Source: a virus. From it: a stretch of 34,973 bases of DNA. The notes below the pieces were generated by a model that ran no database searches, had not been told where the DNA came from, and was given only the letters and a program-made list of their open reading frames with translations. Both the position numbers and the translations under genes were made by a program. The stretch is from positions 1 to 34,973 of IMG/VR virus record IMGVR_UViG_3300041409_000338. One strand, 5' to 3'. Shown in pieces: positions 1 to 34,973 of the stretch. The number at the start of each line of letters is the position of its first letter. Position 1 is the first letter of the stretch.

Positions 1-14
1 CATAAGGTTTAAAA

Positions 15-494
15 ATGAATGACTTCACTAAAGATGAGCTTGAAGAAATTAAAAGCTGTCTAAAGTATATGATTAAGGGAGGGGTGACCCCTCATTCATG
101 CGTTACATTAGCGGCAAAAAAGAAAATACAATTCATGATTGATAATTTACAGAAAAAACAAAAATGCAACCATGTATGGCATAAAGTCAATACAAGCCTA
201 AACCATGAACCGCCATGGACTCATATATGCTATATATGTATTACCTGCGATAAAACTACAAAACCGGAAATAAAGAAGGGTAATATCAAAATGAAATGGT
301 ATTCCACCAAAGAATTTAGGCCTTGCAATACAGGAGATCAAGTAATATTTAGAACATATTCTGGATTTATACATGGAGGTTTTTTGGATTTTCTAAAAGA
401 AAAAGGATGTTTTTTTGAATCCCATGCTGGCGATCGATATTTCTTCGATGAAGCATCTCATTTTTTCATCCCTGAGCCAATAAAAAATGATTGA
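15..494 (+). CDS. Small zinc-finger-like phage protein with C-terminal DUF551-like segment
   Basis: 159 aa. The N-terminal ~45 residues (starting MNDFTKDELEEI) are helical and resemble the neighbouring 70-aa protein. Residues ~51-80 hold a C-x-H ... CxxC ... C pattern that could bind one zinc ion. The last ~65 residues, from about MKWYSTKEF to FIPEPIKND, resemble the DUF551 phage proteins, which begin with an M-x-W motif and end in a P-x-P motif; this assignment is by eye. The start follows an AAGG-type ribosome site. It overlaps the next gene by 8 bases, so the two are probably co-translated. Exact role unknown; such proteins are common in early accessory operons of temperate phages. It may be a fusion of two families that normally occur separately. 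Confidence 0.75.
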   Translation: MNDFTKDELEEIKSCLKYMIKGGVTPHSCVTLAAKKKIQFMIDNLQKKQKCNHVWHKVNTSLNHEPPWTHICYICITCDKTTKPEIKKGNIKMKWYSTKEFRPCNTGDQVIFRTYSGFIHGGFLDFLKEKGCFFESHAGDRYFFDEASHFFIPEPIKND

Positions 495-699
495 TTTTAC
501 GAAAGAAGAACTCTCACTTTGTTACAGAGCCATTGAATACATGCTTTATAAAGAAATTTGGTTTCAACCAGAAACAAGCGACGTACTCCATAAACTCCAA
601 TCCATGATTGATAGTTATTGCAAGCATGAAGAATTCGAGGTCGATCATAATTACGAAGCACAGAAATGCAAACAATGCTCCCAGATATTTATTGGGTAA
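487..699 (+). CDS. Small CxxC phage protein, paralogue of the upstream gene
   Basis: 70 aa. The start (MIDFTKEELSL) parallels the upstream protein's MNDFTKDELEE, and both have two predicted helices followed by a metal-binding-like tail (here C-K-H ... CKQC). This suggests a tandem duplication of one small family. The start overlaps the upstream stop region. It is the last gene of this + strand operon and faces the end of the leftward late operon. Function unknown. Confidence 0.72.
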   Translation: MIDFTKEELSLCYRAIEYMLYKEIWFQPETSDVLHKLQSMIDSYCKHEEFEVDHNYEAQKCKQCSQIFIG

Positions 700-706
700 T
701 TATTAG

Positions 707-730
707 GTCTGGTTTTTATTATAATCAGAC
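707..730 (+). terminator. Weak stem-loop after the zinc-finger operon
   Basis: GTCTGGTT (707-714) pairs with AATCAGAC (723-730) with one G-T wobble and an 8-base loop. It starts 7 bases after the stop of the 70-aa gene. Only a short, imperfect T-run follows, so it is a weak intrinsic terminator at best. Confidence 0.35.
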
Positions 731-832
731 TTATTGACCATTAATTAATGTAATTAATTGATTTATCTAGATTAAATGACTTTCAATAGTAAAATCATAA
801 TCGCACATAATTTGCACTAACAATTTGATTTA

Positions 833-859
833 AATTTATACTATATTTTAGTATAAATT
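833..859. terminator. Perfect 11-bp inverted repeat between converging operons
   Basis: AATTTATACTA (833-843) and TAGTATAAATT (849-859) are exact reverse complements around a 5-base loop. They lie in the 180-base gap between the + strand small-protein operon and the 3' end of the - strand late operon. A bidirectional terminator is the simplest reading. The stem is AT-only apart from one C-G pair, so efficiency is uncertain. Confidence 0.5.
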
Positions 860-878
860 GATATCTTTTATTACATAA

Positions 879-1223
879 TTAAGACAAATAGTTTAAAATG
901 TAGTGTTTTGCGTCTTCTTGTCCCCAAACCGCTGCTGCCACGTAGCCCAAGTTACTTTTACGTTCTAGGAAGTCTATTTGGTGTTGGGTAAGTCTTCCTT
1001 TTTTTGTCTTTAACTCTAACCACAATCCAGATTTTCCGTTTTTTGGCACCGCTAAAAACAAATCTGCTACTCCAGCTTTTACTCCCATGCTTTTTAGAAG
1101 CTTACCTTGGTACCAGCTACATTTTCTTTGGTTGGCAAAATGATGCATATCTTGCTTTAGATCTGGAAAAGTTTTTTCAAACCATTTGATTATACATATT
1201 TGATCAAAATCTTCTTCTGTCAT
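879..1223 (-). CDS. VRR-NUC domain nuclease
   Basis: 114 aa, the usual size of a stand-alone phage VRR-NUC (PD-(D/E)xK fold) protein. The core is visible: G51-V-A-D54, then E70-L-K72 and Q80 after a strand-turn-strand. These fit the metal-binding D...ExK residues. Family members cut branched or Holliday-type DNA. In a headful-packaging phage such an enzyme could resolve concatemers, but that is inference. It is the last gene of the leftward late operon, and its start overlaps the endolysin stop (TAATG), implying translational coupling. The variable GVPD-type motif reads GVAD here. Confidence 0.88.
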   Translation of the reverse strand: MTEEDFDQICIIKWFEKTFPDLKQDMHHFANQRKCSWYQGKLLKSMGVKAGVADLFLAVPKNGKSGLWLELKTKKGRLTQHQIDFLERKSNLGYVAAAVWGQEDAKHYILNYLS

Positions 1224-1630
1224 TATTTCCCTTCGCTTATCATGAGGGCAATATCCGTGGCCCTTTGTCCAACTTGTTTAGCCCACTTACTGTTTAAAGC
1301 TTCCTTTGCTGCTGTGGTGTAATCTTTATTTATTAGGGCTCTTATCATTTTTGTAAAGTCTAATATTTTCGATAATCCTAAATTGAAGCACATGTTAGCT
1401 AATGCCATTTGTACGTTTTCCGGTTGCATTAAATACCACGTGTATCCTTCAAGTTCTTTTATAGTTCTTGTAAGATCATTTCCAAACATAAAATAAGCTT
1501 CTGTAGTGGATATTCCGTTGTCAGATAGGTTTCTACCTATTCCTATCGTTAGTTTTCCAGCAGTGTCTGTGTATGGTTTAAGACGCAACCCTTCGTATTT
1601 TAGTAGTATTTTTTTTAAATCGTCTATCAT
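1223..1630 (-). CDS. Endolysin, T4-type lysozyme (GH24)
   Basis: 135 aa, compact for the GH24 family. It hydrolyses peptidoglycan beta-1,4 glycosidic bonds at the end of infection. The catalytic E-8aa-D-5aa-T arrangement of T4 lysozyme is visible as E13, D22 and T28 in KYEGLRLKPYTDTAGKLTIG. There is no N-terminal signal or membrane anchor, so it should need a holin to reach the cell wall; none is recognisable nearby. Its start shares ATGA with the stop of the DUF1353 gene upstream and its stop overlaps the nuclease start, so lysis, nuclease and DUF1353 genes are tightly coupled. Confidence 0.93.
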   Translation of the reverse strand: MIDDLKKILLKYEGLRLKPYTDTAGKLTIGIGRNLSDNGISTTEAYFMFGNDLTRTIKELEGYTWYLMQPENVQMALANMCFNLGLSKILDFTKMIRALINKDYTTAAKEALNSKWAKQVGQRATDIALMISEGK

Positions 1631-2067
1631 GTGTTTTTCTCACAATAATCTTCATTGTAGGATTTAGCACCAAATCTTCTGACTGCATAGTACATAAGGT
1701 AAGCTCGCCATTTAGGTGTCCCTTCTGCAATCAGCATGTGAAAGAAAATTAAATCTATTTGTTTTCTGTCATAGTCACAGGTCATTCTATAAAACCAGTC
1801 GTGCACTATAGAAGGTGCCATCAAAGCAGAATGGGCAGGCGACATAAAAGACCAAATTGGCCTTGGAATTGACGCCAGATCTGTTTTAAATCCCTTAGGG
1901 ATAATGTGGCGTACTCCATTAACTGAAAATATAATATTTTTACATGTTTGGTAATTATATTTCTCATAAGGCTCTATACAAGCTGGTGTGTAAAACATTG
2001 TGTGGATGCCTGACGCATGACAACCACACAATGAAAACATTATACTAATAAAAAAATAACGTTTCAT
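1627..2067 (-). CDS. DUF1353 family protein with lipoprotein-like signal
   Basis: 146 aa. The N-terminus MKRYFFISIMFSLCGCHAS has a basic start, a hydrophobic core and a lipobox-like LCGC, so it may be an exported lipoprotein or carry a cleaved signal. The body shows the DUF1353 hallmarks: F-x-TDLASIPRP, then a helix with HDWFYR. DUF1353 proteins are common next to phage endolysins and tail genes; their role is unknown. An envelope location next to an endolysin suggests a part in lysis or cell-wall passage, which is inference. Good ribosome site (AGGGA). Its stop overlaps the endolysin start. Confidence 0.8.
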   Translation of the reverse strand: MKRYFFISIMFSLCGCHASGIHTMFYTPACIEPYEKYNYQTCKNIIFSVNGVRHIIPKGFKTDLASIPRPIWSFMSPAHSALMAPSIVHDWFYRMTCDYDRKQIDLIFFHMLIAEGTPKWRAYLMYYAVRRFGAKSYNEDYCEKNT

Positions 2068-2078
2068 AAATCCCTAAA

Positions 2079-2906
2079 CTATACAGTGGGTATTATGCGA
2101 TACCAGAGATTCGCAACCATAGCGCTATTGCCTGTAGTAAAGGCACCTGTGATATTGCTTAAGTAGAGCCCTTTATTAACAGTTGTAGTGAATGGCAGTG
2201 AAACAACTCCTGCATTCATAGTAAACGACGTGCTAGCCGCTGCTTGGAAAGTAGCAGCAGATAAAGTAGTCGATGCAATTACGCCTGCCCCATTTATAGT
2301 TGAGTCATATTGCACGGCAGCCACACCACCAGCAGCATAGGCGGCTGAGTTGTAGGTCATTACTAATTGCAATTGGTCTAACACTATAAGTGTATTAGCG
2401 CCACCTGCCGCTAGTAATAGTTTAGGAGCAGCATACATACCATTAAATTCAGCTGCCGAAATAGCAACAGATGCATATTTCCTGACCAATGGAGACATCA
2501 TAGAAGAAAGAACTTTATTAGCCCCAATCGCTGTTACCCCAGCATTAGTTATAGTTACATCTCCGGAGGGCGTTACTCCTGTGGCTAAGTTGCTAGCATT
2601 ACCCACAAAAATATTACCATTTGTTAATGTATTACTTAAACCACCGGCCGCAGGGTTGGCTACAAATGTAGCATTGGTTGCATCGTATTTGAAGAAATTA
2701 ACTAAAAAGCTAGGTGCATAAGAAATTAAGACAACATCAGTATCTAGCCATTGAAATTCACCGTTGTTTAATAGCTCGATTTGAGCGGCAATAGCAGCGC
2801 CTGTTAAATAGCCTGCTGTAGTAATAGTAGCTAGGTTGTCGTCTGTAACAATAGCAACGATGTTAGGGTCGCCAACGAAATAGCGCCCAATAGCAGTAAT
2901 AGACAT
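2079..2906 (-). CDS. Tail fibre / virion appendage protein
   Basis: 275 aa. The N-terminal ~50 residues (MSITAIGRYFVGDPNIVAIV) look like a virion-attachment module. Residues ~90-130 contain short Gly/Asn/Thr beta repeats (GNIFVGNASNLA) typical of trimeric phage fibres and appendages. The C-terminal half is beta-rich and ends in YRIIPTV. No enzymatic motif is seen. It has a strong AAGGAG site and its own gap of 40 bases to the preceding gene. Likely a minor tail or capsid appendage used in host contact, by composition and position only. Confidence 0.6.
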   Translation of the reverse strand: MSITAIGRYFVGDPNIVAIVTDDNLATITTAGYLTGAAIAAQIELLNNGEFQWLDTDVVLISYAPSFLVNFFKYDATNATFVANPAAGGLSNTLTNGNIFVGNASNLATGVTPSGDVTITNAGVTAIGANKVLSSMMSPLVRKYASVAISAAEFNGMYAAPKLLLAAGGANTLIVLDQLQLVMTYNSAAYAAGGVAAVQYDSTINGAGVIASTTLSAATFQAAASTSFTMNAGVVSLPFTTTVNKGLYLSNITGAFTTGNSAMVANLWYRIIPTV

Positions 2907-2946
2907 TAGTGTAGCTCCTTGTTATTAATATTAAAGTCCAATATAT

Positions 2947-3150
2947 TTATTTGCCATTTATTTGATTATTCAGTTTTATTTTTCTTAATCTATCTACATC
3001 ATCCATGCCTATTAGATCTTCTGTATATCCTGTTGCGGAAATACGATTACCAAAAGCATTTTTTTCTATCCTACCTACTTTTGCATTGAATCCATCTTTA
3101 TTAGAAGAAGAGTAATTGCTTTTCTGGGGGTATGTGTTGCTTCTATCCAT
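2947..3150 (-). CDS. Small hydrophilic protein of unknown function
   Basis: 67 aa, rich in Asn, Lys, Arg and Asp, with no hydrophobic segment. Strong ribosome site AAGGAG 7 bases from the ATG. Its start overlaps the end of the 65-aa gene upstream, so the two form a coupled pair inside the tail region. Not recognised. Probably a small virion or virion-assembly protein given the context. Confidence 0.65.
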   Translation of the reverse strand: MDRSNTYPQKSNYSSSNKDGFNAKVGRIEKNAFGNRISATGYTEDLIGMDDVDRLRKIKLNNQINGK

Positions 3151-3340
3151 TTTTTTCTCCTTTTTTCATGCCACGCAAAGTCTCAGCAAGACGCGCACGC
3201 TGTCCTAATTTTCCTGGTGCTTTCGCAGCTTTTTCTAATTTTTTTTCTGGAATATCTTTCCCGGGTTTAACCCCTAATTCTTTTCTTAATGCCCCTGGTT
3301 TTTTTATAGCCCCTTTAATCCAATTGCCCTTTTCAGCCAT
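3143..3340 (-). CDS. Small basic phage protein of the KGAIKKPGALR type
   Basis: 65 aa, about one quarter Lys/Arg. The order WIKGAIKKPGALRKELG ... GKDIPEKKL ... KLGQRARLAETLR is a short basic protein I recognise from many unrelated tailed phages, always without known function. The basic charge suggests nucleic-acid binding, perhaps packaged with DNA, but this is inference. Good AAGGA site. It overlaps the downstream 67-aa gene by 8 bases. Confidence 0.78.
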   Translation of the reverse strand: MAEKGNWIKGAIKKPGALRKELGVKPGKDIPEKKLEKAAKAPGKLGQRARLAETLRGMKKGEKNG

Positions 3341-3357
3341 TTAAGTTCCTTTTTATA

Positions 3358-3840
3358 TTAAGCAATCATATCCATTTGGCTATAGTGATTCACGAACATA
3401 CATCCCTGGTTTTCTTGGATGACAATATAATTATTAGGCTTAGCCTCATTAGATCGGCATCTTATACGTAATGTTGCGTATAAAACATCATAATTACTGT
3501 CTGCAAACCAAGCTGCCATTTTTGAAAAACGTCCGTAGTGCTCATCAGGAACGATGTTCCATCCATTAATAGCAGATTGGTATATTCCATTAACAGGCTC
3601 TTGGCCGTCTGACATTTGCGATAATGTTTTTATTTCTACTATTTGCGCAAGTTCAACATTATAATTTAAATCATTCCTGCCTTGACCTTCTCCAAACACT
3701 TGAATTAAGTCACCTGCTTTAATATTTTGCATAGACGTGTAATATATTGTTCTCCACTCGCTTCCTTTTCCCAGGGTCACTGGAACACTTCCAAATTGTA
3801 TTAAATCTGCTTTTTTTGAATCCTTCAAAATAAAAGACAT
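3358..3840 (-). CDS. Phage structural protein of unknown function
   Basis: 160 aa when started at the ATG at 3840 (MSFILKDSKKADL), which has AAGGAAG at the right distance; an upstream ATG at 3882 lacks a comparable site. The protein is beta-rich, without signal peptide or catalytic motif. It is placed between fibre genes and short basic proteins in the tail cluster, so a tail or baseplate accessory role is the best guess. Confidence 0.62.
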   Translation of the reverse strand: MSFILKDSKKADLIQFGSVPVTLGKGSEWRTIYYTSMQNIKAGDLIQVFGEGQGRNDLNYNVELAQIVEIKTLSQMSDGQEPVNGIYQSAINGWNIVPDEHYGRFSKMAAWFADSNYDVLYATLRIRCRSNEAKPNNYIVIQENQGCMFVNHYSQMDMIA

Positions 3841-3859
3841 CTTAACTTCCTTGCTATTT

Positions 3860-4498
3860 TTATAATAAAATTTCTTGTCCACTTCTATATGTAAAAACTG
3901 GAGCGCCTACAGTATTAGCTGTTCTAAGTCTGCAATAATAAGCTGCCGGAACAAATCCACTGAGAGTTCCTGTTGCATTTTGTGTAAGATTAAGTCCTAT
4001 GGTTAATGTACCCGTGTTACCATTGACTGACCTACCTAATTCTTGCAGATTAGTAGTAAATCCTGAGTCTGAAGCTATTTCTAAAAATACCGTTCCTGTT
4101 TGTCCTGTTACGAGACTAATAGTGCAAGATATGTCAACACTATAGTTAATAAGAGCATCTCTTGTAGTGCTTAGTTGAAAACCTGTATTCAATGAGCGAC
4201 TAGCGCTAGATTGATTTCTGGTCATATTTGGCTTATTGTTGATAAAGCTTGGGTTGCTTGAGCTAGCTTGATTCCAATCTGCTTGGACTTGTAATGCAGC
4301 CAACTGATCGCTTCTAGGTACCTTATGCCAAACCAAGGCATTTTGATTGCTATTGTTATTACATATATAAAGATCACCCGTACTATTATCTAAATAAAAT
4401 TGCCCCAGTTCTATGGGAACAAGAGACGACAAATAAGATGCTGCTGGCGCTCCCGCATCTTGATAATATCCTGGAATTGAGGGGGTAACTGAAATCAT
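3860..4498 (-). CDS. Tail fibre-like protein
   Basis: 212 aa. Residues ~1-60 are a small beta domain (FYLDNSTGDLYICNNN) typical of fibre proteins reporting a label-like repeat. Residues ~70-95 carry QADWNQ ... PSFINNKPN, a linker motif widespread in phage collagen-like and fibre proteins. The rest is beta-strand rich (TGTLTIGLNLTQNATGTL). Likely a receptor-contact or fibre-tip component working with the 888-aa fibre encoded just upstream. Ribosome site AAGGAC. Confidence 0.66.
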   Translation of the reverse strand: MISVTPSIPGYYQDAGAPAASYLSSLVPIELGQFYLDNSTGDLYICNNNSNQNALVWHKVPRSDQLAALQVQADWNQASSSNPSFINNKPNMTRNQSSASRSLNTGFQLSTTRDALINYSVDISCTISLVTGQTGTVFLEIASDSGFTTNLQELGRSVNGNTGTLTIGLNLTQNATGTLSGFVPAAYYCRLRTANTVGAPVFTYRSGQEILL

Positions 4499-4518
4499 TT
4501 TAATGTCCTTATTATGAA

Positions 4519-7185
4519 TTATCTAACTCTTCTAGCAGTTATAGTTCCATACAGCGTTAAAGTTCCTGTCCCTACTGTTGATCCACCCAAATACACAGTA
4601 GTTGTTCCCGATAAAGATGCACGAAAGAAAGGTGCGCCTGCTCCATATGCAGAACCTCCGCTTCCACTGATTTCATTGTAACCAGGAATAGTGGGTAATG
4701 TAGTTGAAGTAGTACTTATCCAAGCTCTTAAATCTGTACTGGTTACGGTTCCTCCACCAAATACATTTCCATAAACATCCCAGTCTCCGGCTGTCAAGTT
4801 TATTGATGATACATTAGTAGCAACACCAGATGATACAACTGTACCGGCAGTATTGCTTGCAGTCATCACTTCGCCAACACTTCCTGCGGCAGCGTTATTA
4901 TTAGTCGTAGTTCCTACAATCCCCGTAGTGCTGCTAAAAGTGATACTTGGGACACTATTTATTGCAGTTCCCGTCATCAATACCGTTCCATCGGCGTCTG
5001 GAAATGTTACTGTTCTAGTAGCGGATGTATTAGAAAAACTAAAATTTGTCCGATGCTGCTGTGCAGTTCCGCTAAAAATGCTTATAGGAATTGCAGTGGC
5101 ATTCGTAGCAATTTGGAAAATACCCGCACCCTTAAGGCTCATTAAAATACCAATGTCAGTATCCGTTCCCGTAGGCTGTAAATAAGGGGAACTACCCGCT
5201 GCTCTATTAAAAACAGTCAAATAGTTAACCGCAGAAGCCGTTGTGCCGATTGCTAAAGCATTCACTGCATTTGAATCAACAACGGTAGGCGTTTGAATTG
5301 CAGGGGATGTTCCAAAAACTAAGGCCCCACTCCCTGTCTCATTGGTTACGGCTGCCGCTAAATTTGCACTAGAAGGGGTTGCCAAAAATGTTGCAACGCC
5401 TGTTCCAAGACCTGATAATTGGGCCGTTGGAAATGCTGTACAGTTAGATAAATTCCCAGCAGAAGGGGTTCCTAGCGCAGGAGTTGTAAGGGTAAGGTTT
5501 GTTGCAGCCAATCCAGATGGCAACGTTGAGCTAATACTAGGAACGGCTGAACCACTAGTTACTAACACTCCGTTATTAGCCGTAGAAAGACCACTTACCA
5601 CATTCCCAGTTGCTGAATAATAAGCTAATTGATTTATTGTTCCCGGAGTCACACCACCTCCAGCATCCACAACATAGCTTACATTCCAAGAGGCCGCCGT
5701 AGTGCCTGAATTTAATATGGAAGTAAAAATACCACTCGTATTAGCCGCGAGTATTTGGACTGCATTTCCTCCGGACGAGTTAACTGTTACAGCTCCGGTG
5801 GAATTATTTAAAATATAAAACTGAGTTCCTACAGCCAAGGTAGAGGCCACGGGCAATGTTACCGTTTGTGTAGTAACCCCTGTAAATTCTTGGGTGTGCG
5901 CGCTTGCCACTGTTAATATTGTGTTCCCCGCAGCCGTCACAGTAGTAGCAAATGCCGATAAAAAATTATTAGCAGATAAATTGCTATTTGCATCCCAACC
6001 TGCAAACGAAGAGGCAATTGGTGCTATGGTAACGCTTGATACATTAGTTCCTCCGCGGGAAACTGCTAAGGTTCCAGCCCATCCAGCGGTTATAGATGAA
6101 GCCTGTAGAAGCGCCGTAGCTGGCGTTCCTCCTAGTGTTAAGGTCACGTTTGTGTCATTTACGCGTGTTAATGCGGCTGGTGTAATAGCGGGTATATCTG
6201 AGGTAAAGGCTACCGTTCCTGATGCATCAGGGAACGTTACGGTTCTTGTATTGGCAGTATTTGCAAAATTAAAATTTGTCTCATGCTGAATAGCAGTGCC
6301 TGTTTTAAAACTAACAGGCTGAGTTGTGCTTGCACTATTTAAACGAACAATTCCTGTTCCCTTTGACATTAGTCCTATGTCTATATTTGTATCTGAACCA
6401 AACGAAGTCAACGCAGGATTGACGCCTGTAGCTCCATTGCTTATTTGCAATTGATTAACTGACGTAGCCTGAGGATTAAACCTTAGCATGATATTGCCAT
6501 TGCTATCGAGCAACCCGTTATTACTATTATATTGAACAGTGTTCGCTTGAAATGCGCTTCCTGTTGCAATATCTTGCGGCAAGCTGAGTGTGACTGCTCC
6601 TGTAGGCGATGACGCTATAACCTGATTTGTTGTACCTGTGATGCTTGTTACACCACCTGCAACTAAAGCATCTACATAGGTCTTATTAGTTAAATCTATT
6701 CCAGCCACAGGAGCTGCTACTACTGATCCAGAGGTAAGTGCTGCTGTTGAGGCCGTTATTGTAGCGCCGGGTATGGATAATCCACTAGGTAATGTTGTGC
6801 TTAACGAAGGAACTCCACTTCCATTCGTAACTAATACAGCATTAGAGTTTCCATTAATCGCAGAAATAGCAGTACCAGTAGCCGCATAATAAGCCAAATC
6901 ATTGGCCAATCCTGGATTTACGGTACCAGTGCCTGTTCCGGATAATTGCACCCACGTTGCAGTAGTGGGATCGTAATATTCATATACTTCTAGAGTGGTG
7001 TTGAGTCGCAATCTATAATACATGCTTGCAGCAGGGACTGGTCTATCTCCTGTAGTTCCGGGTGCAATAAATGTCCATGGATTATTAAATCTTGCATTTG
7101 CAGCAGCCTCAAGACCTACGGTTATGTTATCGTTTTGTAAGTCGCCTCCATCAGCAAATTCACTAAATTTAATAGTATCTACCAT
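4519..7185 (-). CDS. Large tail fibre protein with internal duplication
   Basis: 888 aa, Ala/Thr/Ser/Gly rich and beta-structured. Two related modules lie about 420 residues apart: one begins near residue 100 (LAYYAATGTAISAINGNSN, then PSLSTTLPSGL), the other near residue 520 (LAYYSATGNVVSGL, then PSISSTLPSGL). Each later contains the pattern TNF-x-F-x-NT-x-x-TRTVTFPDA. The segment LGTPSAGNLSNCTAFP is common in phage fibres. The last ~95 residues (from LTAGDWDVYGNV) form a C-terminal domain shared with other fibre proteins and probably assist trimerisation or receptor contact. No chaperone cleavage site is evident. Ribosome site AAGGTAG. Confidence 0.8.
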   Translation of the reverse strand: MVDTIKFSEFADGGDLQNDNITVGLEAAANARFNNPWTFIAPGTTGDRPVPAASMYYRLRLNTTLEVYEYYDPTTATWVQLSGTGTGTVNPGLANDLAYYAATGTAISAINGNSNAVLVTNGSGVPSLSTTLPSGLSIPGATITASTAALTSGSVVAAPVAGIDLTNKTYVDALVAGGVTSITGTTNQVIASSPTGAVTLSLPQDIATGSAFQANTVQYNSNNGLLDSNGNIMLRFNPQATSVNQLQISNGATGVNPALTSFGSDTNIDIGLMSKGTGIVRLNSASTTQPVSFKTGTAIQHETNFNFANTANTRTVTFPDASGTVAFTSDIPAITPAALTRVNDTNVTLTLGGTPATALLQASSITAGWAGTLAVSRGGTNVSSVTIAPIASSFAGWDANSNLSANNFLSAFATTVTAAGNTILTVASAHTQEFTGVTTQTVTLPVASTLAVGTQFYILNNSTGAVTVNSSGGNAVQILAANTSGIFTSILNSGTTAASWNVSYVVDAGGGVTPGTINQLAYYSATGNVVSGLSTANNGVLVTSGSAVPSISSTLPSGLAATNLTLTTPALGTPSAGNLSNCTAFPTAQLSGLGTGVATFLATPSSANLAAAVTNETGSGALVFGTSPAIQTPTVVDSNAVNALAIGTTASAVNYLTVFNRAAGSSPYLQPTGTDTDIGILMSLKGAGIFQIATNATAIPISIFSGTAQQHRTNFSFSNTSATRTVTFPDADGTVLMTGTAINSVPSITFSSTTGIVGTTTNNNAAAGSVGEVMTASNTAGTVVSSGVATNVSSINLTAGDWDVYGNVFGGGTVTSTDLRAWISTTSTTLPTIPGYNEISGSGGSAYGAGAPFFRASLSGTTTVYLGGSTVGTGTLTLYGTITARRVR

Positions 7186-7194
7186 TGCGCTACC

Positions 7195-7539
7195 TTAAGG
7201 TAATGAACGTAAAGAAATACCTAGATATGCAGTGGCATCTGGCGTTATACAATGCACAACATCTCCCCCTTTAAGATAACGCTGACTACCATCACCTCCA
7301 GGCCTAAATTCTGTAAATTGCTGGACACCTACAGTTCCTCCAGCAGGTATAGTAGGTGTTCCGTTCAACCTAACAAATATATTAGAAGTGTCAATGTAGC
7401 CGAATCTGGCTGAATATTTATTAGTAATTGTTCCAGGAACCGTGAATGTTTGTTCCACATTTGCGCCCAAAGCAAACTGAGCGCATACATCACTAAACGG
7501 AACTGTTTCATCGTAGTTACTGTTATAAAGAATAGCCAT
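7195..7539 (-). CDS. Small virion protein, probable tail or head decoration
   Basis: 114 aa, beta-rich, beginning MAILYNSNYDETVPF and ending SLRSLP. No signal, membrane segment or enzymatic motif. It sits between the two largest fibre genes with short spacers on both sides and a GGAG ribosome site, so it is co-expressed with them. Could be an adaptor or decoration protein. Not recognised at family level. Confidence 0.6.
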   Translation of the reverse strand: MAILYNSNYDETVPFSDVCAQFALGANVEQTFTVPGTITNKYSARFGYIDTSNIFVRLNGTPTIPAGGTVGVQQFTEFRPGGDGSQRYLKGGDVVHCITPDATAYLGISLRSLP

Positions 7540-7555
7540 GCATTAACTCCATGTT

Positions 7556-9679
7556 TTATATTCCAAGACGCGCATCTGCGCCGTAATGAAATAAAATATA
7601 TCCGTCTGTTGCTTGATTTGTAGAGGAAACAGTATAAATAGCTGCTGCTGAATTTGCTCTATACCAAACTGCTTTTGTTCCTAAATCGGTTTGAACAAAA
7701 TTAGAGGTTGCAATATTAGCTGGCGTTCCACCTACGGAACCCCCCGCTATCCTTAAATTTCCTACCACATTGCTAATTGTTCCATCGGTAGAGTACAAAT
7801 CAACCGTAGGAGTCTTACATTTAACATTTAAAAATTCTATTCCAAAGGAGTTAATATAAAATTCTACATTCGACCCAACTACCTTTGCGGTCTGTAATCT
7901 TAATAAAGCACTTGAAGAATCTGCCGCGGTTAAAAGAACTCCATCTTGTTTTGATTTTTCATAATAAAACTGGCATCTACTTAAAGTTTCATCATAAGTT
8001 ATCGGGTTGGTATCTATAGCAAATTCATTCGGAACTAAAGATATCGTGTCAAACGCAATAGAGTCGAATGGGCCTGTGTTATTCATGTTATTCGTTGTAT
8101 AAATTACGATACCTAAAGTTTGCGCAGCTGCACTATCTGTCGGCATCTGAAATCCATTGAAAGGATAAGCTGTGAAAGCCTGGTTTCCTTCTATAGGGTC
8201 AAATGATGTTGATAATTGATAGGTTGGGTCATTTACGGGAATTATAGCTGTCCATCCCGCGGCGAAAACTGGATCAGTACCAGGCCCTCCCCATGAAGCA
8301 ATCGGCTCTGTACTGCTAATAGTAGGAGGTAGACTTATTCTGTAAATTAATCTGGCTTTTATTCCTATTACAGTTCCAGCAGCAGTATATAGTTTTGCCC
8401 TTACTAATGAGGACATTAAATAAGACCAATATTGACGTATAGTCTGAGGGGCTACATATTGAATTAAGGCAAATTGATTGCTAGCAGTGGCATTTGATTG
8501 AATAGCAAGATTCTGTCTTACCCCTGAAACCAAAGAAGATTTTCCGGTATTAACCGCTCCAGCAGCTCCTGTCGTATATATAATAGTTTGGTCTGCTATA
8601 TACTGACATTTACTTGTAGTAGCTGTAACTGTTGTTGTTTTGAATTGAAAAGGGTTTAAAGCAAAATTCCAAGCTGTTAGAACGCTGTCCTTGGGCTGTA
8701 TTAGCAGAGAATATTTGAAGTTATGAAAAGTATGGTCTATCTGCCTTTCTACAGTAGTTTGTTCATATTCTACCGTAGGTTGTTCTGTTTGTGGATTTTG
8801 AGATATTAGCTGAAAGCTAGTGACATATATATCTACTACAACCGGTAAAGACAGCAAATAATCTATGTAAGCATCAGGCGGGGTATCTGTGTTAGTCGAT
8901 GCATCAAGCAGCCCATAGCCTAAATATTCGTTAAAGTTAGAATCTATAGCCGTAGCAGATAATACTTCTTTTAATTCAGTCCCCTGTGAGTCAAACAATG
9001 CCGCTGAAATTGTATTCGGAGCACCTTCGATCCTGGCTGTTATAGATGAAGAAACTATTTTATTAGCCCATAACATGCCATTTTGATTAAATCTTTGTCT
9101 TAGGTCGGCAGTTGACCATCCTCCGGTTAAAATAATTTGTAATGCATAAGGTGCATTTGTAGGATTAGGTGTTGTGCTATTTAATGGAACCTGGTTAAGA
9201 GTAACGCTACCTGTTCCTGTTAATACAAGCTCCCATCCTGGGCCTACTTGAATTGGATCTGGATTAGTTACACTTGTTTTAACTAAAGTTTGATCAAAAT
9301 AAACATCAGCAAATTGTGGATTGGTTATTTGATTATCAGAAGAAAGCCCTATCCCTTCAACAGGAATATTGCCTCCACTTCCTCCTGGCATATAATCTTC
9401 TACTAAATAAATCAGTGGATCTGATTGCGTAGGGCCATGCCTAAATTCTAATCTATAAACTTCATCGGATTGAAAATAAATATCTATAGGTAATGTTCCA
9501 TTACCTAAAAATTGAATAGGGTTATTCCAAGGAAAAGTTCCATCTGGATAATGCCAGACAGTCGCGGGTAAATACGGTAAGTCATTTTGCAAAACAAATA
9601 AGTAAAAAGTATCATCAAATGGGTTAGCATCTAAGTCAACTTCAAACCAAATAGGATTTGACCCGCGTACAAACGCCAT
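7556..9679 (-). CDS. Tail fibre/spike protein with phage-conserved N-terminal domain
   Basis: 707 aa. The first ~105 residues (NPIWFEVDLDANPFDDTFY ... QFLGNGTLP ... YRLEFRHG) match a domain I recognise at the N-terminus of many podovirus fibre proteins, where it attaches the fibre to the virion. The remaining ~600 residues are beta-rich and variable, as expected for a receptor-recognising region. It is first in the tail operon, occupying the place of gene 9 (tailspike) in P22, but nothing identifies endorhamnosidase activity. Promoter predicted 50 bases upstream; ribosome site AAGGA. Confidence 0.78.
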   Translation of the reverse strand: MAFVRGSNPIWFEVDLDANPFDDTFYLFVLQNDLPYLPATVWHYPDGTFPWNNPIQFLGNGTLPIDIYFQSDEVYRLEFRHGPTQSDPLIYLVEDYMPGGSGGNIPVEGIGLSSDNQITNPQFADVYFDQTLVKTSVTNPDPIQVGPGWELVLTGTGSVTLNQVPLNSTTPNPTNAPYALQIILTGGWSTADLRQRFNQNGMLWANKIVSSSITARIEGAPNTISAALFDSQGTELKEVLSATAIDSNFNEYLGYGLLDASTNTDTPPDAYIDYLLSLPVVVDIYVTSFQLISQNPQTEQPTVEYEQTTVERQIDHTFHNFKYSLLIQPKDSVLTAWNFALNPFQFKTTTVTATTSKCQYIADQTIIYTTGAAGAVNTGKSSLVSGVRQNLAIQSNATASNQFALIQYVAPQTIRQYWSYLMSSLVRAKLYTAAGTVIGIKARLIYRISLPPTISSTEPIASWGGPGTDPVFAAGWTAIIPVNDPTYQLSTSFDPIEGNQAFTAYPFNGFQMPTDSAAAQTLGIVIYTTNNMNNTGPFDSIAFDTISLVPNEFAIDTNPITYDETLSRCQFYYEKSKQDGVLLTAADSSSALLRLQTAKVVGSNVEFYINSFGIEFLNVKCKTPTVDLYSTDGTISNVVGNLRIAGGSVGGTPANIATSNFVQTDLGTKAVWYRANSAAAIYTVSSTNQATDGYILFHYGADARLGI

Positions 9680-9730
9680 ACTATGTCCTTATATTACACA
9701 CGCCACTGTAGTCCTTGCTTCAGCTAAAGT

Positions 9731-9739
9731 ATTGTATCA
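9731..9739 (-). promoter_or_regulatory. Extended -10 promoter for the tail operon
   Basis: On the - strand the sequence reads TGATACAAT, an extended -10 element (TGn plus TACAAT). It lies about 50 bases upstream of the fibre start at 9679. No good -35 is seen, which is tolerable for extended -10 promoters. It would separate tail-gene expression from the upstream regulator gene. Confidence 0.4.
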
Positions 9740-9857
9740 AAATTGCCACTTTTTTTCCAGTTTATCACGAAATTTATAAAGATTTATGCGTATTCTAAAA
9801 GCAGAAGACGAAATCATCCCTCAAAACATCTCCTGTTACTTGAATCTCTCATCATCT

Positions 9858-10223
9858 TTATAGATTATAAGACCATCCCATTTTTTCTACTTGAGCGCCT
9901 TTTAATCCATAGTCATTTTTAATCAATGTCACATCTGGGTTGTTATCTAAAATACTTCCAAGATAAAATTTTCGCATAAAACTTTTTCCTCTTCTTACAA
10001 TATACCCTTTTGCTTCTAGGGAATTTAAAGCTCTCGAAATTGTTCTAACGGAAAAATGAGTTGACTTAGATAAAGTTTCATTCATGTCGTTGCATTTATC
10101 CTTTATATAAAAGGAGTTATAGATATGAAGCCCTATGGTTTTCTCAGTAAGTGTTAGATCTTTCGAGTGAAGAACAAAGAAGGGAAGTGGGTAACGTGTA
10201 CGACTTGAATTTTTATTTTGCAT
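9858..10223 (-). CDS. Winged-helix DNA-binding protein at the immI position
   Basis: 121 aa. Residues ~22-85 form a helix-turn-helix with wing (TLTEKTIGLHIYNSF ... FSVRTISRALNSLEAKGYI), the fold found in replication-protein N-termini and GntR/MarR-like regulators. It lacks any catalytic partner domain. It stands alone between the ejection-protein genes and the tail genes, where P22 carries immI (mnt, arc, ant). Its leader contains three copies of ATAACTGGAAGAT and competing hairpins, so autoregulation is likely. Role as regulator is inferred; a plasmid-type replication activator is an alternative because the repeats look iteron-like. Confidence 0.7.
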   Translation of the reverse strand: MQNKNSSRTRYPLPFFVLHSKDLTLTEKTIGLHIYNSFYIKDKCNDMNETLSKSTHFSVRTISRALNSLEAKGYIVRRGKSFMRKFYLGSILDNNPDVTLIKNDYGLKGAQVEKMGWSYNL

Positions 10224-10231
10224 GGGTTATT

Positions 10232-10363
10232 ATCTTCCAGTTATTGTTGTAATCTTCCAGTTATCGCTAATCTTCCAGTTATTCAGTTACAGTTATTGCT
10301 GATTTATAAGCCATTGCTGTCATGGAAGTTATTGTTGGGTTATTGCTTCAGTTCCAGTTATCG
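10232..10363 (-). repeat. Iteron-like direct repeats in the leader of the winged-helix gene
   Basis: The 13-mer ATCTTCCAGTTAT (+ strand) occurs exactly at 10232-10244, 10252-10264 and 10270-10282, with unit spacings of 20 and 18 bases. Degenerate copies lie near 10289-10298 and at 10352-10363 (TTCCAGTTATCG). In the mRNA of the winged-helix gene each copy presents GGAAGAT, so the repeats are either binding sites for that protein or repeated ribosome-site-like sequences; the last copy ends 8 bases from the ATG at 10223. Confidence 0.75.
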
Positions 10364-10371
10364 TATAGGAA

Positions 10372-10452
10372 CTCTCCTTTCTTTCAAGGTGCGGAGAGAG
10401 TCTAGGCCTAGGTGTTTGAAAGAAATACTAGGCCTTTACTGTTTAGCATCAT
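10372..10452 (-). promoter_or_regulatory. Mutually exclusive hairpins with possible leader peptide (attenuator-like)
   Basis: Reading the - strand, three stem pairs cross one another. AGGCCTAG (10435-10428) pairs with CTAGGCCT (10411-10404). TTTCTTTCAA (10425-10416) pairs with TTGAAAGAAA (10387-10378). CTCTCC (10398-10393) pairs with GGAGAG (10377-10372). Forming the middle stem excludes the two others. A 14-codon ORF, MMLNSKGLVFLSNT, runs from 10452 to a stop at 10410-10408 and covers the first two arms, with its stop inside the third. This is the geometry of a translation-controlled attenuator for the winged-helix gene. CTAGGCCTAG (10402-10411) is also a perfect palindrome, so a protein-binding site is possible. 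Confidence 0.4.
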
Positions 10453-10529
10453 ATCTCATTTCAAGATAATTTCATATTAATTAATATAGTTCTTGCTTTT
10501 TTTAAGATCATTCATTAATATTTAACGTA

Positions 10530-10555
10530 TATGAGCTTAATTGTTTGGGCTCATA
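10530..10555 (+). other. RNA hairpin in the non-coding island
   Basis: TATGAGCTTAA (10530-10540) pairs with TTGGGCTCATA (10545-10555) around a 4-base loop, using two G-U pairs that exist only in a + strand transcript. Seven pairs are Watson-Crick on either strand. No T-run follows. The rest of the 10456-10640 stretch holds no convincing gene. Confidence 0.4.
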
Positions 10556-10590
10556 GGTGATTTTCATTTGAGATATTTTTTTCGCATTCT

Positions 10591-10618
10591 AGCCTGCGTT
10601 AACGGCACGTGGGCTTTT
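10591..10618 (+). terminator. Possible + strand intrinsic terminator
   Basis: AGCCTGCGT (10591-10599) pairs with ACGTGGGCT (10607-10615), with two wobble pairs in RNA and a 7-base loop, followed by TTT (10616-10618). The stem is GC-rich for this genome, the T-run short. It would end a + strand transcript crossing the repeat and hairpin region. Confidence 0.35.
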
Positions 10619-10641
10619 ATGTGGATTAATTTCTTGAGTGA

Positions 10642-10671
10642 TTGTTTTTTGAACTCGTATGTGACTATAAT
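10642..10671 (+). promoter_or_regulatory. Sigma70-type promoter reading + in the island
   Basis: TTGTTT (10642-10647), 18-base spacer, perfect TATAAT (10666-10671). It points to the 28-codon ORF at 10693 and then runs antisense into the ejection-protein gene at 10767. Confidence 0.45.
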
Positions 10672-10692
10672 ACTATTATTTAGGAAATAATT

Positions 10693-10779
10693 ATGCTTTC
10701 TATATTTATAGCCATGGTGATATATGGCTTCCTAAACAGTATTATTCGACAAATTGAAATATGGCATCAAGGTCTATGA
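10693..10779 (+). CDS. Possible 28-residue hydrophobic micro-protein
   Basis: ORF starting MLSIFIAMVIYGFLN, with one hydrophobic stretch long enough for a short membrane segment. AGGA lies 7 bases before the ATG and a TATAAT promoter ends 21 bases upstream. It overlaps the 3' end of the convergent ejection-protein gene by 13 bases. P22 places the superinfection-exclusion membrane protein SieA in this region, but no similarity is claimed. Coding status is uncertain because of the small size. Confidence 0.3.
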   Translation: MLSIFIAMVIYGFLNSIIRQIEIWHQGL

Positions 10780-12566
10780 CCTCCAATAAGCTCTATTTCT
10801 AAAGGTTTATGTTCCTGTTGCCCAGCAGCTTGCGCTATGCCTTTGCTCAACAATAAACCAAATGCAACAGCCTTCATTTGTTTATCAGAAATAGCGTTGA
10901 TTTCATCTAGTTGCTTGGCCCAGTCTTTGCTTGTAATAAATTCAATTGCAGCTTTATCATTTCCACCTCTAGTGAATGCATTCTCCAGCATATTCTTAAG
11001 GAAGTCCCCCTCATTTCTTGCCATGTTCATTCCGTATGCTTCTTTACCTTTGGCTGTTCTAATAGTTGGAGGCCCCATCATATCTTTAAATATTAATCTC
11101 ATGGCCTTAAGGTTTTCTGCAGCTTCAGGTGCATTTTTAAGATGACTTAGAACTTCATCAAACTTCTTTTGCGAAGCAAGGGCCTGATAAAAATTTTGCC
11201 CTGTCACTTCCTTTCTATCAAACACTTTTTCAAGGCCATCCCTAACCATTTTCCGTTCATATAAAGCGCGCGCTTCCTTATATTCGGGGAATGAAGCATC
11301 CATTTGATCCCGCATATTCGCCCGCGCATTAGATATAATTCTCGCCTCATTCTTATTTCCTGAGCGCTCAGCTTTATTTACCATATCATCCATGGCCCTC
11401 TTCACGTGATCCCAATATACTAAGCTTGTCGCTTGAGGGTCTACTTGACCTGGCTTAAGTTTTACATTCTTAGGCATTAAGGATTTTAGGCTTTCTTTAT
11501 AAGCAGGCGTGCTCTCAACAAGCTTTTTTGCTTCCTTAACAATCTCATTATTCTTGAATTGCAAGGGAAATGTTTGGGGTAAATTTACCTCATTAATTGC
11601 TTTATACGCCGCATCAACCTGACCATCCATCTTGCTCGGAGAATATATCATATCTAATGTTTTATTAATTGCACGTGACTCACTGGATTGGCGGGACTTA
11701 GCACGCTGATTTAATAGTTTAGAGCCTTCAGAGGTTCGACCTAAAGCGCCTTGGGCTGTTGCTGCAACCTGACTTAACCCCGCTTCAGCTGGAGTTATAT
11801 AATCCAATCCAAGCCTATTGGCCGCTGCTATTCGTGGATTAGCTACATCAGGGTGAACCCCTTCAACCAATTCTTGCTTCATTTCTTTTTGGGTCTTGTA
11901 ACCACGACCCCCCAAAGCACCCCCAATTAAGGCGGCAATATCACTACCAACCTCGCCAAATCCCGCGGTCTTTGCACCTTCACGTCCTAAATAAGCACCA
12001 CCACCGGCTGTTAATGCCCTAGCTGCATTGCGTGCAATTGGATTAGTGCCTTGCATGATTTGACTTAGAACACTAAAGGGAAGCATAGTAGCCCCTGCCT
12101 CTGCGCCTGCTTTAATATTATCCTGAGGTGCTTGAGCTGATGCATATAATGCTTGTGGTATTGCCTCAGAAACAGCTTTAGCGGCAAATTTACCTACCCC
12201 AGGGAGCTTAGATAATGCTTGACCTGCTTTGCCAATATTTGCACCTGGTAATGCAAAGGCAGGCGCTACTTGTGCAAGCATTTGTACGATATTATCCCCT
12301 GCATTTGGATTTTCAACGCCTAAAGCGCCTCCAAAATCGTAATCAGAAGGTGAAAATTCAGGGATTTTACCGCCTGAAATCTTATGAGGAAGGTTGGAAA
12401 ACTCACGCCCCATATTCAATATACCAATGGCTGGGTCTTTTAGGCCATAGCGTACTATTTTTTGCAAAATATTTTCATTGTCTTCCGGCTCACTTTCTGG
12501 AGTATTTCGTCTGTATTGCTCTAAATTTGTTTTATTATGCCTTTGATACTTCTCTAAATTAGCCAC
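10767..12566 (-). CDS. DNA ejection (injection) protein, P22 gp16 position
   Basis: 599 aa, close to the 609 aa of P22 gp16, and the last of three ejection-protein genes as in P22. Residues ~85-225 are Ala/Gly-rich amphipathic segments (GADAALIGGALGGRG-like composition) suited to membrane insertion after release from the virion. The C-terminal half is helical and charged. It starts with GTG at 12566 after GGGGGT, overlapping the upstream gene's end by 8 bases. Such proteins leave the capsid before the DNA and build a channel across the envelope. Assignment rests on size, order and composition, not on a diagnostic motif. Confidence 0.72.
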   Translation of the reverse strand: MANLEKYQRHNKTNLEQYRRNTPESEPEDNENILQKIVRYGLKDPAIGILNMGREFSNLPHKISGGKIPEFSPSDYDFGGALGVENPNAGDNIVQMLAQVAPAFALPGANIGKAGQALSKLPGVGKFAAKAVSEAIPQALYASAQAPQDNIKAGAEAGATMLPFSVLSQIMQGTNPIARNAARALTAGGGAYLGREGAKTAGFGEVGSDIAALIGGALGGRGYKTQKEMKQELVEGVHPDVANPRIAAANRLGLDYITPAEAGLSQVAATAQGALGRTSEGSKLLNQRAKSRQSSESRAINKTLDMIYSPSKMDGQVDAAYKAINEVNLPQTFPLQFKNNEIVKEAKKLVESTPAYKESLKSLMPKNVKLKPGQVDPQATSLVYWDHVKRAMDDMVNKAERSGNKNEARIISNARANMRDQMDASFPEYKEARALYERKMVRDGLEKVFDRKEVTGQNFYQALASQKKFDEVLSHLKNAPEAAENLKAMRLIFKDMMGPPTIRTAKGKEAYGMNMARNEGDFLKNMLENAFTRGGNDKAAIEFITSKDWAKQLDEINAISDKQMKAVAFGLLLSKGIAQAAGQQEHKPLEIELIGGHRP

Positions 12567-13653
12567 GACGTACCCCCGGATTTTCTTGTAAAATAGCGTT
12601 CACTTCGGACTCAGGCACATCATAATCTTCTCCATTTGGACCTACTAAATGAACAGTCCCCGCAGTAATGTTTCCTGCGTTTAATTTAGTTCGCGCATCT
12701 TTTTCGCGTGCGTCCAGCTGGTTTAAAATGCTTTGCAGGCGATTGGCATAGTTCGCATCAGATTCACCACCCTTCCTTAAAACCTTATCTTCAGCCTTGG
12801 CGGTTCCAGAATCTGTATTCGGGATGGTGTAGGCGTTTCTTATACCATCAAGTAACGTTGATATTTCCCCTTTATAGCTTGCCTGGGCGTCACGTTTGAA
12901 TATCGATCCAAACATTTGTCCAGGTATGTTGCCTTTCTTGGTTTCACTAATCAATTTTTCCAAAATAGGACGTGCAGACGTTACACCGCCAATCACGTTT
13001 TGGTATTTTGTTTTGATGGGAGCGGTTAATGTCTCCCCGCTACCTGTTTTATTAGCAAGCTTGATATTCTCTTTTTTATTGAATAAATCCAAGGAAGCTG
13101 CTTGTTTTTCTTCTGGAGTTTGTGGAACTTGTGCCAATGGATCAAAATGCAAATGCTTTTTAGCCCAACCACGTAACATGGGATGAGACTTTAATAATTC
13201 TAAATCTATTCCGCCAGTAGGAGGGCTGCCTTGCTGACCTTGTTGTGCCTGTTGCATTCCTTCAGGCGTAAACATACCCATCCCTTCGCCCATTTCTTGT
13301 GTGGGAACTGGTAATTGTTGTGCTCCTTGCTGGCCACCCATGGAATTTCCACCGCCTTTGATAAAATTTTCCAGAGCTTTATATTGATTCATTTCATACA
13401 TGGGGTCATTAGCATTTTTTAAATGCATTAATTGTTGTTCTAAAATTTTTCGGTTGATATCCGAATTTTGGCCGCTTCTTGCAAATTGAGCCTGTCTTAA
13501 AGCCATTTGTTGCTTGAATTGCTCTGCTGCTTGCTTTTGATGTTCTCTGTCAAGGGTTGGCTGCATAATACGAGAAAACAAAGAACCGCCAGCATCCATG
13601 CCCTTCATCAAAGCTTCTAAATTAGTTCCCACATTTGGTATATTTAATGCCAT
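12559..13653 (-). CDS. DNA ejection protein, P22 gp20 position
   Basis: 364 aa from the ATG at 13653 (MALNIPNVGTNLEALMKG), which has GAGGAT before it; a TTG at 13668 is a weaker alternative. Residues ~40-75 are a Gln/Arg-rich helix (EQFKQQMALRQAQFARSG), followed by a Gly/Gln-rich linker near residues 100-150 and a charged helical C-terminus. Middle gene of the three-gene ejection cluster, like P22 gene 20 (471 aa), though shorter. Expected to be packaged in the virion and delivered to the host envelope. Confidence 0.7.
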   Translation of the reverse strand: MALNIPNVGTNLEALMKGMDAGGSLFSRIMQPTLDREHQKQAAEQFKQQMALRQAQFARSGQNSDINRKILEQQLMHLKNANDPMYEMNQYKALENFIKGGGNSMGGQQGAQQLPVPTQEMGEGMGMFTPEGMQQAQQGQQGSPPTGGIDLELLKSHPMLRGWAKKHLHFDPLAQVPQTPEEKQAASLDLFNKKENIKLANKTGSGETLTAPIKTKYQNVIGGVTSARPILEKLISETKKGNIPGQMFGSIFKRDAQASYKGEISTLLDGIRNAYTIPNTDSGTAKAEDKVLRKGGESDANYANRLQSILNQLDAREKDARTKLNAGNITAGTVHLVGPNGEDYDVPESEVNAILQENPGVRRG

Positions 13654-13660
13654 ATTATCC

Positions 13661-14254
13661 TCACGCAAAAGACCAAGGTTTCATTTGAGATACGAGACCA
13701 GAGCCTAAAGAACCCGCCATTCCCAAGAGACCACCAAATGAATTTCCGCCCGCATTTTGTTGGTTATAAGCCATTTGAGCAGCATTTTGACCCATATTCA
13801 TAGCATTACCCGACATGTTATTTGCAGCATTTGCCCCAGTACCATAGATACCCTGCGCTATACCTGCACCTGAGAGATATTTCTGCATTAAGTCATTGAG
13901 ATATTGCTGTCTGTCAGCAGCTGATATTTGAGAGGTTCCTTGCTGGATGGCTTGTAGCGCAGGCGTTGAACCCATAATCCCCATGGAGCTTGCAGCATTT
14001 AAACCGTGCTGAGTAGCGGTGTTTTCTAAGTTTTTAGCAGCATCGCTTTCTTGATAGCCGCTCGCCCATTTCGACTGAAGGGCTGCTGGGTCTAATAAGG
14101 ATTTCATCATATCCGATAAGTTGCCATAGGCCGCTTGCCCTTGATCCATATAGGGCTTTTGATAGCCTTGCGCATCTTGATAGTACTTATCTAATTGCCC
14201 CTGCGCTGCATCATAACCACGTCTTGGGTGTAAAAAGCTAGAAAGCCAGCTCAT
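13661..14254 (-). CDS. DNA ejection protein, P22 gp7 position
   Basis: 197 aa (P22 gp7 is 229 aa). The N-terminus is helical with many Gln/Tyr (AAQGQLDKYYQDAQGYQKPY). The C-terminal 60 residues are Gly/Asn/Met/Ala-rich (GGNSFGGLLGMAGSLGSGLV), a membrane-active composition seen in these proteins. First of the ejection trio. AAGGAG ribosome site. Its stop is 7 bases before the next start. Confidence 0.72.
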   Translation of the reverse strand: MSWLSSFLHPRRGYDAAQGQLDKYYQDAQGYQKPYMDQGQAAYGNLSDMMKSLLDPAALQSKWASGYQESDAAKNLENTATQHGLNAASSMGIMGSTPALQAIQQGTSQISAADRQQYLNDLMQKYLSGAGIAQGIYGTGANAANNMSGNAMNMGQNAAQMAYNQQNAGGNSFGGLLGMAGSLGSGLVSQMKPWSFA

Positions 14255-14266
14255 AGTAAACTCCTT

Positions 14267-14554
14267 TTATGGGTAAGCCGCCGTTGTAAATTGGACTAAG
14301 CTTCCAGCTTGACGGCCTACATAAACATTCATGTCACTGTCATATAATATCACGCCATCTTGTAAATTCGGCGCTAAATCTGTTATTTGGGCAGAAGTAT
14401 ATGGCTGAAAATACGTAATATTAAATTGACTTTGTATGTCACCTATTACTTCATTTAATGTATCAACTAATACAGCGAGCCATTGATTAAAATCAAACGG
14501 AAAAGTGCTATCTGAAATAGGAGCTGCATTAACCTTATCTAAACTTATTGTCAT
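14267..14554 (-). CDS. Small virion-region protein at the P22 gp26/gp14 position
   Basis: 95 aa. Contains FPFDFNQWLAVLVDTLNEVI near residues 19-38 and YDSDMNVYVGRQAG near the end. It fills the slot where P22 has the 233-residue trimeric tail needle gp26 and gene 14, but it is too short and lacks long coiled coil to be a P22-like needle. It may be a tail-plug or assembly factor. Start overlaps the stop of the gp10-like gene (TAATG), so it is translationally coupled to tail assembly. Confidence 0.65.
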   Translation of the reverse strand: MTISLDKVNAAPISDSTFPFDFNQWLAVLVDTLNEVIGDIQSQFNITYFQPYTSAQITDLAPNLQDGVILYDSDMNVYVGRQAGSLVQFTTAAYP

Positions 14555-16299
14555 TAATTAGCCCCTCCTGATGCGCGTCTTGTATTTCTTACAGCACCTA
14601 AAATTACGATTGGAGCTGGACTCACACAAATAAGTTTGTAACACCTGTTTCTACTAGTCCCTAGCTCATTCCATCGCATGATCCAACGATATTCCCCTAA
14701 CTGCCATGGCTCTCGTACATCAGCGCTCAAGAAGGTAACGCCTCCATCATCAGAGATATATAGCTCAACATGAGGTTTAAATAATGCATTCCAATGCTCG
14801 GAATAGATTGTAGGGTAATTTCCATCCTCAGTAATAATGAACTTCCCATCTTCAGAAACCATATAAACAGGCATACCACCAATAGAATCTTCATCAATAA
14901 CAAAGGTCGTGTTATCAAAAGGTGCGTCGCTCTTGTAAAACGCTTTATCACCGAAAACAAAATCGATTTGAACGTAGTCATCAATAAACTCCGCATAATC
15001 TTCTAGAAAAAGTTGCTTAGTAATTAACTCATAGCGCATAGGGTAAGGCGTAAAAGCATTAGTGGCCTGTGGTAATGTACTGGGAGTTCTTAATTCATTT
15101 ACATAAATATTACCGGCCATTTCATATAATGCATTATCTGATTGCACACTTACAATGTGCCTATTATTAAAATACACATGCTTTTGGATGCGGTTTCGCT
15201 CACCGTTGAGTTCTATAAGTCTATGCCAAGTTCCGGTTTCGAAATTATATTCAATGGAATTTTTGGTGGTATTGATGTCTAGTATTTGAGAGTCTGAATA
15301 AACGCCTGATGAAACCCTATAAAAAACAGTGTTTTCATACTGATAGATAAATCCATAAGCATTACCTAACAAAAATGTACTTAAAGACCCATCGTCTGCA
15401 TTCTCTAATAAAACGTTAATCGCTTGTGATGAAATATCTTCCGGCTGCTGGCCGTTAGAAGCCATGAAGCTTACTAGGCCGTCTTGGTTTTTAGCAAGCC
15501 AAACCATTCGCCCAAATCCTATGGATAAGCTGAAGGGATCTGCCATCCCATAGTCAAAGTTATAAGAAGTATTCAGCTTCCATGGGAACTCTGTTATCAC
15601 TGCTCCCACGCTGATTTGCGTTGCAATATTAGCCCATACGTCTGTCGTGAAATCTGTAAATATATACAATTGAGTGTGCAAAACCCCAAATTGCCTAATA
15701 ATTCCTGAGGCCCTATTCGTTAACGGCGCTGGAGGTGAACCAAAGCTAAAACAACCAGATGCGCCTCCGGCTACATTCACAGTGGATAAATAATAATCAG
15801 GAGTGTCTTTTTGGCTCACTACAAATCGGTTCCCGAAAGCAGCGACATATTGAGGGGCTGTTGGCCTTCTGCCGTCCGTCACAGTAACCATGGTTACTGC
15901 TGTACCGCTTTCTGTAATAAGATAGATATTAGTTTCATCGGTCAACATAGCGTACACATCAGTGCCAACCGGCAAAAAGGCAAACCAAGGTGTTCCCGTG
16001 AGCGCTATATTTCCTATCAGTTTTTGATTGTAAAATTGGTCATATTGAAAAACACGAGTACCAACTATGACGTACATGTACTTGACTGTTTTGAATAAAG
16101 CGCGTGGCTCATTATCAAAGATAAGTCTATTAGTATTGAAAGTTCTAATGTGTTGCCTACCCATCGCAGGGTACAAGGCTTGTTTTTTTTTGGCAGATTC
16201 AACGGCAATTCCATACCAATTGGCGCAATCCATGGCGCCAAATTGACGGAATCTTTGTTGGTCGTAGTAGCAAAATATCGGTAGCGCTTCTATAGGCAT
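14554..16299 (-). CDS. Packaged DNA stabilisation / tail hub protein, P22 gp10-like
   Basis: 581 aa, longer than P22 gp10 (472 aa). Begins MPIEALPIFCYYDQQRFRQF followed by DCANWYGI, the conserved N-terminal pattern of this family, and contains beta-propeller-like repeats with Trp/Tyr/Gly blocks. gp10 binds below the gp4-type ring to close the portal and keep DNA in the head, and it supports the needle and fibres. Position directly after the gp4-like gene agrees. The extra C-terminal ~100 residues (ISDDGGVTFLSADVREPWQ) look like an additional beta domain. Ribosome site GAGGGG. Confidence 0.88.
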   Translation of the reverse strand: MPIEALPIFCYYDQQRFRQFGAMDCANWYGIAVESAKKKQALYPAMGRQHIRTFNTNRLIFDNEPRALFKTVKYMYVIVGTRVFQYDQFYNQKLIGNIALTGTPWFAFLPVGTDVYAMLTDETNIYLITESGTAVTMVTVTDGRRPTAPQYVAAFGNRFVVSQKDTPDYYLSTVNVAGGASGCFSFGSPPAPLTNRASGIIRQFGVLHTQLYIFTDFTTDVWANIATQISVGAVITEFPWKLNTSYNFDYGMADPFSLSIGFGRMVWLAKNQDGLVSFMASNGQQPEDISSQAINVLLENADDGSLSTFLLGNAYGFIYQYENTVFYRVSSGVYSDSQILDINTTKNSIEYNFETGTWHRLIELNGERNRIQKHVYFNNRHIVSVQSDNALYEMAGNIYVNELRTPSTLPQATNAFTPYPMRYELITKQLFLEDYAEFIDDYVQIDFVFGDKAFYKSDAPFDNTTFVIDEDSIGGMPVYMVSEDGKFIITEDGNYPTIYSEHWNALFKPHVELYISDDGGVTFLSADVREPWQLGEYRWIMRWNELGTSRNRCYKLICVSPAPIVILGAVRNTRRASGGAN

Positions 16300-16315
16300 T
16301 CTTTCCCCTCGTAGG

Positions 16316-17041
16316 CTAAATGCCAGCTCTTACACGCCAGGCGCCATTCAACAGGGAGGCCCTATCACCCGTGATGCTCAAGTTAACTTCACTGGCCGAC
16401 TGTATGGTTTTCTCAGACTTCAAAAATTCCTCTTCTAGACGCTGTGTCCATGCATCTGCACGGCCTTTGTAAAGAGCCATGTCTTTAGCTACAGCAAATA
16501 ATAAAAATCTCTGATAGTAGGCAGGGAGCGCATCCATGGTGCTATTAGATGTTAATGTTCCTAGCTGGAATTTAGCTCGCAGAAAGAATTCAAAACTTTG
16601 TGAAGGGGCCGGATATATTTGCAGTCTTACATAACTAGTCTCAGGGTAAGTGATAAGAAATCTGGGCAATCCTTGCAGTGGTTCATACTTAAAAGAAGCC
16701 AAAAACTCATCTCTAGATTGTTGTATAAGGGGATATGTAACACCGTCAAGCTCCACCCAGGCTGACGTCATATTAGCCAATCTTCCTTCTGGGATTAATA
16801 CTTCATCAGAAGCTGGCGTATATGTTGCGTCCGCGCATATAACATATTTTATACCTATGCCTACCGCAGTAGATACGGTATGAGCTATCGTTAGCATAAG
16901 CCCGTTTGAAGCGTAATATTGCAACAACTGGTTTAAAACTAGTATGCCAAGTTCTAAGTCATCACCATGCAACGGCTGCGTGGGATTAGATGGATTTATT
17001 AATCGATAAGATTGCCTAATGAACTCACGCACGGTAGCCAT
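16316..17041 (-). CDS. Tail accessory factor / head completion protein, P22 gp4-like
   Basis: 241 aa against 166 aa in P22. The start MATVREFIRQSYRLIN and the helix DDLELGILVLNQLLQYYAS fit the P22 gp4 family, which forms a ring under the portal. An insertion of beta structure (residues ~70-130) accounts for the length. The C-terminus is helical. It starts directly behind the stop of the small upstream ORF, using AAGGA. Function: first tail factor added after DNA packaging. Muramidase activity reported for P22 gp4 cannot be judged here. Confidence 0.88.
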   Translation of the reverse strand: MATVREFIRQSYRLINPSNPTQPLHGDDLELGILVLNQLLQYYASNGLMLTIAHTVSTAVGIGIKYVICADATYTPASDEVLIPEGRLANMTSAWVELDGVTYPLIQQSRDEFLASFKYEPLQGLPRFLITYPETSYVRLQIYPAPSQSFEFFLRAKFQLGTLTSNSTMDALPAYYQRFLLFAVAKDMALYKGRADAWTQRLEEEFLKSEKTIQSASEVNLSITGDRASLLNGAWRVRAGI

Positions 17042-17043
17042 GG

Positions 17044-17244
17044 CTAATCCTTAGTTTTTTTAGACGCTTGAGGCTTTTCCTGAACCAAATCCTTATTCGC
17101 AAACCATAATCCCGTAGAGCACGCAGTGATGTATTCATCCCAGGAGTTGACGAGCTTTTGACTGCCTTCCTTGCCGTAGACGTAGGCTCTAAAGAATTTC
17201 TTAAGCACCGGATGGCCGTTGTATAAGATTGTTTCACCATTCAT
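17044..17244 (-). CDS. Small protein between coat and tail-factor genes
   Basis: 66 aa from the ATG at 17244 (MNGETILYNGHPVLKKFF), preceded by AAGGAAAAAGG. Longer upstream reading would cross the coat terminator and overlap the coat gene, so it is rejected. Mixed charged sequence ending in a Lys-rich tail (QEKPQASKKTKD). Not recognised. Its position between coat and gp4-like genes suggests an assembly role. Confidence 0.68.
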   Translation of the reverse strand: MNGETILYNGHPVLKKFFRAYVYGKEGSQKLVNSWDEYITACSTGLWFANKDLVQEKPQASKKTKD

Positions 17245-17262
17245 CCTTTTTCCTTGTAACAA

Positions 17263-17284
17263 ATGCCCCTCGAAAGAGGGGCAT
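17263..17284 (-). terminator. Intrinsic terminator after the coat gene
   Basis: ATGCCCCTC (17263-17271) and GAGGGGCAT (17276-17284) form a perfect 9-bp GC-rich stem with a 4-base loop. On the - strand it is followed by TTGTTAC, a moderate T-run. It starts 6 bases beyond the coat stop. Partial termination would let coat mRNA be much more abundant than downstream tail mRNA. Confidence 0.7.
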
Positions 17285-17290
17285 AAACGA

Positions 17291-18532
17291 TTAAGAACAG
17301 ATACGCACTGCAAACTCTGGGTTGATAGCAACACCACAGATTACGTCGATACGATCTAATTGTTCATAGTTACGAATATCAGCACCTAAAGAGTAGGTCA
17401 TTGCTAACTTATAAAGGTCAGAGTAACGAGTAACCGCTTCTACGCCACCTTTAAGCTCTTTAATCGGAGGAGCTGCAAATACAAGTGCTTGGGTATGGTA
17501 AGCCAAGGAAACGTTATGACTGTCTCTTAAAAGCATCTGCGCACCATTTGGAATGGCTGCGGAAATGTTTTGACGAGCACCAGAAATAACGATAGTTGGA
17601 TTAACAGGAATATCCGCAGTACCACCGCCGCCTGTAGTTACTTGTGCTGCAACAACAAATTGCGCACGTTGCTCTAAAGACTCGTAAGTAAGAGGATTAA
17701 TCATAAATACACCGGAAGCATCATCTACTTCGATAATGTCACCTTCGTTGAAAGCAACAGTATTCGGCACAAGACCCGTTACAGAAATCGTGTTCCCGCC
17801 AGTGATAGGACCATTTGTTACTGTACCTGCAAGCTTAAACCCTGCTGGAGGAGTACCACCTGCCTGACCTGCTCCTGCTATTTGACGAGATAGGAAGTTT
17901 GTTTTGAAGAAATCAAAGCCGGATAAATGACCTATGAATCCATCAATCAAAGCGCCTGTGTTAACAGTAGGATTGAATACGTTGAACAAGTCGTTGTTTA
18001 AGTTAGCAGATACTCTTGGGCTAACACCACAAAAACGCTTTCCATCTTCAGGAATTGCAAGCTCTGTCATGTAGGCATCAGCAGTTAAAATGGTATTGAA
18101 ATCCACTGGAACGCCAGGTGTACCAACAGCTTGATAAGTTTGCTTTTGGAAGTTGTCGGTAGCAATGAACTTCTCTACCATATTAGCTAAGCGTTTAGCA
18201 CGTGGTGCATTAGCCATCTCTAAATAAGGCTCATCGCGTGCACGGTCGAAGGTCAGGTTAAAGCCTGTATATTCCACCATGGTACGGAATTGCTTATCGA
18301 TAGTAAGGGGTCGAACTACTTGTACGCGCGCTTCAGAAGTAGCGGTTGCACCTTCTCCGGCTAAGTATCTTTCTTCTAAACGATAGTTTAGCGTTTGACC
18401 TGTAGCAAAGCGTAAGTTTTTAAAATCAGATTCTAAGTTTCTATTTGCGGTTCTAGCGAATGCTAGACTATTCCAAAATCGTACGAATACATCATCTAAG
18501 ACGTACGACGTCTCTCTAAAGACGTTAGCCAT
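17291..18532 (-). CDS. Major capsid (coat) protein, P22 gp5-like
   Basis: 413 aa, near the 430 aa of P22 gp5. The N-terminal helix region (ETSYVLDDVFVRFWNS) and the motif PLTIDKQFRTMVEYTGFNLTF are typical of the P22 coat family (HK97 fold with inserted I-domain). Residues ~210-330 with Gly-rich beta segments probably represent the insertion domain. Forms the T=7 procapsid together with the scaffold encoded just upstream. The gene is flanked by its own predicted promoter and a strong terminator, and the ribosome site GGAG lies in a hairpin loop before the ATG, all consistent with very high expression. Confidence 0.95.
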   Translation of the reverse strand: MANVFRETSYVLDDVFVRFWNSLAFARTANRNLESDFKNLRFATGQTLNYRLEERYLAGEGATATSEARVQVVRPLTIDKQFRTMVEYTGFNLTFDRARDEPYLEMANAPRAKRLANMVEKFIATDNFQKQTYQAVGTPGVPVDFNTILTADAYMTELAIPEDGKRFCGVSPRVSANLNNDLFNVFNPTVNTGALIDGFIGHLSGFDFFKTNFLSRQIAGAGQAGGTPPAGFKLAGTVTNGPITGGNTISVTGLVPNTVAFNEGDIIEVDDASGVFMINPLTYESLEQRAQFVVAAQVTTGGGGTADIPVNPTIVISGARQNISAAIPNGAQMLLRDSHNVSLAYHTQALVFAAPPIKELKGGVEAVTRYSDLYKLAMTYSLGADIRNYEQLDRIDVICGVAINPEFAVRICS

Positions 18533-18535
18533 TTT

Positions 18536-18552
18536 TTGTTCTCCATGAACAA
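18536..18552 (-). promoter_or_regulatory. Hairpin presenting the coat gene ribosome site
   Basis: In the mRNA, UUGUUC and GAACAA form a 6-bp stem around a 5-base AUGGA loop. The GGAG Shine-Dalgarno spans the loop and the stem edge, 8 bases before the coat AUG. A loop-exposed site could raise or tune coat translation. Confidence 0.45.
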
Positions 18553-18667
18553 ATGTTTAATAAATACTCTTTCGAGTCCCTATCTCATTTGTCCGACGGT
18601 CGACAATAATAACTACGCGTCTATAGTGTTTTGGCTGGATGGAGGCCTTTTACTCATCCTTGACATT

Positions 18668-18696
18668 ATTATGCCTAAAAATGGCAATTTTATCAA
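18668..18696 (-). promoter_or_regulatory. Sigma70-type promoter of the coat gene
   Basis: On the - strand TTGATA (18696-18691), 17-base spacer, CATAAT (18673-18668); each hexamer matches the consensus at five of six positions. Predicted transcription start near 18660 gives a leader of about 130 bases. It lies in the 192-base gap between scaffold and coat genes, the only sizeable gap in the head cluster. Confidence 0.65.
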
Positions 18697-18724
18697 GTAA
18701 AATCTATTTAATATCAACAGATTA

Positions 18725-19630
18725 TCATCTTTTCCCATTTTTCATCTGTGCGCGCTTACGGGCATCACTTTGGGCGAGCAGATCATCTCCAGAAAGGGTT
18801 TTTTCACTTTTATGTGGAACCGACATGTCTGATTGAAATTTACTCAAAGGCTTTGGGGCGCTAGTATGTGACCTTGTTTTTCTCATGCGCTCCTCCAGCT
18901 TCCCCATCTCCATTATTTGCGCGTAAGCATCTGACATTTTTGCTATTCTATCTAGTTCCTGCGGCGCCCTTTTACTGGCTGCATAAAGAAAGGCTGCGGG
19001 GTCTTGCATGTTACGTGTAGCGATAGTCATAGCATCTGTAATAGGCTGCGCTCCAACCACGTCTACATAGTCTTCAAAATTACCCATGCCTTGTCTGAAT
19101 TTATCTTCGAATTGTGCTTGTATCTGCTGTTCTTTAGCTCTTGTCTGTGACTCTTGTTGCTCATAAGTCATGTGCGATACAGTTTGCTTTATGAATGAGG
19201 CTAGCTGCTGCTGCCAGTTCTCACCAGAGTCCGGATTATATTCAAAATCCTTGGATGCTTCCTTTACTTGCTGGCTTTGATTTGAAGTTAGTTGCTGGCG
19301 TAAGGATTCAATCTCTGTTCGATGTTTTCTCTCTAAGCTTTCTGCTTGCTTGCGAAGTCGCTCACGAATTACTTCATTTTCAGGCGATTTTTTATTGCCG
19401 TAATCATCCATCGCATCAGACTGACTATCTTCTTCCTCTTCTGACTGAATAGTATCCTGTCCTCGGGATGCATCATCTTCCCTTTCGTTGGAATTATCGG
19501 GTAAGTCAGCGTTATCTTTTGGTGATTCTTCGTAGTCATAATTGATTTCCTCTGGTTGGTTTCCATTAACCTCTTGATTAGATTGAACAGTTCCAGTTAA
19601 AAGCGCATCAATGCTACTTATTTCTTGCAT
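18725..19630 (-). CDS. Scaffolding protein, P22 gp8-like
   Basis: 301 aa against 303 aa in P22. Very acidic N-terminal third (NERED ... SEEEEDSQSDAMDDYG), a central coiled coil (residues ~105-140, RERLRKQAESLERKHRTEIE), helical body, and a basic C-terminal tail (DARKRAQMKNGKR), which in P22 is the coat-binding helix-turn-helix. It drives procapsid assembly and is then released. Lies between portal and coat as in P22. Ribosome site AAGGA. Confidence 0.88.
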   Translation of the reverse strand: MQEISSIDALLTGTVQSNQEVNGNQPEEINYDYEESPKDNADLPDNSNEREDDASRGQDTIQSEEEEDSQSDAMDDYGNKKSPENEVIRERLRKQAESLERKHRTEIESLRQQLTSNQSQQVKEASKDFEYNPDSGENWQQQLASFIKQTVSHMTYEQQESQTRAKEQQIQAQFEDKFRQGMGNFEDYVDVVGAQPITDAMTIATRNMQDPAAFLYAASKRAPQELDRIAKMSDAYAQIMEMGKLEERMRKTRSHTSAPKPLSKFQSDMSVPHKSEKTLSGDDLLAQSDARKRAQMKNGKR

Positions 19631-19642
19631 AAAAAAATCCTT

Positions 19643-21808
19643 TTACATTCTATGAGTTAATATTTTTGTTAAGTTATCTGCGTGTGAAATGGCATTATCG
19701 CTCTGTGTTCTTTCAGTTTCTGCTAAATACCTTAATTTCTGTTCTTCTAATTTTCCTGCCACCTCAAGTCTTTCTGTTTCTAGTTTTTGCAATTGCATCT
19801 GAAGTTCTATTTCCATTTGCTTAGCCTTAAGCTGCAGCTCTTGTTGCTTTAATTGAAGCTCTTGTTGCTTCATTTGCATCTCAGCCTGCATGGCCTGCTC
19901 TTCTGGTGAAGGCTGTTTTGCACCCATTTCTTGCGGGTTTTTTCCAGTCTTCCCAGCCTGGATAATCTCAGGTGGTACCATGGTTTTTAAGCGATTCTTA
20001 AGCTCAATACTGTTAGTTAAGGGGAGATTCTCAGCGTATAGGTCAGCGATAAGATTAAAGGCTTGTGGGTTAGCTTGGAGTACTTGCTGAAGTGACATTA
20101 GTGCTTCTTGCTTCTGACCTTCGTAGCTAGGTCCTGGCTTGAGCCTTACTTGATATGTGCCTTTGCGTATATCATTCTCAATGAATGCACCATACTCATC
20201 AGATTGCTTGTTGATAGTTATAGTCTTCATACCCTCATCCGGGGTCATTAAAGATATAACGCGCTCTGAATCATAAACTTTGGGTATCATTTGATTAATA
20301 ATCACACCGGCTGCTTCTATGGCTCTGTTGACGCTAGTAAATGCCCCTTGAGTTACATAAGAACCTTGTCTTGTTCTGGCATTAATGGCCTCTCCTGATA
20401 TTTCATTCCCTTGCTGACCCATTCGTGTAGGGTAAAGGCCGGTCGATGAATAGAGGTCTTCTATGGCCAGTTGATATTGTTGAAACAGAGAAACAGAGAG
20501 TTCTGGCGCTCTTATTTGTTCTGGTTTATTGCCTTGGGGGGATTCATCGTATATGAGCATACCCTGAGTATTTGTAGGGTCTTCCCAAAGTCTTTGTGTG
20601 TCTAACCCCCTAACATTCTCCTTACTTCCCATGAATTGGTCATAACGACTAATCTTAAGAATATAAGCAGATTGTGTTCGTAAGTAGTTGATGTAACGTT
20701 GAGTATCTACGCAGTCATCAAAGAAGGAGCGGCATACTTGCTTGCCGTTTTTATCATAATAACTTTTTTGGTCTACAAAAATGACAGGAATGTCATCAGA
20801 GGGAAACTCACTTTCCTCTAAAACAAATTCTCCTGCAATTCTATAATGCATGATTCTTGATTTTTTTATTTCACGTTTTTCTTCTATGCGAATTTGCTCG
20901 CCCTCTGACCATAGAGTAAGTAATTCTTCCTCTACATCTTCTTCTGGAACAGAATTCAGCTCTTCTATGCCCTCAGCAGGAAGCATGGATTCCATGTCAT
21001 TAATTGACTGGGATTGACTGATAATATCGTCCATCTCTTCTTGATTAACTGTTTTTCCGTTCGATAGCTTATATATTGTTTCTTTTTTAAACTTACGCAA
21101 AAAGAAGTCATTGATAGTAATGGACTCATCATCAGCCCAAGAAAAAGGGTCGTCTGTCATTTCAGGCTGGGTTGCAAGCGCTATTTCTGACTCGGTGGCA
21201 GTAATGCCAGATTCGGTCATGATTTTCTCTTCTACTTGCTTGCCATATAATTCTCTAAACTTTTGACGTGTTATTCTGGATATGTACCCGCCATACATGC
21301 CGTCTATTTTGCTAATATTTTCGGCCCCTATATCCCAATATGCGCGAGTGGAGTCTTTGAAGTGACTGGTAACTATATCCTGGTCAAATGAATCTTCCTG
21401 TAGATAATCTGTTCCTACAGCAAATGCCCCAAACCCACCTATGGATGCCTGAGATCCAGATACTTGGTAAACTGTATTTGAGTCTGTAGAAAATACAATG
21501 TCTTTGAGAATTATTTCTCTGAAATATGCGGTCTCTTCTGTGCAATTAGACATAGGCGTAACTTGCAGTTGAGGGGTATTTTGCTGTTGTTCACCACTCA
21601 ATGAATTGCTAAGAGTTGCAAGCTTATTGGAAGTAAGCGCAACCTTATTGTTAGTGATTAGCATGTCCTTTTCATCTTCTTCCCATTGATGACCGAGAAC
21701 AAAACTATGCATTTTGTGATACTTATCTATGTTGTATTTGAAATACTGACGCCATTTCTCGCAAGCAATGCGTGCCTTTCTAGCTAAACCTTCTGCTTTC
21801 CTAGCCAT
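19643..21808 (-). CDS. Portal protein, P22 gp1-like
   Basis: 721 aa against 725 aa in P22. The N-terminal ~600 residues have the portal core pattern (WRQYFKYNIDKYHKM, then QQQNTPQLQVTPMS, then an acidic segment around residues 210-310). The C-terminal ~95 residues are a long Gln/Glu/Lys coiled coil (QQELQLKQQELQLKAKQM), matching the barrel helix that extends into the head in P22 portals. Forms the dodecameric DNA channel at one vertex and docks the terminase and gp4-like ring. Sits directly between the terminase and scaffold genes, with AAGGA. Confidence 0.94.
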   Translation of the reverse strand: MARKAEGLARKARIACEKWRQYFKYNIDKYHKMHSFVLGHQWEEDEKDMLITNNKVALTSNKLATLSNSLSGEQQQNTPQLQVTPMSNCTEETAYFREIILKDIVFSTDSNTVYQVSGSQASIGGFGAFAVGTDYLQEDSFDQDIVTSHFKDSTRAYWDIGAENISKIDGMYGGYISRITRQKFRELYGKQVEEKIMTESGITATESEIALATQPEMTDDPFSWADDESITINDFFLRKFKKETIYKLSNGKTVNQEEMDDIISQSQSINDMESMLPAEGIEELNSVPEEDVEEELLTLWSEGEQIRIEEKREIKKSRIMHYRIAGEFVLEESEFPSDDIPVIFVDQKSYYDKNGKQVCRSFFDDCVDTQRYINYLRTQSAYILKISRYDQFMGSKENVRGLDTQRLWEDPTNTQGMLIYDESPQGNKPEQIRAPELSVSLFQQYQLAIEDLYSSTGLYPTRMGQQGNEISGEAINARTRQGSYVTQGAFTSVNRAIEAAGVIINQMIPKVYDSERVISLMTPDEGMKTITINKQSDEYGAFIENDIRKGTYQVRLKPGPSYEGQKQEALMSLQQVLQANPQAFNLIADLYAENLPLTNSIELKNRLKTMVPPEIIQAGKTGKNPQEMGAKQPSPEEQAMQAEMQMKQQELQLKQQELQLKAKQMEIELQMQLQKLETERLEVAGKLEEQKLRYLAETERTQSDNAISHADNLTKILTHRM

Positions 21809-21829
21809 TTTAAATCCTTTTAGCTTTAG

Positions 21830-23359
21830 TTAAACCAACATTCCTCTTGCTCTTTCTGGTAGCCTTGTCTGTGTAAATGAAGGAGCACTCAGATAGTCTC
21901 CTACGTAAAAAGTCAAAGCCAAGCTATCCGCTAAATCTGGAGACTTCATTCCACGTCTCCGTATATCCTCTTTAGCTTCTATTTGCAGCCTACCCGAGCT
22001 ATCGAACTTATACCCAAGGGATGTCAAGTCTCCCAGCAATTCATCGCTATCAGGCACTTGCACGGGCGTTTCTTGTGCCAACCATTCTCTCATATCATGC
22101 CACAACTCTGCACGTAAATTTCTAAATTTGTCGCGATTATTTGCAGTTCTAGAAACATTTACACCTTCTACGCAGCTATAACCCATTTCTTTTAGCCTAT
22201 CTACAACACCAGCTCCTATTCCAATCGAGTCTACGCAGACCTTGGCAGGGTGCTCTTTGTCTATAATTCGCCGAACCATTCCGGCTATTTCCATGGTGTT
22301 GAGATTAAAATAAGTTTCTTCCTTGAAGGCTAGCCGTCCTTTTCTTCTAATGATTGCTGTCCTGTCATTATCGCTGATAGCTGGGTCTACACCGATAACA
22401 AGGGGAGATTCGGATGTGACTTTGTTCTTGCGAGCACGAATAACAAGTTCAGATCTTATGAACCTATCTGCCACAGGATTCCTGAAAGCATCCAAAGCAG
22501 TCATAGGATATTCTACATTAAACAATTCCTTGGCAGTCTCGAAGTCGTTACTAAACTCCGTCATCTTTCTTCTGCGCCAATAGAGATGCTCTTTCGTTAA
22601 TCCATCGTGTTGTAGATTAACGTAAAGAGCCTCCTCTTCATCGCTAAGACTTGCTGAATCATTCTCTCTTAAATGACCTCGATACTCGGGCTGCCAGTAC
22701 CAAGGTATGAATATGGCCTGGAAGTCTGAATAGCCGGTGATTGCAGAAATCCACATGTTGTAGAAGTAGTTTCCAATGCCGTTTGCCGTCGACTCAAGAA
22801 TGATTTCCGTGCCATTTTCGTTCGGAACAGCTTGCAGTATCCCCTTTGCATGCTCTTCTGCATTGGGCCAATAAGCAGTTTCTGATCCGTGGAATAATTG
22901 GATTGTCTGAGAACGTCCTACAGCTTTATTGCCCGCAGTGCCTACGCTGTATCCTGAGCCCAGAGAGCCAAAATTAAGTTCTTTAGCGCTAGAGGTATCA
23001 GGCTTAGGTGCTATGCCAGACGGCACACTATCATAATATCGCTTAGTCATGTCAAAGAGGTTTTTAGTAGCCTCTGCTTCATGCGTTAATATGAACGCCT
23101 TCTTGCCTTTTTGTGTAATTACTTTATGAAAGAATCTTGCTTGAACAAAGGTAGAACATCCTTGTTGCCTTCCCTTGAGTATTAAAGCGCGCACTTTTCC
23201 TGTGGAGATTAGCTGCTCTTCTAACCTTTCATGTAAGTAATTTTGGGCTTTATTGAGCAAAAATGGCTCTATAGAGCCTGATTTTGTGCGTATCTTTAGG
23301 AAATTTTTAGTAAATAATGGTAATGATTTTAATATGCGGATGATTTTTTCATCTGACAT
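21830..23359 (-). CDS. Terminase large subunit
   Basis: 509 aa. ATPase domain: Walker A-like LKGRQQGCST (residues 61-70, a terminase-type deviant P-loop), Walker B IILE (186-189) and a following STANG. Nuclease domain: VIGVDPAISD with D325, VCVDSIG with D377, and D475/D478 in SPDLADSL, a three-acid RNase H-like site. It drives ATP-powered DNA packaging and makes the headful cut. Located between the small ORF after terS and portal, as in P22. AAGGA ribosome site. Confidence 0.95.
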   Translation of the reverse strand: MSDEKIIRILKSLPLFTKNFLKIRTKSGSIEPFLLNKAQNYLHERLEEQLISTGKVRALILKGRQQGCSTFVQARFFHKVITQKGKKAFILTHEAEATKNLFDMTKRYYDSVPSGIAPKPDTSSAKELNFGSLGSGYSVGTAGNKAVGRSQTIQLFHGSETAYWPNAEEHAKGILQAVPNENGTEIILESTANGIGNYFYNMWISAITGYSDFQAIFIPWYWQPEYRGHLRENDSASLSDEEEALYVNLQHDGLTKEHLYWRRRKMTEFSNDFETAKELFNVEYPMTALDAFRNPVADRFIRSELVIRARKNKVTSESPLVIGVDPAISDNDRTAIIRRKGRLAFKEETYFNLNTMEIAGMVRRIIDKEHPAKVCVDSIGIGAGVVDRLKEMGYSCVEGVNVSRTANNRDKFRNLRAELWHDMREWLAQETPVQVPDSDELLGDLTSLGYKFDSSGRLQIEAKEDIRRRGMKSPDLADSLALTFYVGDYLSAPSFTQTRLPERARGMLV

Positions 23360-23392
23360 AAATCGACAATCCTTAGTCTTAAAGCGACAATC

Positions 23393-23572
23393 CTAGTCTT
23401 TTTCGATTAAGCTCAATCGAATATCTTCGTGTATAGAATTTATCATGTCATTTAAAATAGTGCAGTGGGAATCAATTTTTTCTTCTGAAACATGAGTAAA
23501 AGAAAACACCATGCCACGCACAAACTCAAGCGCACCTAATATTTCCCCTCTTTTTTTGACTTCATGCGACAT
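23393..23572 (-). CDS. Small protein between the two terminase genes
   Basis: 59 aa from the ATG at 23572 (MSHEVKKRGEILGALEF), preceded by AAGGA at a 6-base spacing; the upstream alternative start has none. Predicted all-helical, acidic. Not recognised. It lies between terS and terL in the packaging operon, so a terminase accessory role is possible. Confidence 0.65.
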   Translation of the reverse strand: MSHEVKKRGEILGALEFVRGMVFSFTHVSEEKIDSHCTILNDMINSIHEDIRLSLIEKD

Positions 23573-23585
23573 TAAAAATCCTTTT

Positions 23586-23942
23586 TTATTCAACCAATCT
23601 ATCTACAAACTTCTCGATAAGTGACTCAAAGATAGGCTTATCTGCCTTATCCTCTTTGTAATCATCGCGGAATCTATTCTTCATAACGAACATCCAAGGA
23701 GTACCTGCGAAGTTTTTTACATCCCCGCATATTCCGTCCTTACCTATTCTTTCCCACACCCTCTGTGACTTCTGAAGGCCTTTGAGCAACGCTGCATCAA
23801 ATTCAGGATGCTTCTCACGCCACTCATACAGGGTTGTTCTGCAAATATCTAACTCAGCACAAACTGCTGCAAAGCTCTCTCCACTTGCTAAGATGTCGAT
23901 AGCCTTACTGCAATATGCGCTATTATATTTAAAATCGGCCAT
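23586..23942 (-). CDS. Terminase small subunit
   Basis: 118 aa. N-terminal helix-turn-helix of the terminase small subunit type, residues ~13-42 (ILASGESFAAVCAELDICRT then TLYEWREKHPEF), followed by a helical oligomerisation region and FAGTPWMFVMKNRFRDDY, which small terminases share. It recognises the packaging start site and recruits the large subunit. Shorter than P22 gp3 (162 aa) and of a different, more widespread subtype. First of the packaging genes apart from one small upstream ORF. Confidence 0.9.
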   Translation of the reverse strand: MADFKYNSAYCSKAIDILASGESFAAVCAELDICRTTLYEWREKHPEFDAALLKGLQKSQRVWERIGKDGICGDVKNFAGTPWMFVMKNRFRDDYKEDKADKPIFESLIEKFVDRLVE

Positions 23943-23962
23943 TATAGTGTCCGTACCAGTGA

Positions 23963-24142
23963 TTAAGGGCCTTTTTGTACGTTTCTGTGCTCACCCTTCA
24001 TATCTGCGCCCACTTCCCCGGGCCAGCAATACATAGGTTGTTGTTTGCACTGTTCGTCCACAAGGCGTCCGTACATAGAAGGTACGCCATTATAGTGAGT
24101 GTATTCTTTTTCAGTAGTGTAATCCTTTACATCCATTCCCAT
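23963..24142 (-). CDS. Small hypothetical protein at the head of the packaging operon
   Basis: 59 aa from the ATG at 24142 (MGMDVKDYTTEKEYTHYNG), with GGAGAG six bases before. An upstream ATG at 24178 has no site. Contains two Cys (EQCKQQPMYCWP) and no membrane segment. Not recognised. First gene after the candidate late promoter at 24229-24258. Confidence 0.62.
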   Translation of the reverse strand: MGMDVKDYTTEKEYTHYNGVPSMYGRLVDEQCKQQPMYCWPGEVGADMKGEHRNVQKGP

Positions 24143-24184
24143 GGTTTCTCTCCGAAGTTTTTTATAACAATAGCACATTTCGAC

Positions 24185-24229
24185 TTATTCACAAAATCTG
24201 TGCATAAATCACTGGATAAGTTGTGATAA
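24185..24229. promoter_or_regulatory. DnaA-box cluster, possible replication origin
   Basis: TTATTCACA (24185-24193) and, in inverted orientation, TGTGCATAA (24199-24207) both fit the DnaA consensus TTATNCACA exactly, separated by 5 bases. Weaker related sequences follow (CTGGATAAG at 24212-24220 and TTGTGATAA at 24221-24229). An AT-rich stretch from about 24245 to 24300 could be an unwinding region. The initiator-like gene at 24999-25910 is close. The inverted pair could also act as a regulatory operator. Confidence 0.5.
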
Positions 24230-24258
24230 GTATCGTTTGCGCATGTATATTTTGTCAA
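24229..24258 (-). promoter_or_regulatory. Candidate promoter for the packaging/late operon
   Basis: On the - strand TTGACA (24258-24253, perfect -35), 18-base spacer, GATACT (24234-24229, four of six). The transcript would begin near 24222 and cross the DnaA boxes before the first gene at 24142. Confidence 0.45.
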
Positions 24259-24355
24259 TAAAATAAGGACTTAAAAGTAAAAAGATTTCAAACCTTTATT
24301 GCAAACTTGGAAATTTTCGGGTTAGATAGGAAATCTGGACATTAAGAGCGGCTTA

Positions 24356-24559
24356 ATGCGAAAAATTGGAAAATTTTATTACGCTCTTGTTTGTATACCC
24401 ATCTCTGATGAGGGAATTTGGGAGTATAGAATATACAGCGACCCAGACAGACATACCTCCTTGGTTTGGAGTTCAAGGGCACGTTTTAAAAATAAAGTTT
24501 ACGCAGATTTTTATGCAATAGAGCATATTACGCACATGCAAAGACAGGACGCTTCATGA
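24356..24559 (+). CDS. Small hypothetical protein
   Basis: 67 aa, aromatic-rich (GIWEYRIYSDPDRH), no signal peptide or metal motif. Not recognised. It is one of two + strand genes embedded between leftward operons, and shares ATGA with the next ORF, which supports both being translated. Confidence 0.55.
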   Translation: MRKIGKFYYALVCIPISDEGIWEYRIYSDPDRHTSLVWSSRARFKNKVYADFYAIEHITHMQRQDAS

Positions 24560-24717
24560 TAAAGTTAAGATGCATAGTCAAAGGTCACAAATACTTAATG
24601 AAACCTTTTCATAAGGTAGATTTTTTCTACCCTACCAAAGAAGATCAATGCAAATATTGCAACAAAAAACGTGGAATACTTATCCTCTCGCAACTTTCTT
24701 GGCGACATGTCCCTTAG
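24556..24717 (+). CDS. Short CxxC protein overlapping the cold-shock gene
   Basis: 53 aa ORF beginning MIKLRCIVKGHKYL and containing DQCKYCNKKRG, a CxxC knuckle typical of tiny phage zinc-binding proteins. Its ATG overlaps the upstream stop (ATGA). The last 38 bases run antisense over the 3' end of the convergent cold-shock gene. Below the length of usual ORF filters, but the coupling and motif favour it being real. Confidence 0.5.
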   Translation: MIKLRCIVKGHKYLMKPFHKVDFFYPTKEDQCKYCNKKRGILILSQLSWRHVP

Positions 24718-24877
24718 GGCCAGTCTCTGGATTAAACTGAACTATTTCTCCATCTTTGAACACAGTGGGATTATCTGAAGTTACGTCTCTGAAATGAAAG
24801 AAGTAATCCCTTCCGTCACTAACAATAAAACCATACCCTTTATCCTGATTAAACCATTTCACCTTTCCAATGTTCAT
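24680..24877 (-). CDS. Cold-shock domain protein
   Basis: 65 aa from the ATG at 24877 (MNIGKVKWFNQDKGYGFI), with AAGGGGG before it. RNP1 is KGYGFI (residues 13-18) and the RNP2-like segment is YFFHF (25-29), where the usual VFVH is changed. Binds single-stranded RNA or DNA; in phage it may act as an RNA chaperone or antiterminator. Its own extended -10 promoter is predicted upstream. C-terminus PKGHVAKKV is typical of the family. Confidence 0.9.
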   Translation of the reverse strand: MNIGKVKWFNQDKGYGFIVSDGRDYFFHFRDVTSDNPTVFKDGEIVQFNPETGPKGHVAKKVARG

Positions 24878-24931
24878 AATATCCCCCTTATTTCGAATCA
24901 AACCCACTAAATCTTTCGATAGACGAACTTT

Positions 24932-24961
24932 ATCATATCAACCCATCATACCCTATTGCAA
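24932..24961 (-). promoter_or_regulatory. Promoter of the cold-shock gene
   Basis: On the - strand TTGCAA (24961-24956), 18-base spacer, TATGAT (24937-24932) preceded by TGA, giving an extended -10. Leader of about 50 bases to the ATG at 24877. Confidence 0.5.
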
Positions 24962-24998
24962 TAATAAAATAATCAAGCCATGGGCTTTAAAATAAATT

Positions 24999-25910
24999 CT
25001 AGGTTATTAGGTTCGCTCCTCGAACTTTCAATCTTTCAAACAAGCTAATATGAGGAGTCGCCATTTTCACAATATCTTTGAATTTTTTGGACTCCTCAAT
25101 TTCTTTTTTCTTTTCTTCAGCCGCCTTAAATTCCCTTTCCCTTATTTTTTGCTCGTTAGCTATCCTTTCTTCGTTGGTTGGGTAGCGGCTCTTGGGCTGC
25201 ATAGGAGTTATATCATTCTTGAAATAACGAACCTCTACTCCAGACCATCCGTTACCTACCGCTTTCATAAAGCATTCTATTGGGTTTAGTCCAAGTGACT
25301 GCAGCTTGAGGAGATTGGCATTTATTTGCATCCAGGCAGTAGGAGTTACTTTGGCTCGCTTGGATTGTCGTACTTGTAGCCAATCTGACATCACACTTTC
25401 TGGAATATGGAATGGATTGTCTTCTAGCATTTTAGATAAAGAAAAACTCATTTCCCCTTTGGGGGATATAGGGGGTTTGTTTATATCTTTTATTTGTTTA
25501 TATCTTTTATTTGTTGTAGGTGGATTCTCCAGGCTCCTGGTTTTTCCAGGATGTGGATTTTCAGTAATGTGGTGAGAGTCCACGGTTGGCGGCCCACTAA
25601 GCTGGGGCTCACTATATAAAATGCTTTCCCAGTGGATAATACGTCCGTCACTGCCTTTGACCGCTATACTCTTCAGTAAACCGATGGATTTAAGCTCTGC
25701 CATCCTCGCTCGAATATAATCGCGTCCTCTTGAAAAACGATTCTGAAGATTCTTTTCGGATATTTCCCAGTCGGTAGGCTTAGATGCGAGATATACAAAA
25801 ATACCTAGAGCACCAGGGTCTCTGATGGCTTCGATTGTCTTATTAAGTAGAGTTGTGAACGATAAGCCAGAATGTTTTAAAAAATGGGGTGTACTTTTTT
25901 CAATGCTCAT
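24999..25910 (-). CDS. Replication initiator / replisome organiser-like protein
   Basis: 303 aa. Residues ~15-100 form a winged helix (FSRGRDYIRARMAELKSIGL) like phage replication-protein N-termini. Residues ~165-235 (VMSDWLQVRQSKRAKVTPTA ... CFMKAVGNGWSGVEV) resemble the C-terminal domain of phage O/DnaD-type organisers, with the W-G-W helix. The C-terminal ~60 residues are a charged coiled coil (KIREREFKAAEEKKKEIEES). Probably opens the origin and loads helicase, with the host supplying helicase; no DnaC/DnaB-like gene is present. A 17-bp tandem repeat lies in the linker. Repeats upstream (26017-26049) may be its operators or iterons. Confidence 0.75.
   Translation of the reverse strand: MSIEKSTPHFLKHSGLSFTTLLNKTIEAIRDPGALGIFVYLASKPTDWEISEKNLQNRFSRGRDYIRARMAELKSIGLLKSIAVKGSDGRIIHWESILYSEPQLSGPPTVDSHHITENPHPGKTRSLENPPTTNKRYKQIKDINKPPISPKGEMSFSLSKMLEDNPFHIPESVMSDWLQVRQSKRAKVTPTAWMQINANLLKLQSLGLNPIECFMKAVGNGWSGVEVRYFKNDITPMQPKSRYPTNEERIANEQKIREREFKAAEEKKKEIEESKKFKDIVKMATPHISLFERLKVRGANLIT
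25480..25513 (-). repeat. 17-bp tandem duplication inside the initiator gene
   Basis: TTTATATCTTTTATTTG occurs twice head to tail (25480-25496 and 25497-25513). Because 17 is not a multiple of three, the two copies are read in different frames, as KRYKQ and IKDINK, in the linker between the winged helix and the C-terminal domain. Confidence 0.85.
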
Positions 25911-26016
25911 ATATAATTATCTCTGATTTATGACTAATTTTATTAATTAGCATTATTAATGAAGTCAATCCCTGGCAAGAGAATCGTTCGTTAATAATTT
26001 TCAATTAAAATTACTA

Positions 26017-26049
26017 GTCTTGTTAATGTTAATGTGTCTTGTTAATGTT
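26017..26049. repeat. 14-bp direct repeats upstream of the initiator gene
   Basis: GTCTTGTTAATGTT occurs exactly at 26017-26030 and 26036-26049 (19-base period). A degenerate TGTTATGTTTATGTTATTGTT tract continues to 26072, then an imperfect dyad around TTGCATGCA. The stretch 25911-26100 contains no gene. The repeats are 107-139 bases upstream of the initiator start, so operators or iterons are both possible. Confidence 0.6.
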
Positions 26050-26104
26050 GTTGTTATGTTTATGTTATTGTTCATTGCATGCATGAAACTTTCGTAGGTC
26101 TCTT

Positions 26105-26287
26105 GTGCAGGCTGCTATTTTTTCGATGAGGCAGGAGGCCTCTAATTTCTGCCTCATGCTAAATAAAAAATCACTGGAAGAAGTCCAAGAATTTTTCGCT
26201 ACTATATCTCTTTCACTAAGAACCAATCAAGAATTATTAATCATAAAAAGAGTTATTGAGGGTGTGCGTGATGCTCATCCGCTTTAA
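26105..26287 (+). CDS. Doubtful small helical protein
   Basis: 60 aa from GTG at 26105, or shorter from ATG at 26126 or 26156 (MLNKKSLEEVQEFF). No clear ribosome site for any start; AGGAGG sits in the loop and arm of the dyad at 26126-26157. The last 35 bases overlap the Cro-like gene on the other strand. Helical and acidic. Real only if the dyad controls its translation. Confidence 0.28.
   Translation: MQAAIFSMRQEASNFCLMLNKKSLEEVQEFFATISLSLRTNQELLIIKRVIEGVRDAHPL
26126..26157. repeat. 9-bp perfect inverted repeat with GAGGCCTC in the loop
   Basis: ATGAGGCAG (26126-26134) and CTGCCTCAT (26149-26157) are exact reverse complements around 14 bases containing the palindrome GAGGCCTC. No T-run on either side, so it is not a standard terminator. 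Operator or translation-control hairpin. The arm ATGAGGC/GCCTCAT is shared with the palindrome at 29675-29706. Confidence 0.55.
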
Positions 26288-26441
26288 ATTGATTATTTGA
26301 CTTTAGCTCAATAAGTACTTGGGTATTATAGGGTATATAACCTTTTCGTATCCAATTTTGATAGGTAGTAACGCCAATATCCAAAACCTTGGCCATCTTT
26401 GACCAACTTCCATAGTATTCCCTAAGTTCATAAGCGAGCAT
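26253..26441 (-). CDS. Cro-like repressor
   Basis: 62 aa. YGSWSKMAKVLDIGVTTYQN (residues 9-28) is a helix-turn-helix in the short Cro/YdaS style, followed by WIRKGYIPYNTQ, the characteristic W ... IP ... turn that precedes the C-terminal strand or helix in P22 Cro (SQWKEVIP). Related to the second Cro-like protein at 27129-27314. AAGGAA ribosome site. The C-terminus is His-rich. Likely represses promoters in the surrounding control region. Confidence 0.75.
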   Translation of the reverse strand: MLAYELREYYGSWSKMAKVLDIGVTTYQNWIRKGYIPYNTQVLIELKSNNQFKADEHHAHPQ

Positions 26442-26486
26442 GATCTTTCCTTGTATAGTTCACTTGTTTTTTAATAAAAAGTAATA

Positions 26487-26526
26487 TATTAATTAATAGG
26501 CTAGTATTAATGTGTCGCATTAATGC
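26487..26526. promoter_or_regulatory. Candidate operators in the control region
   Basis: TATTAATTAATA (26487-26498) is a perfect 12-bp palindrome, ATTAATG occurs at 26506-26512, and GCATTAATGC (26517-26526) is a perfect 10-bp palindrome. They lie between the divergent Cro-like gene (start 26441) and the helix-turn-helix/coiled-coil gene (start 26657), where repressor binding is expected. Confidence 0.5.
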
Positions 26527-26656
26527 TTGCCGCTGCTCAATATATTTCAAGAGCTTTACTTTAACAAGATATACAGTAGATATTTCTCATTATGTAGTTT
26601 TTTTTGATTAATTTGAACTCTAATAGATAGATAAATAAATAGGAAATGGTGAGAAA

Positions 26657-27100
26657 ATGAAAGAAAACCTTTCGTGGTTAACCCCTAATCAAGCAGGCGA
26701 ATTAATAGATTTAACAGGAAGACAAATTCAAAATCTTATTAAGTCAGGTAAAATCCCAGGCACTAAGGAGGACGGCCGTTACTACATAAATAAATCCGAC
26801 TTATTTAGAATTTACCCCAAAGCATTTGCGCATGAAAATGCAATGAACACGACTAGAATAGATACGGAAATCGTGCGAAAAGAGCATGAAAATGAACTAC
26901 TAAAGCAATTAGTAAGACAAACAGAGAAAGAAGTGGAATTTTTAAGGAATCAACTTCTAGTTTCAAACCGAGAAAAAGAAAAAATGCTAGATACGATAAC
27001 GGTTAACACCAGACTGCTAGAACATAAAAAGGGATATGAAGAAGAAAAAAATAACCCCCTAAAATGGCTCAACATTTTTAAAAAACCCAAAAATGAATAA
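26657..27100 (+). CDS. Helix-turn-helix protein with C-terminal coiled coil
   Basis: 147 aa. Residues ~5-48 are an excisionase/MerR-type helix-turn-helix (WLTPNQAGELIDLTGRQIQN ... GKIPGTKEDGRYYI). Residues ~70-130 form a long coiled coil (EHENELLKQLVRQTEKEVEF). The tail PLKWLNIFKKPK is amphipathic and basic, perhaps membrane-associated. Such one-HTH plus coiled-coil proteins occur on plasmids and phages as regulators or copy/segregation factors. It lies alone on the + strand between two Cro-like genes on the other strand. A ribosome site (GGTGAG) precedes the ATG. Could be the lysogeny-side regulator. Confidence 0.65.
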   Translation: MKENLSWLTPNQAGELIDLTGRQIQNLIKSGKIPGTKEDGRYYINKSDLFRIYPKAFAHENAMNTTRIDTEIVRKEHENELLKQLVRQTEKEVEFLRNQLLVSNREKEKMLDTITVNTRLLEHKKGYEEEKNNPLKWLNIFKKPKNE

Positions 27101-27128
27101 AGGTAAATTTTTATAATTTAACTTTATA

Positions 27129-27314
27129 TTAACCTTTTCTCTTCATCCAATCTGATTTCAATGCGCCTTTCGTAATGCGCTCTATCTTATTTTGTGTCTC
27201 CACAGGGATATACCCTTTCTGCATCCATTTTTTAATATTCGTACATGACATCCCTGTTATCGCGCGAAATCGGTAAGCCGTTTTAAAATAAGCTAACACA
27301 TCTTTTGGTGTCAT
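27129..27314 (-). CDS. P22 Cro-like repressor
   Basis: 61 aa, the exact length of P22 Cro. MTPKDVLAYF, WMQKGYIPVETQNKIE and TKGALKSDW parallel P22 Cro's start (KKDVIDHFG), WKEVIP and TAGALKYQ. The helix-turn-helix is residues ~14-31, but the usual Gln/Ala of helix 2 is replaced (TAYRFRAITGMSCTNIKKWM). GAGG ribosome site. It is transcribed away from the early promoter at 27364-27392, with overlapping control DNA, as expected for a cro/early-promoter switch. Paralogue of the protein at 26253-26441. Confidence 0.78.
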   Translation of the reverse strand: MTPKDVLAYFKTAYRFRAITGMSCTNIKKWMQKGYIPVETQNKIERITKGALKSDWMKRKG

Positions 27315-27363
27315 TCTTGTTCCTCTCCTCTAGGATAATTAATAAGTAGTTTATACAATTATG

Positions 27364-27392
27364 TTGACTATTACAATGAAGTGGCATATCAT
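27364..27392 (+). promoter_or_regulatory. Early promoter of the rightward operon
   Basis: TTGACT (27364-27369), 17-base spacer, TATCAT (27387-27392), each five of six to consensus. Predicted start near 27399, then a 7-bp hairpin (CACATTA 27401-27407 with TAATGTG 27420-27426) at the very 5' end of the transcript and the structured leader at 27472. It drives 27537 onward and faces the Cro-like gene divergently. Confidence 0.65.
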
Positions 27393-27471
27393 TTGGGTGT
27401 CACATTAGAGCGTTATTTTTAATGTGGAAGAATTGGGTAAGTAAGAGAATAATTAAAAAATGGAAAGGGGG

Positions 27472-27531
27472 GTCTTAAGGTGCGTCAACACCCTAAGACT
27501 TCGACATAAATTAACCACCGTGCCGGGGTAA
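27472..27531 (+). ncRNA. Structured leader resembling phage C4 antisense RNA
   Basis: GTCTTA (27472-27477) pairs with TAAGAC (27494-27499) and GGTG with CACC inside it, around a CGTCAA loop. A second, partly paired element (CCACCGTGCCGGGG) follows. This arrangement, a GTCAACACC hairpin then ACCACCGTGCCGGGG, looks to me like the C4 RNA of P1/P7-type phages and enterobacterial prophages, which controls an antirepressor gene downstream. That similarity is from memory. It lies between the early promoter and the first gene, 5-6 bases before its start, exactly where such an RNA should be. Confidence 0.5.
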
Positions 27532-27536
27532 GAAAT

Positions 27537-28028
27537 ATGCTACATAATAGTTTATCGTACAAACATATTAAAAATCAACAAAATGCATCATGGAATGATG
27601 ATCCTTTTGAGTTAAAAGGATTTTTTGAAGGAGCGCCCATTTTGAATCGTCAGCGCAATCTATCTGATTACGCACAAGAATTAGTTGCTACTTATGCAAA
27701 ATATTCAAATAGCCATTATGAGATTTCCCTCGATATGATTCCAGAAGAAGAGCTAAATGAATTAGCACGCCTATACATTGAATCCATTGATCGTGAAATT
27801 GAATGGGCTTGCTATGGCGAAGATGAATCAATCAATAGCAGTTTTTTATGCTCTTTACTCACTATGCTCAAAGATAACAACAAAGAATCTCGAGAAAGTT
27901 TTGCAGAAACCACCAGAAAAAACATACTTATTTTCTATAAAGAATCCTTAGATTCATTAATACAAATTGCATGTGAAGAATACTTTAATACTATTGCAAA
28001 CGAAGAAGAGTACGAGCAATTTTATTGA
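27537..28028 (+). CDS. First gene of the early operon, unknown function
   Basis: 163 aa, mostly helical and acidic (EEELNELARLYIESIDREIE), no signal or catalytic motif. GGGGTAAG of the structured leader serves as ribosome site, so leader structure could gate its translation. By position it would correspond to the gene regulated by a C4-type RNA (icd/ant region in P1), but no antirepressor motif is visible. Its end overlaps the region before the next gene. Confidence 0.7.
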   Translation: MLHNSLSYKHIKNQQNASWNDDPFELKGFFEGAPILNRQRNLSDYAQELVATYAKYSNSHYEISLDMIPEEELNELARLYIESIDREIEWACYGEDESINSSFLCSLLTMLKDNNKESRESFAETTRKNILIFYKESLDSLIQIACEEYFNTIANEEEYEQFY

Positions 28029-28060
28029 AAGATCAAAGGAATTTTTTATGGAAAAAATAT

Positions 28061-28282
28061 ATGAGCATTTTTAATTACAAAAATTATGGAATAGAGATTG
28101 TTCGCAGACTATTAGAAGAAAGAGATTATTATGTTTTCCAGGCCTTTGCTTTTATAGACGAGCAACTTAATTGCCGGGATATGTTATGCGAAGGAGGGGA
28201 AAAATTTGATAACTATGAGCAAGCAGCCCAAGCAGCAAAGAACTTTGTAGACCTATTAAAGAAAGGTAGATTTTACGAATAA
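28061..28282 (+). CDS. Small acidic hypothetical protein
   Basis: 73 aa from the ATG at 28061 (MSIFNYKNYGIEIVRRLLEE); an upstream TTG at 28025 would add 12 residues and overlap the previous stop. An eight-codon reading frame (ATG 28048, MEKIYEHF) with a better AAAGGA site overlaps this start in another frame, so translation may be coupled through it. Helical, no known domain. Confidence 0.55.
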   Translation: MSIFNYKNYGIEIVRRLLEERDYYVFQAFAFIDEQLNCRDMLCEGGEKFDNYEQAAQAAKNFVDLLKKGRFYE

Positions 28283-28284
28283 AT

Positions 28285-28312
28285 ATCGTTTTTCTGGCTT
28301 CAGTAAAACGAT
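28285..28312 (+). other. Hairpin before the recombinase operon
   Basis: ATCGTTTT (28285-28292) and AAAACGAT (28305-28312) pair perfectly; inside, CTG and CAG add three pairs around a GCTT loop. There is no T-run after it. It lies just upstream of the Sak4-like gene (start 28341) and may be an RNA processing or attenuation element. Confidence 0.4.
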
Positions 28313-28340
28313 TATCTGAAGAATTAACAAGAGGTGAGCA

Positions 28341-29195
28341 ATGGCGTTAAAAGGCAAAAAACCTGCAATGATAGAATCACGTTTAAAGGCGCTGTTTTAT
28401 GGAACAGCAGGTGTCGGTAAAACAATGGCAGCAATACAGTTCCCTAGGCCATATATCATTGATACTGAGGGGTCTACTAATAAACCACAGTATGTTAAAC
28501 AAATTGATAAAGTATATGGCGCTGTGCTTATGACAGTAGATTTTGATGAAATGGTTAATGAAGTCCGAGAGCTTCTAACGACTAAGCATGAATATAAAAC
28601 CCTCGTAATCGACTCATTAACGTTGTTATACAACGACTTGCTAGAAAAGGCAGAGCGTAAGGTAGGCACGGAATTCGGAAGGCACTACGGGGAAGCTAAT
28701 AAGCGTATGAAGCAATTGCTTAACTTGCTATTTAGACTAGATATGAATGTAATCATAACCTCTCACGCAAAAAATGAGTACGGACAAAATCTAGCAGTAT
28801 TAGGGCAAACATTTGATTGTTATAAGAAATTAGATTACCTTTTCGACCTTGTGTTCGAAATTCAAAAGCGCGGCACCAACAGAGTCGGACTAATCAAGAA
28901 GTCTCGCATAGAATCTTTCCCGGACAGCGAAAGCTTTTCATTTTCTTATGATGAGATTGCAGGGCGCTATGGGAGACACATACTAGAGAGGGATGCTATA
29001 GCGCAAGAATTATCTACGCCTGAACAAGTTAAAGAAATATTGCGTCTTATAGATTTACTCAAAGTTCCAGAAGAAACCTATCAAAAATGGCTAGATAAAG
29101 CTAGTTCTGAAGGATGGGAGGATATGCAAAAAGACTCTATACAGAAATGTATAGACCATCTTAAATCAAAAATACAAGGAGAAGTAAATGTTTAA
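28341..29195 (+). CDS. Sak4-like RecA-fold recombination ATPase (AAA_24)
   Basis: 284 aa. Walker A GTAGVGKT (residues 21-28), a conserved acid after the strand (IIDTEGS), Walker B-like YKTLVIDSLTLLY (~83-95) and sensor-like NVIITSHAKNEYG (~135-147) define the phage RecA-core NTPase called Sak4/AAA_24. Members anneal or exchange single strands together with a phage SSB. Start preceded by AGAGGTGAG. It overlaps the following DUF669 gene by 8 bases, the usual Sak4 plus SSB-like partner arrangement. The C-terminal ~60 residues after residue 220 are helical and family-variable. Confidence 0.86.
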   Translation: MALKGKKPAMIESRLKALFYGTAGVGKTMAAIQFPRPYIIDTEGSTNKPQYVKQIDKVYGAVLMTVDFDEMVNEVRELLTTKHEYKTLVIDSLTLLYNDLLEKAERKVGTEFGRHYGEANKRMKQLLNLLFRLDMNVIITSHAKNEYGQNLAVLGQTFDCYKKLDYLFDLVFEIQKRGTNRVGLIKKSRIESFPDSESFSFSYDEIAGRYGRHILERDAIAQELSTPEQVKEILRLIDLLKVPEETYQKWLDKASSEGWEDMQKDSIQKCIDHLKSKIQGEVNV

Positions 29196-29631
29196 CTATG
29201 AAGTTTTGACAGAGCAAGAAGCAATGGCAGAACGATTCCAGCTACTTAAAGAAGGGGAATATGACGCCCTCATAACCTCATCTATGGATAAAACATCAAC
29301 AAACAGTGGCAATCCCATGATGGATATGACAGTTACTGTATATGATGAAAAGGGAAAGAGCCATGATATAAGAGACTTTTTGGTATTTACGAAGCCCATG
29401 ATGTGGAAAATAGTGCATTTTTCTGATTCAGCCGGAATTTCTAAAGAATATCAAAACGGTGTACTTTGTTCCAAATATGCATTAAACAAGCACGTAAAAG
29501 TTAAGGTTGGAATTGAGGAAGGAAGACCCATTCCAGCAGAAAAATTAAACGGGAAGTCTCTTGGGTCAAAATATCAAGACAAGAACAAAATTGAAGATTA
29601 TCTATCAAGATTTGAAGATTGCCCTTTGTGA
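29188..29631 (+). CDS. DUF669 protein, SSB-like recombination partner
   Basis: 147 aa, typical for DUF669. LLKEGEYDALITSSMDKTST and GNPMMDMTVTVYDEKGKSHD show the OB-like beta core, with RDFLV and WKIVHF after it. DUF669 proteins act as single-stranded-DNA binding partners of Sak4-type ATPases. Coupled to the ATPase gene by overlap. Ends in an acidic LSRFEDCPL tail, as SSB-type proteins use for partner contact. Confidence 0.84.
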   Translation: MFNYEVLTEQEAMAERFQLLKEGEYDALITSSMDKTSTNSGNPMMDMTVTVYDEKGKSHDIRDFLVFTKPMMWKIVHFSDSAGISKEYQNGVLCSKYALNKHVKVKVGIEEGRPIPAEKLNGKSLGSKYQDKNKIEDYLSRFEDCPL

Positions 29632-29674
29632 TTGGAAAAGGTTATTAATTGCTTACATTAATTATCTTTTGTAT

Positions 29675-29706
29675 GATCGCCTCATTTATTAATAAATGAG
29701 GCGGTC
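29675..29706. repeat. 26-bp perfect palindrome covering the next gene's ribosome site
   Basis: CGCCTCATTTATT (29678-29690) is followed directly by its reverse complement AATAAATGAGGCG (29691-29703), and one wobble plus two further pairs extend the arm to 29675 and 29706. AGGCGG, the only Shine-Dalgarno-like sequence for the gene starting at 29712, lies in the 3' arm. It could be an operator or a hairpin that sequesters translation. Arms share GCCTCAT/ATGAGGC with 26126-26157. Confidence 0.7.
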
Positions 29707-29711
29707 TAAAA

Positions 29712-29912
29712 ATGAGATTTTATGTTGAAGGTCAAGAGGTTGATGTGGATGAGCCATACTTTTTTATTGATGAAAAGGAGTACAGAGAGCTGCAACAAAC
29801 ATTACAAGAGGTGCTTGGTACTTATGCTAGAAATATACACGTGGATACACAACGAAAAGAAAAGATTTTATACAATAGTGATGCAAAAAAAAGAAAATGG
29901 CATATTACTTAA
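29712..29912 (+). CDS. Small acidic protein of the early operon
   Basis: 66 aa, beginning MRFYVEGQEVDVDEPYFFID and ending basic (DAKKRKWHIT), one amphipathic helix (residues ~23-42). Not recognised. Its ribosome site lies in the preceding palindrome arm. Overlaps the next short ORF by 32 bases. Confidence 0.5.
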   Translation: MRFYVEGQEVDVDEPYFFIDEKEYRELQQTLQEVLGTYARNIHVDTQRKEKILYNSDAKKRKWHIT

Positions 29913-30054
29913 CTATAAATGGGGCGCTATGCATTCTAACAGAGGTGGCAATAAAGATGTTATCGCTAAAACTGAAGAGGAAGCATCGCGTTATATCAAT
30001 GCAATGTTAAAAAGAAGAAAATATAGAGGCTATGACCTCATAAGGATTTTATAA
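29881..30054 (+). CDS. Short basic hypothetical protein
   Basis: 57 aa from ATG 29881, or 41 aa from ATG 29929 (MHSNRGGNKDVIAKTEEEAS). The C-terminal half (EEEASRYINAMLKRRKYRGYD) is a helix plus basic patch. The longer reading starting at 29722 is out of frame with and inside the previous gene and is unlikely. Start uncertain; no strong ribosome site. Confidence 0.42.
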   Translation: MQKKENGILLNYKWGAMHSNRGGNKDVIAKTEEEASRYINAMLKRRKYRGYDLIRIL

Positions 30055-30113
30055 TGACAGATGACTTAATATTAGTTATTAACTATAAGATAGATTTATA
30101 AGAGACACAATAA

Positions 30114-30650
30114 ATGGATAAGTCAAAAAGTAAATATCATACTGATGCAGAGTTAACTATATTATTGCATGCAGTGCATGAATATCAATCTGATAAAAAT
30201 ATTACTATGGAAGAGGTGTCTGTTAGGCATAATATTGATTTAACGACTCTTAGGAACTTTAGAGCAACTTTCCGTCTTAATATAAAAAAGCATGAAAACT
30301 ATAAAAATCTTAATGAAGACAGAATAAAACAGGGTAAATCTATTAGCGAATATTCTAAAGAATACAATCTCAGTCGTTCTCGGTTAGCAAGGGTGAGTCA
30401 CCATTTGACTCTCATCGAAAGGATAAAAAAAATCACTTCAATATCTATGAATAAAACAGAAGACACCTCTAAAGAGCTTAAATTTATATCTATATCATCC
30501 ACTGATTCAATACCAAAAACAGAATCTCCACCACCCAAAGAACCCTCTAAAATTCAAATGACATTGGAGTCAGGAATTATGATTATTATTCCCTCCTATG
30601 TTGATAAGGATGAGGTCATGAAGATTATAAATTTATTAAGGGAGATGTAA
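30114..30650 (+). CDS. IS66 TnpA-like DNA-binding protein
   Basis: 178 aa. Two helix-turn-helix-like segments: residues ~27-55 (TMEEVSVRHNIDLTTLRNF) and ~73-100 (GKSISEYSKEYNLSRSRLAR). After a Ser/Pro-rich linker, the C-terminal 32 residues (IQMTLESGIMIIIPSYVD, then EVMKIINLL) match the characteristic strand-and-helix end of IS66 TnpA (OrfA) proteins. Overlaps the TnpB-like gene by one base (TAATG), as in IS66 elements. Longer than usual TnpA because of the duplicated HTH and linker. No TnpC and no terminal inverted repeats are present, so it is probably a domesticated pair rather than an insertion element. Confidence 0.72.
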   Translation: MDKSKSKYHTDAELTILLHAVHEYQSDKNITMEEVSVRHNIDLTTLRNFRATFRLNIKKHENYKNLNEDRIKQGKSISEYSKEYNLSRSRLARVSHHLTLIERIKKITSISMNKTEDTSKELKFISISSTDSIPKTESPPPKEPSKIQMTLESGIMIIIPSYVDKDEVMKIINLLREM

Positions 30651-30967
30651 TGCTAATACCTTACGAAAACAAAAAAATACTTATTGCTTCCGAGCCGGTC
30701 GATTTTAGATTGTCAATTGATGGGCTATCAAGTTTCATACAAAACAAAACTTCAAATCATTTGTACGACGGGAGTATTTATGTATTTTACAATAAACATA
30801 GAAACAAAATAAAATGTTTATTTTGGGATAGAAACGGGTTTGTTTTATATTACAAAAGATTAGACCAATGTACATTTAAAGTTAAAAAAATGTTAAATGC
30901 GATTGAACACATTACATCATCAGATCTTGAAGTATTGCTATCAGGGTTTGATAGGCAAAATATATAG
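30650..30967 (+). CDS. IS66 TnpB-like (IS66 Orf2) protein
   Basis: 105 aa, the normal TnpB length. It carries the family core: D18-F-R20-x3-D24-G-L, then IYVFYNKHRNKIKCLFWDR (43-61) and NGFVLYYKRL, and the ending LEVLLSGFD. TnpB of IS66 is needed for transposition with TnpA and TnpC but its chemistry is unknown. Coupled to the TnpA-like gene. The protein keeps every conserved block although the element around it is gone, arguing for a retained, different function in the phage. Confidence 0.85.
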   Translation: MLIPYENKKILIASEPVDFRLSIDGLSSFIQNKTSNHLYDGSIYVFYNKHRNKIKCLFWDRNGFVLYYKRLDQCTFKVKKMLNAIEHITSSDLEVLLSGFDRQNI

Positions 30968-30983
30968 AAGCGAGGAAGGCAAA

Positions 30984-31163
30984 ATGGATAATGACTTTGA
31001 TAAGCAAAAAAAATCTATAGCAGAGGCAATACAAAATCTTAAGCGATTAAATAAAGAGCTTGGAAAGCATTTAGAAGATTCTATAACATTTAATGAAATT
31101 AATAATACATTTAGCTATCGACCAGAAAAACGTTATGAGTCTTCAGAAAAAGAAAAGAAATAA
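30984..31163 (+). CDS. Small coiled-coil protein after the IS66-like pair
   Basis: 59 aa from ATG 30984 (MDNDFDKQKKSIAEAIQNL), which has GAGGAAGG before it; the longer frame starting inside the TnpB-like gene is rejected. Residues ~5-35 are coiled coil, the C-terminus is charged (EKRYESSEKEKK). It sits where IS66 would have tnpC, but it is unrelated in size and composition. Likely part of the same transcription unit. Confidence 0.6.
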   Translation: MDNDFDKQKKSIAEAIQNLKRLNKELGKHLEDSITFNEINNTFSYRPEKRYESSEKEKK

Positions 31164-31319
31164 GTGGAAAATGGCTGTGCAAAAGTGTTATTTACAGGCA
31201 AAGTTTGCGTACCCGGAATTCTTTCAGACATAGAAAAAGACTTAGATGTATGTGAAAATTCAGATTGGAATAAAATGTTTCGTATCGACTGGAAAATCTT
31301 TCAGGATGACTTGCTATAG
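31164..31319 (+). CDS. Short protein with GTG start
   Basis: 51 aa ORF beginning at a GTG placed directly after the upstream stop (TAAGTG), reading MENGCAKVLFTGKVCVPGIL and continuing to NKMFRIDWKIFQDDLL. Amino-acid composition is protein-like and the reading frame fills a gap of 195 bases in an otherwise closely packed operon. No domain recognised; weak ribosome site. Confidence 0.48.
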   Translation: MENGCAKVLFTGKVCVPGILSDIEKDLDVCENSDWNKMFRIDWKIFQDDLL

Positions 31320-31357
31320 CCATAATTAAAATATAATTTTCAAGGAAAGATTCTTAT

Positions 31358-31561
31358 ATGCTTAACCACGCAAAAATTAGATTACATGAAGAGAAATTTA
31401 GATGGGCCAATGGAATTTGGGATGAATTTAATTTAAAAATAGAGGGATTATGCGAGCACGAATATAAAAAGACCCCTTCAAAATTAGGCATGTATTTTCT
31501 CATAACGTGCCAAAAATGCAATTCAGCATATAGAGAGGAATTACATAATGATAATAAGTGA
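31358..31561 (+). CDS. Small zinc-ribbon-like protein
   Basis: 67 aa. GLCEHEYKKTPSK ... ITCQKCNSAYREE supplies C-x-H and CxxC ligands for one zinc ion, as in the two proteins at 15-699. Helical N-terminus. Overlaps the next gene by 14 bases. Function unknown; such small knuckle proteins often modulate host factors. Confidence 0.66.
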   Translation: MLNHAKIRLHEEKFRWANGIWDEFNLKIEGLCEHEYKKTPSKLGMYFLITCQKCNSAYREELHNDNK

Positions 31562-31739
31562 AAAACAAATACTTACATTAATAACAATAGCACAGCTACA
31601 CCTTAAGTTTTTGGGCGAGGTTATGCGAGATCAAATAATAGAACTTTCTGAGCCAGCAAAAAATAATGTAAGTGATATCACTGATTTGTTAAATGAAATA
31701 ACAGAGCAGCAATCAAAAGAATTGAAAGTTATTGAGTGA
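31548..31739 (+). CDS. Small helical hypothetical protein
   Basis: 63 aa, fully helical, starting MIISEKQILTLITIAQLHLK and ending in an acidic helix (ITEQQSKELKVIE). Coupled to the zinc-ribbon gene by overlap. The first half is hydrophobic but too polar for a clear membrane segment. Not recognised. Confidence 0.58.
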   Translation: MIISEKQILTLITIAQLHLKFLGEVMRDQIIELSEPAKNNVSDITDLLNEITEQQSKELKVIE

Positions 31740-31792
31740 TTAATAAATTACAATTACATCAGAAAAATAAAAAATAACCAGGGGAATTATTT

Positions 31793-32104
31793 ATGGCAAG
31801 GATAGATGTAAAAACATTAGTTTTGGCTTTTGAAAAAAGAATATCGGAGCTAGAAAAAAACCCGCCAGATAAAATATCTACTGGTGTCATAATTAATTTG
31901 CTAGAAAATGGCATTGAAGAATGTATAAGAGAACATTTTATATTTTTAGTAAAGAACGAACTTGAAGGGCTTATAAAAAAAGAATTTATGGTTATGAAAA
32001 GTGAATTCATTGTAACAACACTAGAAAATATCTTTCATGATGAAGAATTTAGAGAAAATTTAGAAAATTCCATTAAAAAAAGACTTATCGGTTGTATGAT
32101 GTAG
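31793..32104 (+). CDS. Helical hypothetical protein
   Basis: 103 aa, helical and charged (LAFEKRISELEKNPPDK, ENSIKKRLIGCMM). Ribosome site AGGGG before the ATG. No recognisable domain, and no membrane segment or signal. Early-operon position suggests a host-interaction or regulatory protein; nothing in the sequence supports a specific role. Confidence 0.58.
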   Translation: MARIDVKTLVLAFEKRISELEKNPPDKISTGVIINLLENGIEECIREHFIFLVKNELEGLIKKEFMVMKSEFIVTTLENIFHDEEFRENLENSIKKRLIGCMM

Positions 32105-32110
32105 ATAAAA

Positions 32111-32344
32111 ATGAAAGAAATATCACAAATGCGCTTGGGTGTTTTGCGAGAAATAAAAAATATTAGACGTTTTTTTGACGTTATGGAACATAGTGTAAAA
32201 GGACGAAATCCAGATGCAATCAATAAATCCTATATGTTTTTAATGAATTTACTTTATCAAATGGAAAAGGGATGTCTGAATCCAGATAATATTGATATTG
32301 ATGTAGAATTAGCTAAAGAATTGTATTCAAAACCATTCTCCTGA
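32111..32344 (+). CDS. Small helical hypothetical protein
   Basis: 77 aa, starting MKEISQMRLGVLREIKNIRR, helical throughout, with a short acidic DNIDIDVELAKEL segment. Starts 6 bases after the previous stop. Not recognised. Confidence 0.56.
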   Translation: MKEISQMRLGVLREIKNIRRFFDVMEHSVKGRNPDAINKSYMFLMNLLYQMEKGCLNPDNIDIDVELAKELYSKPFS

Positions 32345-32400
32345 CATTTAGAATATGGTATGTATATGCAACCTATTAAACCTTTGTCACGGATGAGATA

Positions 32401-32625
32401 ATGGGAAAATTAAACGATTGGATTGATGAAGAATTACGCGAAATAAGTCTTAAGTTGCCTACACTGGTTCATAACGATCCGTCTAGTTTTTCTTGCGGAT
32501 ATAATGCTGGATATAAAGGTGCTCTATTAGATTTAGGAAAATTTATGGACTCTATTATAGATAATATGGAAGATTACCCTCTTGATTATGATAAAATATA
32601 TAAGACCGCATGGGATTTAGATTAA
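32401..32625 (+). CDS. Small acidic hypothetical protein
   Basis: 74 aa, very acidic (DDWIDEEL-like, NMEDYPLDYDKIYKT), with SSFSCGYNAGYKGALLDLG in the middle, a pattern often seen in short phage proteins of unknown function. No domain known. Acidic charge could mimic DNA. Own start 56 bases after the previous gene. Confidence 0.58.
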   Translation: MGKLNDWIDEELREISLKLPTLVHNDPSSFSCGYNAGYKGALLDLGKFMDSIIDNMEDYPLDYDKIYKTAWDLD

Positions 32626-32636
32626 AAATATTTCTA

Positions 32637-32664
32637 TTGATTTATTAAGTATTTATGATATAAA
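32637..32664 (+). promoter_or_regulatory. Extended -10 promoter for the regulator/DUF6378 genes
   Basis: TTGATT (32637-32642), 16-base spacer, TATAAA (32659-32664) with TGA directly before it (extended -10). It starts a separate transcript of the last two + genes within the 107-base gap after 32625. Confidence 0.55.
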
Positions 32665-32732
32665 ATATTTTTGAATTTTTCATGATTCCTTGATGCAACC
32701 TTTCTAAGAGGTATTCCGCTGTCAGCCCTACG

Positions 32733-33062
32733 GTGCATAAAATGGGCATAATTTTTCAATGTGAACTCATGCATATCAAAAGAATCATTCAGTGGGAAGA
32801 CCCTCTCACGCACTTCAGAAACATAGAAATATCCTTAGCCGTTTCCTCCGGAAAAAACTTCACGGAAGTAGGTAAGGTATTTGATTTAACTTCAGCGCGT
32901 ATTGGTCAAATATACAATAAGTTAATCCAACATCTTTCTCAAGAGCTTTCCATTAAATTCCTAGAAAAAGAATCCAGCAGAATCCAGGCTATCAAAAAAT
33001 ATAAAAAAAGCTATTTAGCATGGGTAAGCCTTCATAAGCCCTATTATAGAAAGATCATTTAA
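32733..33062 (+). CDS. Sigma-70 region 4-like helix-turn-helix protein
   Basis: 109 aa from GTG 32733, 106 aa from ATG 32742, or 97 aa from ATG 32769 (MHIKRIIQWEDPLTHFRN); no start has a clear ribosome site. Residues ~40-68 (FTEVGKVFDLTSARIGQIYN) resemble sigma-70 region 4.2, with the V-G-K-F ... R-I-x-Q-I pattern that binds -35 DNA. C-terminal helix is very basic (SRIQAIKKYKKSYLAW). It could act as a late-gene activator, in the place where lambdoid phages have Q, or as a small sigma mimic. Too short to be a full sigma factor. Confidence 0.62.
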   Translation: MHKMGIIFQCELMHIKRIIQWEDPLTHFRNIEISLAVSSGKNFTEVGKVFDLTSARIGQIYNKLIQHLSQELSIKFLEKESSRIQAIKKYKKSYLAWVSLHKPYYRKII

Positions 33063-33072
33063 GGAACAATCA

Positions 33073-33336
33073 ATGAGCATCACGGATGAGGCTAAAGAAA
33101 TTGTCTTAGGAGCGCGACGACAAGACTACGGCGACATACAGGAATCTTTTCAGCGTATCGCGGGTATGTGGTCTGCCTACCTCGATAAGCATATTGATAG
33201 TTTAGACGTAGCAAAAATGATGATACTTTTGAAAGTCTCCCGCGCCAAGAATAACAATCACCGAGATTCATTTGTAGATATAGTTGGATATGTAGAATGT
33301 GCCGAGCAATTGATGAATTCGAATGAATACGTCTAG
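33073..33336 (+). CDS. DUF6378 family phage protein
   Basis: 87 aa. EILGARRQDYGDI-like opening (VLGARRQDYGDIQESFQRI), W-x-AYL, then VAKMMILLKVSRAKNNNHRD and FVDIVGYVECAEQ match the all-helical DUF6378 proteins common in phages, which resemble MazG-type nucleotide pyrophosphohydrolases in outline (RxxDYG and DxxGY motifs). Enzymatic activity is unproven. AAGGA ribosome site. Ends inside the terminator stem. Confidence 0.82.
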   Translation: MSITDEAKEIVLGARRQDYGDIQESFQRIAGMWSAYLDKHIDSLDVAKMMILLKVSRAKNNNHRDSFVDIVGYVECAEQLMNSNEYV

Positions 33337-33366
33337 ATGAAATAAATAATAATATCATCTAGACGT
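33329..33366. terminator. Perfect 12-bp hairpin between the early operon and the moron pair
   Basis: ACGTCTAGATGA (33329-33340) and TCATCTAGACGT (33355-33366) are exact reverse complements with a 14-base AT-only loop. It contains the stop codon of the DUF6378 gene and lies 12 bases before the 3' end of the convergent secreted-protein gene. Bidirectional terminator is the simplest role; no long T-run, so efficiency is unclear. Confidence 0.6.
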
Positions 33367-33378
33367 TAATCTTAAAAA

Positions 33379-34170
33379 TTAAGCTTTATCAGCATTTATA
33401 GCCATATTAATAGTCTTTTCCATAATTTTATGGTCGAATTTTAAATCAGCACATTCCATAACCCGAAAATATTCATCATCAAACCATCTAACTACATATA
33501 TATAGCCTGACGCATCATTTCCCTCTGCAAATAGAGTAGTAATTTTTTTATTTACTAAATAAGTGGCTACATCTTCAGAAATATTGCTGGCAGCATGCGT
33601 TAATTTAATTGCATTAACAGTATATGCACAAACCGATTGATCGTTTTTAAAAAACTCAATTCCTTGTGTCCATCCCTCTTTCTTGTTATAACTTTCTTCT
33701 TTATGAACGTAATTTCCTATAGGAGCATACCCATAAATTTCTTCTGCGTCTGATGCAGTAGCCGAAGGCATTTCAAAAGCAAACTCAATCATTTCAGGAG
33801 AGCGACGCATATGCGTACTAGTCACATCATTATTCCCAGCAAACTTATTATAATGACCATCCAAAGTATTAGGCAATGCTATTAAAAACTGTGCCCTGGT
33901 ACTAAAACTTTTAACGAACCCATTTTGTTTAAGCTCAGCAGCCATTAGATCTTGTTTGGCTCTTAAAGGCGTTGCCATTTTAAAATGAGATTTTGGAACA
34001 ACTACGGCTCCCCCGTCCGGCAAAGGAAGACTCTCTTGTGCAAGCCCTGGAAAAGAACGAGCTAAATCTTTTTTAGCTTGAGCCATAAATAATTTATTTT
34101 CTTCCGCAGTCATAGAATATGCATTAACACATAAAAATCCTAACAAGCTTAATATTAATTTATTTTTCAT
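33379..34170 (-). CDS. Secreted protein of unknown function, probable moron
   Basis: 263 aa. MKNKLILSLLGFLCVNAYS is a good signal peptide, with likely cleavage at A-Y-S/M. The mature part is mixed alpha/beta, with HFKMATPLRAKQDL near residue 62 and two Cys at about residues 180 and 237 that could form a disulfide. No domain recognised. Second gene of a leftward pair; AAGGA ribosome site. It sits opposite to all nearby phage genes between two operons, the classic moron arrangement, so it may alter the host envelope or virulence, as inference. Confidence 0.7.
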   Translation of the reverse strand: MKNKLILSLLGFLCVNAYSMTAEENKLFMAQAKKDLARSFPGLAQESLPLPDGGAVVVPKSHFKMATPLRAKQDLMAAELKQNGFVKSFSTRAQFLIALPNTLDGHYNKFAGNNDVTSTHMRRSPEMIEFAFEMPSATASDAEEIYGYAPIGNYVHKEESYNKKEGWTQGIEFFKNDQSVCAYTVNAIKLTHAASNISEDVATYLVNKKITTLFAEGNDASGYIYVVRWFDDEYFRVMECADLKFDHKIMEKTINMAINADKA

Positions 34171-34191
34171 TATATTTCCTTAAATAAAATT

Positions 34192-34635
34192 TCAATCCCA
34201 CCAACCATCATAAATATTACAATTATCAGCACTTGTGTTTACATCTAAGGTTTCCACGCCAAATGGGTAGTAATAATGGAATCCTGCTACTCTATAATCC
34301 CCATAAGGCGGAGATTCACCCCAATGCACGGCAGCTGCACGCCAGGTGTATACCATTTGAGTATCTTCGGTGTGATGATAAGAATGATTGCTTTTGTGTG
34401 GGTAATGTATGCTTATAACACGCCACCAATAGGAGTTGGACTTATCCCAGGTAATGGATTCGTTGTTATAGCAATTGGCTCGACTATGCGCTGTAGGGCC
34501 ATATAGTCCAGCATGTGAATTTTGTGACATTGAGCATAAAGGAATAGCTAAAACAAAACACAAAGCTTGCATGCTCATATATTTTGTATGTAGTTTTAAT
34601 GTATATTTATTATCTTTTTTGTTTTTATTAAACAT
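34192..34635 (-). CDS. Small secreted protein, probable moron
   Basis: 147 aa. A long basic start (MFNKNKKDNKYTLKLHTKYM) precedes a hydrophobic segment and a likely cut at SHA-GLYG. The mature ~104 residues are Trp/Tyr/His-rich (SYWWRVISIHYPHKSNHSYH), with two Cys (SRANCYNNES and DNCNIYDGW) possibly forming a disulfide. No family recognised. First gene of the leftward pair, 21 bases before the second. AAGGA site. Exported small protein of a moron cassette; may act in the periplasm or outside. Confidence 0.68.
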   Translation of the reverse strand: MFNKNKKDNKYTLKLHTKYMSMQALCFVLAIPLCSMSQNSHAGLYGPTAHSRANCYNNESITWDKSNSYWWRVISIHYPHKSNHSYHHTEDTQMVYTWRAAAVHWGESPPYGDYRVAGFHYYYPFGVETLDVNTSADNCNIYDGWWD

Positions 34636-34775
34636 CCTAATTTCCTTTTCCGTTTAATTAAGATTTGCTTAATAGTATTAAATTGCTTTCTTATTACAAC
34701 ATATTCCATTCTTACAACTTTCTATTCCATAAAAAATAACATAATATTTATCGCAAAAACCATTAATACAAATAC

Positions 34776-34803
34776 GTGACATATTTCATACAAGTGGGAT
34801 AAT
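34776..34803 (+). promoter_or_regulatory. Promoter for the right-end/left-end operon
   Basis: GTGACA (34776-34781), 16-base spacer, GATAAT (34798-34803), each five of six to consensus. It would transcribe the gene at 34856 and, if the ends join, the genes at 15 and 487. The rest of the 34636-34855 gap shows no gene and no clear leftward promoter. Confidence 0.45.
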
Positions 34804-34855
34804 AAAATTATTTTTGTTCTTGGTCTATGTTTTTTTATGAAATGGAAACAAACTT

Positions 34856-34973
34856 ATGAAATTTGAGGAAATATTACCCCATCTGAGAGAAGTAGTATCA
34901 GACTTCAGGAAGTTTCCACCTGGAAAATTGCGGGTGCAGATAAATAATTTAGATGATGATATGGAAAACATTT
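34856..34973 (+). CDS. Small gene running off the right end
   Basis: 39 residues are visible, MKFEEILPHLREVVSDFRKF and on to DDDMENI, then the window ends after one base of the next codon. If the first bases of the window (CATAA) follow, the protein ends ENIS-stop at 40 aa and stops nine bases before the next ATG at 15. The N-terminus resembles the opening of small phage proteins that begin with a FEEILPHL helix, but no family is claimed. Confidence 0.5.
   Translation, partial: MKFEEILPHLREVVSDFRKFPPGKLRVQINNLDDDMENI

What the first reader, a model, noticed from the sequence alone, without database searches (positions are those of the whole stretch)
30114..31163. IS66 TnpA-like and TnpB-like genes kept in a phage early operon without TnpC
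The pair retains TnpA C-terminal and all TnpB conserved blocks and the one-base TAATG coupling of IS66, but TnpC transposase and terminal inverted repeats are missing, and a 59-aa coiled-coil gene follows instead. The genes share codon style, spacing and strand with their early-operon neighbours. This suggests a domesticated, possibly DNA-targeting or regulatory two-protein module; the cellular function of IS66 TnpB is itself unknown, so a stand-alone phage version is informative. It is my leading candidate for an undescribed system.
Basis: partly seen in the sequence, partly recalled or inferred. Interest (0 to 1): 0.72.

Follow-up and report, generated by a model that had tools for sequence, protein, structure and literature searches.

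The report
Phage-domesticated IS66 helper gene pair
A family of environmental phages has kept two helper genes of a jumping gene (IS66 tnpA and tnpB) without the transposase, as one conserved DNA-binding pair; because nobody knows what TnpB does, this transposase-free version gives a clean place to find out.

Summary
ORF 30650-30967 is an IS66 TnpB (PF05717 E=5e-29) and the overlapping ORF 30114-30650 is a modified TnpA. No transposase (TnpC) was found in the window or in 32 other records carrying the pair, and no terminal inverted repeats flank it in the window; the nearest known IS66 (Legionella israelensis plasmid) has both. The phage TnpBs form one clade (bootstrap 95) with that element as sister. 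TnpB is under strong purifying selection (synonymous sites near saturation, pN 0.03-0.15). TnpA has a duplicated, fast-diverging helix-turn-helix and a tail that may hold TnpB. The pair is accessory: 3 of 34 close relatives of the window, but most of a second lineage, where the tree needs about three changes; it occupies different operon slots. It never co-occurs with ParA or a tyrosine integrase (0 of 22 records versus 9 of 35 without it), a lead towards prophage maintenance, not proof. The 59-aa ORF has no homologue and is not part of the module. The mechanism is inferred: a phage-specific DNA-binding complex in which TnpA chooses the site and TnpB is the conserved effector. No earlier description was found in the library searched.

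The parts
30114..30650 (+). tnpA-like gene, 178 aa: two tandem helix-turn-helix segments, flexible linker, C-terminal beta-hairpin plus helix
   Evidence: ORF; family alignment; hhalign to IS66 TnpA; AlphaFold2 pLDDT 84
30144..30272 (+). helix-turn-helix 1 of TnpA (residues 11-53), homologous to the single HTH of IS66 TnpA
   Evidence: hhalign prob 97.7, E 2e-12; helices 11-26, 32-38, 43-53
30282..30461 (+). helix-turn-helix 2 of TnpA (residues 57-116), a duplicate of HTH1
   Evidence: hhalign HTH1-HTH2 prob 96.6; HTH2-IS66 TnpA prob 95.5; helices 57-73, 77-83, 88-116
30549..30647 (+). C-terminal tail of TnpA (residues 146-178), proposed TnpB-binding part
   Evidence: more conserved than the HTHs across phages; strands 146-150, 156-160 and helix 165-177; binding is inferred
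30650..30967 (+). tnpB gene, 105 aa, IS66 Orf2 family, ATG overlapping the tnpA stop by one base
   Evidence: PF05717 E=5.4e-29, NF033819 E=1.6e-26; clade and selection

Best explanation
The pair is a transposase-free derivative of an IS66 element, captured (most simply once) by an ancestor of a podovirus family and kept as a working two-protein module. Shown: homology, absence of TnpC, no terminal repeats in the window, single clade, purifying selection on TnpB, duplicated and fast-diverging HTH in TnpA, coupled genes, patchy presence in several operon slots. Inferred: TnpA binds a phage-specific DNA site through its two HTHs, its conserved tail recruits TnpB, and TnpB is the conserved effector, so that the complex acts on the phage's own DNA. 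Its most likely use is regulation or maintenance of the phage genome (lysogeny, partition or immunity), not transposition.
For: TnpB membership; TnpA HTH homology and duplication; no TnpC; no terminal repeats in the window while the Legionella IS66 sister has TnpC and 22-nt repeats; one clade, found in 96% of bootstrap trees; TnpB pS 0.5-0.95 with pN 0.03-0.15; TnpB 53-76% identical across phages whose capsid proteins are mostly 20-30% identical to the window's; one-base overlap or direct abutment in most loci; cassette present or absent among close relatives; never together with ParA or tyrosine integrase.
Against: No binding site, iteron or operator was found. The fast-TnpA, slow-TnpB gradient is almost as steep in ordinary IS66 elements, so it is largely inherited. 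26 relatives lack the pair, ParA and integrase alike, so a maintenance module is not obligatory; within the one well-sampled lineage only two of about three losses coincide with ParA or integrase. TnpA-TnpB contact was not measured (fused model pTM 0.45).
Confidence: 0.55

Rival explanations
1. Prophage-maintenance system: the pair replaces integrase or ParA partition, TnpA marking a centromere-like site and TnpB tethering it, as a motor-less partition or immunity system (a narrower form of the best explanation).
For: 0 of 22 pair-bearing long records carry PF00589 or PF13614 against 9 of 35 without the pair (naive p 0.008); 12 further ParA-recruited records also lack TnpB; TnpB-minus relatives carry integrase or ParA upstream of TerL; diversifying TnpA fits incompatibility-driven change.
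Against: 26 relatives have none of the three; no iterons near tnpA; no close plasmid relative of this family in PLSDB; records are not independent; only about three losses in the well-sampled lineage.
Confidence: 0.2
2. Recombination or replication accessory: the pair works with the adjacent annealing and ssDNA-binding proteins.
For: In the window, G027 and G071 it lies on the same strand directly downstream of Sak4/DUF669 or RecT/SSB.
Against: In the best-sampled lineage it usually lies before the terminase, far from these genes; recombination genes are kept when the pair is absent.
Confidence: 0.12
3. Anti-defence or competition gene, for example blocking host or rival elements that use IS66-like or HTH-recognised sites.
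For: Accessory distribution and variable slots.
Against: TnpB is extremely conserved, unlike most anti-defence proteins (own knowledge); no PADLOC match, which does not test anti-defence.
Confidence: 0.1
4. Small terminase subunit or packaging factor, because in one lineage it precedes the large terminase.
For: Position before TerL, HTH domains.
Against: A TerS-like gene (phrog_309) lies at window 23586-23942 and its family is also found in TnpB-minus relatives.
Confidence: 0.02
5. Recent IS66 insertion that has lost tnpC and is decaying.
For: Homology to IS66.
Against: Intact, coupled pair under purifying selection in one clade of 33 records without any TnpC.
Confidence: 0.01

Closest known systems
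IS66-family insertion sequence of Legionella israelensis plasmid NZ_CP038274.1 (8259-10727)
   Same: tnpA and tnpB in the same order with the same one-base TAATG overlap; TnpB 46.5% identical to that of phage record G010 and sister to the phage clade
   Different: It has tnpC (529 aa), 22-nt terminal inverted repeats and a single-HTH TnpA of 113 aa; the phage pair has no TnpC, no repeats in the window, and a two-HTH TnpA mostly of 156-224 aa (up to 373)
IS66 family in general (TnpA, TnpB PF05717, TnpC PF03050)
   Same: TnpB family and TnpA HTH
   Different: no transposase, no terminal repeats found, embedded in phage operons
IS66 copies inside sequenced phages, for example Pseudomonas phage Marin
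   Same: IS66 tnpB in a phage genome
   Different: Marin carries tnpC next to the pair; its TnpB is only 33% identical
YTH / EVE (PUA-like) nucleic-acid-binding domains
   Same: best structural neighbours of the TnpB part (Z 4.0-4.5 over 88-99 residues)
   Different: Z is too low to claim the fold; no sequence match; a lead only

Membership tests
IS66 TnpB protein family (PF05717 / NF033819) | profile match above curated cut-off over the full domain | tested here: met
   100.5 bits against 26.6; 92.1 bits against 50
IS66 TnpA protein family | N-terminal helix-turn-helix homologous to IS66 TnpA | tested here: met
   hhalign prob 97.7, E 2e-12
IS66 TnpA protein family | conserved C-terminal part | tested here: inconclusive
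   profile comparison not significant, collinear weak BLAST matches, NF047595 E 0.045
IS66 insertion sequence | TnpC (DDE) transposase next to tnpA-tnpB | tested here: not met
   no PF03050 in 33 pair-bearing records; no six-frame remnant in fetched flanks
IS66 insertion sequence | terminal inverted repeats | tested here: not met
   no flanking pair in the window; Legionella IS66 repeat absent; control element shows it
Terminase small subunit | TerS homology or filling the TerS role | tested here: not met
   no TerS hit for TnpA; separate TerS gene at 23586-23942
ParABS-type partition system | Walker ATPase partner | tested here: not met
   no PF13614 in any pair-bearing long record
Motor-less (StbA-like) partition | centromere-like repeats near the DNA-binding gene | tested here: inconclusive
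   no exact 12-mer triplicates near tnpA; degenerate or inverted sites not excluded
Known anti-phage defence systems (PADLOC) | profile match | tested here: inconclusive
   no match for TnpA or TnpB
PUA-like (YTH/EVE) fold for TnpB | clear structural match | tested here: inconclusive
   VIA-align Z 4.0-4.5 only; Foldseek not significant

The most novel reading that the evidence does not exclude
The pair is a new kind of prophage-maintenance (partition, immunity or integration-substitute) system built from a transposon's site-recognition proteins, used instead of an integrase or ParA.
Probability: 0.15. Interest if true: 0.85.

Novelty: new variant of a known kind. Interest (0 to 1): 0.6.

Why it matters
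IS66 elements are widespread, yet no paper found here explains what TnpB does, and no relative with a solved structure was found by sequence. A natural system in which TnpA and TnpB are kept without the transposase separates their job from transposition, so DNA binding, partner binding and phenotype can be tested in a small, coupled, two-gene cassette. It also suggests that a transposon's helper proteins, not only its transposase, can be domesticated by phages.

Tried and rejected
Small-terminase idea: rejected, a separate TerS gene exists. 59-aa ORF as third partner: rejected, no homologues. Fast TnpA divergence as a phage-specific arms race: weakened by the control that ordinary IS66 shows nearly the same gradient. 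Iterons near tnpA: none. Family as plasmid prophages in PLSDB: nothing but three E. coli portals at 20% identity. First fused alignment A8 misaligned TnpA-only rows and was not used for folding. Foldseek of both models against PDB, and of the fused model against BFVD: nothing significant. VIA: YTH/EVE for TnpB at Z 4.0-4.5 only, HTH proteins for TnpA at Z up to 6.7; both below the level to trust. Solved-structure search by sequence: no significant match. Rfam and tRNA scans of the window: none. Host by NCBIfam on the flank of prophage G068: not decisive; by plasmid match: none. Literature searches for stand-alone IS66 TnpB in phages: nothing.

Full report
WHAT IS THERE. The window is a whole 34,973-base virus record. 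Two plus-strand ORFs, 30114-30650 (178 aa) and 30650-30967 (105 aa), share one base in TAATG. The second is an IS66 TnpB by two curated profiles (PF05717 E=5.4e-29; NF033819 E=1.6e-26). The first has no confident single-sequence hit, but the profile of its phage family matches the helix-turn-helix (HTH) of IS66 TnpA.

RELATIVES. Scans of IMG/VR with TnpB and its alignment gave 31 loci at 53-76% identity. Wherever the upstream sequence is held, a TnpA-like gene ends at or within a few bases of the tnpB start: most overlap by one base, in four the stop is directly followed by the ATG, and in a few there are 1-4 bases between. The one scan of bacterial genomes found this clade only in one contig (L034, from a 41-kb contig binned as Desulfosporosinus) that is itself a phage of the family; all other kept hits were at most 48% identical, and where readable most have a long tnpC-type ORF downstream and a TnpA of about 100-130 aa.

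NO TRANSPOSON. PF03050 (TnpC) is absent from all 33 pair-bearing records searched and from 46 records of relatives; an HMM of IS66 TnpC searched against six-frame pieces of the fetched loci found only the positive controls. The pair has no flanking inverted repeats in the window. The closest known element, on a Legionella israelensis plasmid, shows what is missing: single-HTH TnpA of 113 aa, the same TAATG overlap, TnpB 46.5% identical to that of phage record G010, TnpC of 529 aa and 22-nt terminal repeats; that repeat is not in the window.

ONE CLADE, STRONG CONSTRAINT. In trees of TnpB, 32-33 phage sequences form one clade (95/84 to 95/89, 96% of bootstrap trees) with the Legionella element as sister. 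With few columns and few close IS66 relatives sampled, 'one capture' is the simplest reading, not proof. Between close loci TnpB synonymous sites are near saturation (pS 0.5-0.95) at pN 0.03-0.15, so the protein is kept intact. It is more conserved than the capsid protein: TnpB 53-76% identical to the window's, capsid protein mostly 20-30%.

TnpA. The phage TnpA has two tandem HTHs; each matches the single HTH of IS66 TnpA and they match each other. AlphaFold2 gives confident helices for both, a flexible linker, and a C-terminal hairpin plus helix. HTH regions diverge fastest, the C-terminal tail less, TnpB least. The control matters: ordinary IS66 elements show almost the same gradient (HTH 31% at TnpB 73%, against 22% at 72% in phages), so fast change of the site-recognition part is mainly inherited. 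The weakest homology step is the TnpA tail, which does not match the IS66 tail significantly by profile and is only suggested by collinear BLAST matches.

DISTRIBUTION. The pair-bearing long records share portal, capsid and tail genes of one podovirus-like family. The pair is accessory: PF05717 in 3 of 34 records of the window's capsid lineage and in 7 of 12 of the G010 lineage, with an eighth (G066) holding tnpA at the contig end. Among portal-recruited loci with at least 4 kb upstream of TerL, 13 of 18 have tnpB there, and L185 has it elsewhere. A portal tree needs three changes. The pair lies after Sak4/DUF669 or RecT/SSB, beside a Cro-like gene, or before the terminase.

A LEAD ON FUNCTION. 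Relatives without the pair in the G010 lineage carry a tyrosine integrase or a ParA ATPase in three of four cases. Over 57 long records, PF00589 or PF13614 occurs in 0 of 22 with the pair and 9 of 35 without (naive p 0.0078); ParA-recruited records added 12 more without TnpB. This fits a role in prophage maintenance, but the records are related, 26 relatives have none of the three, and in the best lineage there are only about three independent losses. No iterons lie near tnpA and PLSDB holds no close plasmid relative of this family.

STRUCTURE OF TnpB. No sequence relative in the PDB; Foldseek found nothing significant. VIA-align ranks YTH and EVE domains, both PUA-like nucleic-acid binders (own knowledge), among the first for the TnpB part, at Z 4.0-4.5 over 88-99 residues. 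That is below the level to trust and is recorded as a lead.

HOST. Not established. One pair-less relative (G068) is a prophage with an integrase and a bacterial flank. The sister IS66 element is from Legionella, and the flank proteins look Legionella-like to me, which is an impression and not a test.

VERDICT. The module is an undescribed variant as far as the sources searched show; its function is inferred. Best reading: a phage-specific DNA-binding complex, TnpA choosing the site and TnpB the conserved effector, used for regulation or maintenance of the phage genome (0.55); the narrower reading as a partition or integrase substitute gets 0.2 or less.

Noticed in passing
L018:6671-9361 and L022:7455-10091: Large terminase with an in-frame insertion of roughly 360 aa (894 and 873 aa instead of 518), with the look of an intein.
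   Followed up: no
window 29675-29706: 32-bp near-perfect palindrome upstream of the pair, single copy in the window; could be an operator or terminator.
   Followed up: partly
window 30650-30967: The window's TnpB is 105 aa and lacks the roughly 10-15 residue C-terminal tail (often ..LEHxA) of its relatives.
   Followed up: no
L024 and L025: TnpA of 334 and 373 aa with long Pro/Glu-rich linkers between HTHs and tail.
   Followed up: no
L002, L004, L006, L007, L012, L016, L019, L034 (after tnpB): Small ORFs with a hydrophobic stretch start on the tnpB stop codon; similar ORFs also occur without the pair (L161, L169).
   Followed up: partly
L169:6316-6957 and relatives L322-L348: ParA-type ATPase genes in pair-less relatives of the same phage family; a ParB partner was not looked for systematically.
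   Followed up: partly
L034: Contig binned in a Desulfosporosinus MAG is a phage of this family, probably mis-binned.
   Followed up: no
L129:16917-17354 (-) and orthologues: Small gene with a conserved 'FVFGSNLxGIHxxGAA' motif before the terminase; reminiscent of macro-domain proteins but no Pfam match.
   Followed up: partly
L314:1-12600: Bacterial flank of the integrated relative G068 (IMGVR_UViG_2660238140); host not identified.
   Followed up: partly
L130:2950-3519 and orthologues: DNA invertase/resolvase-type serine recombinase (PF00239) in many phages of the G010 lineage, with and without the pair.
   Followed up: partly
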